This document shows positions 1 to 64,000 of a stretch of DNA of 64,000 nucleotides, piece by piece. The notes under the pieces were generated by a model. That model was not told the origin of the DNA. It saw only the letters and a list, made by a program, of their open reading frames with translations, and made no database searches. The stretch spans positions 1,054,001 to 1,118,000 of the forward strand of contig NZ_KB911820.1 in assembly GCF_000383675.1 (NCBI RefSeq), written 5' to 3'. Position 1 is the stretch's first letter. Each line of letters opens with the position of its first letter. The translations under genes and the position numbers were made by a program. This DNA comes from Terracoccus sp. 273MFTsu3.1 (lineage in GTDB: Bacteria > Actinomycetota > Actinomycetes > Actinomycetales > Dermatophilaceae).

Positions 1-612
1 CGTGGCGAGCGCCGTGGCGACGTCGGGGGCCGAGCCGGCGAGCATCGGTCGCAGCGGGCGGCCGACCTCGAGGGTCAGCGACTCGAGGGCGTCCGTGCCC
101 CCGGCGAGGGCGGCGCGGGCGACCGGGCCCGCGAAGCCGGCGACCATGACGGCTCGTCGCACCGCGGCGTCGGGGACGTCGGCGGCCTTGGCGATCGCCT
201 GGAGCATGACGCCGTCGCCCGCGCCCTGACGGGTCTCGCCCGTGATGAGTCCGCGCAGCCACGCCTGCTCGTCGGCGGTGGCGCGCGCGAAGAGCTCGCG
301 CACGGCGGAGGAGCGCGCCGCGCCCGACCCGGACCCGCCGATGGCGGCGATCGCGGTGGCCGCGGCGTCGACCTCCTCGACGGTCAGGGTCGAGGTCTCC
401 GCCGGGTCGGGCAGACCCTGCAGCCCGCGCCAGCTGACGCCGATGCGCCGCTGGGGGAGCGCCCCCGACAGGTGGGCCGTCACGACCTCGACGACGTCGG
501 GACCGTCCTGCGCCGCCCGCCGCAGGCAGGCCGCCAGCGACTCGACCTTCGCCGTGCGCGACGACGTGGCGGCGACGGTGTGCGAGGTGGTGACGACGTC
601 GGAGAGCTGCAT
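1..612 (-). CDS. ligB: ATP-dependent DNA ligase, N-terminal part (3' end outside window)
   Basis: Only the first 204 residues are visible; the gene runs off the left edge. The opening MQLSDVVTTSHTVAAT and the later stretches LSGALPQRRIGVSW and GETRQGAGDG resemble the N-terminal DNA-binding domain of actinobacterial LigB-type ligases, which seal nicks in duplex DNA using ATP. The catalytic KxDG lysine normally falls just after this region and so lies outside the window; nucleotide specificity cannot be confirmed here. The ATG at 612 follows a strong GGGGGAGGA ribosome-binding site. Divergent from the esterase at 731. Confidence 0.8.
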   Translation of the reverse strand, partial: MQLSDVVTTSHTVAATSSRTAKVESLAACLRRAAQDGPDVVEVVTAHLSGALPQRRIGVSWRGLQGLPDPAETSTLTVEEVDAAATAIAAIGGSGSGAARSSAVRELFARATADEQAWLRGLITGETRQGAGDGVMLQAIAKAADVPDAAVRRAVMVAGFAGPVARAALAGGTDALESLTLEVGRPLRPMLAGSAPDVATALAT

Positions 613-730
613 GCCCCGATCCTCCCCCGCCCCGCCGACACCCACCACCTCCGCGGTCGAGAGGCCCCGTGGGTCGCCCTCCGCGGTCGCGCGCTCACCT
701 CCTGCCGGCCGTCCGGACTAGATTCGCCGC

Positions 731-1741
731 ATGGGTGGCATCGTCGACCGGACTCGCGGTCTCGCGCGCAGGGCCGCGCTGGGCACGGCAACCGCGGCCG
801 GCGCGCTGCTCGTGACCGCCCGGACGACGCCGTGGCCGTCGGCCCTGCTCATCCGGGCCGTCTTCGACCGTGGGGCCGCGCGCGCGAGCGCCGCCCTGGA
901 GAAGCACGTCCCTGGCGACCTCGTCGAGGTCGTCGACGAGGCGTACGACATCGCCTCCCCCGACGGGCGGCTCGACGTCTTCCGGCCGCCTCGGACCGAG
1001 CCGCTGCCCACGGTCGTCTGGGTGCACGGGGGTGCGTTCGTGTCCGGGTCGAAGCGCGACGTCGCCAACTACCTCCGGGTGCTCGCCGGCCGCGGTTTCA
1101 CGACGGTCGGCGTGGACTACTCGATCGCCCCCGGCTCGCGTTACCCCACGCCGGTCCGACAGGTGGCGGCGGCACTCGCCCACCTCGTCGACCACGCCGA
1201 CCGGCTCGGCGTCGACCCCGGGCGCATCGTCCTCGCCGGCGACTCGGCGGGCGCCCAGATCGCCGCCCAGGTCGCGTTGCTCGCCAGCGACGCTGCCTAC
1301 GCGAGCGACGTCGGCATCGAGGTCGACGTGCCACCGGCGTCCCTCAAGGGTGTCGTGCTCTTCTGCGGTGCCTACGACTTCACCCTCGCGCAGGGGTCGA
1401 CCCGGCTGGGCAGCTGGCTCGTCGACACGGCCATCTGGTCCTACCTCGGCTCGAGCCGACGCCACGACGAGCGGACGACCCGCCAGGGCTCGGTGCCGGA
1501 GCACGTCACCTCGTCGTTCCCCCCGGCCTTCGTCTCGGCCGGGAACGGCGACCCGCTCCTCCCGCACACGGTCGCGCTCGTCGGGGCGCTGGACCGGCAC
1601 GGCGTCGACCACGACGCCCTGCTCTTCGACGACGGCCACGAGCCGCGGCTCGGGCACGAGTTCCAGTTCGACCTCGACACCGCCGACGGGCGTGAGGCGC
1701 TGGACCGGGCCGTCGCCTTCATCGAGCGCGTCGCCGGCTGA
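731..1741 (+). CDS. alpha/beta hydrolase, hormone-sensitive-lipase (acetyl esterase) family
   Basis: 336 residues. Carries the HSL-family oxyanion motif HGGAF at residues 99-103, YSIAPGSRYP at 130-139 and the nucleophile elbow GDSAG at 170-174 (Ser172). A GNGDPLL segment and a DDGHEPRLGHE segment near the C-terminus probably supply the Asp and His of the triad. A hydrophobic stretch around residues 15-30 may be a membrane anchor or uncleaved signal. The family hydrolyses short- to medium-chain carboxylesters; the substrate cannot be told. Stands alone and ends at a hairpin (1760-1778) before the lipid operon. Confidence 0.85.
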   Translation: MGGIVDRTRGLARRAALGTATAAGALLVTARTTPWPSALLIRAVFDRGAARASAALEKHVPGDLVEVVDEAYDIASPDGRLDVFRPPRTEPLPTVVWVHGGAFVSGSKRDVANYLRVLAGRGFTTVGVDYSIAPGSRYPTPVRQVAAALAHLVDHADRLGVDPGRIVLAGDSAGAQIAAQVALLASDAAYASDVGIEVDVPPASLKGVVLFCGAYDFTLAQGSTRLGSWLVDTAIWSYLGSSRRHDERTTRQGSVPEHVTSSFPPAFVSAGNGDPLLPHTVALVGALDRHGVDHDALLFDDGHEPRLGHEFQFDLDTADGREALDRAVAFIERVAG

Positions 1742-1759
1742 CGACCGCGCGAGCCGTCG

Positions 1760-1778
1760 CCCCTCGATGGTCGAGGGG
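1760..1778 (+). terminator. hairpin terminator after the esterase gene
   Basis: Perfect 8-bp inverted repeat, CCCCTCGA / TCGAGGGG with a 3-base loop, 19 bases after the esterase stop codon. No T run follows, as is usual for high-GC actinobacteria. Confidence 0.5.
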
Positions 1779-1786
1779 TGGGGTCA

Positions 1787-1830
1787 CTTGACGTGGGGGG
1801 CTCCTTGTCGTCAAGGTAAGCAAGCGCTTA
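1787..1830 (+). promoter_or_regulatory. candidate operator/promoter region of the lipid-catabolism operon
   Basis: Two inverted repeats precede the first SDR gene. TAAGCAAGCGCTTA at 1817-1830 is centred on the palindrome AAGCGCTT and resembles the AAGC..GCTT sites bound by TetR-family regulators of actinobacterial fatty-acid catabolism (from memory). Upstream, CTTGACG (1787-1793) and CGTCAAG (1809-1815) form a perfect 7-bp inverted repeat with a 15-base spacer. TTGACG inside the first arm could be a -35 element; no good -10 is obvious. No regulator gene lies nearby. Confidence 0.45.
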
Positions 1831-1849
1831 GTCCATCGCGAGGAGCAGC

Positions 1850-2653
1850 ATGCCCGACACCGCCGTCGTCACCGGAGCAGCCCGGGGGATCGGCCGCGCC
1901 ATCGCCACCCGCCTGGCCCGCGAGGGCTGGCAGGTCGTCGTCGCCGACCTCGACGCGGCCGAGCTCGCGACGACCGCCGAGCTGATCGGTGCCGTCGCGG
2001 TGCCGGGCGACACGTCGACCGACGCCGGCGTGCGGCACCTCGTCGACACGGCATACGACCGCCTCGGGCACGTCGACGTCTTCTTCGCCAACGCCGGGAT
2101 CGGCACCCTCAAGGGGCTCGACGCCTCGGACGACGAGTGGACCCGCACCCTCGAGACCAACGTCCTGGCCCACGTGCGCGCCGCCCGGCACCTCGTGCCG
2201 CGCTGGCTCGACACCGGCGGCGGACGCCTCGTCGTCACCGCGTCGGCGGCCGGGCTGCTGACGATGCTCGGCGACGCGCCCTACTCCGTGAGCAAGCACG
2301 GTGCCGTCGCCTTCGCCGAGTGGCTGAGCGCGACGTACCGCCACCGCGGGATCGTCGTGCAGGCGATCTGTCCCCAGGGGGTGCAGACCCGGATGCTCGA
2401 CGGCTCCGGCCCGCTCAAGGACCTGCTGACCCTCGATGCGACGCTCACCGCCGACGAGGTCGCCGACGCCGCGTTCCGTGCGCTCGCGGGCGACGAGTTC
2501 TACGTCCTCCCGCACCCCGAGGTGGGCGGCTACTACGCGCAGCGGGCCGCCCACCCCGACGCCTGGCTCGCCGGCATGAACCGGCTCCAGCAGAAGCTCG
2601 ACGACCAGACCCGGCAGACCACCACCTCCACCCCGACCCAGGAGCCCGCATGA
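1850..2653 (+). CDS. short-chain dehydrogenase/reductase
   Basis: 267 residues, a classical SDR. Nucleotide-binding TGAARGIG at residues 8-15, NAG at 81-83, catalytic Ser near 132 and YSVSK with Tyr145 and Lys149. Asp33 after the second beta strand (VADLD) favours NAD over NADP. First gene of a five-gene operon for acyl-CoA or hydroxyacyl oxidation; substrate not identifiable. The ATG at 1850 follows GAGGAG. Overlaps the next gene by four bases (ATGA). Confidence 0.88.
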   Translation: MPDTAVVTGAARGIGRAIATRLAREGWQVVVADLDAAELATTAELIGAVAVPGDTSTDAGVRHLVDTAYDRLGHVDVFFANAGIGTLKGLDASDDEWTRTLETNVLAHVRAARHLVPRWLDTGGGRLVVTASAAGLLTMLGDAPYSVSKHGAVAFAEWLSATYRHRGIVVQAICPQGVQTRMLDGSGPLKDLLTLDATLTADEVADAAFRALAGDEFYVLPHPEVGGYYAQRAAHPDAWLAGMNRLQQKLDDQTRQTTTSTPTQEPA

Positions 2654-3429
2654 CCGACCAGCCCGCCACCACGACCGACGCCAAGCGCACCGCCATCGTC
2701 ACCGGGGCCGCGCGCGGCATCGGTGCCGCCGTGGCCAAGCGCCTCGCCACCGACGGGTATGCCGTCGCCGTCCTCGACCTCGACGAGTCCGCCTGCGCCG
2801 CAGTGGTCTCCGAGATCGAGGCCGCGGGTGGCAAGGGTCTCGCCGTCGGTGTCGACGTCTCCGACGAGGCGGCCGTGCAGACGGCCGTCGACCGCGTCGC
2901 GTCCGAGCTCGGGTCCCCGACGGTGCTCGTCAACAACGCCGGCATCATCCGCGACAACATGCTCTTCAAGATGAGCGCCGACGACTGGGACGCCGTCATG
3001 AACGTCCACCTGCGCGGCTCCTTCCTCATGACGCGGGCGACGCAGAAGCACATGATCGACGCGAAGTTCGGTCGCATCGTCAACCTCAGCTCCACCTCGG
3101 CGCTCGGCAACCGCGGCCAGGCCAACTACTCCGCCGCCAAGGCCGGCCTGCAGGGCTTCACGAAGACCCTCGCCATCGAGCTCGGCAAGTTCGGCGTCAC
3201 CGCCAACGCCATCGCGCCCGGTTTCATCGCGACGGACATGACGCGCCAGACGGCCGAGCGCATGGGCATAACCTTCGAGCAGTTCCTCGAGGGTGCCGCC
3301 AAGGAGATCCCCGTGGCCCGCGTCGGCCAGCCCGAGGACATCGCGGCGACGACCTCCTTCCTCGTGCGCGACGAGGCCGGCTTCGTCTCCGGCCAGGTCA
3401 TCTACGTCGCCGGCGGACCGAAGGACTGA
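2650..3429 (+). CDS. SDR, FabG-like 3-oxoacyl reductase/dehydrogenase
   Basis: 259 residues from an ATG that overlaps the preceding stop (ATGA). TGAARGIG at 18-25, NNAG at 95-98, catalytic YxxxK at Tyr160 and Lys164, and a PGFIATDM segment typical of FabG-like proteins. Likely interconverts 3-hydroxyacyl and 3-oxoacyl thioesters. Its position between another SDR and acyl-CoA dehydrogenases suggests catabolism of an acyl-CoA rather than fatty acid synthesis; that is inference. The 3' end is followed after one base by the GTG of the next gene. Confidence 0.88.
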   Translation: MTDQPATTTDAKRTAIVTGAARGIGAAVAKRLATDGYAVAVLDLDESACAAVVSEIEAAGGKGLAVGVDVSDEAAVQTAVDRVASELGSPTVLVNNAGIIRDNMLFKMSADDWDAVMNVHLRGSFLMTRATQKHMIDAKFGRIVNLSSTSALGNRGQANYSAAKAGLQGFTKTLAIELGKFGVTANAIAPGFIATDMTRQTAERMGITFEQFLEGAAKEIPVARVGQPEDIAATTSFLVRDEAGFVSGQVIYVAGGPKD

Positions 3430-3430
3430 C

Positions 3431-4480
3431 GTGACCGACGCCCGCGACGCCGCCCCAGACGGGGATCCGCCCGGCCTGCCGCTGGACCGGCTCCGGGGCT
3501 TCCTCGACGACACGGTGCCCGACCTGCTGTCGGGCCCGCTCAGCGGGCGGGTCGTCGCGGGCGGGAAGTCGAACCTCACCTACGAGGTCGGCGACGGCAC
3601 CCGATCCGTCATCGTGCGCCGCCCGCCGCTCGGCCACGTGCTCGCCACCGCGCACGACATGGGGCGCGAGCACCGCGTCATCACCGCCCTGCGCGACACC
3701 GCCGTCCCCGTCCCCATGACGTATGCCGTCTGCGACGACCCCGACGTCATCGGGGCGCCGTTCTACGTCATGGAGCGCGTCGACGGCACGCCCTACCGCT
3801 TCGAGGCGCAGCTCCAGCCCCTCGGCGCCGCACGGGTGCGGGCGATCAGCGAGCGGATGGTGGACACCCTCGTCGCCCTGCACGCCGTCGACCCCGAGTC
3901 GGTCGGGCTCGGTGACTTCGGCCGCCCCGACGGCTTCCTCGAGCGCCAGGTGCGGCGCTGGAAGCAGCAGCTCGACGCCTCCCGCGGCCGGGACCTCCCG
4001 GGCATCGACGAGCTGCACGAGCGGCTCGCGGAATCCGTTCCGGCACAAGGCGACCCGACGATCGTGCACGGCGACTTCCGCCTCGACAACCTCCTCGTCA
4101 CCGGCGACGACGAGGTCTCCGCGGTGCTCGACTGGGAGATGGCCACGCTGGGTGACCCCCTCACCGACGTCGCCCTGCTCGAGGCGTACCAGACCCTTCC
4201 GCTCATGATGGACAGCGTCGCCGTCTCCGACGTCTCGCGGACGCCGGGCTTCATCAGCGGCCCCGAGCTGCGTCAGCGATACGCCGCCGCGAGCGGTCGC
4301 GACCTCGGGCACCTGTCGTTCCACCTCGGGCTCGCCTACTTCAAGCTCGCGGTCATCCTCGAGGGCATCCACTACCGCTACACCCGGGGCCAGACGGTGG
4401 GGAGCGGCTTCGCCCGCATCGGTGAGGCCACCGTCCCCCTCGTCACCGCCGGCCTCGCCGCCGTCAAGGAGAAGAGCTGA
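3431..4480 (+). CDS. APH-like phosphotransferase associated with acyl-CoA dehydrogenases
   Basis: 349 residues from a GTG two bases after the FabG-like stop. GGKSNLTY at 44-51 matches the glycine-rich nucleotide loop; HGDFRLDN at 213-220 is the catalytic loop (Asp215) and [13 protein letters not shown] from 234 the metal-binding aspartate. This is the ACAD10/ACAD11-type kinase-like family, whose members phosphorylate hydroxyl groups of 4-hydroxyacyl-CoAs or sit beside acyl-CoA dehydrogenases. The adjacent dehydrogenase of the ACAD11 type supports a kinase-dehydrogenase pair acting on hydroxyacyl-CoA; drug phosphorylation is much less likely. Confidence 0.87.
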
Positions 4481-4482
4481 CC

Positions 4483-5703
4483 ATGGACTTCGGATTCGAC
4501 TCCCGCACCGAGGAGCTGCGTCAGGAGCTGCTCGGCTTCATGGGTGAGCGCATCGTGCCGTCGCTGCCCGTCTTCGACGAGCAGGTCTCGGCGCTCCCCG
4601 ACCGGTGGGCCTGGAGCACCGCGCCCGTGCTCCAGGACCTCCGGCAGGAGGCGCGTGACCTCGGGCTGTGGAACGTCTTCCTCCCCGGCGAGCACGGCGC
4701 AGGCCTGACGAACCTCCAGTACGCCCCGCTCGCCGAGATCACCGGCCGCTCCATCCGCCTCGCGCCGGCGGTCCTCAACTGCGCCGCCCCCGACACCGGC
4801 AACATGGAGGTGCTCGCGCAGTTCGGCACGCCCGAGCAGCAGGAGCGGTGGCTGAAACCCTTGCTGCGCGGTGAGATCCGCTCGGCTTTCGCGATGACCG
4901 AGCCCGACGTCGCGAGCAGCGACGCGACCAACATCGCCACGAGCATCCGGCGCGATGGCGACGACTACGTCATCAACGGCCGCAAGTGGTGGATCACCGG
5001 CGCGATGAACCCCGAGTGCGAGGTCCTCATCGTCATGGGCAAGACCGATCCCGACGCCGACCGGCACCGCCAGCAGTCGATGGTCCTCGTCCCACGCGAC
5101 ACCCCCGGTGTCGAGGTCGTCCGCGGCATGGAGGTCTTCGGCTACGACGACCACGACCACGGCGGCCACGCCGAGCTGCGCTTCACCGACGTCCGCGTGC
5201 CCGCGAGCAACCTCATCGGCGACGAGGGCACCGGCTTCGCCATCGCCCAGGCCCGCCTCGGCCCCGGCCGGATCCACCACTGCATGCGCTCGATCGGCCT
5301 CGCCGAGGTCGCCATCGAGGCCATGTGCCGGCGCGCCTCCGAGCGCGTCGCCTTCGGGCGGCCCATCGCCGAGCAGGGCGTCGTGCGCGACTGGATCGCC
5401 GAGTCCCGCGTGCGCATCGAGCAGCTGCGCCTGCTCGTGCTCAAGACCGCCTGGCTCATGGACACCGTCGGCAACAAGGGCGCCCACACCGAGATCCAGG
5501 CGATCAAGATCGCGACGCCCAAGACCGTCGAGTGGATCCTCGACAAGGCCATCCAGACCCACGGCGCCGCCGGGCTGAGCCAGGACACCGAGCTCGCGGC
5601 CGCCTTCGCCGGCATCCGCACGCTGCGCTTCGCCGACGGCCCCGACGAGGTGCACAAGAACGCGCTCGCCAAGGCCGAGCTGCGGAGGTATGCCGCCCGC
5701 TGA
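4483..5703 (+). CDS. acyl-CoA dehydrogenase, ACAD11-like
   Basis: 406 residues. FAD-dependent alpha,beta-dehydrogenation of an acyl-Co[14 protein letters not shown] near 145 and WWITGA near 170 form the FAD-binding signature; [12 protein letters not shown] is the second family motif. Near the C-terminus the sequence reads FADGPDEVH where most acyl-CoA dehydrogenases have EGT, as in the ACAD10/11 branch. It begins three bases after the APH-like gene, so translation is probably coupled and the two products may act in sequence on a hydroxylated acyl-CoA. Substrate chain length is not predictable. Confidence 0.9.
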
Positions 5704-5778
5704 CCACCGCCGTACGGCACCCGCCCGGCGGGCGCCCGACGGCACGACCCATCCGACCGCACGACGAAGGGACCGACG

Positions 5779-6948
5779 ATGGACTTCGACCTCAGCACCG
5801 AGGAGCGCGAGATCCGCGACTGGGTGCGCACCTTCGTGCGCAAGGAGATCATGCCGCTCGAGCCTCAGGTGCTCGAGCGCGAGCGGCGGGGCGAGCGCGG
5901 CCTGACGGCCGAGGAGCTGAAAGCCCTTCAGGACAAGGCCCGCTCGTCGGGCTTCTTCGGCATCCAGACGCCAGAGAGCCACGGCGGCATGGGGCAGGGC
6001 GCCGTCGTCGCCGCACTCATCGAGATCGAGCTCGGCCGGTCGTTCGTGCCGTTCCGGTTCGCCGGCGAGGCCGACAACATCCTCTTCTCGGCCACCGAGG
6101 AGCAGCAGGACACCTACCTCCGCCCGACGATCGAGGGCACGCGCAGGTCGTGCTTCGCGATCACCGAGCCGGGGGCCGGGTCCGACGCCCGCGCCATCCG
6201 CACGAGCGCCCGACGTGAGGGCGACGAGTGGGTCATCAACGGCGAGAAGACCTTCATCACCGGCGGCAACGAGGCCGACTTCGTCATGGTCTTCGCGGTG
6301 ACGGACAAGGAGAAGGGCGCCGACGGCGGCGTCACGTGCTTCCTCGTCGACCGCGACCGCGGGTGGACGAGCACCCCCATCGACACGATGGGCGAGTGGG
6401 GTCCGGCCGCGCTCGTCTTCGACGACGTCCGCGTGCCGCACTCCGCGATCCTCGGCGAGGAGGGCAAGGGCTTCGACCTCGCGATGCGGTGGATCGGCAA
6501 GGGCCGCTACATGCTGCCCGCGCGTGCGCTCGGCTCGTGCGAGCGGCTCGTCGAGATGGGGATGGAGTGGGCCCGCAACCGGGTCACCTTCGGCCAGCCC
6601 ATCGCCGAGCGCCAGGCCATCCAGTGGATGGTCGCCGACTCCGCCGTCGAGATCGAGGCGTTGCGCTGGCTCGTGCTGACGGCCGCCTGGCAGGTCGACC
6701 GCGGCCTGGACTCGCGCCAGTCGCAGTCGATGGCCAAGCTCTACGGCGGCGTCAAGGCCAACGAGATCGTCGACCGCGTGCTCCAGATGCACGGCGGCAT
6801 GGGCTACACCCGCGAGCTCCCCGTCGAGCGGTGGTACCGCGAGCTCCGCCTGCTGCGCATCTACGAGGGCACCGACGAGATCCAGCGCCGCACCATCGCG
6901 CGCAACCTGCTCAAGGGGCACGTGTCGGTGCGCGGGCACCTGGGCTGA
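5779..6948 (+). CDS. acyl-CoA dehydrogenase
   Basis: 389 residues, full family length. CFAITEPGAGSDARAI near 130 and FITGGNEADF near 160 are the FAD/substrate signatures; the C-terminus has IYEGTDEIQRRTIARN, whose EGT glutamate is the usual catalytic base. A 75-base gap separates it from the preceding dehydrogenase; AAGGGA lies just upstream of the ATG. Last gene of the lipid-catabolism operon. The two dehydrogenases differ in active-site type, so they probably act on different intermediates. Confidence 0.9.
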   Translation: MDFDLSTEEREIRDWVRTFVRKEIMPLEPQVLERERRGERGLTAEELKALQDKARSSGFFGIQTPESHGGMGQGAVVAALIEIELGRSFVPFRFAGEADNILFSATEEQQDTYLRPTIEGTRRSCFAITEPGAGSDARAIRTSARREGDEWVINGEKTFITGGNEADFVMVFAVTDKEKGADGGVTCFLVDRDRGWTSTPIDTMGEWGPAALVFDDVRVPHSAILGEEGKGFDLAMRWIGKGRYMLPARALGSCERLVEMGMEWARNRVTFGQPIAERQAIQWMVADSAVEIEALRWLVLTAAWQVDRGLDSRQSQSMAKLYGGVKANEIVDRVLQMHGGMGYTRELPVERWYRELRLLRIYEGTDEIQRRTIARNLLKGHVSVRGHLG

Positions 6949-7023
6949 CGCGCGGTCGCACCCGGCCCGACGGCATACGCCCTCGCTCAAAGGAGCCCCG
7001 TCGAGGCCGGTGGGGAGGATGCT

Positions 7024-7443
7024 GTGGGGATGGCAGGTCCACCCGCAAGCGCCAAGCAGTTCAACAAGGTCGCCGTCCGGCTCGCCGGGCACCGTGTCTT
7101 CCCGCTCTGGGCGGTGCTGCGCCACCAGGGACGCACGAGCGGCAAGGACTACGCGACCCCCGTCGCCGTCATCCCCACGCCGTCGACGTTCATCATCGCC
7201 CTCCCGTGGGGACGAGGCACCGACTGGGTCCGCAACGTCCGCGCCGCCGACGGCTGCACCATCCGCTGGAAGGGGCGCGAGTTCATCTGCACCGAGCCGA
7301 CCTTCGTCGACAAGGCCGTCGCCCTCGCCGCGGCGAAGGGGATGACCCGGCGGGCGATCGACCGCCGCGACATGCCCGGCGGCTTCCTCCAGCTGACCCG
7401 GGCGCCGGCCCCCGAGCACTCGGCGATGCAGTCCGGCTGGTGA
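7024..7443 (+). CDS. nitroreductase-fold deazaflavin (F420)-type protein, DUF385 family
   Basis: About 139 residues. The pattern RLAGHRVFPLWAVLRHQGR followed by SGKDYATPV and a Trp-containing strand matches the split-barrel F420-dependent family related to mycobacterial Ddn. Members bind F420H2 or flavin and reduce varied substrates, often unknown. A GTG at 7024 lies five bases after GGAGG; an in-frame ATG at 7030 is an alternative. Small stand-alone gene between the lipid operon and the kinases. Confidence 0.75.
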   Translation: MGMAGPPASAKQFNKVAVRLAGHRVFPLWAVLRHQGRTSGKDYATPVAVIPTPSTFIIALPWGRGTDWVRNVRAADGCTIRWKGREFICTEPTFVDKAVALAAAKGMTRRAIDRRDMPGGFLQLTRAPAPEHSAMQSGW

Positions 7444-7609
7444 CGACCGGTCGCACCGACCGACGACACGAGGTGTGAAAAGTCCCTTTTGCCGGATTGC
7501 CGGTCTCTCTGCGACATCATGAGTCAATGAGGTCAGCGGAGAAGGCTGCACGTGACGCCCCGCGTCGACCGACGAGCTCCGGGACGCTGGCCCCGAACGG
7601 GGCGCCCGC

Positions 7610-10084
7610 GTGATCCGCCCGCCCCTCGGCCGCGCGCGCTGGTGGGTGGCGGCGGTCCTGGCGCTCGTGGGCGTCTTCGTCCTCGGGGCGACCGCGGTGC
7701 GTTTCGCCCCGCCCGGGTCGACCGTCGCCGTCTGGTGGCCCGCGGCCGGTCTCGCGGTGTCGTTCCTGCTCGCCACCTCACGGGGTGCCCGGGCCTGGCT
7801 CTTCGTCGTGGGCGTCCTCGTCTCCAGCGCGGCCGCCAACGCCTACGGTGGGCGCCCGCCCCTCGTGGCCCTGTGCTTCGGCGTGGCCAACGCCGCCGAG
7901 GTGGCGGTCGTCTACGGGTTGCTGACCCGCGGCGGACGGCGTCCCGCGCTCGCGTCGATGGAGGATCTCTGGAACCTCCTCGCGGCGACGCTCGCCGGAG
8001 CTGTCGTCTTCGGCCTGCTCGCCGGGCTCACGGTCAGCATCGGTCTCGGGGGGCCGTTCCTCGCCACGGCGTCCGCCGTCATCGCCTCGCACGCCGCCGC
8101 CGTGCTCGTCTTCGCGCCCCTCGGCATCGCCGTGGGCACGCGGCGCACCCGCCGCCCGGGCTTCGAGGACCTCGTCCAGTGGGTCGTCGTCGTCGGGCTC
8201 ACGGCCTGGGTCTTCAACACCGGGCAGGCCCTGCCGCTCGCGTTCCTGCCGATCCCCGTCCTCGTCTGGGGCGCCCTGCGTCTCGGGCTGCGCACCGTCG
8301 CGATCCAGCTGCTCGTCGTCGGTGTCCTGGCGGTCACGCTGACGAGCATCGGCGGAGGACCCTTCGCCGCGGCGGCGCAGGTCGGCGGACTCCGGCCCGA
8401 GACGGTCGGGGCGCTCACCCAGGCCTTCCTCGTCACGGCCGCCGTCACCGCGCTCTCGCTCGCCGTCGCCTCGACGCAGCGTCGCGCGGCCCTGCTCGAC
8501 CTGCGCAGCGAGGTCGAGCTCAGCAGCGTCGTGCTCGACACCGCCGCCAGCGCCATCATCGTCGTCGACCGCGCCGGGGGCATCGCGCGCCTCAACGCGA
8601 CAGCGGCGCGGCTGCTCGGTGCGCCCGAGGCCGAGCTCGTCGGACGTCCTGCCGCAGAGGTCTTCCCCGTCGAGGACCACGACCGGGTCACGGCACAGAT
8701 GGCCGGCATCGGCGAGGGCGCCGTGCCGCTCCACGAGGAGCAGGACTGGCGCGTCCCGGGACTCGGCGTGCGTCACATCGTGTGGACCAACGCCTACCTC
8801 ACCGACGACACCGGGCACCGCACCCACCTCGTCAAGACCGGCGTCGACGTCACCGACGAGCGGGCGGCCCGGACCTTCGTCGAGGCCGTGCTCGAGGCCG
8901 CTACGGCCACCGCGATCATCGGCACCGACCTCGACGGCGTCATCACGCTCTTCAACCGCGGCGCCGAGACCGTGCTCGGCTGGCGCGCGTCCGAGGTCGT
9001 GAGCCGCAAGGACTGGTCGCTGCTGCACGACCCCGCCGAGATCGACCGCCGTGCCGAGGAGCTCGGCGTCGAGCCCGGATTCGACGTGCTCGTGAACCGG
9101 GTCCGGGGCGGCGCCGCGACCGAGACCCGTGACTGGACCTACGTCCGCAAGGACGGCACCCGTCGCACGGTGTCCCTGACGATGAGCGGCATCCGCGACG
9201 AGGGCGGGCAGCTCACGGGCTATCTCGGCGTCGCCGAGGACGTCACGAGACGCCGTCAGGTCGAGGTCACGCTGCAGGTCGCGCTCGAGCGGGAGCGCGA
9301 GGCGGTCGAGGAGCTGACCCAGCTCGACCGGACGAAGTCCGACTTCGTGTCGTCGATCAGCCACGAGCTGCGCACCCCGCTCGCCAGCGTGCTCGGCTAC
9401 ACCGAGATGCTCGAGGACGGCGCAGCCGGCGCTCTCACCGACCGCCAGCTCGAGCTCGTGGCCCGCGTCGACCGCAACGGCCGTCGCCTGCTCTCGCTCA
9501 TCGAGGACCTCCTGCTCAACTCCCGCATCGAGGCCGGACGTCTCGAGCTCACCCCGCGCCGGTGCGACCTGTCCGACGTCGTCGCCAGCGCGTGGACGTC
9601 GGTCGAGACGGTGACGGCGCAGCGCGACCTCGTGCGAGAGGTCGAGGTGTCGCCGCGACCGCTGTGGATCGAGGGCGACCCCGCCGCGCTCGAGCGGATG
9701 GTCACCAATTTGCTGTCCAACGCCGTGAAGTTCACCCCCGACGGCGGCCGGGTCGCGCTCGCGGCGCACCCCGACGACCGCCGTCCGGACACGGTCCGCC
9801 TCGTCGTCTCCGACTCGGGGATGGGCATCCCGGAGTCCGACCACGAACGCGTCTTCGCGCGGTTCTTCCGCTCGAGCGCGGCCAACGAGCGCGCCATCCA
9901 GGGCTCCGGTCTGGGACTGTCGATCGTGCGGGCCATCGCCGAGGGGCACGGCGGGTCGGTGTCGGTCGCCTCGGCCCCCGAGCAGGGATCGACGTTCACG
10001 GTGTGCCTTCCTGTCGCGGGTTCTGCCGGTCCACCCACGCAAGGGGCCTCTCGGACATATCGTGACCATCGGGACGATTCCTAG
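7610..10084 (+). CDS. MASE1-PAS-PAS hybrid-free sensor histidine kinase
   Basis: 824 residues from a GTG. The first ~290 residues are hydrophobic with about eight membrane segments, in the style of MASE1 sensory domains (TVAVWWPAAGLAVSFLLA). Two PAS domains follow (about 300-415 and 425-545), then HisKA with SHELRTPL (His585) and an HATPase domain with N box Asn700, a DSGMG G1 box near 737 and GSGLGLSIV. Autophosphorylates His585 and passes the phosphate to a response regulator, none of which is encoded nearby. A second kinase follows after 46 bases. The start is not decided by a clear ribosome-binding site. Confidence 0.88.
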   Translation: MIRPPLGRARWWVAAVLALVGVFVLGATAVRFAPPGSTVAVWWPAAGLAVSFLLATSRGARAWLFVVGVLVSSAAANAYGGRPPLVALCFGVANAAEVAVVYGLLTRGGRRPALASMEDLWNLLAATLAGAVVFGLLAGLTVSIGLGGPFLATASAVIASHAAAVLVFAPLGIAVGTRRTRRPGFEDLVQWVVVVGLTAWVFNTGQALPLAFLPIPVLVWGALRLGLRTVAIQLLVVGVLAVTLTSIGGGPFAAAAQVGGLRPETVGALTQAFLVTAAVTALSLAVASTQRRAALLDLRSEVELSSVVLDTAASAIIVVDRAGGIARLNATAARLLGAPEAELVGRPAAEVFPVEDHDRVTAQMAGIGEGAVPLHEEQDWRVPGLGVRHIVWTNAYLTDDTGHRTHLVKTGVDVTDERAARTFVEAVLEAATATAIIGTDLDGVITLFNRGAETVLGWRASEVVSRKDWSLLHDPAEIDRRAEELGVEPGFDVLVNRVRGGAATETRDWTYVRKDGTRRTVSLTMSGIRDEGGQLTGYLGVAEDVTRRRQVEVTLQVALEREREAVEELTQLDRTKSDFVSSISHELRTPLASVLGYTEMLEDGAAGALTDRQLELVARVDRNGRRLLSLIEDLLLNSRIEAGRLELTPRRCDLSDVVASAWTSVETVTAQRDLVREVEVSPRPLWIEGDPAALERMVTNLLSNAVKFTPDGGRVALAAHPDDRRPDTVRLVVSDSGMGIPESDHERVFARFFRSSAANERAIQGSGLGLSIVRAIAEGHGGSVSVASAPEQGSTFTVCLPVAGSAGPPTQGASRTYRDHRDDS

Positions 10085-10130
10085 TGGCGGCGGCCGCGAT
10101 CCAGGGGTATAAGGCAGACAAGGGGACAGG

Positions 10131-11942
10131 GTGCGCGACGGCGTGGTGTGGGAGGTGCTGGCGCTCAGTCGGCTCACCGAGCTGATGAACCGGGTCAGCG
10201 CGCAGGACGACCTGTCGATCCTCTTCGACATGGTCGTCGACGGCGCCGCCGACGTGGTCGGCTTCAAGGTGGCGGCGATCAGTCTCGTCGTGCCCTCGGG
10301 CGACATCGAGGTCGTGGCCGTGGCCGGCGACGACGACGCGCGCACCGAGCTGCTCGGCAGGCGGACGCCGCGTCCGGTCCTCGAGGCCGAGTTCGCCGTG
10401 GCCGAGCGGTGGGGGAGCCTGCGCTTCGTTCCCGCCGGCGAGCTGCCCGACGGGTCGGCCGAGGGCTGGGTGTCGGCCGACTGGACCGCGCCGACCCCTG
10501 CCGGAGACCCCGACGCGTGGAACCCCGAGGACACCCTCATCGCACCGTTCTTCGACGCCGTCGGGGAGCTGCTCGGCATCCTCTCGGTCGACCTGCCGCT
10601 CAGCGGACGGCGCCCCGACGTGACGCAACGGGCCGTGCTCGAGCTCTTCGCCAACCAGACGGGCATCGCCATCTCGGCCGCTCGCCAGCGCCACGCCCTG
10701 TCCGAGCGGGTCCGCCTCGGTGAGGCCGTGCAGACCGTGGCGCGCATCGCCCAGGAGGACCTCGACCCAGCCCGCGTCGTCGACGTGGCGGCGATGCCGA
10801 TCTCGGCCGGCCTCGCGTCGGCAGGCCTGTGGCTGCGGGCGTTCGCCGGCGAGGACGACGACGAGCGTGAGAGCGTCTCGGCACGCAGCGGGGAGCGCGT
10901 GCACACGCCGGTCTCGCTCGTCGCCATCGCCCGACGGATGGCTGCCCGCTGCTGGCGTGCCGGTGTCGTCGCGGTCGTCGGCGCCGACGGCCACGTGACG
11001 CCGGCGCGCCTCTGGAGCGACGACGACATCGCCCAGGTGCGCGTCTTCCTGTCCGACGCCGCCGCGCGCTCGCTCCTCATCGCGCCGATGGGGTCGGGGT
11101 CGAGCTGCTTCGGCTACATCGCCTGCACGCGCGGGCCCGGTGACCCGGACTGGACCGACGCCGAGGCGCAGGCCGCGCTCGAGATGGGCCGTGACCTCGG
11201 GCGGGCCATCCGCAACGCCCGGTTGTATGCCGTCGAGCGGCGGGTCGCGGCCGAGCTGCGTGAGGCCGACCGCAGCAAGACCCAGCTCTTCTCGACCGTG
11301 TCGCACGAGCTGAAGAACCCGCTCGCCTCGATCGTCGGTCACGTGGAGCTGCTCCGGCAGGAGCCGGACGCCGACGGCGACTGGTCGCTCGGGGTCATCG
11401 AGCGCAACACCGAGCGGCTGCAGAGCCTCGTCGACGACCTGCTGACGCTGTCGAGGGTCAGCGACCCCGACCGGGCCATGCCCGAGGCCGACGTCGACCT
11501 CGGCGAGGTGTCCCGTGACGTCGTCGACATGTTCCGTCCGCGCGCGGACACCCAGCAGGTCAGTCTCACCTTCGACCTCGAGGAGCGGCTGCCGCTCGTC
11601 CGGGGCAGCGCGGGGGACCTCGAGCGGGTGGTGCAGAACCTCGTCAGCAACGCGGTGAAGTTCACCCCGGCCGGCGGGAAGGTGGCGGTCTCCGTCGCGA
11701 GCCGCCGCGACCGGGTCGTGCTCGAGTGCACCGACGACGGGCTCGGCATCTCACCGGAGGACCAGGAGGGCCTCTTCACGGAGTTCTTCCGAGGCACGAA
11801 CCCGGAGACCCTGCAGGTGCCGGGCACGGGGCTCGGCCTCAGCATCGCGCAGCGCGTCGTGACGAGGCACGGCGGGCGCATCGACGTCGACTCCGAGCTC
11901 GGCCGCGGAACGAGCGTCACGCTCCTGCTGCCGGCTCTCTGA
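10131..11942 (+). CDS. GAF-domain sensor histidine kinase (soluble)
   Basis: 603 residues from a GTG preceded by AAGGGGACA. No membrane segments. Two GAF-like regions (about 15-190 and 205-350) precede HisKA with VSHELKNPL (His392) and an HATPase domain with NLVSNAVKF, DDGLGIS and GTGLGLSIA. The same fold order as the upstream kinase but cytosolic, so the pair may sense a membrane and a cytoplasmic cue for a shared, unlinked regulator. Its 3' end overlaps the convergent membrane protein gene by 26 bases. Confidence 0.88.
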   Translation: MRDGVVWEVLALSRLTELMNRVSAQDDLSILFDMVVDGAADVVGFKVAAISLVVPSGDIEVVAVAGDDDARTELLGRRTPRPVLEAEFAVAERWGSLRFVPAGELPDGSAEGWVSADWTAPTPAGDPDAWNPEDTLIAPFFDAVGELLGILSVDLPLSGRRPDVTQRAVLELFANQTGIAISAARQRHALSERVRLGEAVQTVARIAQEDLDPARVVDVAAMPISAGLASAGLWLRAFAGEDDDERESVSARSGERVHTPVSLVAIARRMAARCWRAGVVAVVGADGHVTPARLWSDDDIAQVRVFLSDAAARSLLIAPMGSGSSCFGYIACTRGPGDPDWTDAEAQAALEMGRDLGRAIRNARLYAVERRVAAELREADRSKTQLFSTVSHELKNPLASIVGHVELLRQEPDADGDWSLGVIERNTERLQSLVDDLLTLSRVSDPDRAMPEADVDLGEVSRDVVDMFRPRADTQQVSLTFDLEERLPLVRGSAGDLERVVQNLVSNAVKFTPAGGKVAVSVASRRDRVVLECTDDGLGISPEDQEGLFTEFFRGTNPETLQVPGTGLGLSIAQRVVTRHGGRIDVDSELGRGTSVTLLLPAL

Positions 11943-13104
11943 CCTCCGAGGCGGGGGTCCGGCCGGCGAGCAGGGCGACGACGAGCGCGAGCGTGGCCAC
12001 GGCGGCGAGCAGGATCGTCCAGCCGGTTCCGAGGTCGCCGGCGAAGACGACGACGAGCACGCAGACGACGGCGACCCCGATGGAGACCGGGATCGCGAGC
12101 GGCGTGCCGGCGGCGCGGTCCATCCCGCCGCGGGCGCCGTTCCACCCGGCGACCGCCAGGGACCGCACCCGGCGGGCCCCGCGCGACGGGCCGACGACGA
12201 GGGCGACGACCACCACCGCGAGGGCGACCACGACGACGACGCGCACGAGCTGGCGCAGTCCCTCGGTGACCGTGTCGATGACGGAGACCGCGGCCGCGGA
12301 GGCGCCGGGCGGCAGGCTGCTCGCCACGTGCGACCGGGCCAGCGACAGCCCCAGCACGAGCACGACGCAGGCGACGGCGGCACCGAGCCCCACGCGTACC
12401 AGGGCTCTCCGGCGGTCGCGCGCCAGGGCGACCCCGCCGGCGATGAACGCGAGCGCCAGCAACGGCAGCGCCACGCCGAGGCGCAGGGCGTTGTACGCAG
12501 TGCGTGCCGTGTCGAGGTCGCTGCTGGGGAGCAGGGGCACCGACACGGTGATCGGCGGCAGCTTGTCGACGAGCGGGACCCCCGCGGCGACGAGACGCTG
12601 CTCGATGGGCTCGACGAGGTTGCCGATGTCGATGCTGACGTCGGTCCCGTTGTCGACGATGGCGCCGTCGGGTGACCGCGAGAGCACGGCGACGAGCTGG
12701 GCGTGCGAGACCTGGTTGGCGGCGACCCAGACCGTGGCGAACTGGTCGCTCCCGACGACGGCGGTGACGACACGGCGCACGACCTGCTCGACCTGGGCCG
12801 CGAGGGGGGCTTTGAGCAGCCCGAGTGCTCGTGCCGCGACCGGTCGGCCTCCGGCCTCGAGCGCCTCGAGGGCTCGGTCGACGAGGTGCTGGTCGCTGAT
12901 GGCGACCAGGACGCGTGCCGTCGCACGGTCCTCGATGAACGCGGTCACGGCCGGGTCGGTGGCGAGCGGTGTCACGGTCTCGACCCAGTTGTCGGTGTCG
13001 GTCACCGTCGTGCGCAGCCACGTCGCGGTCGCCCCGACCGGCACGAGCACGACGCCGATGACGAGGAGCACGGCGGCCAGCACCGAGCGCAGTCGTGCGG
13101 GCAT
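11917..13104 (-). CDS. conserved actinobacterial integral membrane protein
   Basis: 395 residues. One N-terminal membrane segment (about 8-28), a ~170-residue extracytoplasmic domain beginning TTVTDTDNWVETVTPLATD, then four or five membrane helices at about 205-225, 240-260, 290-312 and 335-385. This layout is seen in many uncharacterised actinobacterial proteins; I do not know a function. The C-terminus overlaps the end of the GAF kinase gene on the other strand. Confidence 0.75.
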   Translation of the reverse strand: MPARLRSVLAAVLLVIGVVLVPVGATATWLRTTVTDTDNWVETVTPLATDPAVTAFIEDRATARVLVAISDQHLVDRALEALEAGGRPVAARALGLLKAPLAAQVEQVVRRVVTAVVGSDQFATVWVAANQVSHAQLVAVLSRSPDGAIVDNGTDVSIDIGNLVEPIEQRLVAAGVPLVDKLPPITVSVPLLPSSDLDTARTAYNALRLGVALPLLALAFIAGGVALARDRRRALVRVGLGAAVACVVLVLGLSLARSHVASSLPPGASAAAVSVIDTVTEGLRQLVRVVVVVALAVVVVALVVGPSRGARRVRSLAVAGWNGARGGMDRAAGTPLAIPVSIGVAVVCVLVVVFAGDLGTGWTILLAAVATLALVVALLAGRTPASEVREPAAGA

Positions 13105-13199
13105 CTCGACCTCCGGGTGTCACGGGGACAGGCCTGCGACCTGTCCTCCGAGCCTCCCGCCGCGCGGGGGCCGCACGCATCCCCCGATGCGGGTGAGCC

Positions 13200-13586
13200 T
13201 CAGGCGTGCCGCTTGGCCGGCTGCGCCAGCTGGGGGGCCACCGACCGCCCACGCAGCAGCAGGAGCCCGCCGACGACGATGCAGACCACCTCGGCGATCG
13301 CGGCCGTCCAGACCGAGAGGCCTGACCAGACGGTGTGCACGCCGAGCAGTCCGACGGTGGACGCGATGATGAACGCCCCGAGCGTCGCGGCCCCGAAGCC
13401 GGCGGTCAGGAACGCGGGGACCCAGTGCTCCCAACGAAGCAGCATGATCGCGATGACCACGCCGGCCACGACGTTGATGAGGAACATCGGCCCCACGCTC
13501 TGGTTGCGCACCCCGTCGAACCACAGGTAGAGGTGCACGCCGGCGGAGACGAGCAACGCCACCGCTCCCACGCCTCGGAGTCTCAT
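13200..13586 (-). CDS. small four-helix membrane protein
   Basis: 128 residues, almost all membrane helix: segments at about 5-22, 32-50, 58-78 and 90-112, with WFDGVRNQSVGPMFLINVVAG between the first two. The ATG at 13586 follows CAGGAG at normal spacing. Similar small proteins are annotated only as hypothetical. Lies between two larger membrane-protein genes on the same strand, with ~95-base gaps on both sides, so co-transcription is possible but not shown. Confidence 0.75.
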   Translation of the reverse strand: MRLRGVGAVALLVSAGVHLYLWFDGVRNQSVGPMFLINVVAGVVIAIMLLRWEHWVPAFLTAGFGAATLGAFIIASTVGLLGVHTVWSGLSVWTAAIAEVVCIVVGGLLLLRGRSVAPQLAQPAKRHA

Positions 13587-13683
13587 GATGCGCTCCTGTC
13601 GTCCGGGTCGCGCCGCGGCGTCCCGTTGGCGTCGCGGTGTTGGACTTCCTTTCCCCTGAAGACGCCTCGTCGTGGGCCCCGGT

Positions 13684-15354
13684 TCAGCCGCTGGCCGCGG
13701 GCCCGTAGGCGGTGAGGAAGCGGTCGCGGAAGCGGTCCATCGGCCAGACCGGGGCGGAGGGGCCGGGCCGCAGGCCGTCCTGCCAGCCCCACGAGGAGAT
13801 GCGCGCGAGCACCGCCGGGTCGCGGGTGACGATGCTGACGGGGACGTCGTGCCCGGCGTGCTCGCCCGAGACGATGCTGACCGGCTGGTGGTCGCCGAGC
13901 ACGAGGACGACGAGGTCGTCGTCATGGGTCGCCCGGAGGAACGACACGACGCTGTCGAGGGAGTACGCGACCGTCTGGCCGTATGCCGCCCGCACCCTCT
14001 CGGGGCTGCTCCAGACCACGTCGCGTGGCGTCGCGAGCCCCGCCTGGGCGAGGTAGGGGGAGCCGTCGCCGATCGTCGCCCAGTCGAGCAGTCGCGGCAG
14101 CGGCGCCCAGGGGACGTGGCTCGTCACGAGGTCGATCTCGGCCATGACGGGCGGCCGTCGACCGGGTGGGTGGCGCTGCAGCTCGAGCCGGTCGAAGGCC
14201 GACAGGGTGTACTGGTCCGGCATCGGGGCGTAGCCGAAGCCGGGGCCGGCATAGCCCAGGGTGCGTGCGTCGTAGACGGTGTCGTAGCCGTAGAAGGCCT
14301 TGCCCTCGGGCCAGTCGTGGCGGTTGGCCGGGATGACGTCGACGGTGCGCCACCCGGCGCGGGCGAAGGCCCCGGCGAGGGTGAGGCGGTGGTTGGCGCC
14401 CGTCGCGGTGTCGAGGAGCTGGTCGTAGCGCTGCTGGCTGCTCACCCAGAGTCCGGACTGGAGGGTGGAGTGGGCCAGCCAGCTGATCCCACCGAAGGTC
14501 GGGGACGTGAGCCAGGCGCTGCGCGTCAGGTAGCCGGAGGCCTGCAGCCCGTTCGTCCCGGCCGTGAGTGCCCGTGCCACGTCGGGGCTCTCGTCGACGG
14601 CGACCATGCCGTAGCTCTCGACGAAGACGACGACGACGTCCTTGCCCCGCAACGCGGTCAGCAGGCCGCCCGGCGCGGTGTCGCGGTACGGGTCGACGGC
14701 GATCTGCGCGGCGAAGACGTCCTCGTCGTGAAGGCCGTCGCGCACCGACGTGAACTCCCGGCCGGCGAGGGCCGCCGTGCTCGACGAGGCGGCGGGCAGG
14801 CCGCCCGTGACGCTGAGTCCGAGCGAGGCGCAGACGCCCCAGGCGACCGCCCCGGCCACGAGGGCGCGCACCGCTCCGGTCCGGTGGCGTTCGACGACCC
14901 GGCCGACCCGTTGCACGGCCAGGGGGGTCAGCACGACGATGCCGAGGAGGAACAGCCCCGCCGCGACGACGGCCAGCACGGCCGTCGCCGGACCGGTCGA
15001 GTCGCCGAGGAGGTCGGTGGCCGACCCGGCGTAGCGCCAGTCGGTGAGCGGGTTGAACGTCCGGTAGAGCGTGGCGAGGAAGGCCGCGTCGAGGACCCGG
15101 ACGACGAGGAGGACGCCGAGGCCGAGGCCGACCGCGATCGTGAAGGACCGCGCGGCCACGCCGCGCAGGAGCAGGAGCCCGGCCACGAGGACGAGCGCCT
15201 CGAGGGGGATCCGGAGCAGCGCCAGCGGTGTCGGCGACCAGCCGACCGCGGGGTTGGGGGCGACGAGCGCGACCCAGACGAGCAGGACGGCGAGAGTGGT
15301 GAGGACGTGGCCGGCGACGCGGCGGCCGGTCCTGGCCCGGGTCTGCGTCGTCAC
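13684..15354 (-). CDS. sulfatase/LTA-synthase-like membrane phosphatase or phosphotransferase
   Basis: 556 residues from a GTG that overlaps the upstream stop (GTGA). Five N-terminal membrane helices (to about residue 190) are followed by an extracellular alkaline-phosphatase-superfamily domain: VVFVESYG near 240, a Thr/Ser-rich TFGGISWLAHST likely holding the nucleophile, and VLGDHQPVS near 500 giving the Asp-His metal ligands. Relatives cleave or transfer phospho- or sulfo-groups on cell-surface lipids and polymers. Coupling to a CDP-alcohol phosphatidyltransferase suggests it modifies a lipid head group outside the cell; substrate unknown. Confidence 0.78.
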   Translation of the reverse strand: MTTQTRARTGRRVAGHVLTTLAVLLVWVALVAPNPAVGWSPTPLALLRIPLEALVLVAGLLLLRGVAARSFTIAVGLGLGVLLVVRVLDAAFLATLYRTFNPLTDWRYAGSATDLLGDSTGPATAVLAVVAAGLFLLGIVVLTPLAVQRVGRVVERHRTGAVRALVAGAVAWGVCASLGLSVTGGLPAASSSTAALAGREFTSVRDGLHDEDVFAAQIAVDPYRDTAPGGLLTALRGKDVVVVFVESYGMVAVDESPDVARALTAGTNGLQASGYLTRSAWLTSPTFGGISWLAHSTLQSGLWVSSQQRYDQLLDTATGANHRLTLAGAFARAGWRTVDVIPANRHDWPEGKAFYGYDTVYDARTLGYAGPGFGYAPMPDQYTLSAFDRLELQRHPPGRRPPVMAEIDLVTSHVPWAPLPRLLDWATIGDGSPYLAQAGLATPRDVVWSSPERVRAAYGQTVAYSLDSVVSFLRATHDDDLVVLVLGDHQPVSIVSGEHAGHDVPVSIVTRDPAVLARISSWGWQDGLRPGPSAPVWPMDRFRDRFLTAYGPAASG

Positions 15355-16133
15355 GGCAGCACGCGCGCGTCGACGGCCGTCGGCTCGAGCACCGGCCAGG
15401 GAGCGAGGGCCTCGACCTCGTGGCGGCGGGACGCCGACATCCGGCGCAGCGTGAGCACCTCGGTGCCGAACGAGAGGACGAGCAGCGCGAGCCCGGCCGC
15501 CACGGCGACCGACGCCGCCACGACGGGCAGGACGCCGGCGGCGGCCACCGTGAGGACGATGCCCTGGTAGGCCGCGATCACCTTGCGCCACATGCGGGCC
15601 GGGACCTGTCCGCGGAGCCACGGCGCCCATCGGGCAGCGAGCGCGACGAGCAGCAGCAGGTAGCGGGCGACCCCCACGCCGAGCACCCACCACCCGAGGT
15701 CACGGGTGACGGCCACGCTGAGGACGAGGATGAGGAAGGCGTCGGTCTCCATGTCGAAGCGCGCGCCGAGCGGGTGGACGGTCCCGGTGCGGCGCGCGAC
15801 CCGGCCGTCCACTGCATCGAGGACGAGAGCCACGGAGGCGAGGGCCACGAGGACGCCGGTCGGCTCGTCGGTGCCCGCCACGGTGTCGGCGACGAGGGCC
15901 GCGACGCCGCACACGAGCACCGCCCTCGACAAGGTGACTCGGTCGGCGGGCAGGAGGCGCCGGCGCGAGGCCCGGACGAGCCCGAGCGTGAGCAGGGCGC
16001 AGAGGGCGACCCCCGAGGCCAGGCCGACGATCCAGCCGGCAGCGCCGAGGCCGGTCACCCGACCCAGGACGGCGAGCAGGGTCAGCACGCCGACGAGCCC
16101 GACGACCGGGCCGTGAGGGGTCACGTGACGCAC
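15351..16133 (-). CDS. CDP-alcohol phosphatidyltransferase family membrane protein
   Basis: 260 residues if started at the GTG at 16133, which has GGAGG five bases upstream; a GTG at 16145 is possible but lacks a good site. Contains the full family signature: Asp and Asp-Gly in DAVDG, AR in RVARR, then Gly and two Asp in GARFDMETD (about residues 110-135). Six to seven membrane helices. The family moves a phospho-alcohol between CMP and an acceptor, making phospholipids or related molecules. Divergently placed opposite the GTP-derived pathway genes from 16218, which suggests a shared product, by inference. Confidence 0.82.
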   Translation of the reverse strand: MRHVTPHGPVVGLVGVLTLLAVLGRVTGLGAAGWIVGLASGVALCALLTLGLVRASRRRLLPADRVTLSRAVLVCGVAALVADTVAGTDEPTGVLVALASVALVLDAVDGRVARRTGTVHPLGARFDMETDAFLILVLSVAVTRDLGWWVLGVGVARYLLLLVALAARWAPWLRGQVPARMWRKVIAAYQGIVLTVAAAGVLPVVAASVAVAAGLALLVLSFGTEVLTLRRMSASRRHEVEALAPWPVLEPTAVDARVLP

Positions 16134-16217
16134 TGGCGCCTCCACCGGGCTTGAGAGGTTTCACCCAAGGACGCCGTCGTCACCGCCGGAGTTCACGGGC
16201 AGCCCTAGTCTGGACCC

Positions 16218-17210
16218 GTGTCCTCCGAAGCGCGGGCGTTCTGGGTGGTCGAGCCCGGCAGGGGCGAGATCCGGCCGGTCACCGTGCCCGCTCCCCGGTC
16301 GGGCGAGGTGCTCGTCCGGGCCCTGCACTCGGGCGTGAGCCGCGGCACCGAGACGCTCGTCTTCCGGGGGCAGGTCCCCGAGGACCAGTACGCCGTCATG
16401 CGCGCCCCGCACCAGGAGGGGGACTTCCCCGGTCCGGTGAAGTACGGCTACCTCGGGGTCGGGGTCGTCGAGGAGGGCCCGACGGGGCTCGTCGGGAGGA
16501 CGGTCTTCTGCCTGCACCCGCACCAGACGGCGTACGTCGTCCCCGTCGGGTCGGTCGTCGTCGTCCCCGACGACGTGCCTGCGCGGCGGGCCGTGCTCGC
16601 CGGCACGGTCGAGACCGCCGTCAACGCGCTGTGGGACGCGGCCCCGCGGCTCGGTGACCGGGTCGCTGTCGTCGGTGCGGGCATGGTCGGGTGCTGCGTC
16701 GCGCGCCTGCTCGCCGGCATCCCGGGGTGCCGGGTGACCCTCGTCGACGTGGACCCGTCACGGGAGGCGTTCGCGGGACCGCTCGGGGTCGGCTTCGCGC
16801 GACCGACCGACCTCGCCGACGCACGCGGGGACCACGACCTCGTCGTCCACACGAGCGCCACGGGGGCCGGGCTCCAGCTCTCCCTCGACCTCCTCGCACC
16901 GGAGGCGACGGTGCTCGACCTCAGCTGGTACGGCGACGCGCGGGTCGAGCTGTCGCTCGGTGGGTCGTTCCACTCGTCGCGACTGCGGATCCGAGCCAGT
17001 CAGGTGGGTTCCGTTGCGGCAGCGAGGCGCTCGCGGTACACGTACGCCGAGCGGCTGGCGCTCGCGCTCGACCTCCTGCGCGACTCGGCCTTCGACGCCC
17101 TGCTGACCGGCGACTCACCCTTCGAGGAGCTGCCCACGCTCATGCCTCGCCTCGCGGACGGCTCCCTACCGGCCGTCTGCCACACGATCTCCTACCGACC
17201 CACCCACTGA
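16218..17210 (+). CDS. medium-chain dehydrogenase, BchC-like, without catalytic zinc ligands
   Basis: 330 residues from a GTG. GroES-like N-terminal half and a Rossmann half with VVGAGMVGCCVARLL (about 150-165). The segment SGVSRGTETLVFRG resembles BchC-type dehydrogenases. The Cys of the catalytic zinc site is Ser here and the usual GHE motif is replaced by KYGYLG, so zinc-dependent alcohol oxidation in the classical way is unlikely. First gene of a six-gene co-directional run; the next ATG lies 12 bases after its stop. Probably an NAD(P)-dependent redox step in that pathway. Confidence 0.78.
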   Translation: MSSEARAFWVVEPGRGEIRPVTVPAPRSGEVLVRALHSGVSRGTETLVFRGQVPEDQYAVMRAPHQEGDFPGPVKYGYLGVGVVEEGPTGLVGRTVFCLHPHQTAYVVPVGSVVVVPDDVPARRAVLAGTVETAVNALWDAAPRLGDRVAVVGAGMVGCCVARLLAGIPGCRVTLVDVDPSREAFAGPLGVGFARPTDLADARGDHDLVVHTSATGAGLQLSLDLLAPEATVLDLSWYGDARVELSLGGSFHSSRLRIRASQVGSVAAARRSRYTYAERLALALDLLRDSAFDALLTGDSPFEELPTLMPRLADGSLPAVCHTISYRPTH

Positions 17211-17222
17211 AGCGGGGAGCCG

Positions 17223-17621
17223 ATGTTCAGCGTGACCGTCCGGGACCACATGATGATCGCGCACAGCTTCCGGGGGGAGGTGTTCGGTCCGGCGCAGCGG
17301 TTGCACGGTGCGACGTTCGTCGTCGACGTGACCTTCCGCGGGCCCGAGCTCGACGACGACGACATCCTCGTCGACATCGGTCTCGCGACCCAGCACGTCC
17401 GCGAGGTCGTCGCTGCCCTGGGCTATCGCAACCTCGACGACGAGCCGGACTTCGCGGGGGTCAACACCTCGACCGAGGTGCTGGCCCGTACCGTCGCGGA
17501 GCGGATCGCGGGTCGCGTGCGCGCCGGTGACCTTGGCGGCGCCACCGACCGGGTGACCGCGCTCGCCGTGACCCTCCACGAGTCGCACGTCGCCTGGGCG
17601 AGCTACGAGTGCGAGCTCTGA
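17223..17621 (+). CDS. 6-pyruvoyl-tetrahydropterin synthase/QueD-fold protein with altered active site
   Basis: 132 residues, the family length. AHSF near residue 13 supplies the first zinc-binding His and RLHGATF near 28 the second, but canonical QueD has HGH: the third zinc ligand is Ala here. The nucleophilic Cys that precedes HGH by four residues is also replaced (Ala), and the LDH segment (Asp-His of the relay) appears as [18 protein letters not shown] matches the family helix and a late Glu (LHESH) survives. So the fold is clear but normal PTPS/QueD chemistry is doubtful. Overlaps the glycosyltransferase start by 13 bases. Confidence 0.78.
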
Positions 17622-18670
17622 GCGAGGTCCACGCCGTCGTCCCGGCCGGGATCGACGACCCCCTGCTCCCCAGCGGGGGGAACACCTACGACCGCAGGGT
17701 GCTCGACGGCCTGCGTTCCCTCGGGTGGCAGGCGAGCGAACACCCGGTGCCCGGGTCGTGGCCACGGCCGGACGCGGCAGCGACGGCCCGCCTGGCAGAG
17801 GTCGTCGCGGCCGTCCCCACAGGGTCGGTGCTGCTCGTCGACGGGCTCGTCGCATCGGCGGCGGACACCGTCCTCGTGCCTGCGGCGGACCGCATCCGCC
17901 TCGTCGTCGTGGTCCACCTGCCGCTCGGGGCGGCAGACCCGAGCGCGGCCGCGGTGGAGGGCGCGGTGCTGGCCGTGGCCGCGGCCGTCGTGACGACGAG
18001 TGGGTGGACCCGGGACGTCCTGCTCGACGCATACGGCCTCGCCCCCGCGGCCGTGCACGTCGCCCGGCCGGGGGTCGACCGGGCGCCTGTGGCGCCACGC
18101 GGTCCCGGCGGTGGGCGGCTGATCTGCGTCGGCGCGGTGACCGCGCTCAAGGGGCAGGCCGACCTCCTCGCGGCGCTCACACTCGTGGAGGACCTCCCGT
18201 GGTCGTGCGTCCTCGTCGGCGCCCTGACGCGCGAGCCGGACGTCGTCGACGGGCTGCGTCGGCAGCTCGCATCGGCAGGCCTCGGCGACCGCGCGCACCT
18301 CGTCGGCCCGCGCGTCGGCGCGGACCTCGAGCGGACGTATGCGGCCGCCGACCTCCTCGTGCTGCCCTCCCACGTCGAGACGTACGGGATGGTCGTGACC
18401 GAGGCACTCGCCCGCGGCATCCCGGTGCTCGCGACCGACGTCGGTGGCGTCCGCGAGGCGTTCGGGCCGACGGGCGAGGAGCTCCCCGGGCTGCTGGTGC
18501 CTGCAGCGAGCCCCGAGGCGCTCGCGGCTGCGCTCCGGTCGTGGCTCACCGACGGGGCCCTGCGGGACCGGCTGCGCCGGAACGCCCTGGCACGACGGGA
18601 AACCCTGTCATCGTGGTCGGAGACCACAGGACACGTGTCGGCCGTGCTCGAGAGGGTAGGGGGTCGCTGA
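17609..18670 (+). CDS. GT4-family glycosyltransferase
   Basis: 353 residues from a GTG inside the end of the PTPS-like gene. GT-B fold: [17 protein letters not shown] opens the C-terminal donor-binding half and [14 protein letters not shown] carries the EX7E motif that grips the nucleotide sugar. The N-terminal half has [15 protein letters not shown], a common GT4 acceptor-side pattern. It probably adds a sugar to the locus product in the cytosol. The long overlap with the preceding gene implies coupled translation. Confidence 0.85.
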
Positions 18671-18752
18671 ACCCGATCGTGGAGCCGGACGTCGTCACCA
18701 TCAGGGTCCCGGGCGGATTCTCGGCAGATCCCGGGCAGAAAGGGCGGAGCAG

Positions 18753-19736
18753 ATGCAGCGCGACCGGGCCTGGCTGCGCCCCCTCGCGGGCCTCGTGATC
18801 CTCGGCGTCCTCGTGTGGCGCGTCGGCGGAGGCGCCTTCGTCGACGGCCTGCGCCACGTCGACGCCCGTTCGGTCGCTGCGGCGGCCGCCATCGCCGTGG
18901 TCACGACCATCTGCGGCGCGTGGCGGTGGGTCCTTGTGGCCAGGGGCCTCGGGTCTGAGCTCTCGCTGCGCGCAGCGGTCGCCGCGTGCTACCGGTCGCA
19001 GTTCCTCAACGTGACCCTGCCCGGAGGCGTGCTCGGCGACGTGCACCGGGGCGTGCGACACGGCCGTGACGGCGGCGACGTCGGCCGCGGTGTGCGGTCG
19101 GTCGTGTGGGAGCGCTCGGCCGGCCAGGTCGTCCTCCTCGGTCTGACGCTGGGTGCCGTGCTGCTGCTCCCGTCGAGACTCCAGCCGGTCGGATCCCCTG
19201 TGGCCACCACGGTTCTCGTCGCCGTGACCGCAGCCCTCCTGGGGGTCGTGGTGACACGACGGCTCGGCTCGGGTCGCGCACCTGCCGTGCGACCCGGACC
19301 TCTCGCGTGGGTCTCGCAGGTCCTGCGGGTCGCGGCGGGCGACGTGCGTCACGGACTGCTGGGACGGCATACGTGGCCGGGAGTCGTCGTGGTGTCGGCG
19401 CTCGTCGTCGTCGGGCACGTCGCGACCTTCGTGCTCGCCGCCCGCAGTGCGGGGGTGGAGGCGCCCGTGGGTGACCTTGTGCCGCTCGCGCTCGTCGTCC
19501 TCGTGGCGATGGCGCTGCCGCTCAACGTCGCCGGCTGGGGCCCGCGTGAAGGCGTGGCGGCCTGGGTCTTCGGCATGTCCGGACTCGGCGTCGCTGGGGG
19601 AGTGGCGACCGCCGTCGTCTACGGCGTGATGTCGTTCGTCGCTGCCCTGCCGGGCGCGGCGCTGCTCGTCGTGTCGCGGCGCGGAGGCTCCCGCACCCCG
19701 ACCGAGCCGACCCCGGAAGGAGCCGTCCGTGGCTGA
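18753..19736 (+). CDS. MprF/AglD-type flippase-like membrane protein (UPF0104)
   Basis: 327 residues with seven to eight membrane helices. SQFLNVTLPGGVLGDVHRG near 85-105 and the following WERSAGQ match the conserved motifs of the lysylphosphatidylglycerol-synthase membrane domain, which moves lipids across the bilayer; no synthase domain is attached. GGAG precedes the ATG. An 82-base gap before it contains no gene. In this setting it most simply exports a glycosylated or lipid-linked product. It overlaps the RibD_C gene by eight bases. Confidence 0.82.
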   Translation: MQRDRAWLRPLAGLVILGVLVWRVGGGAFVDGLRHVDARSVAAAAAIAVVTTICGAWRWVLVARGLGSELSLRAAVAACYRSQFLNVTLPGGVLGDVHRGVRHGRDGGDVGRGVRSVVWERSAGQVVLLGLTLGAVLLLPSRLQPVGSPVATTVLVAVTAALLGVVVTRRLGSGRAPAVRPGPLAWVSQVLRVAAGDVRHGLLGRHTWPGVVVVSALVVVGHVATFVLAARSAGVEAPVGDLVPLALVVLVAMALPLNVAGWGPREGVAAWVFGMSGLGVAGGVATAVVYGVMSFVAALPGAALLVVSRRGGSRTPTEPTPEGAVRG

Positions 19737-20424
19737 CCGTCCCTACACCCTGCTCAGCTGTGGCATGTCGATCGACGGCTACCTCAGCGCCGGCACCTCG
19801 GCCCGGCTCATGCTGTCCAACGACGCCGACTTCGACCGGGTCGACGGAGAGCGTGCCGCGAGCGACGCGATCCTCGTGGGTGCCAGCACGATCCGCAACG
19901 ACAACCCGCGTCTGCTCGTCCGATCACCCGAGCGTCGGGCCGCACGGGTGGCCCGCGGTCTCACGCCGTCGCCGACGAAGGTGACGGTCACGAGACACGC
20001 CGAGCTCGACTGCGCCGCAAGCTTCTTCGCGGCCGACGGTGCGGACAAGATCGTCTACTGCCCCAGCGACGTCGTGCCAGAGGCCCGCGGACGGCTCGGT
20101 GCGGCCGCGGCCGTCGTCGACGCCGGCCGTCCCGCGACGATGCGGCGCGTCTGCGAGGACCTCGGTGACCGCGGGGTGCAGCGGCTCATGGTCGAGGGCG
20201 GCGGCACCGTGCACACGCAGCTGCTCACCGACGACCTCGCCGACGAGCTCCAGCTCGTCGTGGCGCCCTTCTTCGTCGGTGACTCGACGGCGTGCCGGTT
20301 CGTCGGGGACGGACGCTTTCCCTGGAACGCCGGCCGCCGGGCGACCCTCGCCGAGGTGCGTCAGATCGGCGACGTGGTCCTGCTGAGGTATGCGTTGTCG
20401 CCGCGTTTCCGGGAGAGCGCGTGA
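19729..20424 (+). CDS. RibD C-terminal-type reductase (dihydrofolate-reductase fold)
   Basis: 231 residues from a GTG six bases after GGAAGGAG. LLSCGMSIDGYLSAG, VGASTIRNDNPRLLVR and LMVEGGGTVHTQLL are RibD_C signatures. In riboflavin synthesis this domain reduces the ribosylamino side chain of the pyrimidine to ribityl with NADPH; here it is stand-alone, without the deaminase domain, as in fungal and archaeal enzymes that act directly on the GTP cyclohydrolase II product. Its partner lies immediately downstream (GTGA overlap), so the two probably act one after the other. Confidence 0.85.
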   Translation: MADRPYTLLSCGMSIDGYLSAGTSARLMLSNDADFDRVDGERAASDAILVGASTIRNDNPRLLVRSPERRAARVARGLTPSPTKVTVTRHAELDCAASFFAADGADKIVYCPSDVVPEARGRLGAAAAVVDAGRPATMRRVCEDLGDRGVQRLMVEGGGTVHTQLLTDDLADELQLVVAPFFVGDSTACRFVGDGRFPWNAGRRATLAEVRQIGDVVLLRYALSPRFRESA

Positions 20425-21107
20425 TCCCGGGAGCGCCGGGTCGCGCCCCGGGGGCTGCGCCCGGACTCCCACCGGCCCGCATCCGGACCCACGTGCTCGT
20501 GCCGGTCACCTTCGCCGACGGCTTCGCGACGACGGCGCGTGTCTTCACCTTCGAGGGGCTGGTGGACGGCCGCGAGCACCTCGCGCTCGGTCTCGGGGAC
20601 CGCTCGGCGGCACCCGGACCGGGAGCGTGTGACCGGGATCCGACGCCGACGCGACTGCACAGCGAGTGCCTGACCGGTGACGTCTTCGGCAGCGGGAGGT
20701 GCGACTGCGGGGCCCAGCTGCGCGAGTCGGTCGAGCGCCTCGACGCGAGCGGCGGGTTCCTGCTCTACCTGCGGCAGGAGGGGCGCGGCATCGGGCTCTA
20801 TCCCAAGCTCGACGCCTACGTGCTCCAGGACGCGGGGCTCGACACCTACGAGGCGAACGTCGCCCTCGGCTACGGCGAGGACGAGCGCGACTACACCGTG
20901 GCCGCCCAGATGCTCGGGGCGCTGGGCGTCAGCCGGATCGCCCTGCTCAGCAACAACCCCGACAAGGCCGAGCAGCTCCGGGCGCTCGGGGTCACGGTGG
21001 CCCGTCGCGTCCCGACCGCTCTCCACCTGTCCGACGCGAACGCCCACTACCTCGCGACCAAGGCCGTGCGCGGCGCACACACCCTCGACCTGCACGTCCA
21101 GCCCTGA
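20421..21107 (+). CDS. ribA: GTP cyclohydrolase II
   Basis: 228 residues, stand-alone (no DHBP synthase domain). HSECLTGDVFGSGRCDCG supplies the three zinc cysteines; RQEGRGIGL holds the catalytic and GTP-binding residues; the Tyr equivalent to E. coli Tyr105 is kept in LDAYVLQDAG, so full ring opening and deformylation is expected. SNNPDKAEQLRALGV and the C-terminal YLATKA complete the family. An extra ~20-residue Pro/Gly-rich N-terminus and an acidic insertion after LGLGDR are unusual. Last gene of the run, not near other riboflavin genes, suggesting a specialised rather than housekeeping copy. Confidence 0.9.
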   Translation: MIPGAPGRAPGAAPGLPPARIRTHVLVPVTFADGFATTARVFTFEGLVDGREHLALGLGDRSAAPGPGACDRDPTPTRLHSECLTGDVFGSGRCDCGAQLRESVERLDASGGFLLYLRQEGRGIGLYPKLDAYVLQDAGLDTYEANVALGYGEDERDYTVAAQMLGALGVSRIALLSNNPDKAEQLRALGVTVARRVPTALHLSDANAHYLATKAVRGAHTLDLHVQP

Positions 21108-21161
21108 TTGACCGCGGCCGCCGGCGGTGCATCATGGGTCCGTGGACGACGGGACTTTCGG

Positions 21162-22618
21162 ATGACGCCGGGGCAGCGCCTCTCGGTGACGGTCAACGGC
21201 ACCGAGCGCGGTCTCGCGGGCACTGACCCTGCCACCAACGCCCTCGACTGGCTGCGGGGGCAGGGGCTCACCGGGGCCAAGGAGGGGTGCGCCGAGGGCG
21301 AGTGCGGCGCCTGCGCGGTCCTCGTGGCCCGCCCGGACGGTGGGTCGGGCACCGAGTGGACCGCCGTCAACGCCTGTCTCGTGCCGGCTGCCTCGTTGGA
21401 CGGACAGGAGGTCGTCACCGCCGAGGGGCTGGGGACGCCGGACCACCTGCACCCCGTACAGCATGAGATGGCGGTGCGAGGTGGGTCGCAGTGCGGCTAC
21501 TGCACGCCCGGCTTCGTCTGCTCGATGGCTGCCGAGTACTACCGCGCCGACCGGCAGGACGACACTGCCCGCGTGGGCAGCGACGCGCACGAGTCGGGGC
21601 CGAACGGTTTCCGGCTCGGGGCGCTGTCCGGCAACCTGTGCCGGTGCACCGGCTACCGGCCCATCCGTGACGCAGCCTTCGCGCTCGCGTCCCCGGCGGC
21701 CGACGACGTGCTCGCCTTGCGGCGGTCGGATGCGCCGCGACCCCCGGTCGGGACCCGGCTCTCGGGGGACACCGGCACGTATGCCCGTGCTGCCGACCTC
21801 GACGAGGCGCTCGACCTGCTCACGGACCATCCGGACGCGGTGGTCGTCGCGGGCTCGACCGACTGGGGCGTCGACGTGAGCCTCCGCGGCGCCCGGGCGC
21901 GGTTCGTCATCGGCATCGACCGTCTGCCCGAGCTGCGCCGCGTGGAGGTCGGTGACGATGCCGTCGAGATCGGCGCCGCGTTGACCCTCACCGAGCTGGA
22001 ACGCGAGCTGGCGGGACGGATCCCCCTGCTCGACCAGGTGTTCCCCCAGTTCGCTTCCCGGCTCATCCGCAACGGTGCGACCCTCGGCGGAAACGTGGGC
22101 ACGGCCTCGCCGATCGGTGACCTCCCGCCCGCGCTGCTCGCGCTCGAGGCCGTCGTGGTACTCGCGAGCCCGGACGGCGACCGGCAGGTGCCGCTCGCCG
22201 ACTACTGGACCGGGTACCGGCAGAGCGTGCGTCGCCCCGACGAGCTCATCCGTGCGGTGCGGATCCCGCTGCCGCTCAGCCCGACCACCGCCTTCCACAA
22301 GATCGCCAAGCGGCGCTACGACGACATCTCCAGCGTCGCCGTCGCCGTGGCCCTCGACGTCGTCGACGGCTCCGTGCGTCGGGCGCGCATCGGTCTCGGT
22401 GGCGTGGCGGCCACACCCGTCAGGGCGCTCGCCACCGAGGCGGCCCTGGAAGGTCGGGCCTGGACGACGTCGACGGTGCAGGCCGCAGCCGAGGTGATGC
22501 GGGGGGAAGGTACCCCTCTCGACGACCACCGCGCCAGCGCGGCCTACCGCAGCGCGGTGCTCGGCACCTCGCTCCTCCGCGTGCTGGCGGACGAGCAGCC
22601 CGAGCGGCGGGTGGACGC

Positions 22619-22622
<4 letters not shown>
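21162..22622 (+). CDS. xdhA: xanthine dehydrogenase, iron-sulfur/FAD subunit
   Basis: 486 residues. N-terminal 2Fe-2S domain with CAEGECGAC (Cys43, 48, 51), second 2Fe-2S domain with GSQCGYC and NLCRCTGYRP, then a CODH-type FAD domain with VVAGSTDWGVD and RNGATLGGNVGTASPIGD. Passes electrons from the molybdenum centre to FAD and NAD. The ATG at 21162 has no clear ribosome-binding site; a TTG at 21108 would only add 18 atypical residues. Starts 54 bases after the GTP cyclohydrolase II gene and overlaps xdhB at ATGA. Confidence 0.92.
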
Positions 22623-25123
<2,501 letters not shown>

Positions 25124-25124
25124 C

Positions 25125-25985
25125 GTGCACTGGCTCTCGGCAGCCCAGCGGCTGCGTGCGGACCGGGTCCCCGGCGTGCTCGTGACGGTCGCGGCCGTCC
25201 GCGGCCACGCTCCGCGAGAGCCCGGGGCCAAGATGGTCGTCTCGCCCGACGACACGTGGGGCAGCATCGGCGGCGGCAACCTCGAGGCGACGGCCATCGA
25301 GCGGGCTCGAGCGATGCTCGGGCGGGGTGAGGTCGACCCCGCGGAGCTCGACCTGGCCCTCAACGAGCGAGCACCCGTCGAGCACGGCCAGCAGTGCTGC
25401 GGCGGCGACGTGTCGCTGCTGCTCGAGCCGCTGCCCGTCGTGCCCTCGGTGGCGATCTTCGGGATGGGGCACGTCGGCGTCGAGCTGGCGCGCATCCTGA
25501 GCCGGCACGATCTCGAGCTGCACCTCATCGACGGCCGCGCCGACCGCCTCGCCCCGAATCGCCTTGCGGCGCTGGACGACGCTGTGGCCGGCGTCCACGT
25601 CCACCACGCGCCCGTGCCGGAGCTCGTGCTCGGGCAGGTCCCCCGCGGCACGCACGTGCTCGTCATGACCCATGACCACGCGGAGGACGTCGCGTTGTGC
25701 GACGCCGCCCTGAGATGCTCGCACCTGGGCTCGATCGGCCTCATCGGGTCGTCGGCGAAGTGGCGCCGGTTCGAGCAACGCCTTGCGGCAGAGGGCCACT
25801 CGGCGCAGGAGCTGAGCAGGATCACGACCCCGATCGGGGCGCCCGGGCTCACCGGCAAGAGCCCGGCGACCATCGCCGTGGCGGTCGCGGCAGACCTGCT
25901 CGCGCTCTTCGAGCGGGAGCGGCAGGCGGAGCACCCGACAGGCCCTGCACCCCCGACACTCCCGACGCGGGGCAGCCGTCCGTGA
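25125..25985 (+). CDS. xdhC: XdhC, molybdenum-cofactor insertion/maturation factor
   Basis: 286 residues from a GTG one base after the xdhB stop. The N-terminal XdhC/CoxI domain has GAKMVVS and GSIGGGNLEATAI; the Rossmann part has IFGMGHVGVELARIL; the C-terminus has GLIGSSAKWRRF and TPIGAPGLTGKSPATIAVAVAADLL. The family binds the molybdenum cofactor and helps sulfurate and insert it into xanthine dehydrogenase. Overlaps the guanine deaminase gene (GTGA), giving one xdhABC-guaD transcription unit. Confidence 0.92.
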   Translation: MHWLSAAQRLRADRVPGVLVTVAAVRGHAPREPGAKMVVSPDDTWGSIGGGNLEATAIERARAMLGRGEVDPAELDLALNERAPVEHGQQCCGGDVSLLLEPLPVVPSVAIFGMGHVGVELARILSRHDLELHLIDGRADRLAPNRLAALDDAVAGVHVHHAPVPELVLGQVPRGTHVLVMTHDHAEDVALCDAALRCSHLGSIGLIGSSAKWRRFEQRLAAEGHSAQELSRITTPIGAPGLTGKSPATIAVAVAADLLALFERERQAEHPTGPAPPTLPTRGSRP

Positions 25986-27292
25986 CGATCTTCCGGGCGC
26001 GTGTCCTCGACACGCCGACCAGCCCCTTCACCGGCGGCTCGCTCCGGTCCGACGACGACTGCGGGCTGCTCGTCTGCGACGGCGTCATCACGGAGCGCGG
26101 CCCGTTCGGCGTCGTGAGCGCCGGCCACGCCGACGAGCCGGTCCTCGACCTGCGCGAGGGCCTGCTCCTCCCCGGGCTCGTCGACACGCACGTCCACTTT
26201 CCCCAGGTGCGCGTCATCGGCGGGCTCGGCCTGCCGCTGCTCGACTGGCTGGACCGCTACGCCCTGCCGGAGGAGATGCGGCTCGCCGACGTCGACCACG
26301 CCCGGGGCGTGGCACGTGACTTCGTGGCAGGGCTCGTCGACGCCGGGACGACGACCGCGCTCGTCTTCGGGGCCCACCAGGCCCCGGCCGTCGACGCGAT
26401 GTTCGAGGCGGCCGACCACTGGGGCCTGCGGGTCACGACCGGCCTCGTGACCTCGGACCGGCTGCTGCCCGAGCCGCTGCTCACGACCGCCGAGCGTGCC
26501 CACGCCGAGTCGCTGGACCTCGCGGCGCGCTGGCACGGCAAGGGCCGACTGCGCTACGCCGTCACCCCCCGCTTCTCCCTCTCGGCGAGCGAGGCGATGC
26601 TCGAGTCCTGCGCGGCCACCTTTGCCGAGGTGCGTGGGTCGCTCTTCACCTCGCACCTCAACGAGAACCTCCATGAGATCAGCGAGGTCGCCGCGCTCTT
26701 CGGCGGGGCCTCCTACGTCGACACCTACGACCGCTTCGGCCTCGTCACGCCGAGGTCGGTGCTGGCGCACGACGTCCACCCGACCGACGCCGAGCTGAGG
26801 ACGCTCGCCGCGCGCGGCGCCGCCGTGGCGCACTGCCCCACGAGCAACGCGGCGCTGGGCAGCGGCCTCTTCCCCTTGCGCCGTCACGTCGAGGCCGGAG
26901 TACGCGTCGCCCTCGGCTCGGACGTCGGCGCCGGCACCGGCTTCTCGCTCTTCAAGGAGGGTCTGCAGGCCTACTTCGTCCAGCAGCTCCTCGGGCCGGA
27001 CGGGATGCTGCTCACCTCGGCCCACCTGCTCTGGCTGAGCACCGGGGCGGGGGCCGACGCGCTCGGGCTGGGTGCCGAGGTGGGTGACCTCTCGGTCGGC
27101 AAGCAGTTCGACGCCGTCTGGGTGCTGCCGGAGCCGGGCGACCCGCTGGCGGTGGGCCTCGCCAACGCGTCATCACCCGACGACGCCCTGTCCAAGGTCT
27201 TCGCGCTGGGGACGACGTCCGACGTCGGAGGCGTCTGGGTCGGCGGCGACCAGATCGCCGCCGGGCGGTGGCGGAGTCCCCGGCACCGCTGA
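25982..27292 (+). CDS. guaD: guanine deaminase
   Basis: 436 residues of the amidohydrolase superfamily. Zinc motif DTHVHFPQ near residue 66, SHLNENLHEI with further ligands near 225, and ALGSDVGAGTG with the catalytic Asp near 310. FPQ after HxH is typical of guanine deaminases. Converts guanine to xanthine, the substrate of the xanthine dehydrogenase encoded just upstream, so the operon gives guanine to urate. GTG start overlaps the xdhC stop. Confidence 0.92.
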   Translation: MTIFRARVLDTPTSPFTGGSLRSDDDCGLLVCDGVITERGPFGVVSAGHADEPVLDLREGLLLPGLVDTHVHFPQVRVIGGLGLPLLDWLDRYALPEEMRLADVDHARGVARDFVAGLVDAGTTTALVFGAHQAPAVDAMFEAADHWGLRVTTGLVTSDRLLPEPLLTTAERAHAESLDLAARWHGKGRLRYAVTPRFSLSASEAMLESCAATFAEVRGSLFTSHLNENLHEISEVAALFGGASYVDTYDRFGLVTPRSVLAHDVHPTDAELRTLAARGAAVAHCPTSNAALGSGLFPLRRHVEAGVRVALGSDVGAGTGFSLFKEGLQAYFVQQLLGPDGMLLTSAHLLWLSTGAGADALGLGAEVGDLSVGKQFDAVWVLPEPGDPLAVGLANASSPDDALSKVFALGTTSDVGGVWVGGDQIAAGRWRSPRHR

Positions 27293-27322
27293 GCCGCTCC
27301 CGTCCGACGGAGGCGTATGCCC

Positions 27323-28624
27323 TCAGCTCGACAGGGCGTCTTGCGCGCGCCGGGGCCCCGGTTCGCTGCGCAGCGACGCGGCCAGCCGGTCCAGGGCCGG
27401 GCGGTCCAGGATGTCGGCGTCGCCCAGGAGGCGCTCCACCGCCGAGCGGATCTGCGCGGCGTCGGCACGGTTGGGGTCGAGCACCTCGCCCAGCCGCTGG
27501 TCCTCGACGGCGGCGGCGCCGGCGAACTGGTCGGTCGAGAGGGGGAGCAGCAGCAGGGGGACACCGGCCGTCAGTGACTCGGTGACACTGTTGTTGCCAC
27601 CGTGCGAGACGGCCACGGACGCGTGACCGAGCAGGGTCACCTGCGGGAGCATCTCGCGTACGAGCCACGACTCGGGGAGTGCACCCAGCAGGGCACGCGG
27701 CGTCGATCCGTGGGCGAGGGCGACGCGGAGGTCCAGCGGGCGCAGCGCCTCGACGATGGTCGCGAGCAGGTCCGACCGGGCGGACAGGAAGCTGCCGAGA
27801 CTGACGTAGACGACCGGCTCGTCGCTGCGGCCGAGCCACTCCTCGACCTGCTCGTCCGGGGCCTCGGCCCGCACCGCGGAGCCGAGGAAGGTGTGCCGCG
27901 GCAGGAGCGCGGTGCGCTCGGAGTCGTGCAGCTCCGCGGGGTAGTTGAGCAGGAGGACGTCGCCGGTCTCGGCGAAGGCGTCCGTGCTCGGCGCGGCTCC
28001 GGGCGACAGCTTCGCCAGCGCAGCGTTCCACTGCGCCGTGAAGTCGTCGCGCACCTGCTCCGAGAGGCTCCGCAGCTCGGCGAGGGAGCCCGCCTCGGGC
28101 GTGAAAGCGCGCGGCCACGCGGGTGGGTAGCCGTAGACCTCGTCGCCGACGGTGAGGGCGGACGGGTGCCCCAGGACGACGTCGGCGTGGCTCGTGCCGC
28201 GGCTGGCAAGACCCAGCCGGGCCCCGAAGGCGAGATGGTCGACGATGACCGTGTCGGGGCGCACCCGGTCGACGACGTCGTGCACGGCCCGGGCCACCCC
28301 CACGGCGTTCCAGAGCAGGTCGACGCCGCGGGCGCGCGCCTGGTAGGCCAGCGTCTCGACGGCGCCGAGCCTCGTCGCCTCGAAGAAGCCACGCAGGGAG
28401 TCGTCCTCGCCGGCCGGCTGCTCCTCCGCGCGGATGACGCCCGGGTTCGAGCCGCGCCCCAGCTGGAGGTGCTCGCGCTCGTAGCCGAAGGCGGTGACGA
28501 GGGATCCGGTGGCCGCGCCGGTGGCCACCACGACACGCTCACCCGCGTCCCGCCAGGCTGTGGCGAGGGTGGCGAGCGGGTAGAGGTGGGAGGCGTAGTC
28601 GGGGCTGATGACGAGCAGCGTCAC
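27323..28624 (-). CDS. GT1-like (MGT/UGT) glycosyltransferase
   Basis: 433 residues from a GTG that overlaps the stop of the upstream glycosyltransferase (GTGA). GT-B fold with VVYVSLGSFLSARSDLL opening the C-terminal half and GHASVAVSHGGNNSVTESLTAGVPLLLLPL as the nucleotide-sugar-binding signature. The family glycosylates small hydrophobic acceptors (macrolides, lipids). Co-transcribed with the HEAT-repeat glycosyltransferase; convergent with guaD, 30 bases away. Acceptor unknown. Confidence 0.87.
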   Translation of the reverse strand: MTLLVISPDYASHLYPLATLATAWRDAGERVVVATGAATGSLVTAFGYEREHLQLGRGSNPGVIRAEEQPAGEDDSLRGFFEATRLGAVETLAYQARARGVDLLWNAVGVARAVHDVVDRVRPDTVIVDHLAFGARLGLASRGTSHADVVLGHPSALTVGDEVYGYPPAWPRAFTPEAGSLAELRSLSEQVRDDFTAQWNAALAKLSPGAAPSTDAFAETGDVLLLNYPAELHDSERTALLPRHTFLGSAVRAEAPDEQVEEWLGRSDEPVVYVSLGSFLSARSDLLATIVEALRPLDLRVALAHGSTPRALLGALPESWLVREMLPQVTLLGHASVAVSHGGNNSVTESLTAGVPLLLLPLSTDQFAGAAAVEDQRLGEVLDPNRADAAQIRSAVERLLGDADILDRPALDRLAASLRSEPGPRRAQDALSS

Positions 28625-30813
28625 GAGGCCCCCTCCACGGCGTCGGACAGATGCGCCCCGCGGTGCGGCTGCGGTGCCACCTGACGGTAGACCGCGGCGA
28701 GCGATGCTGCCATCGTGTCGATGCCGAACCTCGTTCGCACCATGTCGCGGGCCTGCTCGGCCCTGGTGCCGGCATCCGGTTCCGCGGCGAGGTCGAGCGC
28801 GGCATGGGTGGCGCTCGCGAGGGCGGCGGCGGTAGACGTGTCGGTCAGGATGCCTGTCTTCCCGTGCGCGACGTAGGTCGCCGGGCCGCCACCGTCGGGC
28901 GCGACGACGACGAGCCCGACGGCCATCGCCTCGAGGATCGCGATGCCGAACTCCTCCTTGAGGCTCGCGCTGACGTAGACCCCGGGCGGCGCCGTGTCGC
29001 CCGGCCGTCCGCGCAGCCGCGCGAGCCACGCGATGGTCGTCGCGTTGGGGCGGTGCCCGGCCAGGAGGAGCCCCTGGTCGGCCGCCTCGCCGGGCGGCAC
29101 GACGGCGTCGATGCGGGCCAGCTCGGCGGCCTCCTCGGCGCTCGGGTGGTCGAGGTCGCCGCCCACGACGAGCAGGTTGCAGCGCTCGCACAGCCGGGCG
29201 TCCTCGCGCCAGGCCCGCACGAGGGTCGCCATCCCCTTGACGGGGTTGAGCCGACCCACCGACACGACGGTCGGCAGCGCCCGGCGGTCGTCGGGCAGGG
29301 TGTCGAGGAGGGCGTCGAGCTCGTCGAGGGCGGCCGCGACGCCGGACCCGCGGGGTCGTCCGGACCTGTCCAGCGCCTCACCGACGATGCGGTCGACACC
29401 TGCCACGTCGATGCCCTCGCCGACGACGTCGAGGCGCTCTCGCTGTGCCTCGACGTCGATCCCGAGGTAGCGCCGCAGGTCGTCGCCGACCCGGGGGCGT
29501 GGGAAGAGCACGAGGTGGGAGGCGCGAGCGGCGAGGTCGCGCAGCAGGTGGTCGCGGAACCACAGGTGCTCCTTGAGATCGGCCTCGCCGAACCGGGCCC
29601 GGGTCAGGGTCCCGGCGCGGTCCCGCGCGTCGATGAGGGCCTGGGGGTCGGGGGCGACGGTCAGCACGACGGGGATGCCGAGCTCGCCCGCCAACTCGGC
29701 GGCGGCCATGGACCCGACGTCGGCCATCCGCAGGTGGATCGCGTCGACACGGCCCGCGGCCCGGAGGACCCGGCGGATCCCGCGGCGCGCCGCGACTCGC
29801 GCCGGCCACGCCCGGGCCACTCCGAGAGGGCCGGACAGCGGCACCCTGGCGTAGTGGTGGCCGGTCGCTAGCAGCGAGGAGCCGGCGGGGGCTCCGGGTG
29901 CGGCGGACGGGCGCCCCGACGGGAACTGGGCCGGGTCGGGGCTGCCGCCCGACACGGTGATGACCCGAGACACCGCTGCCTCGCCGCGCAACAGGGCGTC
30001 CCCGAGGTGGACGAGCAGCGTGGCGATGCCACCGGTGTCGCCTTGGCCCGAGTGGTGCAGCCGCCCGTCGATGTCGGAGTGGAGGAAGAGCTGCACGACG
30101 GTCAGCCCGTCGGGGACGGGCGGCACGGGTGCCGGTCTCAGGTCGAAGAGGGCGAGCCGGGCGGTCTGGGCCAGAGGGCCGACCGTGCGGGCCAACGAGA
30201 CGAGGAGCGCCTCGGCGCTGTGGCCGGCCGCAGGTCCCTCGCCGAGGGCGGCCGTCGCAGCCGCGCGCACCGGGAGCACCTCGGTGTCGTCTGCCGCGAG
30301 AGCGATGAGCGCCGTCGTGGTCGCCGCTCCGGGCACCAGCCCCAGCGTCTCGGCCAGTCGCGCACGGCCGTCGTCGTCGGCCGATGCCGCCAGACCGGCC
30401 AGCACGGCCCCGCGCACGCGGTCCGGCTGCTGTGCCGCCCAGCTCTCGAGGGTGCGCTGGGCCAGCATTCCGGTGAAGCCGCCGTCGCGGCTCGCGTCGA
30501 CGAGGTGGGGCAGCGCGCCGTCGACCGGAGTCGTGTGCCGCAGCGCGTCGAGCGCGTGCTCGGCCACGTGGCGCCGTCCGTCCCGCGCCAGCTCCGCGAG
30601 CACCGGCGCCGCGGCGGGGTCGCCGCAGACGGCGAGCGCGTGGACGGCCGCGAGGGCGGTGAGGGGGTCGCCGGAGCGCGCCGCCGAGGTCAGGTCACCG
30701 AGGACGTCACCGCCGGACCGCGCAGTGACGTCGGCGAGCGTCGACGCCGCCCGCATGGCCTCGAGGAGGGTGGGAGCGGTCCGGACCATCTCGAGGGCGG
30801 AGCGGGGGTCCAT
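28621..30813 (-). CDS. GT4 glycosyltransferase with N-terminal HEAT-like repeats
   Basis: 730 residues. The first ~230 are Ala/Leu-rich helical repeats of HEAT type (for example DPLTALAAVHALAVCGDPAAAPVLAELA). The rest is a GT-B enzyme related to sucrose-phosphate-synthase-like GT4 proteins: HHSGQGDTGGIATLLVHLGDALL, SVGRLNPVKGMATLVRAW and ASLKEEFGIAILEAMA (EX7E). I place the start at the ATG at 30813 because an inverted repeat at 30849-30867 lies just upstream; an in-frame ATG at 30876 would put that repeat inside the gene. Such fusions are uncommon; the repeats may dock a partner or carrier. Confidence 0.82.
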   Translation of the reverse strand: MDPRSALEMVRTAPTLLEAMRAASTLADVTARSGGDVLGDLTSAARSGDPLTALAAVHALAVCGDPAAAPVLAELARDGRRHVAEHALDALRHTTPVDGALPHLVDASRDGGFTGMLAQRTLESWAAQQPDRVRGAVLAGLAASADDDGRARLAETLGLVPGAATTTALIALAADDTEVLPVRAAATAALGEGPAAGHSAEALLVSLARTVGPLAQTARLALFDLRPAPVPPVPDGLTVVQLFLHSDIDGRLHHSGQGDTGGIATLLVHLGDALLRGEAAVSRVITVSGGSPDPAQFPSGRPSAAPGAPAGSSLLATGHHYARVPLSGPLGVARAWPARVAARRGIRRVLRAAGRVDAIHLRMADVGSMAAAELAGELGIPVVLTVAPDPQALIDARDRAGTLTRARFGEADLKEHLWFRDHLLRDLAARASHLVLFPRPRVGDDLRRYLGIDVEAQRERLDVVGEGIDVAGVDRIVGEALDRSGRPRGSGVAAALDELDALLDTLPDDRRALPTVVSVGRLNPVKGMATLVRAWREDARLCERCNLLVVGGDLDHPSAEEAAELARIDAVVPPGEAADQGLLLAGHRPNATTIAWLARLRGRPGDTAPPGVYVSASLKEEFGIAILEAMAVGLVVVAPDGGGPATYVAHGKTGILTDTSTAAALASATHAALDLAAEPDAGTRAEQARDMVRTRFGIDTMAASLAAVYRQVAPQPHRGAHLSDAVEGAS

Positions 30814-30848
30814 GCTGCTGACCCTAGGTGCCTCACCGCGAAAGTGTG

Positions 30849-30867
30849 CAACCTTTGTCCAAGGTTG
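30849..30867 (-). promoter_or_regulatory. inverted repeat, candidate operator before the HEAT glycosyltransferase
   Basis: CAACCTT and AAGGTTG, a perfect 7-bp inverted repeat with a 5-base spacer, centred 45 bases before the ATG at 30813. The size suits a dimeric regulator; the neighbouring TrmB/LuxR-like regulator is one candidate. Confidence 0.4.
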
Positions 30868-30924
30868 GTCGACCATGCGGGGAAGCGTCGCCCACCTCGC
30901 CTGTCGGCGACGGTGGCCGTACAG

Positions 30925-31911
30925 CTACGGTCGCCGGAGCCAGCCCTTCTCGTGTGCCGCCCAACCGAGCTGGATGCGGCTATTGGCACCAGTGGCATCC
31001 ATGAGCGAACGGACGCGGCGCTGGACGGTGCGCAGGCCGACGTCGAGCTGCCTCGCGACCAGGACGTCGGAGGCGCCGGTGATGAGGAGCGAGAGCACCT
31101 GGAGGTCGGTCTCGTCCGGCCCCGGCGCCGTCTGGACGAGCTCGTCGCTCTCCGGCGAGGCGAAGTTGAGCGGCCAGGCTTCGCGCCAGACGAAGTCGAA
31201 CAGCGACAGGAGGGACTGGACGAGCCCCGTCGAGTGGATGACCAGGGCCGCCGGCTCCGGGGAGTCGGCATCGAGGGGAACCATCGCGGTGCGACGGTCG
31301 GCGATGACGAGCTTGGTCGGGACACGGTCGCTGATCCGGACCTCCTCGTCGCGGCGTATCACCGCCACGAGCTCGGTCTGCGACGTCTGCTCCAGCACGT
31401 CGCGCTCCAGCACGACCCGGTACCGGACGCCGCGGGCCGCCGCGATGTCCTCGGCCTGGTTCTCCGCCGCCGTCACGGCCGTCGGGTTGTCGGTGACGAG
31501 GACGCAGACCTCCTCGACGGCGCCCAGCTGCAGCTGGTGGAAGCGCTGACCGACTGCGCCGGCCCCGACGACCACCTCGACGAGATCGTGGACACTCCCC
31601 GCAGCATCGGTGCGGTGCGCCTCCGCCAGCCGGGCAGCCACGAGCTCAGCCTGATCGAGCTCGTGCCGGCGGTCGTTGAGGAGGGCACGCAGCGCGATTC
31701 CCGGCGGTGCCGCCACCCAGCGGCCGGGCGTGGCGGCCGACTGCGCCACCAGCCCCATGCGCTCCAGGCCGACGAGACTCTCCTCGACCTCCGCGCTCGA
31801 GAGCTGGCACCGATGGGTGAGGTCGTCGACGAACGTGCCACCCAGCCCGACGAGGGTGCGGTAGAGCGTGGACTCCGCCGGGCCGAGCCCCAGCGCGGCA
31901 AGCGCTTCCAC
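30925..31911 (-). CDS. TrmB/LuxR-type transcriptional regulator
   Basis: 328 residues from a GTG with AAGGAG five bases upstream, which decides the start over longer frames. N-terminal winged-helix of TrmB type (LGLGPAESTLYRTLVGLGG, then LSSAEVEESLVGLERMGLV), a ligand- or signal-domain in the middle, and a C-terminal LuxR-like helix-turn-helix (DLQVLSLLITGASDVLVARQLDVGLRTVQRRVRSLM). Proteins of this architecture often sit beside secreted proteases in actinobacteria. Divergent from the subtilisin gene, which it probably regulates; a palindrome at 31951-31966 lies between them. Confidence 0.8.
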   Translation of the reverse strand: MEALAALGLGPAESTLYRTLVGLGGTFVDDLTHRCQLSSAEVEESLVGLERMGLVAQSAATPGRWVAAPPGIALRALLNDRRHELDQAELVAARLAEAHRTDAAGSVHDLVEVVVGAGAVGQRFHQLQLGAVEEVCVLVTDNPTAVTAAENQAEDIAAARGVRYRVVLERDVLEQTSQTELVAVIRRDEEVRISDRVPTKLVIADRRTAMVPLDADSPEPAALVIHSTGLVQSLLSLFDFVWREAWPLNFASPESDELVQTAPGPDETDLQVLSLLITGASDVLVARQLDVGLRTVQRRVRSLMDATGANSRIQLGWAAHEKGWLRRP

Positions 31912-31950
31912 CGCTGCTCCTTCCGGTACGTCCGACGTCGTTCGGGCGGG

Positions 31951-31966
31951 TGGCGCACCTGCGCCA
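31951..31966 (-). promoter_or_regulatory. 16-bp palindrome between regulator and subtilisin genes
   Basis: TGGCGCA CC TGCGCCA, a perfect 7-bp inverted repeat with two spacer bases, 40 bases upstream of the regulator GTG. Position and symmetry suit an autoregulatory operator in the divergent promoter. A second hairpin (32030-32037 with 32048-32055, GGCGCCGG/CCGGCGCC) lies closer to the subtilisin gene. Confidence 0.4.
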
Positions 31967-32113
31967 TGACGCATAACCGCCGCAGGCACATTGTTCCTGA
32001 CGGTTCGCTCCTCGGGCACTGTGGCTCGCGGCGCCGGAATCCCACCCCCGGCGCCACCCTCACGCAGCGTGACCCGAACAGCGGGCTCGCGCCACACTCC
32101 CCGGAGGACCAGC

Positions 32114-35100
32114 ATGCGCCCCATCTGGCGTCACACCCTAGGGGTGGCAACGGTTGCCATCGTTGCCGCCACCGCGGCCGCCCCCACCTCGGCCTTCGGC
32201 CAGGACTCAGGTGCCACCCCCCGCCCGATCGTCGGATCGCCCGCTGCCCACGCGGAGAGCGACGCCCCCAAGACCGTCACCCTGATCACGGGCGACAAGG
32301 TCCTCGTCACGGGGGCAGGTACCAACGCGCCGATCGTCACCGTGCTGCCGCGCGAGGACGGCACGGTGCCGTCTGTCGAGACGCGACGCGTCGGCAAGGA
32401 CGTCTACGTCTATCCCGCCGATGCCGTGGACGCCCTGGCCTCGGGCAAGGTGGACGAGGAGCTCTTCAACGTGACCGGGCTCGTCGCCATGGGCTACGAC
32501 GACGCCAGCACCGACAGCGTGCCGGTCATCGCGCGCTACACCACCGACCTCAGCCGGGCCCGCTCGGCACCGGTCACCCCGAAGGGCGCGGCGAAGGGTC
32601 AGACGCTGCACTCGATCGACGGCATCGCGCTCAAGGCCGGCAAGGCGCAGGCCGCTCACTTCTTCGCCGACGCGACAGACCCGTCCACCGCGGCGGGTGC
32701 CAAGATCGAGAAGATCTGGCTCGACGCCAAGGCGTACGCCACCCTCGACCAGTCGACCCAGCAGGTCAACGCCGACAAGGCCTGGGCAGAGGGCCTCAAG
32801 GGGGCCGGCACGAAGGTCGCCGTCCTCGACACGGGCGCCGACGCCGAGCACCCTGACCTGCAGGGGCGGATCGTGGCGTCCATGGACTTCACCGGATCAG
32901 CGGGTGGAGCGCTGTCGGACGTGCACGGTCACGGCACGCACACCGCCTCCACCGTCGGCGGCTCCGGCGCGGCGAGCGAGGGCGTCGAGAAGGGCGTCGC
33001 GCCCGAGACCCAGCTGCTCATCGGCAAGGTGCTCGGTGACAACGGTGGTGGTTCCGACTCGATGATCATCGGCGGCATGGAGTGGGCGGTCTCGCAGGGG
33101 GCCGACGTCGTGTCCATGAGCCTGGGGAGCAACGGGGCGCCTGCCGCCTGCAATGACCCGATGTCGTCCGCTGCGCAGGAGCTCGCCACCACGAGCTCCA
33201 CGCTCTTCGTCATTGCGGCGGGCAACACGGGCTCGGCGAACAACACGGTCTCGGCTCCCGGCTGTGCGCCCGCCGTGCTGACGGTGGGCGCCGTGGACGG
33301 TCAGGACGTGCCGGCGTGGTTCTCCAGCCGCGGGCCCACCGCGGTCGACCACACCCTCAAGCCGGAGATCTCGGCGCCGGGCGTCGGCATCACCGCGGCG
33401 CGCTCAGGCGGGCGGGGCGACCACGCGTACGTCGCGATGTCAGGCACGTCGATGGCGACGCCGCACGTCGCCGGTGCCGCCGCCATCGTCAAGCAGACCC
33501 ACCCGACCTGGACCGGGCAGCAGCTCAAGGCGGCTCTCGTGTCGTCGGCGAGGTCCGATGTTCCCGGTGACGTCCGCGCGCAGGGCGCGGGTCGACTGGA
33601 TGTGATCGCCGCGGCGAAGGCCCCGGTCACGACCATGCCGGTGCAGGCCGGGACGTTCGCGTGGCCGCACACGAGCGCCCAGGTCACGACCATCGACCTT
33701 CCCTACACCAACGTCACCGACCAGCCGGTCACCCTCAAGCTGTCCGTCGCCGGTGTCACGGGTGACGACGGTTCGGCCGTCACGTCGACGCCGGCCGTCC
33801 TCGGAGCCTCGTCGGTGACCATCCCCGCTGGTGGCACCGTCAAGGTCCCGCTGAAGGTCGATCCGACCGCGAAGCTCACGGCCGCGCAGTACGGCGACGT
33901 CACGGGCCGCATCCTGGCCACCGGCGGCGCCAACGTGTCGACGCCCTTCTCGCTCTACGTCACTCCCCAGACGGTGCAGCTCACCGTCCGGATGAAGGAC
34001 CGCCTCGGTCAGCCCGCCAACCTGGGTTCGAGCGTCGACGTGGTCAACATCGACTCCATCAAGGCGCAGCGCGCCTTCAACAACGGCGCCGCGGAGCAGA
34101 CGTTCCAGGTGCGTCCCGGCACCTACTTCCTGTCGAGCTTCGTCAGGAGCCCGGACCCGACCTACCTGGCCGCCAACACCGTCGGCTCCATCGCCTACTT
34201 CGGCCGACCGGAGATCAAGATCACCGGCGACACGACCGTCGACTTCGACGCGACGAAGGCGCACCTGCTGTCGGTCAAGACGGACCGGCCCAGTGAGCCC
34301 AAGGCATCGGTCCTCTCGTTCTCCCGCACGTGGGACGACACGTGGATCCACGCCGGCTCCCTCAGCAGTGGTTCGACGACGACCGCCGTGTACGCCGACG
34401 TGCAGGGCAACCCCCAGCAGGGCACCTGGGAGTTCGGTGACTGGTCGCGCCGCTACGCGCCTGCCGTCGAGTCGCTCTCGGTCCTCGGCGGACCGGTGCT
34501 GCACCCGATCGCTGCGCCGAACGCGGTGCCCGGCCTCGACGGTGTCGGGACCGCCGACCTCGTCGACGGCGGCACCGGCTCGGTCTTCGACGCCTCCCGC
34601 ACGAGTGGCAAGGTCGTCCTCGTGAAGGTCAGCATCGACGGCATCTCGCCGTCGATGGTCAACCGAGCCCGTGCAGCCGGTGTCAAGGCGCTGCTCGCCT
34701 ACGCTCCCGCTCCCGGCAAATGGGTGCCCGTGACCGGCTACGCGCCCCTCGGCGTGGCCACATACTCCCTTCCGATGGCCGAGGGCGACCAGCTCCGGGC
34801 GCTTCTCGCTGCGGCTCCCGATGGTCAGGTGACGCTGTCCTGGAAGGCGACGGCCAGTAGCCCGTACGTCTACAACCTCGGCTTCACCCAGTCGACCCCG
34901 CTGACCGACGACAAGACGTTCGTCGCCCAGGACAAGAAGCTCGGCCGCACGGAGGCGGACTACAAGGGCATGGGTGTCGACACGCCGCTCCTGGACTACG
35001 TCTATGCCGGTCGTGACAACGGTGTCACCTTCGGTGTCTCCGCCTATGAGGCGGTCCACGTCGCGACCAAGCGCACCGAGTTCTACACCGACGGCGGCAC

Positions 35101-35890
35101 GAAGTGGCTGCACTACCTCACGTCGAGCTTCCCCTTCGGAGAGGCGATGACCGAGGCCTGGCGCAGCTACCCAGCCGGCAGCGTCCGCACCGACAGCTGG
35201 TACGGCGGCATCGTCGCCCCGGCTGCGATCAAGAACAACCAGGGTCTCGAGCAGCTGACCGCCGAGCGGCAGGGTGGCCTGATGGGCTTCGCCCCCCAGA
35301 TGTGGGGCGATGACTTCGGGCACGTGGCCAACCCCGGCAGCTTCGGTGACGAGGGCAACCTCACGCTGCGCCGCAACGGCGAGAAGATCGGCTACAGCTA
35401 TGACCCCTACGGCGTCTTCGAGGTCCCGGCCGAGGACTCGGCCTATGAGCTGGAGATGAACAGCGGCAAGTTCGGGGGGCCGGCGAGGCAGTGGGCCCGT
35501 TCAACCGAGGTCAAGACCACGTGGGGCTTCCGTTCCGCGCTCGATCCCGACACGTTCTCCGTCGGTCTCCCGCTGCTCTTCCCGCGCGTCGGCCTGCCCG
35601 AGGTGGGCAGCAAGACCCTCGCGGCCTCGGCCGGGCAGGTGCTCCCGATCCGGGTCACCGGTCACGGTGGCTACGCCCCGGGCGACATCCGCTCGGCGAA
35701 GTTCGCCTTCTCCTACGACGGTGGCACGACGTGGACGGATGCTCCGGTGTCCAACCGGGCCGGCGTCTGGAGCGCGGTCGTCGACCACACGGGGGCCAGC
35801 GGCAAGACGGTGGCCACGCGCGTCGAGATCGCCGACAGCAAGGGCGCAACCGTGACGCAGGTCGTCAAGGCCGCTTACGCGGTGCGCTGA
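32114..35890 (+). CDS. large secreted subtilisin-family (S8) serine protease
   Basis: 1258 residues from an ATG with GGAGG upstream. Signal peptide with Arg then a hydrophobic core and a TSAFG/Q-like cleavage site near residue 30. A ~200-residue propeptide-like region precedes the S8 domain with Asp239 (VAVLDTGAD), His273 (HGHGTHT), Asn371 (AAGNTG) and Ser446 (GTSMATPH). The rest (about 500-1258) is beta-rich, with a PA-like segment near 850-930. Probably an extracellular degradative protease. Divergent from the regulator gene and closed by a strong hairpin at 35914-35954. Confidence 0.92.
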   Translation: MRPIWRHTLGVATVAIVAATAAAPTSAFGQDSGATPRPIVGSPAAHAESDAPKTVTLITGDKVLVTGAGTNAPIVTVLPREDGTVPSVETRRVGKDVYVYPADAVDALASGKVDEELFNVTGLVAMGYDDASTDSVPVIARYTTDLSRARSAPVTPKGAAKGQTLHSIDGIALKAGKAQAAHFFADATDPSTAAGAKIEKIWLDAKAYATLDQSTQQVNADKAWAEGLKGAGTKVAVLDTGADAEHPDLQGRIVASMDFTGSAGGALSDVHGHGTHTASTVGGSGAASEGVEKGVAPETQLLIGKVLGDNGGGSDSMIIGGMEWAVSQGADVVSMSLGSNGAPAACNDPMSSAAQELATTSSTLFVIAAGNTGSANNTVSAPGCAPAVLTVGAVDGQDVPAWFSSRGPTAVDHTLKPEISAPGVGITAARSGGRGDHAYVAMSGTSMATPHVAGAAAIVKQTHPTWTGQQLKAALVSSARSDVPGDVRAQGAGRLDVIAAAKAPVTTMPVQAGTFAWPHTSAQVTTIDLPYTNVTDQPVTLKLSVAGVTGDDGSAVTSTPAVLGASSVTIPAGGTVKVPLKVDPTAKLTAAQYGDVTGRILATGGANVSTPFSLYVTPQTVQLTVRMKDRLGQPANLGSSVDVVNIDSIKAQRAFNNGAAEQTFQVRPGTYFLSSFVRSPDPTYLAANTVGSIAYFGRPEIKITGDTTVDFDATKAHLLSVKTDRPSEPKASVLSFSRTWDDTWIHAGSLSSGSTTTAVYADVQGNPQQGTWEFGDWSRRYAPAVESLSVLGGPVLHPIAAPNAVPGLDGVGTADLVDGGTGSVFDASRTSGKVVLVKVSIDGISPSMVNRARAAGVKALLAYAPAPGKWVPVTGYAPLGVATYSLPMAEGDQLRALLAAAPDGQVTLSWKATASSPYVYNLGFTQSTPLTDDKTFVAQDKKLGRTEADYKGMGVDTPLLDYVYAGRDNGVTFGVSAYEAVHVATKRTEFYTDGGTKWLHYLTSSFPFGEAMTEAWRSYPAGSVRTDSWYGGIVAPAAIKNNQGLEQLTAERQGGLMGFAPQMWGDDFGHVANPGSFGDEGNLTLRRNGEKIGYSYDPYGVFEVPAEDSAYELEMNSGKFGGPARQWARSTEVKTTWGFRSALDPDTFSVGLPLLFPRVGLPEVGSKTLAASAGQVLPIRVTGHGGYAPGDIRSAKFAFSYDGGTTWTDAPVSNRAGVWSAVVDHTGASGKTVATRVEIADSKGATVTQVVKAAYAVR

Positions 35891-35913
35891 CGAAGCGACA
35901 GAGGTAACAGCAT

Positions 35914-35954
35914 GGCGGATGCCGTCCCCTCCCCGGAGGAGGGCGGCATCCGCC
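35914..35954 (+). terminator. hairpin terminator after the subtilisin gene
   Basis: Perfect 11-bp stem, GGCGGATGCCG and CGGCATCCGCC, starting 23 bases after the stop codon; the loop is C/G-rich and can partly pair further. Confidence 0.75.
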
Positions 35955-36010
35955 GTCCGGCTCGGTGGGTGCCAGGGACGACGACACGTCTCGAACGTGG
36001 GCCCGAGCGG

Positions 36011-36083
36011 CGGCTTCGGGGGTGCTGGCCAGGGGCGGGGTCGAACCGCAGACCCTTCCGATATCCGGTCGGGCGCTCGTGAC
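36011..36083 (-). pseudogene. degenerate copy of the 3' part of tRNA-Phe
   Basis: About 70 bases that align with 36677-36748, covering the 3' half of tRNA-Phe plus ~12 bases beyond its 3' end. The T arm and acceptor strand (GGGGCGGGGTCGAACCGC) are kept, but the anticodon loop has lost U33, the CCA reads GCA, one base is inserted, and the D arm and 5' acceptor strand are absent. It cannot fold as a tRNA. With the intact gene it brackets the PPOX-family gene. Confidence 0.7.
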
Positions 36084-36148
36084 CCGGACGGCGGTCCCGG
36101 TTCGAGGTGGATCGGGCGCCTCCGCCTTGAGGGGCGCGGGCCCGCGCG

Positions 36149-36577
36149 TCACGCCTCGCCGGCGGCCCACCCGGTGACCTGGACAATGCGGCACACGAGC
36201 ACCCGGTGGAAGGGCTTGTCGGCGTACTGCGGCACCGCGCGGGCCAGCCGGTCCGCGAGGTCGTCGGTGAGCGAGGCCGGCGGGTCGGGCACGTGCTCGA
36301 GCTGGGCCCGGACCCACCACAGCCGCGACCAGTCCTCCGTCTCCCAGTGCTCGACGAGGAGGGACCCCCGGGGGTCGGCGGCCAGGTTGTCCTCGCGCTG
36401 CAGACGGGACGACGTCTTGGGCTTGACCGTGTCGATGGGAACACCGACGTGCCCGTCGTCGCTCACGGCATACACGACCGGCACGGGGTCGGGACCTCGC
36501 TCGGGGTGCAGGGTGCACAGCACGCCATGGACGTGCTCGCCCAGTCGGGACCTGGCCGTCGCCTCGCTCAACCTCAT
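36149..36577 (-). CDS. PPOX-class F420/flavin-dependent oxidoreductase (TIGR03668-like)
   Basis: 142 residues of the split-barrel pyridoxamine-oxidase-like fold: GVLCTLHPERGPDPVPVVYAV, then PRGSLLVEHWETEDWSRLWWVRAQ and the C-terminal FHRVLVCRIVQVTGW. This matches the actinobacterial family annotated as F420-dependent. Substrate unknown. GAGGAG lies nine bases before the ATG. The gene sits between tRNA-Phe and its degenerate copy, which would suit a small inserted segment. Confidence 0.82.
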   Translation of the reverse strand: MRLSEATARSRLGEHVHGVLCTLHPERGPDPVPVVYAVSDDGHVGVPIDTVKPKTSSRLQREDNLAADPRGSLLVEHWETEDWSRLWWVRAQLEHVPDPPASLTDDLADRLARAVPQYADKPFHRVLVCRIVQVTGWAAGEA

Positions 36578-36688
36578 CGCCAGCGCTCCTCATCGTCGGG
36601 TGGTGCCCAGAACGTCTGGTACCAGCCTCGCCCATCCCGGGAACGACGAAACCGCAGGCCACACGACGGGGACCTGCGGTTTCGGGGG

Positions 36689-36765
36689 TGGTGGCCAGGG
36701 GCGGGGTCGAACCGCCGACCTTCCGATTTTCAGTCGGACGCTCGTACCAACTGAGCTACCTGGCC
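36689..36765 (-). tRNA. tRNA-Phe (GAA)
   Basis: Reads GGCCAGGTAGCTCAG at the 5' end, anticodon loop CTGAAAA with GAA, T arm GGTTCGAACC, and acceptor strand CCTGGCC followed by discriminator A and encoded CCA. All four stems form. Confidence 0.95.
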
Positions 36766-36780
36766 GCGACAACGAGTGGA

Positions 36781-36811
36781 ACTATAGCCGACCCCTCGGG
36801 GCATCAGGCAA
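36781..36811 (-). promoter_or_regulatory. promoter of tRNA-Phe
   Basis: On the minus strand, TATAGT (36781-36786) lies 15 bases before the tRNA 5' end, with TTGCCT (36806-36811) 19 bases further upstream. The identical -10 also serves tRNA-Glu in this window. Confidence 0.6.
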
Positions 36812-37001
36812 ACCGCCCGCGGCTGGCGCATCGCGCGCGTGTGCGGGATCGTCGAGGGGTATGGGAAGGACGGCCGCCGGGGGCTCAGGCTCTGGACTGC
36901 GTGCTCCACTTGCCAACGAACGAGGCGATAGTGAAAGCTTCAAACACCCCGGGTCGTGAGAGGATGCCGCGACTCATCCATCCACCTGCAGGGGAGAGAC
37001 C

Positions 37002-37568
37002 ATGACCGACCACGGATCCGCCTTGAGCGGGGACTGGGACTTCGACCCGGCCCACACCCGTATCGGCTTCTCGGCCCGGCACGCGATGGTGACGACGGTG
37101 CGCGGCTCCTTCAACGACGTGACCGGCCGCCTCTACGCCGACCTCGACGACATGGCCAAGTCCTACGCCGAGGTCGTGCTCAAGGCCTCGAGCGTCGACA
37201 CCCGCAACCAGCAGCGTGACGACCACCTGCGCAGCGCGGACTTCTTCGACGTCGAGAAGTGGCCCGACATCCGCTTCGAGAGCACGCAGATCGAGGAGGT
37301 CGAGGAGAACGCCTACATGGTCTCCGGCAACCTGACGATCCGCGACGTCACCAAGCCCGTCACGATCCCGATCGAGCTCATCGGCGTGCAGACCGACGCC
37401 ATGGGTGCGCTGCGCGCCGGCTTCGAGGGCTCGCGCCGGATCAACCGACGCGACTTCGGCCTGGAGTGGAACATGCCGCTCGACGCCGGCGGCGTCCTCG
37501 TCTCCGAGAAGATCTCGCTCGAGTTCGAGATCTCCGCGGTCAAGCGCGGCACCGACCAGCAGGGCTGA
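37002..37568 (+). CDS. YceI-family lipocalin-like protein
   Basis: 188 residues without signal peptide. WDFDPAHTRIGFSARHAMVTTVRGSF and SADFFDVEKWPDIRFES then NLTIRDVTKPVTIPIEL are the YceI signature. The fold is a small beta barrel that binds polyisoprenoid-like molecules; the physiological role of cytosolic actinobacterial members is unknown, with links to stress response. GGGGAGAG precedes the ATG. An imperfect palindrome TGAA-AGC-TTCA at about 36932-36942 could be a MarR-type operator. Abuts the next gene tail to tail. Confidence 0.88.
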   Translation: MTDHGSALSGDWDFDPAHTRIGFSARHAMVTTVRGSFNDVTGRLYADLDDMAKSYAEVVLKASSVDTRNQQRDDHLRSADFFDVEKWPDIRFESTQIEEVEENAYMVSGNLTIRDVTKPVTIPIELIGVQTDAMGALRAGFEGSRRINRRDFGLEWNMPLDAGGVLVSEKISLEFEISAVKRGTDQQG

Positions 37569-40885
<3,317 letters not shown>

Positions 40886-40941
40886 CGTCGGGCGAGGACG
40901 CCTTGCGCTGGTGACGTGGCGGAGAGCGACGCCCTTCGTCC

Positions 40942-40960
40942 GCGACGGGCAGCCCGTCGC
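40942..40960. terminator. bidirectional hairpin between guaB1 and the lipoprotein gene
   Basis: GCGACGGG and CCCGTCGC, perfect 8-bp stem with a 3-base loop, between two convergent stop codons. Confidence 0.5.
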
Positions 40961-40962
40961 GC

Positions 40963-41790
40963 TCAGCGGCGCTGGACCGGCGCCGGCCCGACGCTCGGGT
41001 CCCCACCGACGTAGGCGGCCGTGAGACGCGGGAAGCGGGCCCGCCGCTGGGCCTCGTCGAGCCGCGTCCCTCGCGGCTCGTCGGAGACCGAGTCCCCGAC
41101 CGGGACGCCCGACCCGTCCGCGAACGGGTCACGACCGGTCTGCGTCGACCAGACGTCGAGGGCGACTCCCTCGAACGACTCGGCGGCGCCGATCTGCTCG
41201 TCGTCGTCCGGCCCGTGGGCTGCGAGGGAGTCCGGGTCGGCGACGAAGGCGTCGTAGACATCTCGCCCCTGGGCCAGCACCCACGTGCGGAGGCCGACGA
41301 AGACGTCCTGGCTCGTGGAGCCCATCATCGTCTCGGCGGCTGCGTGGTGCAGGAAGGTGTTGGACCGGTCCATCTGCCGGACGAACTCGCGCTCGAAGGC
41401 GAGCACGTCGTCCGGCGGCAGCGCCGAGAGGGCGCCGTAGAGCGACTCCGCCGCGCCGGCGGCATCCGGCGAGGCGGCCCGGTCCACGAGCCGCCAGAAC
41501 TGGTCCGTGTCCATGGCGCGTCCTCCGTCGGTGGCGGGCGCGGCCGTGGCCGTGGCCGTGGCCGTGGCCGTGGTCGGTGTCGGTCCGGCCGGCGGCGACG
41601 CGTCTGCGGTGGCCGTCCCGGTCATCGGCTCGTAGGAGAACCATCCGCCGCCGTCGACCGACCTCGGCGCGACCGGCGTCGCGGGGCCTGCCGGCCCGGA
41701 GGGCGTGCCGCACGACGCGCTGGCCAGCGCGGTGAGCACCACCAGGACGAGGGGGCCGACCCGGCGAGTCAGGGGCATGCGGCGAAGCAT
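40963..41790 (-). CDS. putative lipoprotein with DUF4240 domain
   Basis: 275 residues from the ATG at 41790 (an ATG at 41778 is also possible). Hydrophobic signal LVLVVLTALASASC ends in a lipobox-like ASASC. A Pro/Thr/Ala-rich linker follows, then MDTDQFWRLVDRA, the start of a DUF4240 domain (about 110-200) of unknown function. The linker contains a (Thr-Ala) run encoded by five perfect GGCCGT hexamers. An ATG at MDTDQF would give the domain alone. Confidence 0.72.
   Translation of the reverse strand: MLRRMPLTRRVGPLVLVVLTALASASCGTPSGPAGPATPVAPRSVDGGGWFSYEPMTGTATADASPPAGPTPTTATATATATAAPATDGGRAMDTDQFWRLVDRAASPDAAGAAESLYGALSALPPDDVLAFEREFVRQMDRSNTFLHHAAAETMMGSTSQDVFVGLRTWVLAQGRDVYDAFVADPDSLAAHGPDDDEQIGAAESFEGVALDVWSTQTGRDPFADGSGVPVGDSVSDEPRGTRLDEAQRRARFPRLTAAYVGGDPSVGPAPVQRR
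41542..41571. repeat. GGCCGT hexanucleotide repeat, five perfect copies
   Basis: In-frame tandem hexamers encoding alternating Thr and Ala in the lipoprotein linker. Gain or loss of units would change linker length without shifting the frame. Confidence 0.85.
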
Positions 41791-41839
41791 GACACGAGGC
41801 GTCCGTCCGCGGTGGCTGCACACGTGGACTCGTGCGCTC

Positions 41840-41869
41840 TTGCCCGGTCCGGGCATCCCTCCCTAGCAT
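41840..41869 (+). promoter_or_regulatory. promoter of first Cys-repeat protein
   Basis: TTGCCC (41840-41845), 18-base spacer, TAGCAT (41864-41869); leader of ~40 bases. The same elements recur before the paralogue at 43838, with conserved bases between and after them, which supports function. Confidence 0.65.
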
Positions 41870-41913
41870 CAGCCAGCGCGGTCGTCGCGCGCACGAGCAC
41901 ACAGGGGTGAAAG

Positions 41914-43782
41914 ATGCGCGCGAGCCGCGTACTGCTTCAGGTCGTCGCCACGATCGCGGTCCTCACCGGCGCAGCCACGTCGCCGGCCCTTGCCGCGGCG
42001 CCGGCAGGGCCGTCGGTGACGGGGGCGTGGCCGACACGTCCGTCGGGGCCGGCGGGGACCGAGGCTCAGGTCGTCGCCGCTGCGGCCGACCCGGTGTGGA
42101 GTGCGCCGGTGACGGCCGTCCCCGACCGCGGTGAGCCGAGTGACGTCTCGTGCCCGACGACGACGTGGTGCATGGCCGTCGACCTCTCGGGCCAAGCCCT
42201 GACGTTCGACGGGCACCGGTGGAGCCCACCGAGGAAGGTTTTCCCGAAGGCACCGGGGCAGCCGCAGGCGGCGGTGTCCTGCCCGACGACCTCCTTCTGC
42301 CTCGCGGTGTCGGCGTACGGCTACGGCGTCTACCGCTCGGGCACCTGGACCGTCGTGCGCTCGAGCCTCGCGCCCTTCCGCACCGTCGGGTGCTACAGCG
42401 CGATGCGCTGCGCCCTGGTCATGGGCGACGCCTGGTCGGCGCACCGGATGGCCTACTGGAACGGCTCGACCCTGACCACTTCGGTCAACATGCCGTGGGC
42501 CGTCCGGGTCGACTCCGTGGCGTGCGTCTCGGCGACGACGTGCCACGCCATCGGTGTCGAGCCGAAGGGCGGCGCGATCGCGCTCAGGTCCTCAGGGGCG
42601 ACGTGGGTCGCGTCGTTCCTCGTACGCGACTCCTGGCAGTCGACCTTCGACATGTCGTGCCCCACCACCACGTTCTGCCTCGCCACGAGCAGCGCATCCC
42701 ACGCGTGGCGGTGGACGGGCGCGTCCTGGGCCGACGCGGGGCAGACGTCCGCGGGCATCTTCCTGTCGCCCGTCTCCGTGTCGTGCTCGTCGGCGACCTC
42801 CTGCCAGGCTGTGGGCAGCGAACGCGTGGGCCGCTGGAACGGCCGCTCGTGGTCGATCCTCGACCTCTTCCCGATCATCGGAGCGAGCTACGCGGTCGAC
42901 TGTGCGACCGCCTCGACGTGCGTCGTCGTCGATGACCGCGGACGCTTCTGGCGAGGTGGCGGCTCGACGTGGACACCGGCCGCCAGCTTCGACCTCACCT
43001 CGGTGGGGCTCAACGATCTGTCGTGCCCGACCGCCACCTTCTGCATGGCCACGGACGTCACCGGCAACGCGGTTCGCTGGAACGGCACCGGATGGACGGG
43101 CATGACGCGCCTCGGCACGCGGTCGTCCTACGTGTCGTGCCTCTCGGCCTCGTGGTGCATGACCGTCGACGAGCAGCAGGGGACATCACGGGTGTGGACG
43201 GGTTCGTGGCAGTCACGGACGACCTTCGATCTCCCGGGCCCCTACCGACCCGTCGCGTGCGCGAGCACGACGGCATGCTTCACCATCGAGTTCGGTCAGG
43301 TGCGCCGGTGGAACGGTACGTCGTGGTCTGCACTCGTGCCGCTCCTGCCCGGCTCGGACGAGCGGGTCCAGCTCGCCTGCGCGGGCACCAAGTTCTGCGT
43401 GGCCATGAACTTCGACGGACTGTTCAGCGTCTGGAACGGGACGGCGTGGTCTGCGCCACGCCGCTCCGGCATCAGCATGGCAGACCGGCTGACCTGCACG
43501 TCCAACACCTTCTGCATGGTCGAGTCCGAGTACCGCCTCTACTCGACCTTCGACGGGCGGACGTGGGCGGTGCGCCGGACCTTGCCGGGTGGTGGCGGTG
43601 CCTTCGGCTGTCAGAGCAGCTCACGCTGTCTGGCGTCCACCTACGAGGGGACGGTCTACCGGTGGAGCGGCGGCGCATGGGCGCCCAGTGCCAACCGTCT
43701 CGGTTTCGCGGCCCGAGAGCTGGTGTGCACACCGACCCGGTGCATGGCCATGAGCGACGACCAGGCCAGCTGGACGCTCTGA
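41914..43782 (+). CDS. secreted 14-module Cys-pair repeat protein (predicted beta propeller), copy 1
   Basis: 622 residues. Signal peptide MRASRVLLQVVATIAVLTG with an ALA-AA cleavage site near 28. From about residue 73 to the end I count 14 modules of roughly 38-46 residues, each opening with a strand and C-x5-C (SCPTTTFC type; the last is shorter), then a small-residue strand and an aromatic W-x-G-x-x-W element. Fourteen modules would suit two seven-bladed propellers with a disulfide in each blade; this is inference. No catalytic motif. AGGGGTGA precedes the ATG. Paralogue follows downstream. Confidence 0.8.
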   Translation: MRASRVLLQVVATIAVLTGAATSPALAAAPAGPSVTGAWPTRPSGPAGTEAQVVAAAADPVWSAPVTAVPDRGEPSDVSCPTTTWCMAVDLSGQALTFDGHRWSPPRKVFPKAPGQPQAAVSCPTTSFCLAVSAYGYGVYRSGTWTVVRSSLAPFRTVGCYSAMRCALVMGDAWSAHRMAYWNGSTLTTSVNMPWAVRVDSVACVSATTCHAIGVEPKGGAIALRSSGATWVASFLVRDSWQSTFDMSCPTTTFCLATSSASHAWRWTGASWADAGQTSAGIFLSPVSVSCSSATSCQAVGSERVGRWNGRSWSILDLFPIIGASYAVDCATASTCVVVDDRGRFWRGGGSTWTPAASFDLTSVGLNDLSCPTATFCMATDVTGNAVRWNGTGWTGMTRLGTRSSYVSCLSASWCMTVDEQQGTSRVWTGSWQSRTTFDLPGPYRPVACASTTACFTIEFGQVRRWNGTSWSALVPLLPGSDERVQLACAGTKFCVAMNFDGLFSVWNGTAWSAPRRSGISMADRLTCTSNTFCMVESEYRLYSTFDGRTWAVRRTLPGGGGAFGCQSSSRCLASTYEGTVYRWSGGAWAPSANRLGFAARELVCTPTRCMAMSDDQASWTL

Positions 43783-43837
43783 CCTCGGCGCCGAGGCACC
43801 CCGGATCCCTCACGCGGGACCACACCAGCGGCGGATC

Positions 43838-43866
43838 TTGCCCTGAGCGGCGCAGATCCCTAGCAT
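43838..43866 (+). promoter_or_regulatory. promoter of second Cys-repeat protein
   Basis: TTGCCC (43838-43843), 17-base spacer, TAGCAT (43861-43866), matching the promoter of the first paralogue; GAGCACAGGGGTGA before both starts is also shared. Confidence 0.65.
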
Positions 43867-43907
43867 CGGCCCGCGCGAACGTCGCGTCCGGAGCACAGGG
43901 GTGAGAG

Positions 43908-45746
43908 ATGCGCGGGAGCCGCGTGCTGGTCAAGGTCGTCGCCGCGCTCGCGGTCCTCGGTGGGGCGGCGACGTCGCCGGCCCTCGCCTCCGTGCAGCCA
44001 AGCGCACCGACGGTGGCCGCCACAACGGCTCAGGCTGCGGCCGCTTCGGCCGACCCCGTGTGGAGCGCGCCGGTGACGGCCATCCCCGACCGTGGCAAGC
44101 CGAGCGACGTGTCGTGCCCGACCGCGACCTGGTGCATGGCCGTCGACCTGTCCGGTCGGGTGACCACCTTCAACGGGACCTCGTGGAGCACGCCGAAGCA
44201 GGTCTTTGCCCGCGTCGACGGACAGAACCCGGGCGTCCGGGCCGTCTCCTGCCCCACGACGACGTTCTGCCTCGCCGTGTCCCAGTTCGGCTACGGCGTC
44301 TACCGGTCAGGCACGTGGACGACGGTCCGGTCCGCGCTGGCACCGCTGCACGAGGTCGACTGCTTCAACGCGTACAAGTGCGCGGTCGTCGCCGGCGACG
44401 TCGGGTCCGAGGACCGGATCGGCTACTGGGACGGTGACACGCTCACGGGCTTCGTCGACGCGCCGTGGGCGCAGGGCGTCGACGGGGTGTCGTGCCCCAC
44501 GGCCTGGAACTGCTTCGGCCTCGGCGTGGCGGCGAACGGGTCGGTCATCGGTCTGCGCTCGGTCGGACGATCCTGGTCGGCGACGTACGTCGGGGCCGGG
44601 CACATCTGGGCGGACTACGACCTCTCGTGCTCCAGCGCGCTGTTCTGCATGGCCACGTCCTACGAGAGCACGGCCTGGACGTGGAACGGGACGTCGTGGC
44701 GATCGGCAGGTGCGACCTGGGCCGACCTCGGCCTCAACCCGGTGTCCGTCTCCTGCACCTCCTCGACGTCCTGCCATGCCGCCGGCGAGATGCGGGTGGG
44801 CCGTTGGAACGGCTCGACGTGGACCGTTGACCAGCTGACCAACAACTATGGCGGCGGCCTCGTGGTCGACTGCGCCACCTCCACGGCCTGCGTCGTCGTC
44901 GACGACCGGGGGCGCTACTACCGCGGGGCTCGCACGACGTGGACGGCCGCTGCCACCTTCGACCCCACGTCCGGCCAGGTCGCCGACCTCTCCTGCCCGA
45001 CGTCGACGTCGTGCATGGCCACCGACTACTACGGCACCGCCGCACGCTGGACCGGCGGCACCTGGACGGCTCCAACGCGTCTCGGAACCCTCGCCTCGGC
45101 GGTCTCGTGCACCTCCGCCACGTGGTGCATGACGGTCGACGCCCAGCAGGGAACCTCGAGAGTGTGGTCCGGGACGTGGCAGCCCGCGGTGGTGTTCGAC
45201 GACCTCAACGTCCACTGGCCCTCGGCCTGCGCGGCGACGACGGCGTGCTTCACCTTCCAGGGCGGTGACGTGCGCCGCTGGAACGGCAGCACCTGGGCCC
45301 GGGCCACGACGCTCTTCACGACCAGCGAGGACGTCCGGTTCGCCTGCCGGAGCGGCTTCTGCATGGTCATGGCCGCCGATGGTCAGTTCCGCACGTGGAA
45401 CGGGAGCTCGTGGTCGGCCGCCCGCCGTTCAGGACTGGTCCGGACGACCCTCCTCAGCTGCGTGTCGCGCACCTCGTGCATGGTCGTCGATCAGAACAAC
45501 ACCTACTCGACGTTCGACGGCACCGCATGGTCGGTCCGACGCACGATGCCGGACTCCATGAGCAGCATGGCGTGCCAGACGAGCACCCGCTGCCTGGCCA
45601 CCACGTCGGACGGCGTCGTCTACGTGTGGAACGGCGTCTCGTGGGCCCAGTCGCCGAACCGTCTGTCGTTCCAGGCGATCACGATGGCCTGCGTGCCGAC
45701 GCGGTGCATGGCCGTGGGCAGCGAGGCGTCCAGCTGGACGCTCTGA
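43908..45746 (+). CDS. secreted 14-module Cys-pair repeat protein, copy 2
   Basis: 612 residues, clear paralogue of the upstream gene along its whole length, with the same 14 modules (VSCPTATWCMAVD opens the first, MACVPTRCMAVG the last) and a similar signal peptide (MRGSRVLVKVVAALAVLGG). Differences are spread evenly, so the duplication is not recent. Its own promoter copy means the pair can be expressed separately. Function unknown; surface-exposed binding or enzyme-inhibitor roles are possible for Cys-stabilised propellers. Confidence 0.8.
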   Translation: MRGSRVLVKVVAALAVLGGAATSPALASVQPSAPTVAATTAQAAAASADPVWSAPVTAIPDRGKPSDVSCPTATWCMAVDLSGRVTTFNGTSWSTPKQVFARVDGQNPGVRAVSCPTTTFCLAVSQFGYGVYRSGTWTTVRSALAPLHEVDCFNAYKCAVVAGDVGSEDRIGYWDGDTLTGFVDAPWAQGVDGVSCPTAWNCFGLGVAANGSVIGLRSVGRSWSATYVGAGHIWADYDLSCSSALFCMATSYESTAWTWNGTSWRSAGATWADLGLNPVSVSCTSSTSCHAAGEMRVGRWNGSTWTVDQLTNNYGGGLVVDCATSTACVVVDDRGRYYRGARTTWTAAATFDPTSGQVADLSCPTSTSCMATDYYGTAARWTGGTWTAPTRLGTLASAVSCTSATWCMTVDAQQGTSRVWSGTWQPAVVFDDLNVHWPSACAATTACFTFQGGDVRRWNGSTWARATTLFTTSEDVRFACRSGFCMVMAADGQFRTWNGSSWSAARRSGLVRTTLLSCVSRTSCMVVDQNNTYSTFDGTAWSVRRTMPDSMSSMACQTSTRCLATTSDGVVYVWNGVSWAQSPNRLSFQAITMACVPTRCMAVGSEASSWTL

Positions 45747-45776
45747 CCGGGCCGGACGGCATACGCCCCCGGAGGA

Positions 45777-46478
45777 TCAGTGCCGCTTGCGGCCGACCTC
45801 GACGATGCGCCAGCCGCGCTCGCGCGCGAGCTCTCGCAGCTCACGATCGGGGTTCACCGCGACCGCCTCGCCGACGCGCTCCATCATGGGCAGGTCGCTG
45901 ACCGAGTCGCTGTAGGCGACGCATCGAGAGAGGTCGTAGCCGCGCTCGGCCGCCAGCTTCTCGATCTCGATGACCTTGCCTGCGCCGTAGCAGAACTCGC
46001 CGGTCAGGTGCCCGGTGTAGCGGCCCTCCTCGTCGAGCTCGCTGCGCGTGGCGACGGCGCCCTCGAGCCCCAGCGCGGTCGCGATGCGGCTCACGAGCTC
46101 GATGGGGGAGGCCGACACGACGATGCGGTCGTGGCCGGTGGCGCGCGCCTCGGCGAGCAGGCCCATGGAGGCCGGGATGGCCTTGCGCACGATGCCCGGG
46201 GTGATCGCGTCGGTGAGGTGGATGATGTCGGACTGCCGGATGCCGGCCACCGCCCGGAGGATGCGCTCGCGCAGGGCCTCCGATCCCTCGTCGGTGGATC
46301 CCTTGCGGTGGAAGGAGATCGCGTTGACGGTGTCCTTGACGAGGTCCTTCCACGGCACGTGACCGCCACGGAACGCGGCGATCGCGAGCGGGTAGTTGGC
46401 GGAGCCTCTGATCAGGGTGCGGTCGAGGTCGAAGAAGGCGGCCGTCGGCACCGGTCGTGCCCCCGCCTCAGCCGACAC
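45777..46478 (-). CDS. HAD-superfamily (subfamily IB, SerB-like) phosphatase
   Basis: 233 residues. FDLDRTLI near residue 16 gives the nucleophilic Asp, VVSASP near 120 motif II, and YSDSVSDLPMM near 190 the metal-binding motif. The subfamily hydrolyses phosphomonoesters such as phosphoserine or lysophosphatidate. The GTG at 46478 overlaps the end of the desaturase gene by 11 bases; another GTG at 46451 is possible. Probably co-transcribed with the desaturase, so a lipid-phosphate substrate is conceivable. Confidence 0.82.
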   Translation of the reverse strand: MSAEAGARPVPTAAFFDLDRTLIRGSANYPLAIAAFRGGHVPWKDLVKDTVNAISFHRKGSTDEGSEALRERILRAVAGIRQSDIIHLTDAITPGIVRKAIPASMGLLAEARATGHDRIVVSASPIELVSRIATALGLEGAVATRSELDEEGRYTGHLTGEFCYGAGKVIEIEKLAAERGYDLSRCVAYSDSVSDLPMMERVGEAVAVNPDRELRELARERGWRIVEVGRKRH

Positions 46479-47754
46479 GGGCCACCATCGGCAGGGCGGG
46501 ACGCCGCGGCGGGACCGGGGCGTTGACGGCGCGGGCGGCGTTCTTGGGCAGCGGTCGCGGCCGGTTCGGCAGGGCGAGACGGAAGACCTTGGCCCATGCC
46601 TGGTAGACCTGCTTGGGGAGCGGGCCGGTCGTGTACGGCAGGCCGTAGCGCTCGCAGATCTCGCGCATCTCGACGGCGACCTCGTGGTAGCGGTTGCTCG
46701 GCAGGTCGGGGAAGCAGTGGTGCTCGATCTGGTGGCTGAGGTTGCCGGTCATGAGGTGCATCAGCTTGCTGCCGGAGATGTTGGCGGAGCCGAGCATCTG
46801 GCGGATGTACCAGTCGCCGCGGGTCTCGCCCTCGATCTCCTCCTCGGTGAAGGTGTCGACGCCGTCGGGGAAGTGGCCGCAGAAGATGACCGAGTGCGCC
46901 CAGACGTTGCGGATGGCGTTGGCCGTGAAGGTGCCGATGAGCGCCTGCTTGCCCGAGCCGAAGGGGACGGCGGCGAGCGGGGTCGCGGCGTAGTCCTTCG
47001 TGAACTGGCGAACGACCTTGCGGCCCATGGCCTTGAGGTCCTTCTTGAGGTCGTCCTTGGACTTCTCGCCGTCCTTGACCGCCTCGAGCTCGAGGTCGTA
47101 GATGGCGATGCCCCACTCGAAGAACGGCGCGAGGATCATGTTGTAGAGCGGGTTGCCGAGGTTGCCGGGGTGCCACGGCTGGTCCTCGTCCATGCGCAGG
47201 ATCGAGTAGCCGACGTCCTTGTCCTTGCCCAGCACGTTGGTCCACGTGTGGTGGAGGTCGTTGTGCGTGTGCTTCCACGCGGCGGCCGGGGTGACGAAGT
47301 CCCACTCCCACGTCGTGGAGTGGATGTCGGGGTCGCGCATCCAGTCCCACTGGCCGTGCAGGACGTTGTGGCCGATCTCCATGTTCTCGAGGATCTTCGC
47401 GACGCTCAGCATCGCGGTGCCGGCGACGAACGCCGTCCGCTTCTTCGAGAAGAGCAGGGTCGCGCGGCCGGCGACCTCCAGGGTGCGCTGGACGCGGATG
47501 ACGCGGCGGATGTAGGCCGCGTCGGCGGCACCGCGCGTCGCGATGACGCGGTCGCGCAGGGCGTCGAGCTCTCGTCCGAGCTGCTCGACGTCGGCGTCGC
47601 TGAGGTGCGCGGCGGCACTCGGTCGCTTGGCGGGGCCGCCGGACGCCGCGAGGACCGGCTTCCGGTTCCGGGTCATCGGGGCGGTGCCCTCGGCGACACC
47701 GGTGGCGGCGGCCTCGAGGGGCGTCGTCGTCGGTCGGTTCGTGGTGGCTGTCAT
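46468..47754 (-). CDS. membrane fatty-acid/acyl-CoA desaturase, DesA3-like
   Basis: 428 residues from an ATG with AAGGGA upstream. Three histidine boxes bind the di-iron centre: GHNVLHG (His129, 133), HTHNDLHH (162-169) and HQIEHH (341-346). Residues between boxes form the membrane helices. Introduces a double bond into an acyl chain using electrons from the reductase encoded 13 bases upstream, an arrangement like mycobacterial DesA3 with Rv3230c. An N-terminal ~50-residue Thr/Ala-rich tail is atypical. Confidence 0.9.
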   Translation of the reverse strand: MTATTNRPTTTPLEAAATGVAEGTAPMTRNRKPVLAASGGPAKRPSAAAHLSDADVEQLGRELDALRDRVIATRGAADAAYIRRVIRVQRTLEVAGRATLLFSKKRTAFVAGTAMLSVAKILENMEIGHNVLHGQWDWMRDPDIHSTTWEWDFVTPAAAWKHTHNDLHHTWTNVLGKDKDVGYSILRMDEDQPWHPGNLGNPLYNMILAPFFEWGIAIYDLELEAVKDGEKSKDDLKKDLKAMGRKVVRQFTKDYAATPLAAVPFGSGKQALIGTFTANAIRNVWAHSVIFCGHFPDGVDTFTEEEIEGETRGDWYIRQMLGSANISGSKLMHLMTGNLSHQIEHHCFPDLPSNRYHEVAVEMREICERYGLPYTTGPLPKQVYQAWAKVFRLALPNRPRPLPKNAARAVNAPVPPRRPALPMVARVG

Positions 47755-47767
47755 GGTGGTTCCCTTC

Positions 47768-48838
47768 TCAGATGTCCAGGTGGACGGGTCCGGCGGCCGC
47801 GTTGACACAGGTCTGGATGAGCTCTCCCTCGTCACCGTGGACCTCGCCGGTGCGCAGGTCACGGACCTTGCCCGCGACGAGCGGGACGAGGCAGCTGCGG
47901 CAGATGCCCATGCGGCATCCGCTCGGCATGACGACGCCGCAGTCCTCGCCGGCTTCGAGGAGGGGGACGTCGCCGCCCGCCTCCACTTCCTTGTCGGACT
48001 TCTCGAACGTCAGCAGCCCGCCCTCACCGCCGGAGCCCTCGAGCAGGACGGGCGCGAAGCGCTCGATCGTGAGGCCCGCGTGGGTCGCGTCGTCGCCGTC
48101 GCGCTCCCACAGCTCGGTGGCCGCGTCGAGGAAGTCGGTGGGTCCGCAGGCGTATGCCGCCCGCTCGCGCCAGTCGGGACAGAGCGTCTCGAGGTCGGTG
48201 ACGTCCGACAGGTCGAGGCGGCGACCGCCCTCCTCACGCGTGAACCAGTGGCGGACCGTGAGGCCGGGGAACTGGTCGGCGAGCTCGAGCAGCTCGTCGT
48301 GGAAGAGCGCGTCGTCGCGGGTGCGCGCCGAGTGGACGAGGACGACGTCGGCGTCGGGGCGGCGGGGCACGAGCGTGCGGATCATCGACATGACGGGCGT
48401 CAGGCCGCTGCCGGCCGTCAGCATGAGGAGCGGGCGGGGGTGCTCCGGGAGCACGAAGTCGCCCTGCGGGGTGTCGAGGAAGAGGATGTCGCCGACCTTG
48501 GTGCTGCGGGCCAGGGCCGTCGAGACGAAGCCGATCGCCGTGACGGTGATGGCGGGGTCGTGGCCGACGGCGGCCGACAGGGAGTAGCTGCGCCACTGGC
48601 GCACGCCGTCGATCTCGACGCCGATGCGGGCCCACTGGCCGGCGGCGTGGGGGTTCCAGCCGCGGCCGGGACGGAAGTGGATGGTCGTCGAGTCGGGGGT
48701 CTCGCGGACCACCTTCGTGACGACACCGCGCAGCTGCCGGGCCGAGGCCAGCGGGTTGACCAGATTGATGATGTCCTCGGGCGCGAGAGGGGTCGTCAGG
48801 ATCGACGCCACACGCCGGAGAGCTCTGATCTGGGTCAT
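47768..48838 (-). CDS. ferredoxin-NADP reductase with C-terminal 2Fe-2S domain (desaturase electron donor)
   Basis: 356 residues. FAD-binding RSYSLS near 110, NADP-binding LTAGSGLTPVMSMI near 170 and ACGP near 255, then a plant-type 2Fe-2S domain with SGCRMGICRSC and TC. Matches the Rv3230c-type reductase that feeds DesA3. The ATG at 48838 has GGAAG upstream. First gene of the reductase-desaturase-HAD run, divergent from the PucR regulator across a small palindrome. Confidence 0.9.
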   Translation of the reverse strand: MTQIRALRRVASILTTPLAPEDIINLVNPLASARQLRGVVTKVVRETPDSTTIHFRPGRGWNPHAAGQWARIGVEIDGVRQWRSYSLSAAVGHDPAITVTAIGFVSTALARSTKVGDILFLDTPQGDFVLPEHPRPLLMLTAGSGLTPVMSMIRTLVPRRPDADVVLVHSARTRDDALFHDELLELADQFPGLTVRHWFTREEGGRRLDLSDVTDLETLCPDWRERAAYACGPTDFLDAATELWERDGDDATHAGLTIERFAPVLLEGSGGEGGLLTFEKSDKEVEAGGDVPLLEAGEDCGVVMPSGCRMGICRSCLVPLVAGKVRDLRTGEVHGDEGELIQTCVNAAAGPVHLDI

Positions 48839-48885
48839 GCTTCCATGTTCCCCGCCGAGGGGCTTCCGGATCTTGGGGTGGCGCG

Positions 48886-48899
48886 TACTCTTTGGAGTA
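48886..48899. promoter_or_regulatory. inverted repeat between desaturase operon and pucR-type gene
   Basis: TACTC-TTTG-GAGTA in the 99-base divergent intergenic region, 48 bases from the reductase ATG and 39 from the PucR GTG. A natural place for the regulator to control both directions. Confidence 0.45.
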
Positions 48900-48937
48900 G
48901 GAAACTGTTGCGTGACGACAAAAGGCAGGAGACCGAA

Positions 48938-50128
48938 GTGGCGCACGCCACGTCCGACCCGCCGTGGTTGTCTCTCCCCGCCGAAGTGACGACCGTGCTG
49001 CGTCCCGTCGTGACCGACATCGTCGAGGCGATCATCGAGGGCATCCCGCGTGACGTCCCGGTCTACGCGATGCCGATGGAGGGCCGTTTCGGGCAAGGTG
49101 TCCGGCGCGGTGTCACGGTAGCGCTCAACCGGTTCCTCGACCTGCCGGGCACCCGCCTCCAGGCGCTGTCCGAGGACGGCAAGTGGGTCTACGAGAACCT
49201 CGGTCGGGGGGAGGTGCGCTCGGGGCGCAGTCTCGAGTCCCTCCTCGCCGCCTACCGCTACGGCGCGCGGGTCACCTTCCGCGCGATCTCGCGCACCGTC
49301 GACGTGTCCCAGCTGCCGCCGGACGTGCTCCTCTCCCTGGGCGAGTCGCTCTTCGCCTACATCGACGAGCTGTCCGCGGCCAGCGCGCAGGGCTACGCCC
49401 AGGAGCAGTCCGAGCGCGCCGGTGAGCAGCTGCGGCTGCGCGGCGAGCTGCTCGAGATGATCCTGCGCGGCGACTCGAGCGACGGCGGCGTGGCGCGTCT
49501 CGCGGCGGCTGTCGGCTGGACCCTGCCCGAGGTCGTCGTCGTCGCCCTCGTGCCCTTCCCGCACGTCGACGGGCTGCGCGGCGCGCTCGGCCCCGACGGC
49601 CTCGTCGCCGAGCGAGGCACGGACGTCCTCATCGTCTTCCCGTTCGTCAGTCGCAAGGCGCGTCGTCGCGACCTCGAGCGTGCCCTGCGCGGGCGGCGCG
49701 CCATCGTCGGGCCGGCGCGCCCGTGGCAGCAGGCAGGCGAGTCGCTGCACCTCGCGACGGCTGCCGGGGCCCACGGCGTCGCGCCCGGACCGGACCGCCC
49801 CGACGTGGACGGCGCCCCCGTGTGGGTCGAGGACCACCTCGCCGAGCTCGTCGTCCTCGCCGAGCCGCTCGCCACCGACGACCTCGCCCGCACCCGCCTC
49901 GCGCCTCTCGACGGCCTGCGCCCGGCCGTGCGCGAGCGCCTCACCGAGACGCTCCTGTCCTGGCTGCGCCACCAGGGCCAGCGTGCCCCGATCGCGGCCG
50001 AGCTCTTCGTCCACCAGCAGACCGTCGGCTACCGCGTGGCGCAGCTCAAGGAGCTCTTCGGCGAGGCGCTCGACGATCCCGAGGTCCGCTTCGAGCTCGA
50101 GCTCGTGCTGCGCGCCGGCCACCGCTGA
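48938..50128 (+). CDS. PucR-family transcriptional regulator
   Basis: 396 residues from a GTG with CAGGAG upstream. The N-terminal ~170 residues are helical (GVRRGVTVALNRFLDLPG, RSLESLLAAYRYGARVTFRAIS) as in PucR/CdaR-type proteins, and the C-terminal helix-turn-helix (AELFVHQQTVGYRVAQLKELFGEALDDPEVRFELELVLRA) is the diagnostic PucR domain. Probably controls the divergent desaturase operon, linking membrane fluidity genes to a signal sensed by the N-terminus. Confidence 0.85.
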   Translation: MAHATSDPPWLSLPAEVTTVLRPVVTDIVEAIIEGIPRDVPVYAMPMEGRFGQGVRRGVTVALNRFLDLPGTRLQALSEDGKWVYENLGRGEVRSGRSLESLLAAYRYGARVTFRAISRTVDVSQLPPDVLLSLGESLFAYIDELSAASAQGYAQEQSERAGEQLRLRGELLEMILRGDSSDGGVARLAAAVGWTLPEVVVVALVPFPHVDGLRGALGPDGLVAERGTDVLIVFPFVSRKARRRDLERALRGRRAIVGPARPWQQAGESLHLATAAGAHGVAPGPDRPDVDGAPVWVEDHLAELVVLAEPLATDDLARTRLAPLDGLRPAVRERLTETLLSWLRHQGQRAPIAAELFVHQQTVGYRVAQLKELFGEALDDPEVRFELELVLRAGHR

Positions 50129-50251
50129 GGTCACCGGGCCGCTCGGGCCGGCCGGCCGGCATACGCCCGGCGGCCAGGTCGTGCGCGACATCGCGCGGCT
50201 CGGGTCGTCGCGGCGCAGCCGTGGCCTGGCGGGCTCGCGCCGGACGGGCGG

Positions 50252-51208
50252 TCAGAGCGTTCGGATCGGGGCGCCGTCGAGGTATGCCGTCACGTCCTCG
50301 ACGACGCCGGCCCAGAACGTCGCGTAGACGTCACGCGTCACGTAGCCGAGGTGGGGCGTCAGGAGCGTGCGCGGCGCGGTGCGCAGCGGGTGGTCGACGG
50401 GGAGCGGCTCCTCGTCGAAGACGTCGAGGCCGACGCCCCCGAGGTGACCGCGACGGAGGGCCGCGAGCAGGGCTCGCTCGTCGACGATCGGGCCACGGGA
50501 GGTGTTGACGAGCAGTGCGTCCGGGCGCATGAGCGCCAGCTCGCGCCCGCCGACGAGTCCGCGGGTCCCCTCGGCGAGGACGAGATGGATCGAGACCACG
50601 TCGGAACCGGACAGGACGTCATCGAGGGAGGCCGCCCGGACCCCCGCCTGCGCGGCGCGTTCCGGGGTGAGGCTCCGGCTCCAGGCGACGACGTCCATGC
50701 CGAAGGCGCGGCCCACCGAGGCGACCTGCGTGCCGATGCGGCCGAGCCCGAGCAGGCCGAGCGTGTGCCCGGCGAGGTCGCGGCCGACCGTCGTCTGCCA
50801 GCCGCCCTCGCGCACGGCCGTGGCCTCGGGGACGAGCTGCCGGGCGAGCCCGAGGACGAGTGCCCAGGTCAGCTCGGCGGGGGCGGTGGCGAGGCTCTCG
50901 GTGCCGCAGACGGTGATGCCGGCGGCGGTGGCCGCGGCGACGTCGATGCTCGGGTTGCGGCGGCCGGTCGTCACGACGAGCCGGAGTCGCGGGAGCGAGG
51001 CGAGCACGGCGGCCGGGAGCGGGGTGCGCTCGCGCATGACGACGACGGCGTCGTAGGGCGCGAGCCGTTCGGTGAGGGCGGCGGCGTCGGCGACGTGGTC
51101 GCGGAAGACGTCGACGGTGCACGGCGAGGTCGGGTGGTCGGTGACCCGCGACCAGTCGGCGCTGGACAGGGCCACGCCCTGGTAGTCGTCGAGCACCGCG
51201 ATGCGCAC
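50252..51208 (-). CDS. D-isomer-specific 2-hydroxyacid dehydrogenase
   Basis: 318 residues. NAD-binding GLLGLGRIGTQVA near 150 and the catalytic triad in NTSRGPIVDE (Arg), DVFDEEPLP (Glu) and LTPHLGY (His). Reduces 2-oxoacids or oxidises D-2-hydroxyacids; substrate not predictable from sequence. The GTG lies six bases after TAGGGT (51215-51220 complement), so the transcript may be leaderless. Stands alone, downstream of the tRNA terminator. Confidence 0.88.
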   Translation of the reverse strand: MRIAVLDDYQGVALSSADWSRVTDHPTSPCTVDVFRDHVADAAALTERLAPYDAVVVMRERTPLPAAVLASLPRLRLVVTTGRRNPSIDVAAATAAGITVCGTESLATAPAELTWALVLGLARQLVPEATAVREGGWQTTVGRDLAGHTLGLLGLGRIGTQVASVGRAFGMDVVAWSRSLTPERAAQAGVRAASLDDVLSGSDVVSIHLVLAEGTRGLVGGRELALMRPDALLVNTSRGPIVDERALLAALRRGHLGGVGLDVFDEEPLPVDHPLRTAPRTLLTPHLGYVTRDVYATFWAGVVEDVTAYLDGAPIRTL

Positions 51209-51238
51209 CCGCCCACCCTATGAGGCCGGACATGCGAG

Positions 51239-51268
51239 AAGCGCCGCTCTCCGAGGAGAGCGGCGCTT
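51239..51268 (-). terminator. hairpin terminator of the tRNA-Glu/tRNA-Asp unit
   Basis: Perfect 13-bp stem AAGCGCCGCTCTC / GAGAGCGGCGCTT with loop CGAG, 12 bases past the tRNA-Asp 3' end. Confidence 0.8.
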
Positions 51269-51279
51269 CTGGTGTCTTG

Positions 51280-51353
51280 CGACCCCGACCGGGCTCGAAC
51301 CGGCGACCTCCGCCGTGACAGGGCGGCGCGCTAACCAACTGCGCTACGGGGCC
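51280..51353 (-). tRNA. tRNA-Asp (GTC)
   Basis: 5' GGCCCCGTAGCGCAG, anticodon loop CTGTCAC with GTC, T arm GGTTCGAGCC, acceptor CGGGGTC and discriminator G. CCA is not encoded. Confidence 0.95.
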
Positions 51354-51385
51354 TTACTGGGTGGTGCGTGTCGAACTGTACTGCG

Positions 51386-51458
51386 TATCCCCAACGGGAT
51401 TCGAACCCGTGCTGCCGCCGTGAAAGGGCGGAGTCCTAGGCCGCTAGACGATGGGGAC
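51386..51458 (-). tRNA. tRNA-Glu (TTC)
   Basis: 5' GTCCCCATCGTCTAG, anticodon loop CTTTCAC with TTC, T arm GGTTCGAATCC, acceptor TGGGGAT and discriminator A. CCA is not encoded. Transcribed ahead of tRNA-Asp. Confidence 0.95.
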
Positions 51459-51487
51459 CTGCCCGACCTATCCGTTGGGACGTCGAA

Positions 51488-51516
51488 ACTATATGGGAGA
51501 TTCTGGCACCGTCCAA
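51488..51516 (-). promoter_or_regulatory. promoter of tRNA-Glu/tRNA-Asp
   Basis: On the minus strand TTGGAC (51511-51516), exact 17-base spacer, TATAGT (51488-51493), 29 bases before the tRNA-Glu 5' end. Near-consensus for the housekeeping sigma factor. Confidence 0.8.
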
Positions 51517-51574
51517 ATCGGCTCCGAACCCCTGTCCGGGGCCGGCCGGATCACCGCCGGGACGGCCTCTCGGA

Positions 51575-52621
51575 TCAGCCCTTGGCCCACGCCCGGACCT
51601 CGTCGACGGGCCACGTCGTGACGATGCGCTCGGCCGGGATGCCGAGCCGCTCGGCGCGTTCGCAGCCGAGCGACTTCATGTCGAGCTGCCCCGGGGCGTG
51701 CGCGTCGGAGTCGATGGTGAAGAGGCAGCCGAGGTCGCGTGCCAGCTCGATGAGCTCGTCGGGCGGGTCGCACCGCTCGGGACGCGAGTTGATCTCGACG
51801 GCCACGTCGTGCTCGAGGCACGCGCGGAAGACCTTCTCGGCGTCGAACTGCGACGGCGGACGCTTGCCGCGGTTGCCCGTCACGAGCTGGCCGGTGCAGT
51901 GGGCGAGGACGTTGGTGTGCGGGTTGCGCACGGCGGCCACCATGCGGGGCGTCATCTCGAACGAGGGCTGCCGCAGCTTGGAGTGGATCGAGGCGGTGAC
52001 GACGTCGAGCTGGTCGAGCATGTCGTCGTCCTGGTCGAGCGTGCCGTCGAGGTGGATGTCGACCTCGATGCCCCGGAGGAGCGTGAACGCCTCGCCGAGG
52101 CTCGCGTTGATGGCGTCGACACGTTTCAGCTGGTCGGTGAGGCGGGCCCGGCTCAGCCCGTTGGCCACGGTGAGGCGCGGCGAGTGGTCGGTCAGCGCCA
52201 TCCACTCCTGTCCGAGCTCGACGGCGGCGAGCACCATCTCCTCGATCGGGCTGCCGCCGTCGCTCCAGTTGGAGTGCGCGTGGAGGTCCCCGCGGAGCGC
52301 GGCGTAGAGCTCGGCGCCCCCGGTCGTCAGCGGTGCGCCGTGCTTCGCCTCGGCGGAGACGAGGTAGTCCGGCAGGACTCCACGCACCGCCTGGCCGATG
52401 ATCGCTGCGCTGGAGTCGCCGATTCCCTTGATCTGCTTGAGAGTTCCGGCCTCGACGCGCTCCTTCAGCTCGTCGTCGCCGACGAGCGTGATCGCCTCGA
52501 TGGTCTTGCGGAACGCGTCGACGCGGTAGCTGCTCTCGCGACCGCGCTCGAGGAGGAAGCAGATGCGTCGCAGCGCGTCGAGCGGGCTGATCGGTGCCTG
52601 CGGAGGGGTCGGCTGCTCCAT
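51575..52621 (-). CDS. PHP-domain phosphoesterase with PolX-like N-terminal helices
   Basis: 348 residues. The first ~90 resemble the 8-kDa/helix-hairpin-helix part of family X polymerases (LKQIKGIGDSSAAIIGQAV). The PHP domain has GDLHAHSNWSDG, ALTDHS, HTNVLAHCTG and IDSDAHAPGQ as metal ligands. This is the C-terminal half of bacterial PolX proteins without the polymerase domain. Such proteins are phosphoesterases, perhaps trimming DNA 3' ends; direct evidence is lacking. Single gene. Confidence 0.85.
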   Translation of the reverse strand: MEQPTPPQAPISPLDALRRICFLLERGRESSYRVDAFRKTIEAITLVGDDELKERVEAGTLKQIKGIGDSSAAIIGQAVRGVLPDYLVSAEAKHGAPLTTGGAELYAALRGDLHAHSNWSDGGSPIEEMVLAAVELGQEWMALTDHSPRLTVANGLSRARLTDQLKRVDAINASLGEAFTLLRGIEVDIHLDGTLDQDDDMLDQLDVVTASIHSKLRQPSFEMTPRMVAAVRNPHTNVLAHCTGQLVTGNRGKRPPSQFDAEKVFRACLEHDVAVEINSRPERCDPPDELIELARDLGCLFTIDSDAHAPGQLDMKSLGCERAERLGIPAERIVTTWPVDEVRAWAKG

Positions 52622-52660
52622 GTCGAGCAGCCTAACCGCGGTGGCCGACGCCGCACCTCG

Positions 52661-53545
52661 CTACTGCTGCAGGGGCGGCAGCGTGCTCCCGTCGGGGAAC
52701 TTGCCCGGGGGCGTCGGGGTCGAAGGGACGACCCGGACGATGTCGCCGTACTGCTGTGCGATGAGACCGGGCGAGGAGCCCTCGTCGGCCATGACGAGCA
52801 CCTGGTCCGCGCGAGCGTCCTGGGTGACGGCGATGATCTCGATCCCCTTGGAGCGCCAGAGCATTCGCTGGTCGACGATCTCCTTGGCGACCTTCTCCTT
52901 CTCGGCGAGGGTGTGCTTCATGACGACGAACTCCACATCGGTCGGTGACGGCATCGCCGCGGCCACGAAGGCCTCGAGGTCGGGGTCGTGCCGGGTGACG
53001 ACGACGGTCACGTGGGCGCCTGCGGGGTCGGCGGCATACGCCCCCGAGAAGACGTCGGGCCAGCGTGCGGCCACGGTGGGCTCGACGGCGGTGAAGGCGT
53101 TCGTCTGCGGGGTCGAGAGGGCGCCGAACCAACGCGCGGTGTCGCGAGCGGGCGGCGCCGACGGGACGAGGTCGACGGCCGTCGGGCCCAGGCTGCCGCT
53201 CAGGGGGGTCGAGGGTCCGCGGGCGCCGTTGTCGGCCCCGGCGCTCCCGCTCGCGTCCTTCATGACCTCGGGGGCCGAGCCGGCGCTCGCGGTGCTCGAC
53301 GACGCGCCGTGGTTGCCGGCCGCCCAGGAGGCGCCGACGGCACCCACGACGACGAGCGCGGCGGCGGCGCCGAGCAGCGTGGAGCGCCGGCGTGAGGTGC
53401 GGGCCCGCCCACGCATCAGGGCGCGCTGGGCGAAGAGGTCGTCGCGGGGTGGTTCGAGGTCGTTCATCGTGGACAGCGCCTTTCGCAGCTGCAGCTCGCC
53501 CTCCTCCGGCGCGGCGCCGGCTCCGCTCGTGGTGTCGTCGCTCAT
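52661..53545 (-). CDS. single-pass membrane protein paired with sigma factor (putative anti-sigma)
   Basis: 294 residues. Cytosolic N-terminus of ~55 residues (ELQLRKALSTMNDLEPPRDDLFAQRALMRGRAR), one membrane helix at about 57-77, then a Ser/Gly linker and an extracellular domain. No zinc-binding HxxxCxxC motif. Position after the SigE-family sigma gene with an ATGA overlap, and topology, suggest an anti-sigma or signal-receiving partner; inferred from context only. Confidence 0.72.
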   Translation of the reverse strand: MSDDTTSGAGAAPEEGELQLRKALSTMNDLEPPRDDLFAQRALMRGRARTSRRRSTLLGAAAALVVVGAVGASWAAGNHGASSSTASAGSAPEVMKDASGSAGADNGARGPSTPLSGSLGPTAVDLVPSAPPARDTARWFGALSTPQTNAFTAVEPTVAARWPDVFSGAYAADPAGAHVTVVVTRHDPDLEAFVAAAMPSPTDVEFVVMKHTLAEKEKVAKEIVDQRMLWRSKGIEIIAVTQDARADQVLVMADEGSSPGLIAQQYGDIVRVVPSTPTPPGKFPDGSTLPPLQQ

Positions 53546-54108
53546 GGAAACGCTCCCGCCCCGGTCAGTGGTGGTTCGGCGAGCCGGTCACGCAGGGCGG
53601 CGAGCCCGCGCGAGATCTGGCTCTTGATGGTGCCCTCGGCCACGCCCGTGCACTCGGCGATCTGGGGCACCGTGAGGTCCTCCCAGAAGCGGAGGACGAG
53701 GACGGCCCGCTGCTTCTCCGGGAGGTCGCGCAGCAGGTCGGTGAGGGTCATCGCGAGCTCGCGGTCGTGGTCGGTCGTCGCCGGCTCGGGGGCCTCGTCC
53801 GTGAGGACCTCGCGGCGCCGTTTGCGCTGGTCGTTGAGGTAGAGGTTCATCATCGTGCGTCTCGTGTAGGCGGTCTCGGCGCCCGTGGCGATGCGGGGCC
53901 AGGCGACGTAGACCCGCGCCAGGGCCTCCTGGACGAGCTCGTCGCCATCGGCCCAGTTGCCGCAGAGCAGGTAGGCGCGTCGGCGCAGCATCGTCTGCCG
54001 CTCCTCCACGAAGCTGCGGAACGCCGCCTCGTCCCTCCGTCTCATGTGCTCCCGCCGGTCCCGGTCGTCATCGGTGGTGCCGATCGTCTGGCTGTCAGTG
54101 TCGTACAC
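53542..54108 (-). CDS. SigE-family RNA polymerase sigma factor (ECF)
   Basis: 188 residues from a GTG at 54108; an ATG at 54045 with GGGAG three bases upstream is a possible shorter start. Region 2 reads RRRAYLLCGNWADGDELVQEALARVYVAWPRI and region 4 ALVLRFWEDLTVPQIAECTGVAEGTIKSQISRGLAAL (written as LVLRFWEDL and later). Typical actinobacterial SigE-family size. Activates a regulon in response to a signal likely relayed by the downstream membrane protein. Confidence 0.87.
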   Translation of the reverse strand: MYDTDSQTIGTTDDDRDRREHMRRRDEAAFRSFVEERQTMLRRRAYLLCGNWADGDELVQEALARVYVAWPRIATGAETAYTRRTMMNLYLNDQRKRRREVLTDEAPEPATTDHDRELAMTLTDLLRDLPEKQRAVLVLRFWEDLTVPQIAECTGVAEGTIKSQISRGLAALRDRLAEPPLTGAGAFP

Positions 54109-54217
54109 CCCCTAGACACAGGGGCACGGCGAACCGTTGCACTCGGGTCTCGATCCGCTGTCGACGGCGTATGCCGGGTGGCTCGGTCGTCGGGGCGTCG
54201 CGGGCTCCGAGGAGAGG

Positions 54218-54766
54218 TCAGGAGACGCGCCCGAGGGCGACGAGCGCGAGCATGAGCGCGGCGATCGTCTCGCCGTCGGAGATGGCGCCGTCGCGCACGA
54301 GGCCGATGACCTCGCGGACCGGGACGCGGCGGACCTCGCGGATGCCCTCCTCGGCGCGGGCCGCGGTGTCACGGGCGCCGTGGGCCGGCTCGAGCCCGGT
54401 CGCGAGGAAGACGACCTCGGGCGCGCGGCACACGCCGTTGAGGGCGTTCATCGTGCCGACCTGTCGCCAGTCCCGGGCGACGAGACCGGTCTCCTCGGCG
54501 AGTTCCCTCCGGGCGGCCACGAGCGGGTCCTCCCCGTCGGTGCCACCGGCCGGGACCTCGACGGAGGTGCCGACGGTGTGCCGGTCGACCGTGACGAGGA
54601 CGACCTCGTCGGCGTCGGTGAGGGCGACGACGAAGACGGCGGGGCGTTGCAGCTCGATGACCCCGTAGATGCCGTCGGTACCGTCGGGCCGGGTCACGGC
54701 GTCCTCCCGGACCCGGATCCACGGGTTCTCGTAGACGACCGTCGTCGCTCGCACGGGCCAGCTCAC
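54218..54766 (-). CDS. Nudix hydrolase (ADP-sugar pyrophosphatase-like)
   Basis: 182 residues from a GTG with GGAG eight bases upstream; a longer frame from 54802 lacks a good site. Nudix box VPAGGTDGEDPLVAARREL then AEETG; the first Gly to Glu spacing is one residue short of the canonical GX5E, a variant seen in PAGG-type members. NPWIRVREDAV at the start is typical of ADP-ribose-pyrophosphatase-like enzymes. Hydrolyses a nucleoside diphosphate linked to another moiety; substrate unknown. Confidence 0.83.
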   Translation of the reverse strand: MSWPVRATTVVYENPWIRVREDAVTRPDGTDGIYGVIELQRPAVFVVALTDADEVVLVTVDRHTVGTSVEVPAGGTDGEDPLVAARRELAEETGLVARDWRQVGTMNALNGVCRAPEVVFLATGLEPAHGARDTAARAEEGIREVRRVPVREVIGLVRDGAISDGETIAALMLALVALGRVS

Positions 54767-54803
54767 GAGGGGTCTCCGGAGTGCATGTCCCGATCGTGCC
54801 ACC

Positions 54804-54822
54804 CACCCATCGGGTGAGCGCC
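54804..54822. repeat. single imperfect copy of the CACTCGAGTGAGCGC repeat
   Basis: CCCATCGGGTGAGCGCC between the Nudix and F420-type genes resembles the repeat unit of the arrays at 55385 and 56643 with a few mismatches. Confidence 0.4.
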
Positions 54823-54847
54823 CCGCCCCAGCCGTTGCGAGCAGCGG

Positions 54848-55327
54848 TCAGTCGAGGAGCGTGATGAGCACGACGGCGCGGCCGGCCGTGCCCGCGCGCA
54901 CTTCGTCGAGGGTCGGGGGCCGGTCGACGTTGACCTTGAGCGCCACGCGGTTGGCGCGTCTGGGCCCGAGCTCCTCGAGGAGCCGGTCGAAGATCTCCGC
55001 GACACGGTCGGGATCCTCCTCGAGGACGGCGTGCGCGCGGCGGCGACGGCCGTCGATCGTCACCTCGAGGTCGGCGCCGCCGCGCAGGTTGGCGCGCCAC
55101 GCGCCGCCCCCGTAGGTCATGAGCTGCCCGTCGAGCTCGTGGCGGCCGACGGGGACGTCGTAGACGCGGCCGGAACGCCGTCCGGTCACGTGCAGCACCA
55201 GCAGGCCCTTGCTCGCGATGCCGTGCAGCGGCGACGACAGGAGCCATCGGAGCACCGGGTTGACGATCTTGACCATCGCGGCGGGGGCCAGGGCCTCCTC
55301 GACCGCGGGCTTCGACGGGTCGGTCAC
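54848..55327 (-). CDS. nitroreductase/deazaflavin-type split-barrel protein (DUF385-like)
   Basis: 159 residues from a GTG at 55327; an ATG at 55276 (MVKIVNPVLRWLLSSPLHG) is an alternative. VLHVTGRRSGRVYDVPVGRHEL and the later YGGGAWRANLRGGADLEVTIDGRR match the F420-dependent nitroreductase family. Substrate unknown. Transcribed away from the first 22-bp repeat array, which lies just upstream of it. Confidence 0.78.
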   Translation of the reverse strand: MTDPSKPAVEEALAPAAMVKIVNPVLRWLLSSPLHGIASKGLLVLHVTGRRSGRVYDVPVGRHELDGQLMTYGGGAWRANLRGGADLEVTIDGRRRRAHAVLEEDPDRVAEIFDRLLEELGPRRANRVALKVNVDRPPTLDEVRAGTAGRAVVLITLLD

Positions 55328-55384
55328 GACCTCAGCATGGCACCGCCCGGCGGATGCAGGACGGCGATCGCCGAACCCGCCCCC

Positions 55385-55478
55385 GTCCCACTCGAGTGAG
55401 CGCGTAGTCCCACTCGAGTGAGCGCTGGGTCCCACTCGAGTGAGCGCTGGGTCCCACTCGAGTGAGCGCCTCGTCCCA
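55385..55478 (+). repeat. tandem array of a 22-bp palindromic repeat, four copies
   Basis: Units of 19 conserved bases, GTCCCACTCGAGTGAGCGC, at 55385, 55407, 55429 and 55451, each followed by three variable bases, then a broken fifth start at 55473. The core CACTCGAGTG is a 10-bp palindrome. Lies between the F420-type gene and the 3' end of the first methyltransferase gene. Confidence 0.95.
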
Positions 55479-55480
55479 TC

Positions 55481-56089
55481 TCAGGCGGCTCGCTCGAGGG
55501 CGAGGAGGCGCTCCTTGGCCGGCAGGCCACCGAGGTAGCCACCGAGCGAGCCGTCCGAACGGACGACCCGGTGGCACGGCACGACGATGGGCAGCGGGTT
55601 CGTCGCGCAGGCGGAGCCCACGGCCCGCACGGCCCGCGGGCTGCCGGACGCCACGGCGACCTCGCCGTAGCTCTCGGTCGAGCCGTACGGGATCTCGCTC
55701 AGGTGTCGCAGCACGGTGAGCCGGAAGCCGCGTGCCAGCCGCAGGTCGAGCGGGACGTCGAAGCCCTGCCGACGGCCGGCGAAGTAGTCGTCGAGCTCGC
55801 GGGCCAGCGGGTCGAGGCGGTCACCCCCGCGGAGGATCCGCGAGCCGACCGACGACCCGAGCGACTCGAGAACCCGGTCGTGGTCCTCGGTCTCGAAGGC
55901 CACGCGTACGACCCCGAGGTCGGTCGCGGCGAGCAGGAGCGAGCCGACGGGGGAGTCGAGGCGGCGGTAGGTCACGTCGACGGCAGCCTCTGCGGAGGCG
56001 CGGTCGACGAGGAGTGCATGGAGGGCCGCGAGGCGCTCGGCCTCGCCGGTCGTGGGCTCCGTCAGGAGCTGGATCGGATTGTCAGACAT
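55481..56089 (-). CDS. ogt: methylated-DNA-protein-cysteine methyltransferase (O6-alkylguanine repair), copy 1
   Basis: 202 residues. PCHRV with acceptor Cys172, IPYGSTESYGEVA and RAVGSACATNPLPIVV are the MGMT signatures; the N-terminal ~90 residues are a divergent ribonuclease-like domain. Transfers an alkyl group from O6-alkylguanine to its own cysteine in a suicide reaction. Overlaps the upstream sigma-like gene by eight bases (ATGTCTGA), implying coupled expression. Begins four bases after the first repeat array on its 3' side. Confidence 0.92.
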   Translation of the reverse strand: MSDNPIQLLTEPTTGEAERLAALHALLVDRASAEAAVDVTYRRLDSPVGSLLLAATDLGVVRVAFETEDHDRVLESLGSSVGSRILRGGDRLDPLARELDDYFAGRRQGFDVPLDLRLARGFRLTVLRHLSEIPYGSTESYGEVAVASGSPRAVRAVGSACATNPLPIVVPCHRVVRSDGSLGGYLGGLPAKERLLALERAA

Positions 56090-56582
56090 GGGTGCTCACC
56101 CTTCCGTCGGTGGCGTACGTGGTCCGGAGCCGCGCGATGCCGTCGGCCGCCGCGCGGCGTGCTGCCGCGGGCGTGCCGCCGACGATGCGGGCGACCTCGG
56201 GGTGGGGCAGCCCGGCGACGTGGTGGTAGGCCACGCAGAGGCGCTGCTTCTCGGGGAGTGCGGCGACCGCCGTCCAGAGGTCCCTGTCGGGCAGGGCCTC
56301 CTCCGGCTGGTCGACGCGTGGGGCCGCTGCGTCGGGCACCGCCGCGACCGGGACCGCGTGACGGGCGCCCGCACGGGCGACGTCGACGGCCTTGCGGTGC
56401 GCGATGGTGACGAGCCACGCCCGGACGTTCGCGTCGTCGGGCAGGTCGGGCCAGGCACGCAGGGCCGAGAGGAAGGTCTCGGACCACGCGTCGTCGGCCT
56501 CGATGGGGCCGAGCACCGCGCGGCAGACGCGCAGCACCACCGCCCCGTGCTCGGTGACGGCCTGCTCGAACGGTCGCTTCAT
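56082..56582 (-). CDS. sigma-70-like (ECF) factor coupled to methyltransferase
   Basis: 166 residues from an ATG at 56582. Region 2: AVLGPIEADDAWSETFLSALRAWPDLPDDANVRAWLVTIAHRKAVD (partly quoted as AWSETFLSALRAWP); region 4: LPEKQRLCVAYHHVAGLPHPEVARIVGG. The overlap with ogt suggests that a sigma factor and a DNA-repair protein are made together, perhaps in an alkylation response. No anti-sigma is adjacent. Confidence 0.8.
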   Translation of the reverse strand: MKRPFEQAVTEHGAVVLRVCRAVLGPIEADDAWSETFLSALRAWPDLPDDANVRAWLVTIAHRKAVDVARAGARHAVPVAAVPDAAAPRVDQPEEALPDRDLWTAVAALPEKQRLCVAYHHVAGLPHPEVARIVGGTPAAARRAAADGIARLRTTYATDGRVSTHV

Positions 56583-56642
56583 GCCCTGTAGACGCTCCGG
56601 CCCGCGGAAGTGTGAGGTCCCCAGTGTGACGGACGGGTCGAG

Positions 56643-56764
56643 CGGGCCACTCGAGTGGGGCTGGGCGCTCACTCGAGTGGGGCGGGGCGCTCACTCGAGT
56701 GAGGTTGGGCGCTCACTCGACGGTCGAGTGAGCGCTTCGTCCCCGTCGAGTGAGCGCTTCGTCC
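56643..56764. repeat. second array of the 22-bp palindromic repeat, with internal inversion
   Basis: Copies in reverse orientation at 56643, 56665 and 56687, a half copy at 56709-56720, then half copies in forward orientation at 56724-56735 and 56746-56757, all on 22-bp spacing. At the switch point GCGCTCACTCGA and TCGAGTGAGCGC form a perfect 12-bp inverted repeat with a 3-base loop (56709-56735). Fills the gap between the sigma-like gene and the second methyltransferase gene. Confidence 0.92.
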
Positions 56765-56785
56765 GTGCGTCTCGGACGACCGGGG

Positions 56786-57298
56786 TCAGAAGAGGCGGCC
56801 GGAGTCGGCGGCGGGGGGTTCCTCGAGCGCGAGGAGGAAGCGCTTGCGACCCAGCCCGCCGGCATACCCCACGAGGGAGCCGTCGGCGCCGATGACGCGG
56901 TGGCACGGCACGACGACGGCGATCGGGTTGCGGCCGTTGGCCGTGCCGACGGCCTGGGCGAGGTTGCGGTCGCCGAGCGCCCGGGCGAGGTCACCGTAGC
57001 TGCGCGTCTCTCCGTAGGGGATCTCGCGGAGCAGCGCCCACACCTTCTGGTGGAAGACGTCCCCGCGCGGCGCGAGCGGCAGGTCGAACTCGGTCAGGGC
57101 GCCGGTGAAGTACGCGGCGAGCTGGACCGCCGCGGCCGCGAACGGCTCGTCGGCGGGGTCACCGACCTCGCCGAGGACCTCGGGGTCGTCCGGGCGGTAC
57201 TTCGCGGCGTCCATGAGCAGGTGCGTGATGGCGCCGTCCTCGGCGACGACGGTCAGCTCGCCGATGGGCGAGGGCAGGACGACGTGCGCACGGGTCAT
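56786..57298 (-). CDS. ogt: methylated-DNA-protein-cysteine methyltransferase, copy 2
   Basis: 170 residues. Acceptor Cys132 in PCHRV, IPYGETRSYGDLA and QAVGTANGRNPIAVVV. Closer to the canonical Ogt than the copy at 55481, so the two are old paralogues or separately acquired. ATG overlaps the stop of the cation-transporter gene (ATGA). Ends 22 bases from the second repeat array. Confidence 0.93.
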   Translation of the reverse strand: MTRAHVVLPSPIGELTVVAEDGAITHLLMDAAKYRPDDPEVLGEVGDPADEPFAAAAVQLAAYFTGALTEFDLPLAPRGDVFHQKVWALLREIPYGETRSYGDLARALGDRNLAQAVGTANGRNPIAVVVPCHRVIGADGSLVGYAGGLGRKRFLLALEEPPAADSGRLF

Positions 57299-58326
57299 GC
57301 CGGGTCGTCGCCTCGCGTCGCCGCCCCGTGGGACGCGACGATGTCGTCGTGGGTCGGGATGGGGAACTCGGCCGCGTAGTCGCCGTAGGCGCGGGGGTCC
57401 TCGGACGGCTCGAGGTGACAGGTCAGGGCGATCTCGCCGAACTCGCGGTGGACGGCCTCCTCGACCTCCTCGACGAGGTCGTGTCCCTGCTGCACCGTCC
57501 ATGCGCCGGGCACGAGCACGTGCACCTCGGCGAAGCGGTGGTGGCCCGAGACGCGGGTGCGCAACGCGTGGAAGTGGACCTCACGCGTGACGAACCGGGC
57601 GAGGATCTCGGCGATCGCGCTGTTGTCCGCCTTGGGCATCGAGATGTCCATGAGGCCCTCGGTGGACTCGCGGATGAGCTTCCAGCCGGTCCAGACGATG
57701 TTGATGCCGACGAGGAACGCGATGACGGGGTCGAGACGAGCGATCCCCGTGAGGGCGACGAGCACGACGCCGACGACGACCCCGGCGGAGGTCCAGACGT
57801 CGGTCATGAGGTGCTTGCCGTCGGCCGTGAGCGTCAGCGAGCGGTAGCGGCGCCCGGCGCGCAGCAGCACGACGGCCACGGCGCCGTTGACCGCCGAGGC
57901 GACGACCGAGATGGCGAGGCCGATGCCGACGTTCTCGATGGGCTGCGGGTGCAGGAAGCGCTCGACCGCGGTGTACATGATGACGAGGGCGGCGACGAAG
58001 ATCATCATCCCCTCGACCGCCGCCGAGAAGTACTCGGCCTTGGTGTGGCCGAAGTGGTGGTTCTTGTCGGCGGGCATCGCAGCCACCTTGAGCGCGATGA
58101 GCACGGCGATGGCGGCGACGAGGTTGACGACCGACTCGGCCGCGTCGGACAGCAGTCCCACCGAGCCGGTGATGCGCCAGGCGATCACCTTGAGCGTGAT
58201 GGTGACGATCGCGGCCGCGATGGAGAGGTAGGCGAACCGGCTCAGGTCACGGGTCTGGGGCGCGCGGTCGGACGGCGTGGACGCTTCGGGCTGGTCTGCC
58301 GCGGGACTCGGGTTCGCTGACACCAC
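57295..58326 (-). CDS. cation diffusion facilitator (CDF) family metal exporter
   Basis: 343 residues. Six membrane helices; LLSDAAESVVNLVAA and GKHLMTDVWTSAGV carry the Asp/His metal site of helices 2 and 5 (His-Asp rather than the zinc-type pattern is not decisive), and HHFGHTKAEYFSA the loop after helix 2. The C-terminal cytosolic domain has HFHALRTRVSGHHRFAEVHV. Exports a divalent metal by proton antiport. Two adjacent GTG codons at 58326 and 58323 could start it. Co-transcribed with the second methyltransferase. Confidence 0.9.
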   Translation of the reverse strand: MVSANPSPAADQPEASTPSDRAPQTRDLSRFAYLSIAAAIVTITLKVIAWRITGSVGLLSDAAESVVNLVAAIAVLIALKVAAMPADKNHHFGHTKAEYFSAAVEGMMIFVAALVIMYTAVERFLHPQPIENVGIGLAISVVASAVNGAVAVVLLRAGRRYRSLTLTADGKHLMTDVWTSAGVVVGVVLVALTGIARLDPVIAFLVGINIVWTGWKLIRESTEGLMDISMPKADNSAIAEILARFVTREVHFHALRTRVSGHHRFAEVHVLVPGAWTVQQGHDLVEEVEEAVHREFGEIALTCHLEPSEDPRAYGDYAAEFPIPTHDDIVASHGAATRGDDPA

Positions 58327-58461
58327 CCCAGTGTCGCAAAAGGCGCCGACGCCCTGTGACCCGCGACCCAGCGCTGGACGTCCGTGGTCCGGATCTGGTG
58401 GCGATCGACGGCGACCGGGTAGGGGGAGTGGTATCCGATCGACGGCGAAAGGAGCCCAGAC

Positions 58462-58656
58462 ATGGGTATCGCGGACAAGGCCAAGAACATGGGTGAAGAC
58501 CTCAAGGGCAAGGCCAAGGAAGCCACCGGAAAGGTCACCGACAACGAGCGACTCGAGGCCGAGGGCGAGCGTGACCAGGCCTCGGCGGACCTCAAGCAGC
58601 GGGGCGAGCAGCTCAAGGACGCGGGCGACGACGTCAAGGACGCCTTCAACCGCTGA
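58462..58656 (+). CDS. CsbD-family stress protein
   Basis: 64 residues, highly charged: MGIADKAKNMGEDLKGKAKE then GKVTDNERLEAEGE. Full CsbD family pattern. Usually induced in general stress; molecular role unknown. AAAGGAG precedes the ATG and a hairpin follows at 58671. Confidence 0.92.
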   Translation: MGIADKAKNMGEDLKGKAKEATGKVTDNERLEAEGERDQASADLKQRGEQLKDAGDDVKDAFNR

Positions 58657-58670
58657 CTTTCCGGAGTGGG

Positions 58671-58700
58671 GTGGGTCGGTCCCGACGGGGGCCGGCCCAC
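58671..58700 (+). terminator. hairpin terminator after the csbD-like gene
   Basis: GTGGGTCGG pairs with CCGGCCCAC through one G-U pair, nine-bp stem, 15 bases after the stop. Confidence 0.5.
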
Positions 58701-58842
58701 TGCTCTGTCCGGTGGCGTCGATGAGGGCGTATGCCGTGCCGCCCGGTCCCGCGGGACGGGGACCTTCGACCCCTTGTCAGCAAGGCGCCCGTCGGTGAGG
58801 CTCGTGGGGACGCACGATCGCCGACCCTCGAGAGGCACTGCC

Positions 58843-61248
58843 GTGACGACGACCCAGACACCGACGACTGCCGCCGTGCCGGCCCCGACCGCCGATGAGA
58901 TCGCGTCGATGGACGCGTGGTGGCGGGCCGACAACTACCTGACGATCGGTCAGATCTACCTCAAGGACAACGCGCTGCTGCGTCGGCCCCTCGTGCCGGA
59001 GGACATCAAGCCGCGACTGCTCGGCCACTGGGGCACCAGCCCCGGGCTGTCCTTCGTCTACACCCACATGTCCCGGGTCATCCGGCACACCGGTCAGCAG
59101 ACGATCTACCTCACCGGTCCCGGCCACGGTGGTCCTGCGCTCGTCGCGGCCGGCTACCTCGAGGGCACCTACTCGCAGGTCTACCCGAAGGTGACGTGCG
59201 ACGAGGACGGCGTGCGTCGCCTCTTCCGCCAGTTCTCGGCGCCGGGCGGCATCCCGAGCCACGTCTCCGTGACGACGCCCGGCTCGATCCACGAGGGTGG
59301 CGAGCTCGGCTACGTCCTCGTCCACGCGTTCGGTGCCGTCATGGACAACCCCGACCTGCTGGCCCTGGCGGTCGTCGGTGACGGGGAGGCCGAGACAGGG
59401 CCCCTCGAGGGATCCTGGAAGGGCATCTCGTTCCTCAACCCGCGGCGCGACGGCGCGGTGCTACCGGTCCTGCACCTCAACGGCTACAAGATCGCCGGAC
59501 CGACCGTGCTCGGACGCAAGGACCCGGCCGAGGTGCGCAGCCTCCTCGAGGGGCACGGCTACGACGTGCTCGAGGTCGAGGGTGACGACGTCCCGGGCAT
59601 GCACGAGCGCTTCGCAGAGGCGCTGGCGACGGCATACAGCCGGATCCGTGCCATCCAGCAGGAGGCACGGGCGGACGGCTGGACGATGGGGGAGCGGCCG
59701 CGGTGGCCGCTCATCGTGCTGCGCACCCCGAAGGGCTGGACCGGCCCGGAGGAGGTCGACGACATCCCCGTCACCGGCTCGTGGCGCTCGCACCAGGTGC
59801 CCCTGTCGGGGGTCAAGGACAACCCGGAGCACCTCGCGGTCCTCGAGACGTGGCTGCGCTCGTACCGACCGGAGGAGCTCTTCGACGAGTCGGGAAGCCC
59901 GACCGACATCGTGCTGCAGGCGAACCCGGAGGGCGACCTGAGGATGAGCGCCTCGCCGCACGCGAACGGCGGCGTCCTCAGCACCGAGCTCGACATCCCC
60001 GACTTCCGCGACTTCGCGCGGGAGGTGCCCTCGCCGGCGTCGGTCCGGGAGGAGTCGACGCGAGCCCTCGGCGAGCTGATGCGCGAGCTCTACGTGCGCA
60101 ACCCGACGACGTTCCGGCTCTTCAGCCCCGACGAGACGAACAGCAACCGGGTCGGCGCCGTCTTCGACGTGTCCGACCGGATGACGGCCGAGCGGGTGCT
60201 CGAGCAGGACGAGAAGCTCTCGCACGACGGGCGGGTCATGGAGGTGCTCTCGGAGCACTCGTGCCACGGCTGGCTCGAGGGCTACACGCTCACCGGCCGG
60301 CACGGGCTCTTCGCGACGTACGAGGCCTTCGCGATGGTGAGCGCGTCGATGACGGTGCAGCACAGCAAGTGGCTGCAGGAGGCCAACAAGCTCGAGTGGC
60401 GGGCCAAGGTGCCGAGCCTCAACATCCTCCTGACGTCGACGGCGTGGCGCAACGACCACAACGGCTTCTCGCACCAGGGTCCCGGTCTCATCCAGACGGT
60501 GCTCAACGCGCGCGGCGAGGTGTCGCGGATCTACCTCCCGCCGGACGCGAACTGCCTTCTCTCCGTGGCCGATCACTGCTTCCGGTCGAAGAACTACGTC
60601 AACCTCGTCGTCATCGACAAGCAGCCACAGCCGCAGTGGCTCACGATGGACGAGGCCGTCGCGCACTGTGCGGCCGGTGCAGGCATCTGGGACTGGGCCG
60701 GGACCGACGACGGCGACCGTGACCCCGACGTCGTGCTCGCCTGCGCGGGCGACGTCGTGACGATGGAGGTCGTCGCCGCGGCCCAGATCCTCAAGGAGAA
60801 GCTGCCGCAGCTGCGCGTGCGCGTCGTCAACGTCGTCGACCTCATGACCCTGCCGCGGGCGCGCAGCCACCCGCACGGCATGGACGACGTGCGCTTCGGC
60901 GAGCTCTTCACCGACCACGTCGACGTCGTCTTCGCCTTCCACGGCTACCACGGCGCCATCCACCAGCTCGTCCACGGACGGCCTGACGCCGACCGCTTCC
61001 ACGTCCGCGGCTTCAGCGAGGAGGGCACGACGACGACACCCTTCGACATGGTCGTGCGCAACGGCGTCGACCGCTACTCGCTCGTCATGGACGCCATCAA
61101 CAACGCGGGTCGGCAGGTGCGCGGGTCGAGCGAGGTGAAGGCCTGGTGCGAGGTGCAGCTGGACCGGCACCACGCCTACATCGTTGAGCACCTCGAGGAC
61201 ATGCCCGAGGTGCGTGACTGGGTCATGACGACGGTCGTCGAGGACTGA
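58843..61248 (+). CDS. xfp: phosphoketolase (xylulose 5-phosphate/fructose 6-phosphate)
   Basis: 801 residues from a GTG with GAGAGG upstream. Thiamine-diphosphate-binding GDGEAETGPLEGSW then LNGYKIAGPT; family motifs YLTGPGHGGP near 85, SPDETNSNR near 425, and HQGPG near 545. Splits xylulose 5-phosphate (and often fructose 6-phosphate) with phosphate into acetyl phosphate plus an aldose phosphate. No acetate kinase gene is adjacent. Single transcription unit. Confidence 0.95.
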   Translation: MTTTQTPTTAAVPAPTADEIASMDAWWRADNYLTIGQIYLKDNALLRRPLVPEDIKPRLLGHWGTSPGLSFVYTHMSRVIRHTGQQTIYLTGPGHGGPALVAAGYLEGTYSQVYPKVTCDEDGVRRLFRQFSAPGGIPSHVSVTTPGSIHEGGELGYVLVHAFGAVMDNPDLLALAVVGDGEAETGPLEGSWKGISFLNPRRDGAVLPVLHLNGYKIAGPTVLGRKDPAEVRSLLEGHGYDVLEVEGDDVPGMHERFAEALATAYSRIRAIQQEARADGWTMGERPRWPLIVLRTPKGWTGPEEVDDIPVTGSWRSHQVPLSGVKDNPEHLAVLETWLRSYRPEELFDESGSPTDIVLQANPEGDLRMSASPHANGGVLSTELDIPDFRDFAREVPSPASVREESTRALGELMRELYVRNPTTFRLFSPDETNSNRVGAVFDVSDRMTAERVLEQDEKLSHDGRVMEVLSEHSCHGWLEGYTLTGRHGLFATYEAFAMVSASMTVQHSKWLQEANKLEWRAKVPSLNILLTSTAWRNDHNGFSHQGPGLIQTVLNARGEVSRIYLPPDANCLLSVADHCFRSKNYVNLVVIDKQPQPQWLTMDEAVAHCAAGAGIWDWAGTDDGDRDPDVVLACAGDVVTMEVVAAAQILKEKLPQLRVRVVNVVDLMTLPRARSHPHGMDDVRFGELFTDHVDVVFAFHGYHGAIHQLVHGRPDADRFHVRGFSEEGTTTTPFDMVVRNGVDRYSLVMDAINNAGRQVRGSSEVKAWCEVQLDRHHAYIVEHLEDMPEVRDWVMTTVVED

Positions 61249-61311
61249 CCGCCCGCCACGACGGCAGCGGGCGTGTGCCGCGCACTCGAGTCGGCGGCAT
61301 ACGTGGTCTCG

Positions 61312-62100
61312 TCAGTCGCGCCTGGGTGCGAGCACGACCTCGATGCCGTTGTCGCGGAAGGCTTGCAGCGCAACGGGATCGGCGGACTCGTCGGTGACGA
61401 GGGTCCAGGTGCGTGGCATGACGGCCCAGGCGTGGAAGGGCGACTGGCCGAGCTTGTCGGCGTGCGCGAGGACGTAGGTGTGCTCGGCCCGGCCCATCAT
61501 CAGCTCCTTGAGCCGGGTCTGCTCGAGGTCGGCCTCGCAGATGCCGCGCTCGGCGTGGACGCTGTCGGCGCCCATGAACGCCCGGTCGAAGCTGAGGCGC
61601 TGGACGGCGGCCTCGGCGAGCGGCCCGACGAAGGCCTGGCTCAACGGCCGCAGCCGGCCGCCCAGGGCGATGACGTCGATGCCGACGCTGTCGGCGAGGG
61701 TGCCCATGGCGCTGATGCCGGCGGTGACGACGGTCAGCTCGGTCAGCTCCGGCGTCTTGGTGATGGCATCGGCGAGCGCGCCCATCGTCGACCCGGCGTC
61801 GAGGAGCACCGTCTCGCCTGGCTCGATCTGGTCGGCGGCCCAGCGGGCGATGTCGCGCTTGGCGGCGTGCGCCTCGCCGAGACGCTGGCGCAGCGAGGCC
61901 TCGGGGTGGTGGGCGAGGCTCATGACCCCGCCGTAGGTGCGGGCCAGCTTGCCCTGCGCGGTCAGCTTGGCGAGGTCGCGCCGGATCGTCGACGCGGTGA
62001 CGCCGAGCTGGTCGGAGAGCTCCTCCACGCTCGCGAGCCCACTGGTGGTGGCGAGGCGGACGATCTCGCCCCGACGCGTCTGTGCGGTGTGCTTCGCCAC
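61312..62100 (-). CDS. DeoR-family transcriptional regulator
   Basis: 262 residues from a GTG at 62100 with TAAGG eight bases upstream; a GTG at 62109 is possible. N-terminal helix-turn-helix (ASVEELSDQLGVTASTIRRDLAKLTAQGKLARTYGG) and a sugar-phosphate-binding domain with LDAGSTMGALADAI and FMGADSVHAERGICEADLEQ. Follows pdxA2 within about ten bases, so it is probably the local repressor of the acid-sugar operon and responds to a phosphorylated intermediate. Confidence 0.9.
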   Translation of the reverse strand: MAKHTAQTRRGEIVRLATTSGLASVEELSDQLGVTASTIRRDLAKLTAQGKLARTYGGVMSLAHHPEASLRQRLGEAHAAKRDIARWAADQIEPGETVLLDAGSTMGALADAITKTPELTELTVVTAGISAMGTLADSVGIDVIALGGRLRPLSQAFVGPLAEAAVQRLSFDRAFMGADSVHAERGICEADLEQTRLKELMMGRAEHTYVLAHADKLGQSPFHAWAVMPRTWTLVTDESADPVALQAFRDNGIEVVLAPRRD

Positions 62101-62110
62101 GCTGGGCACC

Positions 62111-63118
62111 TTAGGCGTCCACGGGCCGTGGCGCCATCTCCGCGCCGAGGCGCAGCGCCTCGATCATCGAGCGGTGGTCGGCGATGCCGGTGCCGGCGAT
62201 GTCGAAGGCCGTGCCGTGGTCGACCGACGTGCGGATGACGGGCAGACCGATCGTCACGTTGACACCCGCCTCGAGGCCGAGCACCTTGACCGGGCCGTGG
62301 CCCTGGTCGTGGTACATCGCCACGACGAGGTCGTAGTCGCCGCGACCGGCGAGGAAGAAGAGCGTGTCGGCCGGCAGGGCGCCGTGCACGTCGATGCCGT
62401 CGGCGCGGCAGACCTCCACGGCGGGGTCGATCTTCTCGGCCTCCTCGCCGTAGCCGAAGAGGCCGTTCTCGCCGGCGTGCGGGTTGATGCCGCAGACGCC
62501 GATCTTCGGGGTCGGGTTGCCGGCGTCGACGAGGGCCTTGTGGCCCCGGCGGATGACCCGCTCGACGAGACCGGGCTCGATGCGGTTGACGGCATCGATG
62601 AGGCCGATGTGGGTGGTCACGTGGATGACCTTGACCTTCTCGGTCGAGAGCATCATCGAGACCTCGGGGGTGCCGGTGAGGTGGGCGAGCAGCTCGGTGT
62701 GGCCGGGGAACACGTGTCCGCCGGCGTGCAGCGCCTCCTTGTTGAGCGGGGCGGTGCAGATGGCCTGGACCTTGCCGGCCATCGCGAGCTCGGAGGCGAC
62801 GCGGATGTAGTGGTAGGCGGCGTCGCCGGCGACGGCCGACAGCTGCCCGAAGGGGAGGTCCTCGGGCAGCAGCGCCAGGTCGATGACGTTGATGCGGCCG
62901 GGGATCTCGCTCGCCTCCTCGACGTCGTCGATGGTGACGATGTCGACGGGGACGCCCGCGATGGCGGCGGCCTGCTTGAGACGCAGGGCGTCGCCGACGA
63001 CGACGACGCGCGCCATCGTGGCCACGTGCGGGTCGGCCAGGGCCTTGACGATGATCTCGGGGCCGATGCCGGCGCCGTCTCCCATGGTCACGGCGATGCG
63101 GGGAAGGGCGACGCTCAT
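62111..63118 (-). CDS. pdxA: PdxA2-type 4-phospho-threonate/erythronate dehydrogenase
   Basis: 335 residues. Metal- and substrate-binding MGDGAGIGPEI near 12, HVFPGHTELLAHLTG near 135 and AMYHDQGHGPVKVLG near 265 are the PdxA signatures. Beside a DUF1537 kinase and a DeoR regulator this is the catabolic PdxA2 type: it oxidises and decarboxylates 4-phospho-D-threonate or -erythronate to dihydroxyacetone phosphate, not the vitamin B6 enzyme. Overlaps the kinase gene at ATGA. Confidence 0.9.
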   Translation of the reverse strand: MSVALPRIAVTMGDGAGIGPEIIVKALADPHVATMARVVVVGDALRLKQAAAIAGVPVDIVTIDDVEEASEIPGRINVIDLALLPEDLPFGQLSAVAGDAAYHYIRVASELAMAGKVQAICTAPLNKEALHAGGHVFPGHTELLAHLTGTPEVSMMLSTEKVKVIHVTTHIGLIDAVNRIEPGLVERVIRRGHKALVDAGNPTPKIGVCGINPHAGENGLFGYGEEAEKIDPAVEVCRADGIDVHGALPADTLFFLAGRGDYDLVVAMYHDQGHGPVKVLGLEAGVNVTIGLPVIRTSVDHGTAFDIAGTGIADHRSMIEALRLGAEMAPRPVDA

Positions 63119-64000
63119 GAGTTCTCCTCGGTGGTCGCGCCGGGGGTGGCGCGGGGTGCGGTGGTGGTCGATGAGGTGCGGTGGGACGAGGCCTGCGGCG
63201 GCGCGGTGGTGGGCCCCAGCAGGTGCTCGACGACGCGGGCGAGCGAGGTCGGGTCGCCGAAGCTGCCCGGGCGCGTGACGACGAGCCGCCCTCCCGGGCG
63301 GCGGCTCACGACGGTGCCGGTCTCGACCTCGGCGACGACGTCGAGGTCGTGCACGTCGAGGCGGTCGAGGACGGCGCGGGCGGTCTCACCGCCGGAGAGG
63401 AACGCCGCGTCGAAGCGGTCGAGCACGGGCGAGACCGCGGCGGCGAGGGACTCGGTCAGGGCACGCGACCGGCTGGGGTCGGCAGGGGCCGTGGGGTCGA
63501 GCGCCACCACGACGACACCCTCACGGGGGCGCTCGGCGAGCTGGGCGCATACGGCCCCCGGGTCGAGCCGGAGGCGGTCGGGCTCCAGCAGGATCGTGTG
63601 CGTGGAGCGCGCCGTCGCGAGCCGCTCGAGCTGGGCCGGGAGTCCCGGCGCGCGCGAGCCGAGCACGATCAGCACGGATCGGACGGACCCGACCGACCGG
63701 GCGGACTGCGCGGACGGTGCGGACGGCGTCGTACCCTCCGTCTCGGCGCCGCGGACCTCAGCGGGTGCGTGGTCAGTAGCCTGGCCCGCCAGGCGAGGTC
63801 CGCGGCCCTGGTCCGGCGGGAGGGCTCGGACGGCGGCGTCGGCGAGCGCTCCCGACCCGACGAGGAGCGTGCGGCCGTCCTGCCCGGCGCTCGCGGCCAC
63901 GGCGGCGGCGTGGACGACATCGAGGTCGGCGTCCGTCACGGCGTCGCAGACCGCGACGAACCCGGTCCGGGCGGCCTCGTCGAGGGCTGCGGTGACCGCC
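63115..64000 (-). CDS. DUF1537 four-carbon acid sugar kinase (5' end outside window)
   Basis: About 295 residues of the C-terminal part; reading continues through the window edge (…GFVAVCDAVTDADLDVV). LSGGETARAVLDRL and VTRPGSFGDPTSLARVVEHLL are DUF1537 nucleotide-binding signatures. The family phosphorylates D-threonate, L-threonate or D-erythronate at O4. An Ala/Ser/Gly-rich insert and a Thr/Ala-rich C-terminal tail are longer than usual. Overlaps the pdxA2 start (ATGA). Confidence 0.85.
   Translation of the reverse strand, partial: AVTAALDEAARTGFVAVCDAVTDADLDVVHAAAVAASAGQDGRTLLVGSGALADAAVRALPPDQGRGPRLAGQATDHAPAEVRGAETEGTTPSAPSAQSARSVGSVRSVLIVLGSRAPGLPAQLERLATARSTHTILLEPDRLRLDPGAVCAQLAERPREGVVVVALDPTAPADPSRSRALTESLAAAVSPVLDRFDAAFLSGGETARAVLDRLDVHDLDVVAEVETGTVVSRRPGGRLVVTRPGSFGDPTSLARVVEHLLGPTTAPPQASSHRTSSTTTAPRATPGATTEENS

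Follow-up and report, generated by a model that had tools for sequence, protein, structure and literature searches.

Gene content and layout of the locus

The locus was examined within a stretch of 64,000 nucleotides from Terracoccus sp. 273MFTsu3.1, referred to here as the window. The ORF list of the window contained all eight reading frames that an earlier note had described between positions 13684 and 21107. They are given below; "best loci" denotes the best 80 of at least 556 stretches encoding a PTPS relative in one genome collection.

13684..15354, minus strand: membrane protein with an LtaP/alkaline-phosphatase-superfamily-like domain, accessory (ORF; profile match to 4uop, E = 1.7e-4; 15/80 best loci)
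15351..16145, minus strand: CDP-alcohol phosphatidyltransferase (PF01066, E = 6.6e-12; 75/80 best loci)
16146..16217, no strand: divergent intergenic region of 72 bases, presumed promoter region (position between divergent genes)
16218..17210, plus strand: BchC-like medium-chain dehydrogenase/reductase (MDR) (TIGR03366, E = 1.6e-9, and TIGR01202, E = 3.5e-9, both below cut-off; predicted MDR fold; 80/80 best loci)
17223..17621, plus strand: degenerate PTPS homologue, SCO6650 orthologue (PF01242, E = 5.2e-24; 3d7j, E = 9.3e-58)
17609..18670, plus strand: GT4 glycosyltransferase (PF00534, Glycos_transf_1, E = 4.5e-30; 80/80 best loci)
18753..19736, plus strand: LPG_synthase_TM (UPF0104) flippase-like membrane protein (PF03706, E = 3.5e-30; 75/80 best loci)
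19729..20424, plus strand: stand-alone RibD_C reductase (PF01872, E = 2.4e-34)
20421..21107, plus strand: GTP cyclohydrolase II (GCHII), second genomic copy, catalytic Tyr kept (PF00925, E = 2.4e-52)

The overlaps reported previously were correct: GTGA at 15351-15354, 13 bases at 17609-17621, eight bases at 19729-19736 and GTGA at 20421-20424. The GT4 and flippase genes did not overlap, as the best flippase start by reading was the ATG at 18753, 82 bases past the GT4 stop. The likely starts of the outermost minus-strand gene and of the GCHII gene were GTG at 15354 and GTG at 20421, respectively. The PF03706 score was taken on the longer frame 18666-19736, and the PF00925 score on the frame scanned from 20388.

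The first plus-strand gene product is predicted to have an MDR fold; the mean pLDDT of its model was 75.6, and Foldseek returned general MDR enzymes only among the 50 matches listed. The MDR models matched, BchC (TIGR01202) among them, scored below the NCBIfam cut-offs. At the positions where the catalytic zinc motif of MDR dehydrogenases is expected, the conserved segments read SGVSRGTE and KYGYL. The PTPS homologue was orthologous to SCO6650, with the same neighbours in Streptomyces. Profile alignment with rat PTPS revealed HGAT in place of HGHN and Ala in place of Cys, and the protein scored 42.4 against the QueD cut-off of 89.25. An active PTPS or QueD was rejected on these grounds, as the catalytic Cys and the HGH zinc motif were not kept and the cut-off was missed. 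The PDB deposit of SCO6650 is titled uncharacterised protein, and SCO6650 is said to lack both zinc and PTPS activity. The GT4 protein matched the MshA structure 3c48 (E = 1.1e-15) and 7qsg, a D-inositol 3-phosphate glycosyltransferase (E = 1.2e-12); it also matched the tetrahydrobiopterin glucosyltransferase 5zer (E = 4.5e-4).

The outermost minus-strand gene had been called a sulfatase-like membrane enzyme. It had no Pfam match at 0.001, and at a looser limit the best match was an unrelated model (E = 0.01). The Pfam sulfatase model (PF00884) was not matched, and only the family profile gave the LtaP-type match, to the lipoteichoic acid primase 4uop. Its structure model had a mean pLDDT of 38.5 and was unusable for the fold.

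Conservation of the gene set among relatives

The MDR, PTPS and GT4 genes stood together in all of the 80 best-scoring loci, from at least five genera, and their clustering is beyond chance. GCHII was present in 74/80, and MDR, PTPS, GT4, flippase and GCHII occurred jointly in 73/80. All six plus-strand families were found in 28/80 best loci when the window-type RibD_C was required and in 36/80 with any RibD_C. The plus-strand genes are therefore not rarely together, which had been set beforehand as a check on the claim. A single unit with divergent genes on either side of an intergenic region was likewise conserved; the LtaP-like gene, which the earlier note had counted in, was seldom part of it. 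As this gene occurred in only 15 of the 80 and the CDP-alcohol transferase was absent from five, processing outside the cell is no general part of the pathway, contrary to what had been claimed for the surface enzyme; we propose that the LtaP-like enzyme acts outside the cell as an accessory in certain lineages. One full-length Micromonospora locus (L122) gave no flippase match, and five Micromonospora loci gave none to the CDP-alcohol transferase. The flippase, the CDP-alcohol transferase and the LtaP-like protein are tied to the GTP-derived part by position only.

The earlier note had mentioned a comparable Streptomyces set around a GCHII homologue. Such a set exists around the SCO6650 orthologues (MDR-PTPS-GT4-methyltransferase-flippase-creatininase-GCHII); the creatininase and methyltransferase genes are additions in relatives, and the window has neither. 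In a remote family (f18), GT4 accompanied MDR-PTPS in 22/23 loci, and the remaining locus has about 1 kb after PTPS. The f18 PTPS kept the HGH zinc motif in 23/23. The window flippase and CDP-alcohol transferase had no match in 5/5 f18 loci tested, and GCHII had none in 22/23 f18 loci, several of which lie on short contigs, nor in the G008 locus. In one f18 genome, MDR-PTPS-GT4-MT is preceded by GCHII and RibD_C genes that overlap.

The window and two relatives (L055 and L056, 90-91% identical) have molybdenum hydroxylase genes directly 3' of GCHII. A more distant three-gene form was observed in 3/46 Streptomyces loci (L074, L082 and L084) and in L214 and L218. As these genes are missing from the other loci, they are at most accessory.

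A literature search recognised no description of the cluster, with subscription journals mostly beyond its reach.

GTP cyclohydrolase II classes and the RibD_C reductase

GCHII was present in 83 of 95 locus rows, all of which fell into two classes. In the first (32/83), the catalytic Tyr was kept, creatininase was absent and RibD_C stood alone; in the second (51/83), Met, His or Cys replaced the Tyr and a creatininase-family gene was present in all 51. Further Streptomyces loci with GCHII were of the second class in 21/21 cases, some from genomes already counted. In the GCHII tree, a separate GCHII of Streptomyces joined the Tyr copies in one lineage (support 99), and the Met-His-Cys copies formed another (supports 90 and 94). 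The association between Tyr and creatininase needs one change on this tree and thus represents one evolutionary event, not 83. The zinc Cys residues, Tyr105 and Arg128 have known roles in the E. coli enzyme, and alignment to 2bz0 revealed that the window GCHII keeps all of them, its Tyr aligning to Tyr105. It is predicted to be a normal Tyr-type enzyme with the residues for full activity.

In 4/4 Streptomyces genomes, no creatininase other than that of the locus was found, and the window genome (G000) yielded none. One such protein (L086) matched PF02633 (E = 5.1e-63); it scored under the ArfB cut-off (35.4 vs 180 bits) and was nearer to MftE, also below the cut-off (136.1 vs 172). BrbF, of the creatininase family, is proven to deformylate the formyl intermediate of this GTP route (PMC9478397). 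A GCHII named SCO6655 exists in S. coelicolor. It presumably lies in the same cluster as SCO6650, and it reportedly makes the formyl compound through Met120. The Met/His/Cys-type GCHII would end its reaction at the formyl compound. The comparison suggests that one GCHII residue predicts the need for a partner deformylase. Two different modules, Tyr-type GCHII and Met-His-Cys GCHII plus creatininase, appear to lead to a common early intermediate.

The best NCBIfam match of the window RibD_C was TIGR01508 (E = 1.5e-35), below the equivalog cut-off (122.4 vs 186.45 bits); in the PDB, it matched 5xv5 (E = 2.3e-30) and 6p8c, a diaminoribosylaminopyrimidinone phosphate reductase (E = 1e-19). Its stand-alone nature was borne out, as two RibD-type deaminase probes had no match at 1e-6 in 120 PTPS loci, the window included. 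RibD_C was absent from the locus in 34/42 complete Streptomyces loci and 3/3 Actinomadura loci. Where a Streptomyces locus contained a different RibD_C (RDC2), the genome had no close window-type RibD_C elsewhere (7/7 searched), whereas such a copy was present in 7/7 Streptomyces and 3/3 Actinomadura without RDC2, in G408 as two matches in different frames. Among 150 Streptomyces genomes, 55 had both PTPS and window-type RibD_C, 12 PTPS only, 20 RibD_C only and 63 neither (Fisher p = 1.1e-12, ignoring descent). The prediction that PTPS-only genomes carry RDC2 held in 9/9 (3 of the 12 were cut by contig ends), compared with 0/12 controls. This co-occurrence lost most of its force, because the RDC2 pattern needs only two changes on the locus tree (two independent pairs, p = 0.5) and because the RibD_C elsewhere had a deaminase fused to it or next to it in 50/51 stretches, the exception being a partial second copy (L207). 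Complementarity of RibD_C was dropped as main support for these reasons. The 50 stretches with a deaminase include 16/16 examined of the 20 RibD_C-only genomes. Tyr-type GCHII stood beside the RibD_C elsewhere in 17/20 genomes with PTPS and 2/16 without; these counts likewise ignore descent and were set aside as main support. RibD_C seems to have been recruited to the core several times, from apparently three or more lineages.

Proposed pathway and known systems

We interpret the locus as a biosynthetic cluster for a GTP-derived, glycosylated small molecule, with a probability of roughly 0.55. In the best-supported step, GCHII would open GTP to a diaminopyrimidine nucleotide (APy/DARoPP), in the window through a normal Tyr-type enzyme and in Streptomyces and Actinomadura through a Met/His/Cys-type GCHII with a creatininase-family deformylase. 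Where the locus has RibD_C, the gene content supports a second step in which the ribosyl chain would be reduced to ribityl without deamination. The degenerate PTPS and the MDR may then act on the pyrimidine, or on a pteridine derived from it, by rearrangement and by reduction or oxidation. Finally, GT4 would add a sugar, a methyl group would be added in most relatives, and the UPF0104 protein and CDP-alcohol transferase may move or anchor the product in the membrane. The product is probably exported; its identity, its lipid linkage and the late steps are inferred. In favour of this reading are the conserved gene set, the two GCHII classes and their lineages, the distribution of the creatininase and the activity of BrbF, the several RibD_C lineages at one core, the f18 genome with GCHII and RibD_C, the lack of deaminase matches and the separate riboflavin operon. 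Against it count the Streptomyces and Actinomadura loci that lack RibD_C, the missing GCHII matches in f18 and G008, the single event behind the Tyr/creatininase association, the creatininase scores below both cut-offs, the purely positional tie of the flippase, CDP-alcohol transferase and LtaP-like protein, and the lack of flippase and CDP-alcohol transferase matches in f18. More tentatively, the product could be a widespread glycoside, associated with the membrane, whose core is a ribityl-diaminopyrimidine or an 8-ribityl-type pteridine; the first riboflavin steps would be diverted before deamination, a T-fold PTPS homologue would perform a new reaction, and unrelated GCHII, deformylase and RibD_C modules would have supplied the precursor several times.

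We consider it unlikely that the core instead yields a pterin bearing a methyl group and a sugar, as biopterin-glucoside pathways do, with RibD_C, of DHFR-like fold, reducing a dihydropterin and not a ribosyl group. PTPS, reductase, GT4 and methyltransferase together presumably resemble biopterin glycoside synthesis, and FolB lies beside the core in 22/23 f18 loci, where PTPS retains its zinc motif; FolB is a possible pathway enzyme. However, it was the sole copy in 5/5 f18 genomes tested and may thus serve folate, and it had no match in any of 89 actinomycete loci searched. Similarly, the match of GT4 to 5zer was far exceeded by those to 3c48 and 7qsg, and RibD_C, which weakly matched DHFR 1cz3 (E = 8.6e-4), was closest to ribosylaminopyrimidine reductases. 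Molybdenum hydroxylases, a class able to act on pterins, are encoded directly after GCHII in the window and two lineages of relatives. GCHII does not itself make pterins.

Two neighbouring modules, one for a GTP-derived cofactor (MDR, PTPS, RibD_C and GCHII) and one, unrelated to it, of glycolipid or lipoteichoic type (GT4, flippase, CDP-alcohol transferase and LtaP-like protein), are rather improbable. The latter four presumably resemble glycolipid anchor assembly, consistent with the LtaP profile match and with the Micromonospora loci in which the flippase or CDP-alcohol transferase was not found. GT4, however, adjoins and overlaps PTPS in the window, stays with MDR-PTPS in every best locus and is kept in nearly all f18 loci, although the five tested had no flippase or CDP-alcohol transferase match. 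An extra riboflavin or flavin-secretion operon is highly improbable. GCHII and RibD_C are riboflavin enzymes, but the window genome has an operon elsewhere with RibD, a RibE-like gene and RibBA, and the GCHII at C4:82961 lies in an operon with RibD. The locus GCHII is thus not a sole copy serving riboflavin, and this objection named in the earlier note falls. Additionally, the deaminase probes found nothing, neither RibE nor RibH was recognised among the gene families common to at least 50 loci, and PTPS, MDR and GT4 are constant.

Given the number of stretches that encode a PTPS relative, the picture of actinobacteria may lack a common natural product or cofactor. Many soil actinobacteria retain these genes as a cluster, and names can now be put to the first chemical steps of the proposed pathway, which makes them testable.

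Among known systems, toxoflavin-type pathways (GCHII and RibD) divert riboflavin-type early steps to another product; in contrast, the present locus has no deaminase match and contains a glycosyltransferase, a flippase-like protein and PTPS. Pathways for biopterin and other pterin glycosides likewise combine a PTPS-type protein, a reductase and a GT4 transferase, but here GCHII is the supply, PTPS lacks the Cys and one zinc His, and GT4 is not closest to 5zer. The archaeal riboflavin route (GCHIII, ArfB and a RibD_C-type reductase) resembles the window in its stand-alone reductase of the same family. A formyl intermediate and a separate deformylase are described for the early archaeal route and bacterial BrbF (PMC9478397); the opening enzyme here is instead homologous to GCHII, with PTPS, MDR and GT4 as the genes that come later. 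The counterpart in S. coelicolor is the SCO6650-SCO6655 region (3d7j). Compared with SCO6650-type Streptomyces loci, the window contains Tyr-type GCHII, RibD_C and the LtaP-like gene and lacks creatininase and methyltransferase. The structure of SCO6650 is solved. For its neighbours, the comparison yields an order of reactions that can be tested, and it names the intermediate at which the two modules seem to converge and the strains that differ.

Gene content and conservation of the locus

The eight open reading frames (ORFs) of the locus (window 13684-21107), their gene order and the four overlaps reported in the earlier note were all present in the window sequence. Pfam matches above the cut-off were obtained for CDP-OH_P_transf, PTPS, Glycos_transf_1 (GT4), LPG_synthase_TM (flippase), RibD_C and GTP_cyclohydro2 (GTP cyclohydrolase II, GCHII). 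The dehydrogenase/reductase (MDR) gene had Pfam matches below the cut-off only, and NCBIfam listed the BchC model for it far below cut-off. The 'sulfatase' gene showed no Pfam match at 0.001, and its family profile matched the lipoteichoic acid primase 4uop (1.7e-4). The window PTPS was found to be an orthologue of SCO6650 of Streptomyces coelicolor (3d7j, E 9.3e-58). In 9/9 aligned PTPS sequences, HGA replaces HGH and Glu120 is kept; we interpret Glu120 as the residue responsible for binding the 2-amino-4-oxo ring. A review (PMC5041015) describes the function of PTPS-V, a type to which the window family may belong, as unclear.

A PTPS-family scan of genome contigs yielded at least 556 relatives, of which the best-scoring 80 loci were retained and therefore represent the nearest relatives. 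These came from Streptomyces (46), Micromonospora (18), Actinoplanes/Paractinoplanes (7), Terrabacter (3) and Actinomadura (3), together with one Intrasporangiaceae MAG and two other MAGs; Terrabacter was the nearest, with a PTPS 96% identical. Among these best 80 of at least 556, MDR, PTPS and GT4 were matched in all 80, CDP-alcohol transferase and flippase each in 75, GCHII and methyltransferase each in 74, creatininase in 45, window-type RibD_C in 31 and the LtaP-like gene in 15. The earlier note had named rare co-occurrence of the six plus-strand genes as grounds to refute its pathway. In the same 80, the set of MDR, PTPS, GT4, flippase and GCHII was complete in 73, and all six families occurred jointly in 28 with window-type RibD_C or 36 with any RibD_C. 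Seven loci missed one of the five: L078, L088, L096, L110 and L128 continue for roughly 1 to 4 kb beyond PTPS, and the gaps in L058 (GCHII) and L122 (flippase) were not accounted for by length. Blind ORF clustering recovered, in at least 50 loci, GT4 (merged with methyltransferase), PTPS, MDR, GCHII, CDP-alcohol transferase and flippase, together with a creatininase-centred group.

Several further features were also observed. Molybdenum hydroxylase (xanthine-dehydrogenase-type) genes lie directly after GCHII in the window (21108-25123) and in two Terrabacter loci, and a few Streptomyces carry such a set after GCHII in a different arrangement (L082:15773-19394); they possibly provide an accessory oxidation step. 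Two uncharacterised minus-strand ORFs without Pfam match adjoin the cluster (window 11917-13589) and were matched in 3/94 and 4/94 loci, all Terrabacter or near kin. Tandem 22-base repeats with CTCGAGTG-containing units occur at two sites close to each other (window 55384-55478 and 56648-56764).

Two GCHII modules

The window's own genome (4.9 Mb, 18 contigs) contains two GCHII genes, the locus copy and one at C4:82961, whose operon also carries RibD, a RibE-like gene and RibBA (RibE and RibB identified by reading translations; RibH was not identified). Since this other copy sits in a RibD-bearing operon, the locus GCHII is an extra copy, contrary to the refuting case named in the earlier note, a sole copy serving riboflavin synthesis. 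A search of this genome for a creatininase-family gene found none.

We scored the residue aligned with E. coli Tyr105 in 95 rows (the window and 94 loci; some rows represent one species, e.g., L041 and L070), of which 12 without GCHII were dropped. Tyr was present in 32/83 rows (the window's entry set by hand), all with window-type RibD_C and none with creatininase; Met (48), His (2) or Cys (1) was present in 51/83, all with creatininase. Among 25 further Streptomyces loci, some from genomes already counted among the 94, GCHII lay within the stretch in 21, and 21/21 were Met-type with creatininase. In the tree, Tyr copies grouped with a second, separate Streptomyces GCHII (SH-aLRT 99), and Met/His/Cys copies formed a group of their own (90 and 94, not starred). 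Because the tree separates these groups and the residue change was counted once on it, entire modules have been exchanged, and the 83 rows do not count as independent events. SCO6655, a GCHII of S. coelicolor, reportedly halts at the formyl compound owing to the Met at this position. By NCBIfam scores, the locus creatininase was closer to MftE than to ArfB, below both cut-offs. Removal of a formyl group is shown for BrbF, a creatininase-family protein of Sinorhizobium (PMC9478397).

RibD_C lineages and remote relatives

The window RibD_C was nearest to ribosylaminopyrimidine reductases: TIGR01508 (below cut-off), 6p8c and the archaeal 5xv5. The tree separated three RibD_C groups among PTPS loci: the window type, nested in a group that also contains Streptomyces copies linked to a deaminase (support 99); the Streptomyces type RDC2 (99); and the type of f18, a remote family in the same phylum (97). 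Housekeeping RibD rows fell between the latter two (89 to 93, not starred). In one Streptomyces locus (L222), window-type RibD_C directly follows PTPS. The absence of RibD_C from 34/42 complete Streptomyces loci and 3/3 Actinomadura loci counts against a RibD_C step. Sampled genomes of such loci have RibD_C elsewhere, but carrying or adjoining a deaminase, and the in-locus/elsewhere pattern comprises two independent changes only. Two RibD-type deaminase probes found no match in 120 PTPS loci. Separately, a Streptomyces mini-locus encodes a RibD_C-deaminase fusion in inverted order by Pfam (L172:6942-8069, minus strand), close to a Tyr-type GCHII (8779-9549, plus strand).

In 23 examined f18 loci, RibD_C, MDR and PTPS were each present in 23, GT4, FolB and acyltransferase each in 22, and GCHII in one; PTPS segments had HGH in 23/23, with Ala at the position of the PTPS Cys. 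The one locus with GCHII (L273) has a Tyr-type GCHII and RibD_C with a four-base overlap (9216-10582), followed by MDR, PTPS, GT4 and methyltransferase; the tree left the origin of this GCHII unsure, and it perhaps joined the same core separately. In another f18 locus, a single 641-residue ORF combines GT4 and methyltransferase (L054:10422-12347). G008, a genome from the same order as the window, carries MDR, PTPS and GT4, but neither GCHII nor RibD_C was matched at this locus; reading revealed an ORF for a TadA-like deaminase some 2.7 kb away from PTPS (L048:12878-13384). Elsewhere, G008 encodes a fusion of GCHII with an acyl-CoA-dehydrogenase-type flavoprotein domain (L170:7819-9690); a RibD_C gene lies immediately upstream of this fusion gene, and an aminotransferase gene is nearby.

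Pathway reading and relation to known clusters

The two different modules appear to yield one and the same diaminopyrimidine. Because of this apparent convergence and the several RibD_C lineages beside one core, the first two steps are the best supported part of the proposed pathway. A pterin product is a live alternative, for which the f18 relatives are the chief reason; FolB is single-copy in 5/5 f18 genomes and thus may simply be the folate gene. Beyond the first two steps, we infer the reactions of PTPS and MDR, the GT4 sugar, and the anchoring, flipping or export of the product.

The Streptomyces form of the cluster is already known, in pieces, and the literature searched yielded no product for it; nor did it yield a description of the window form, the module swap or the remote FolB-linked relatives. 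We regard the window locus as a form of a known orphan cluster.
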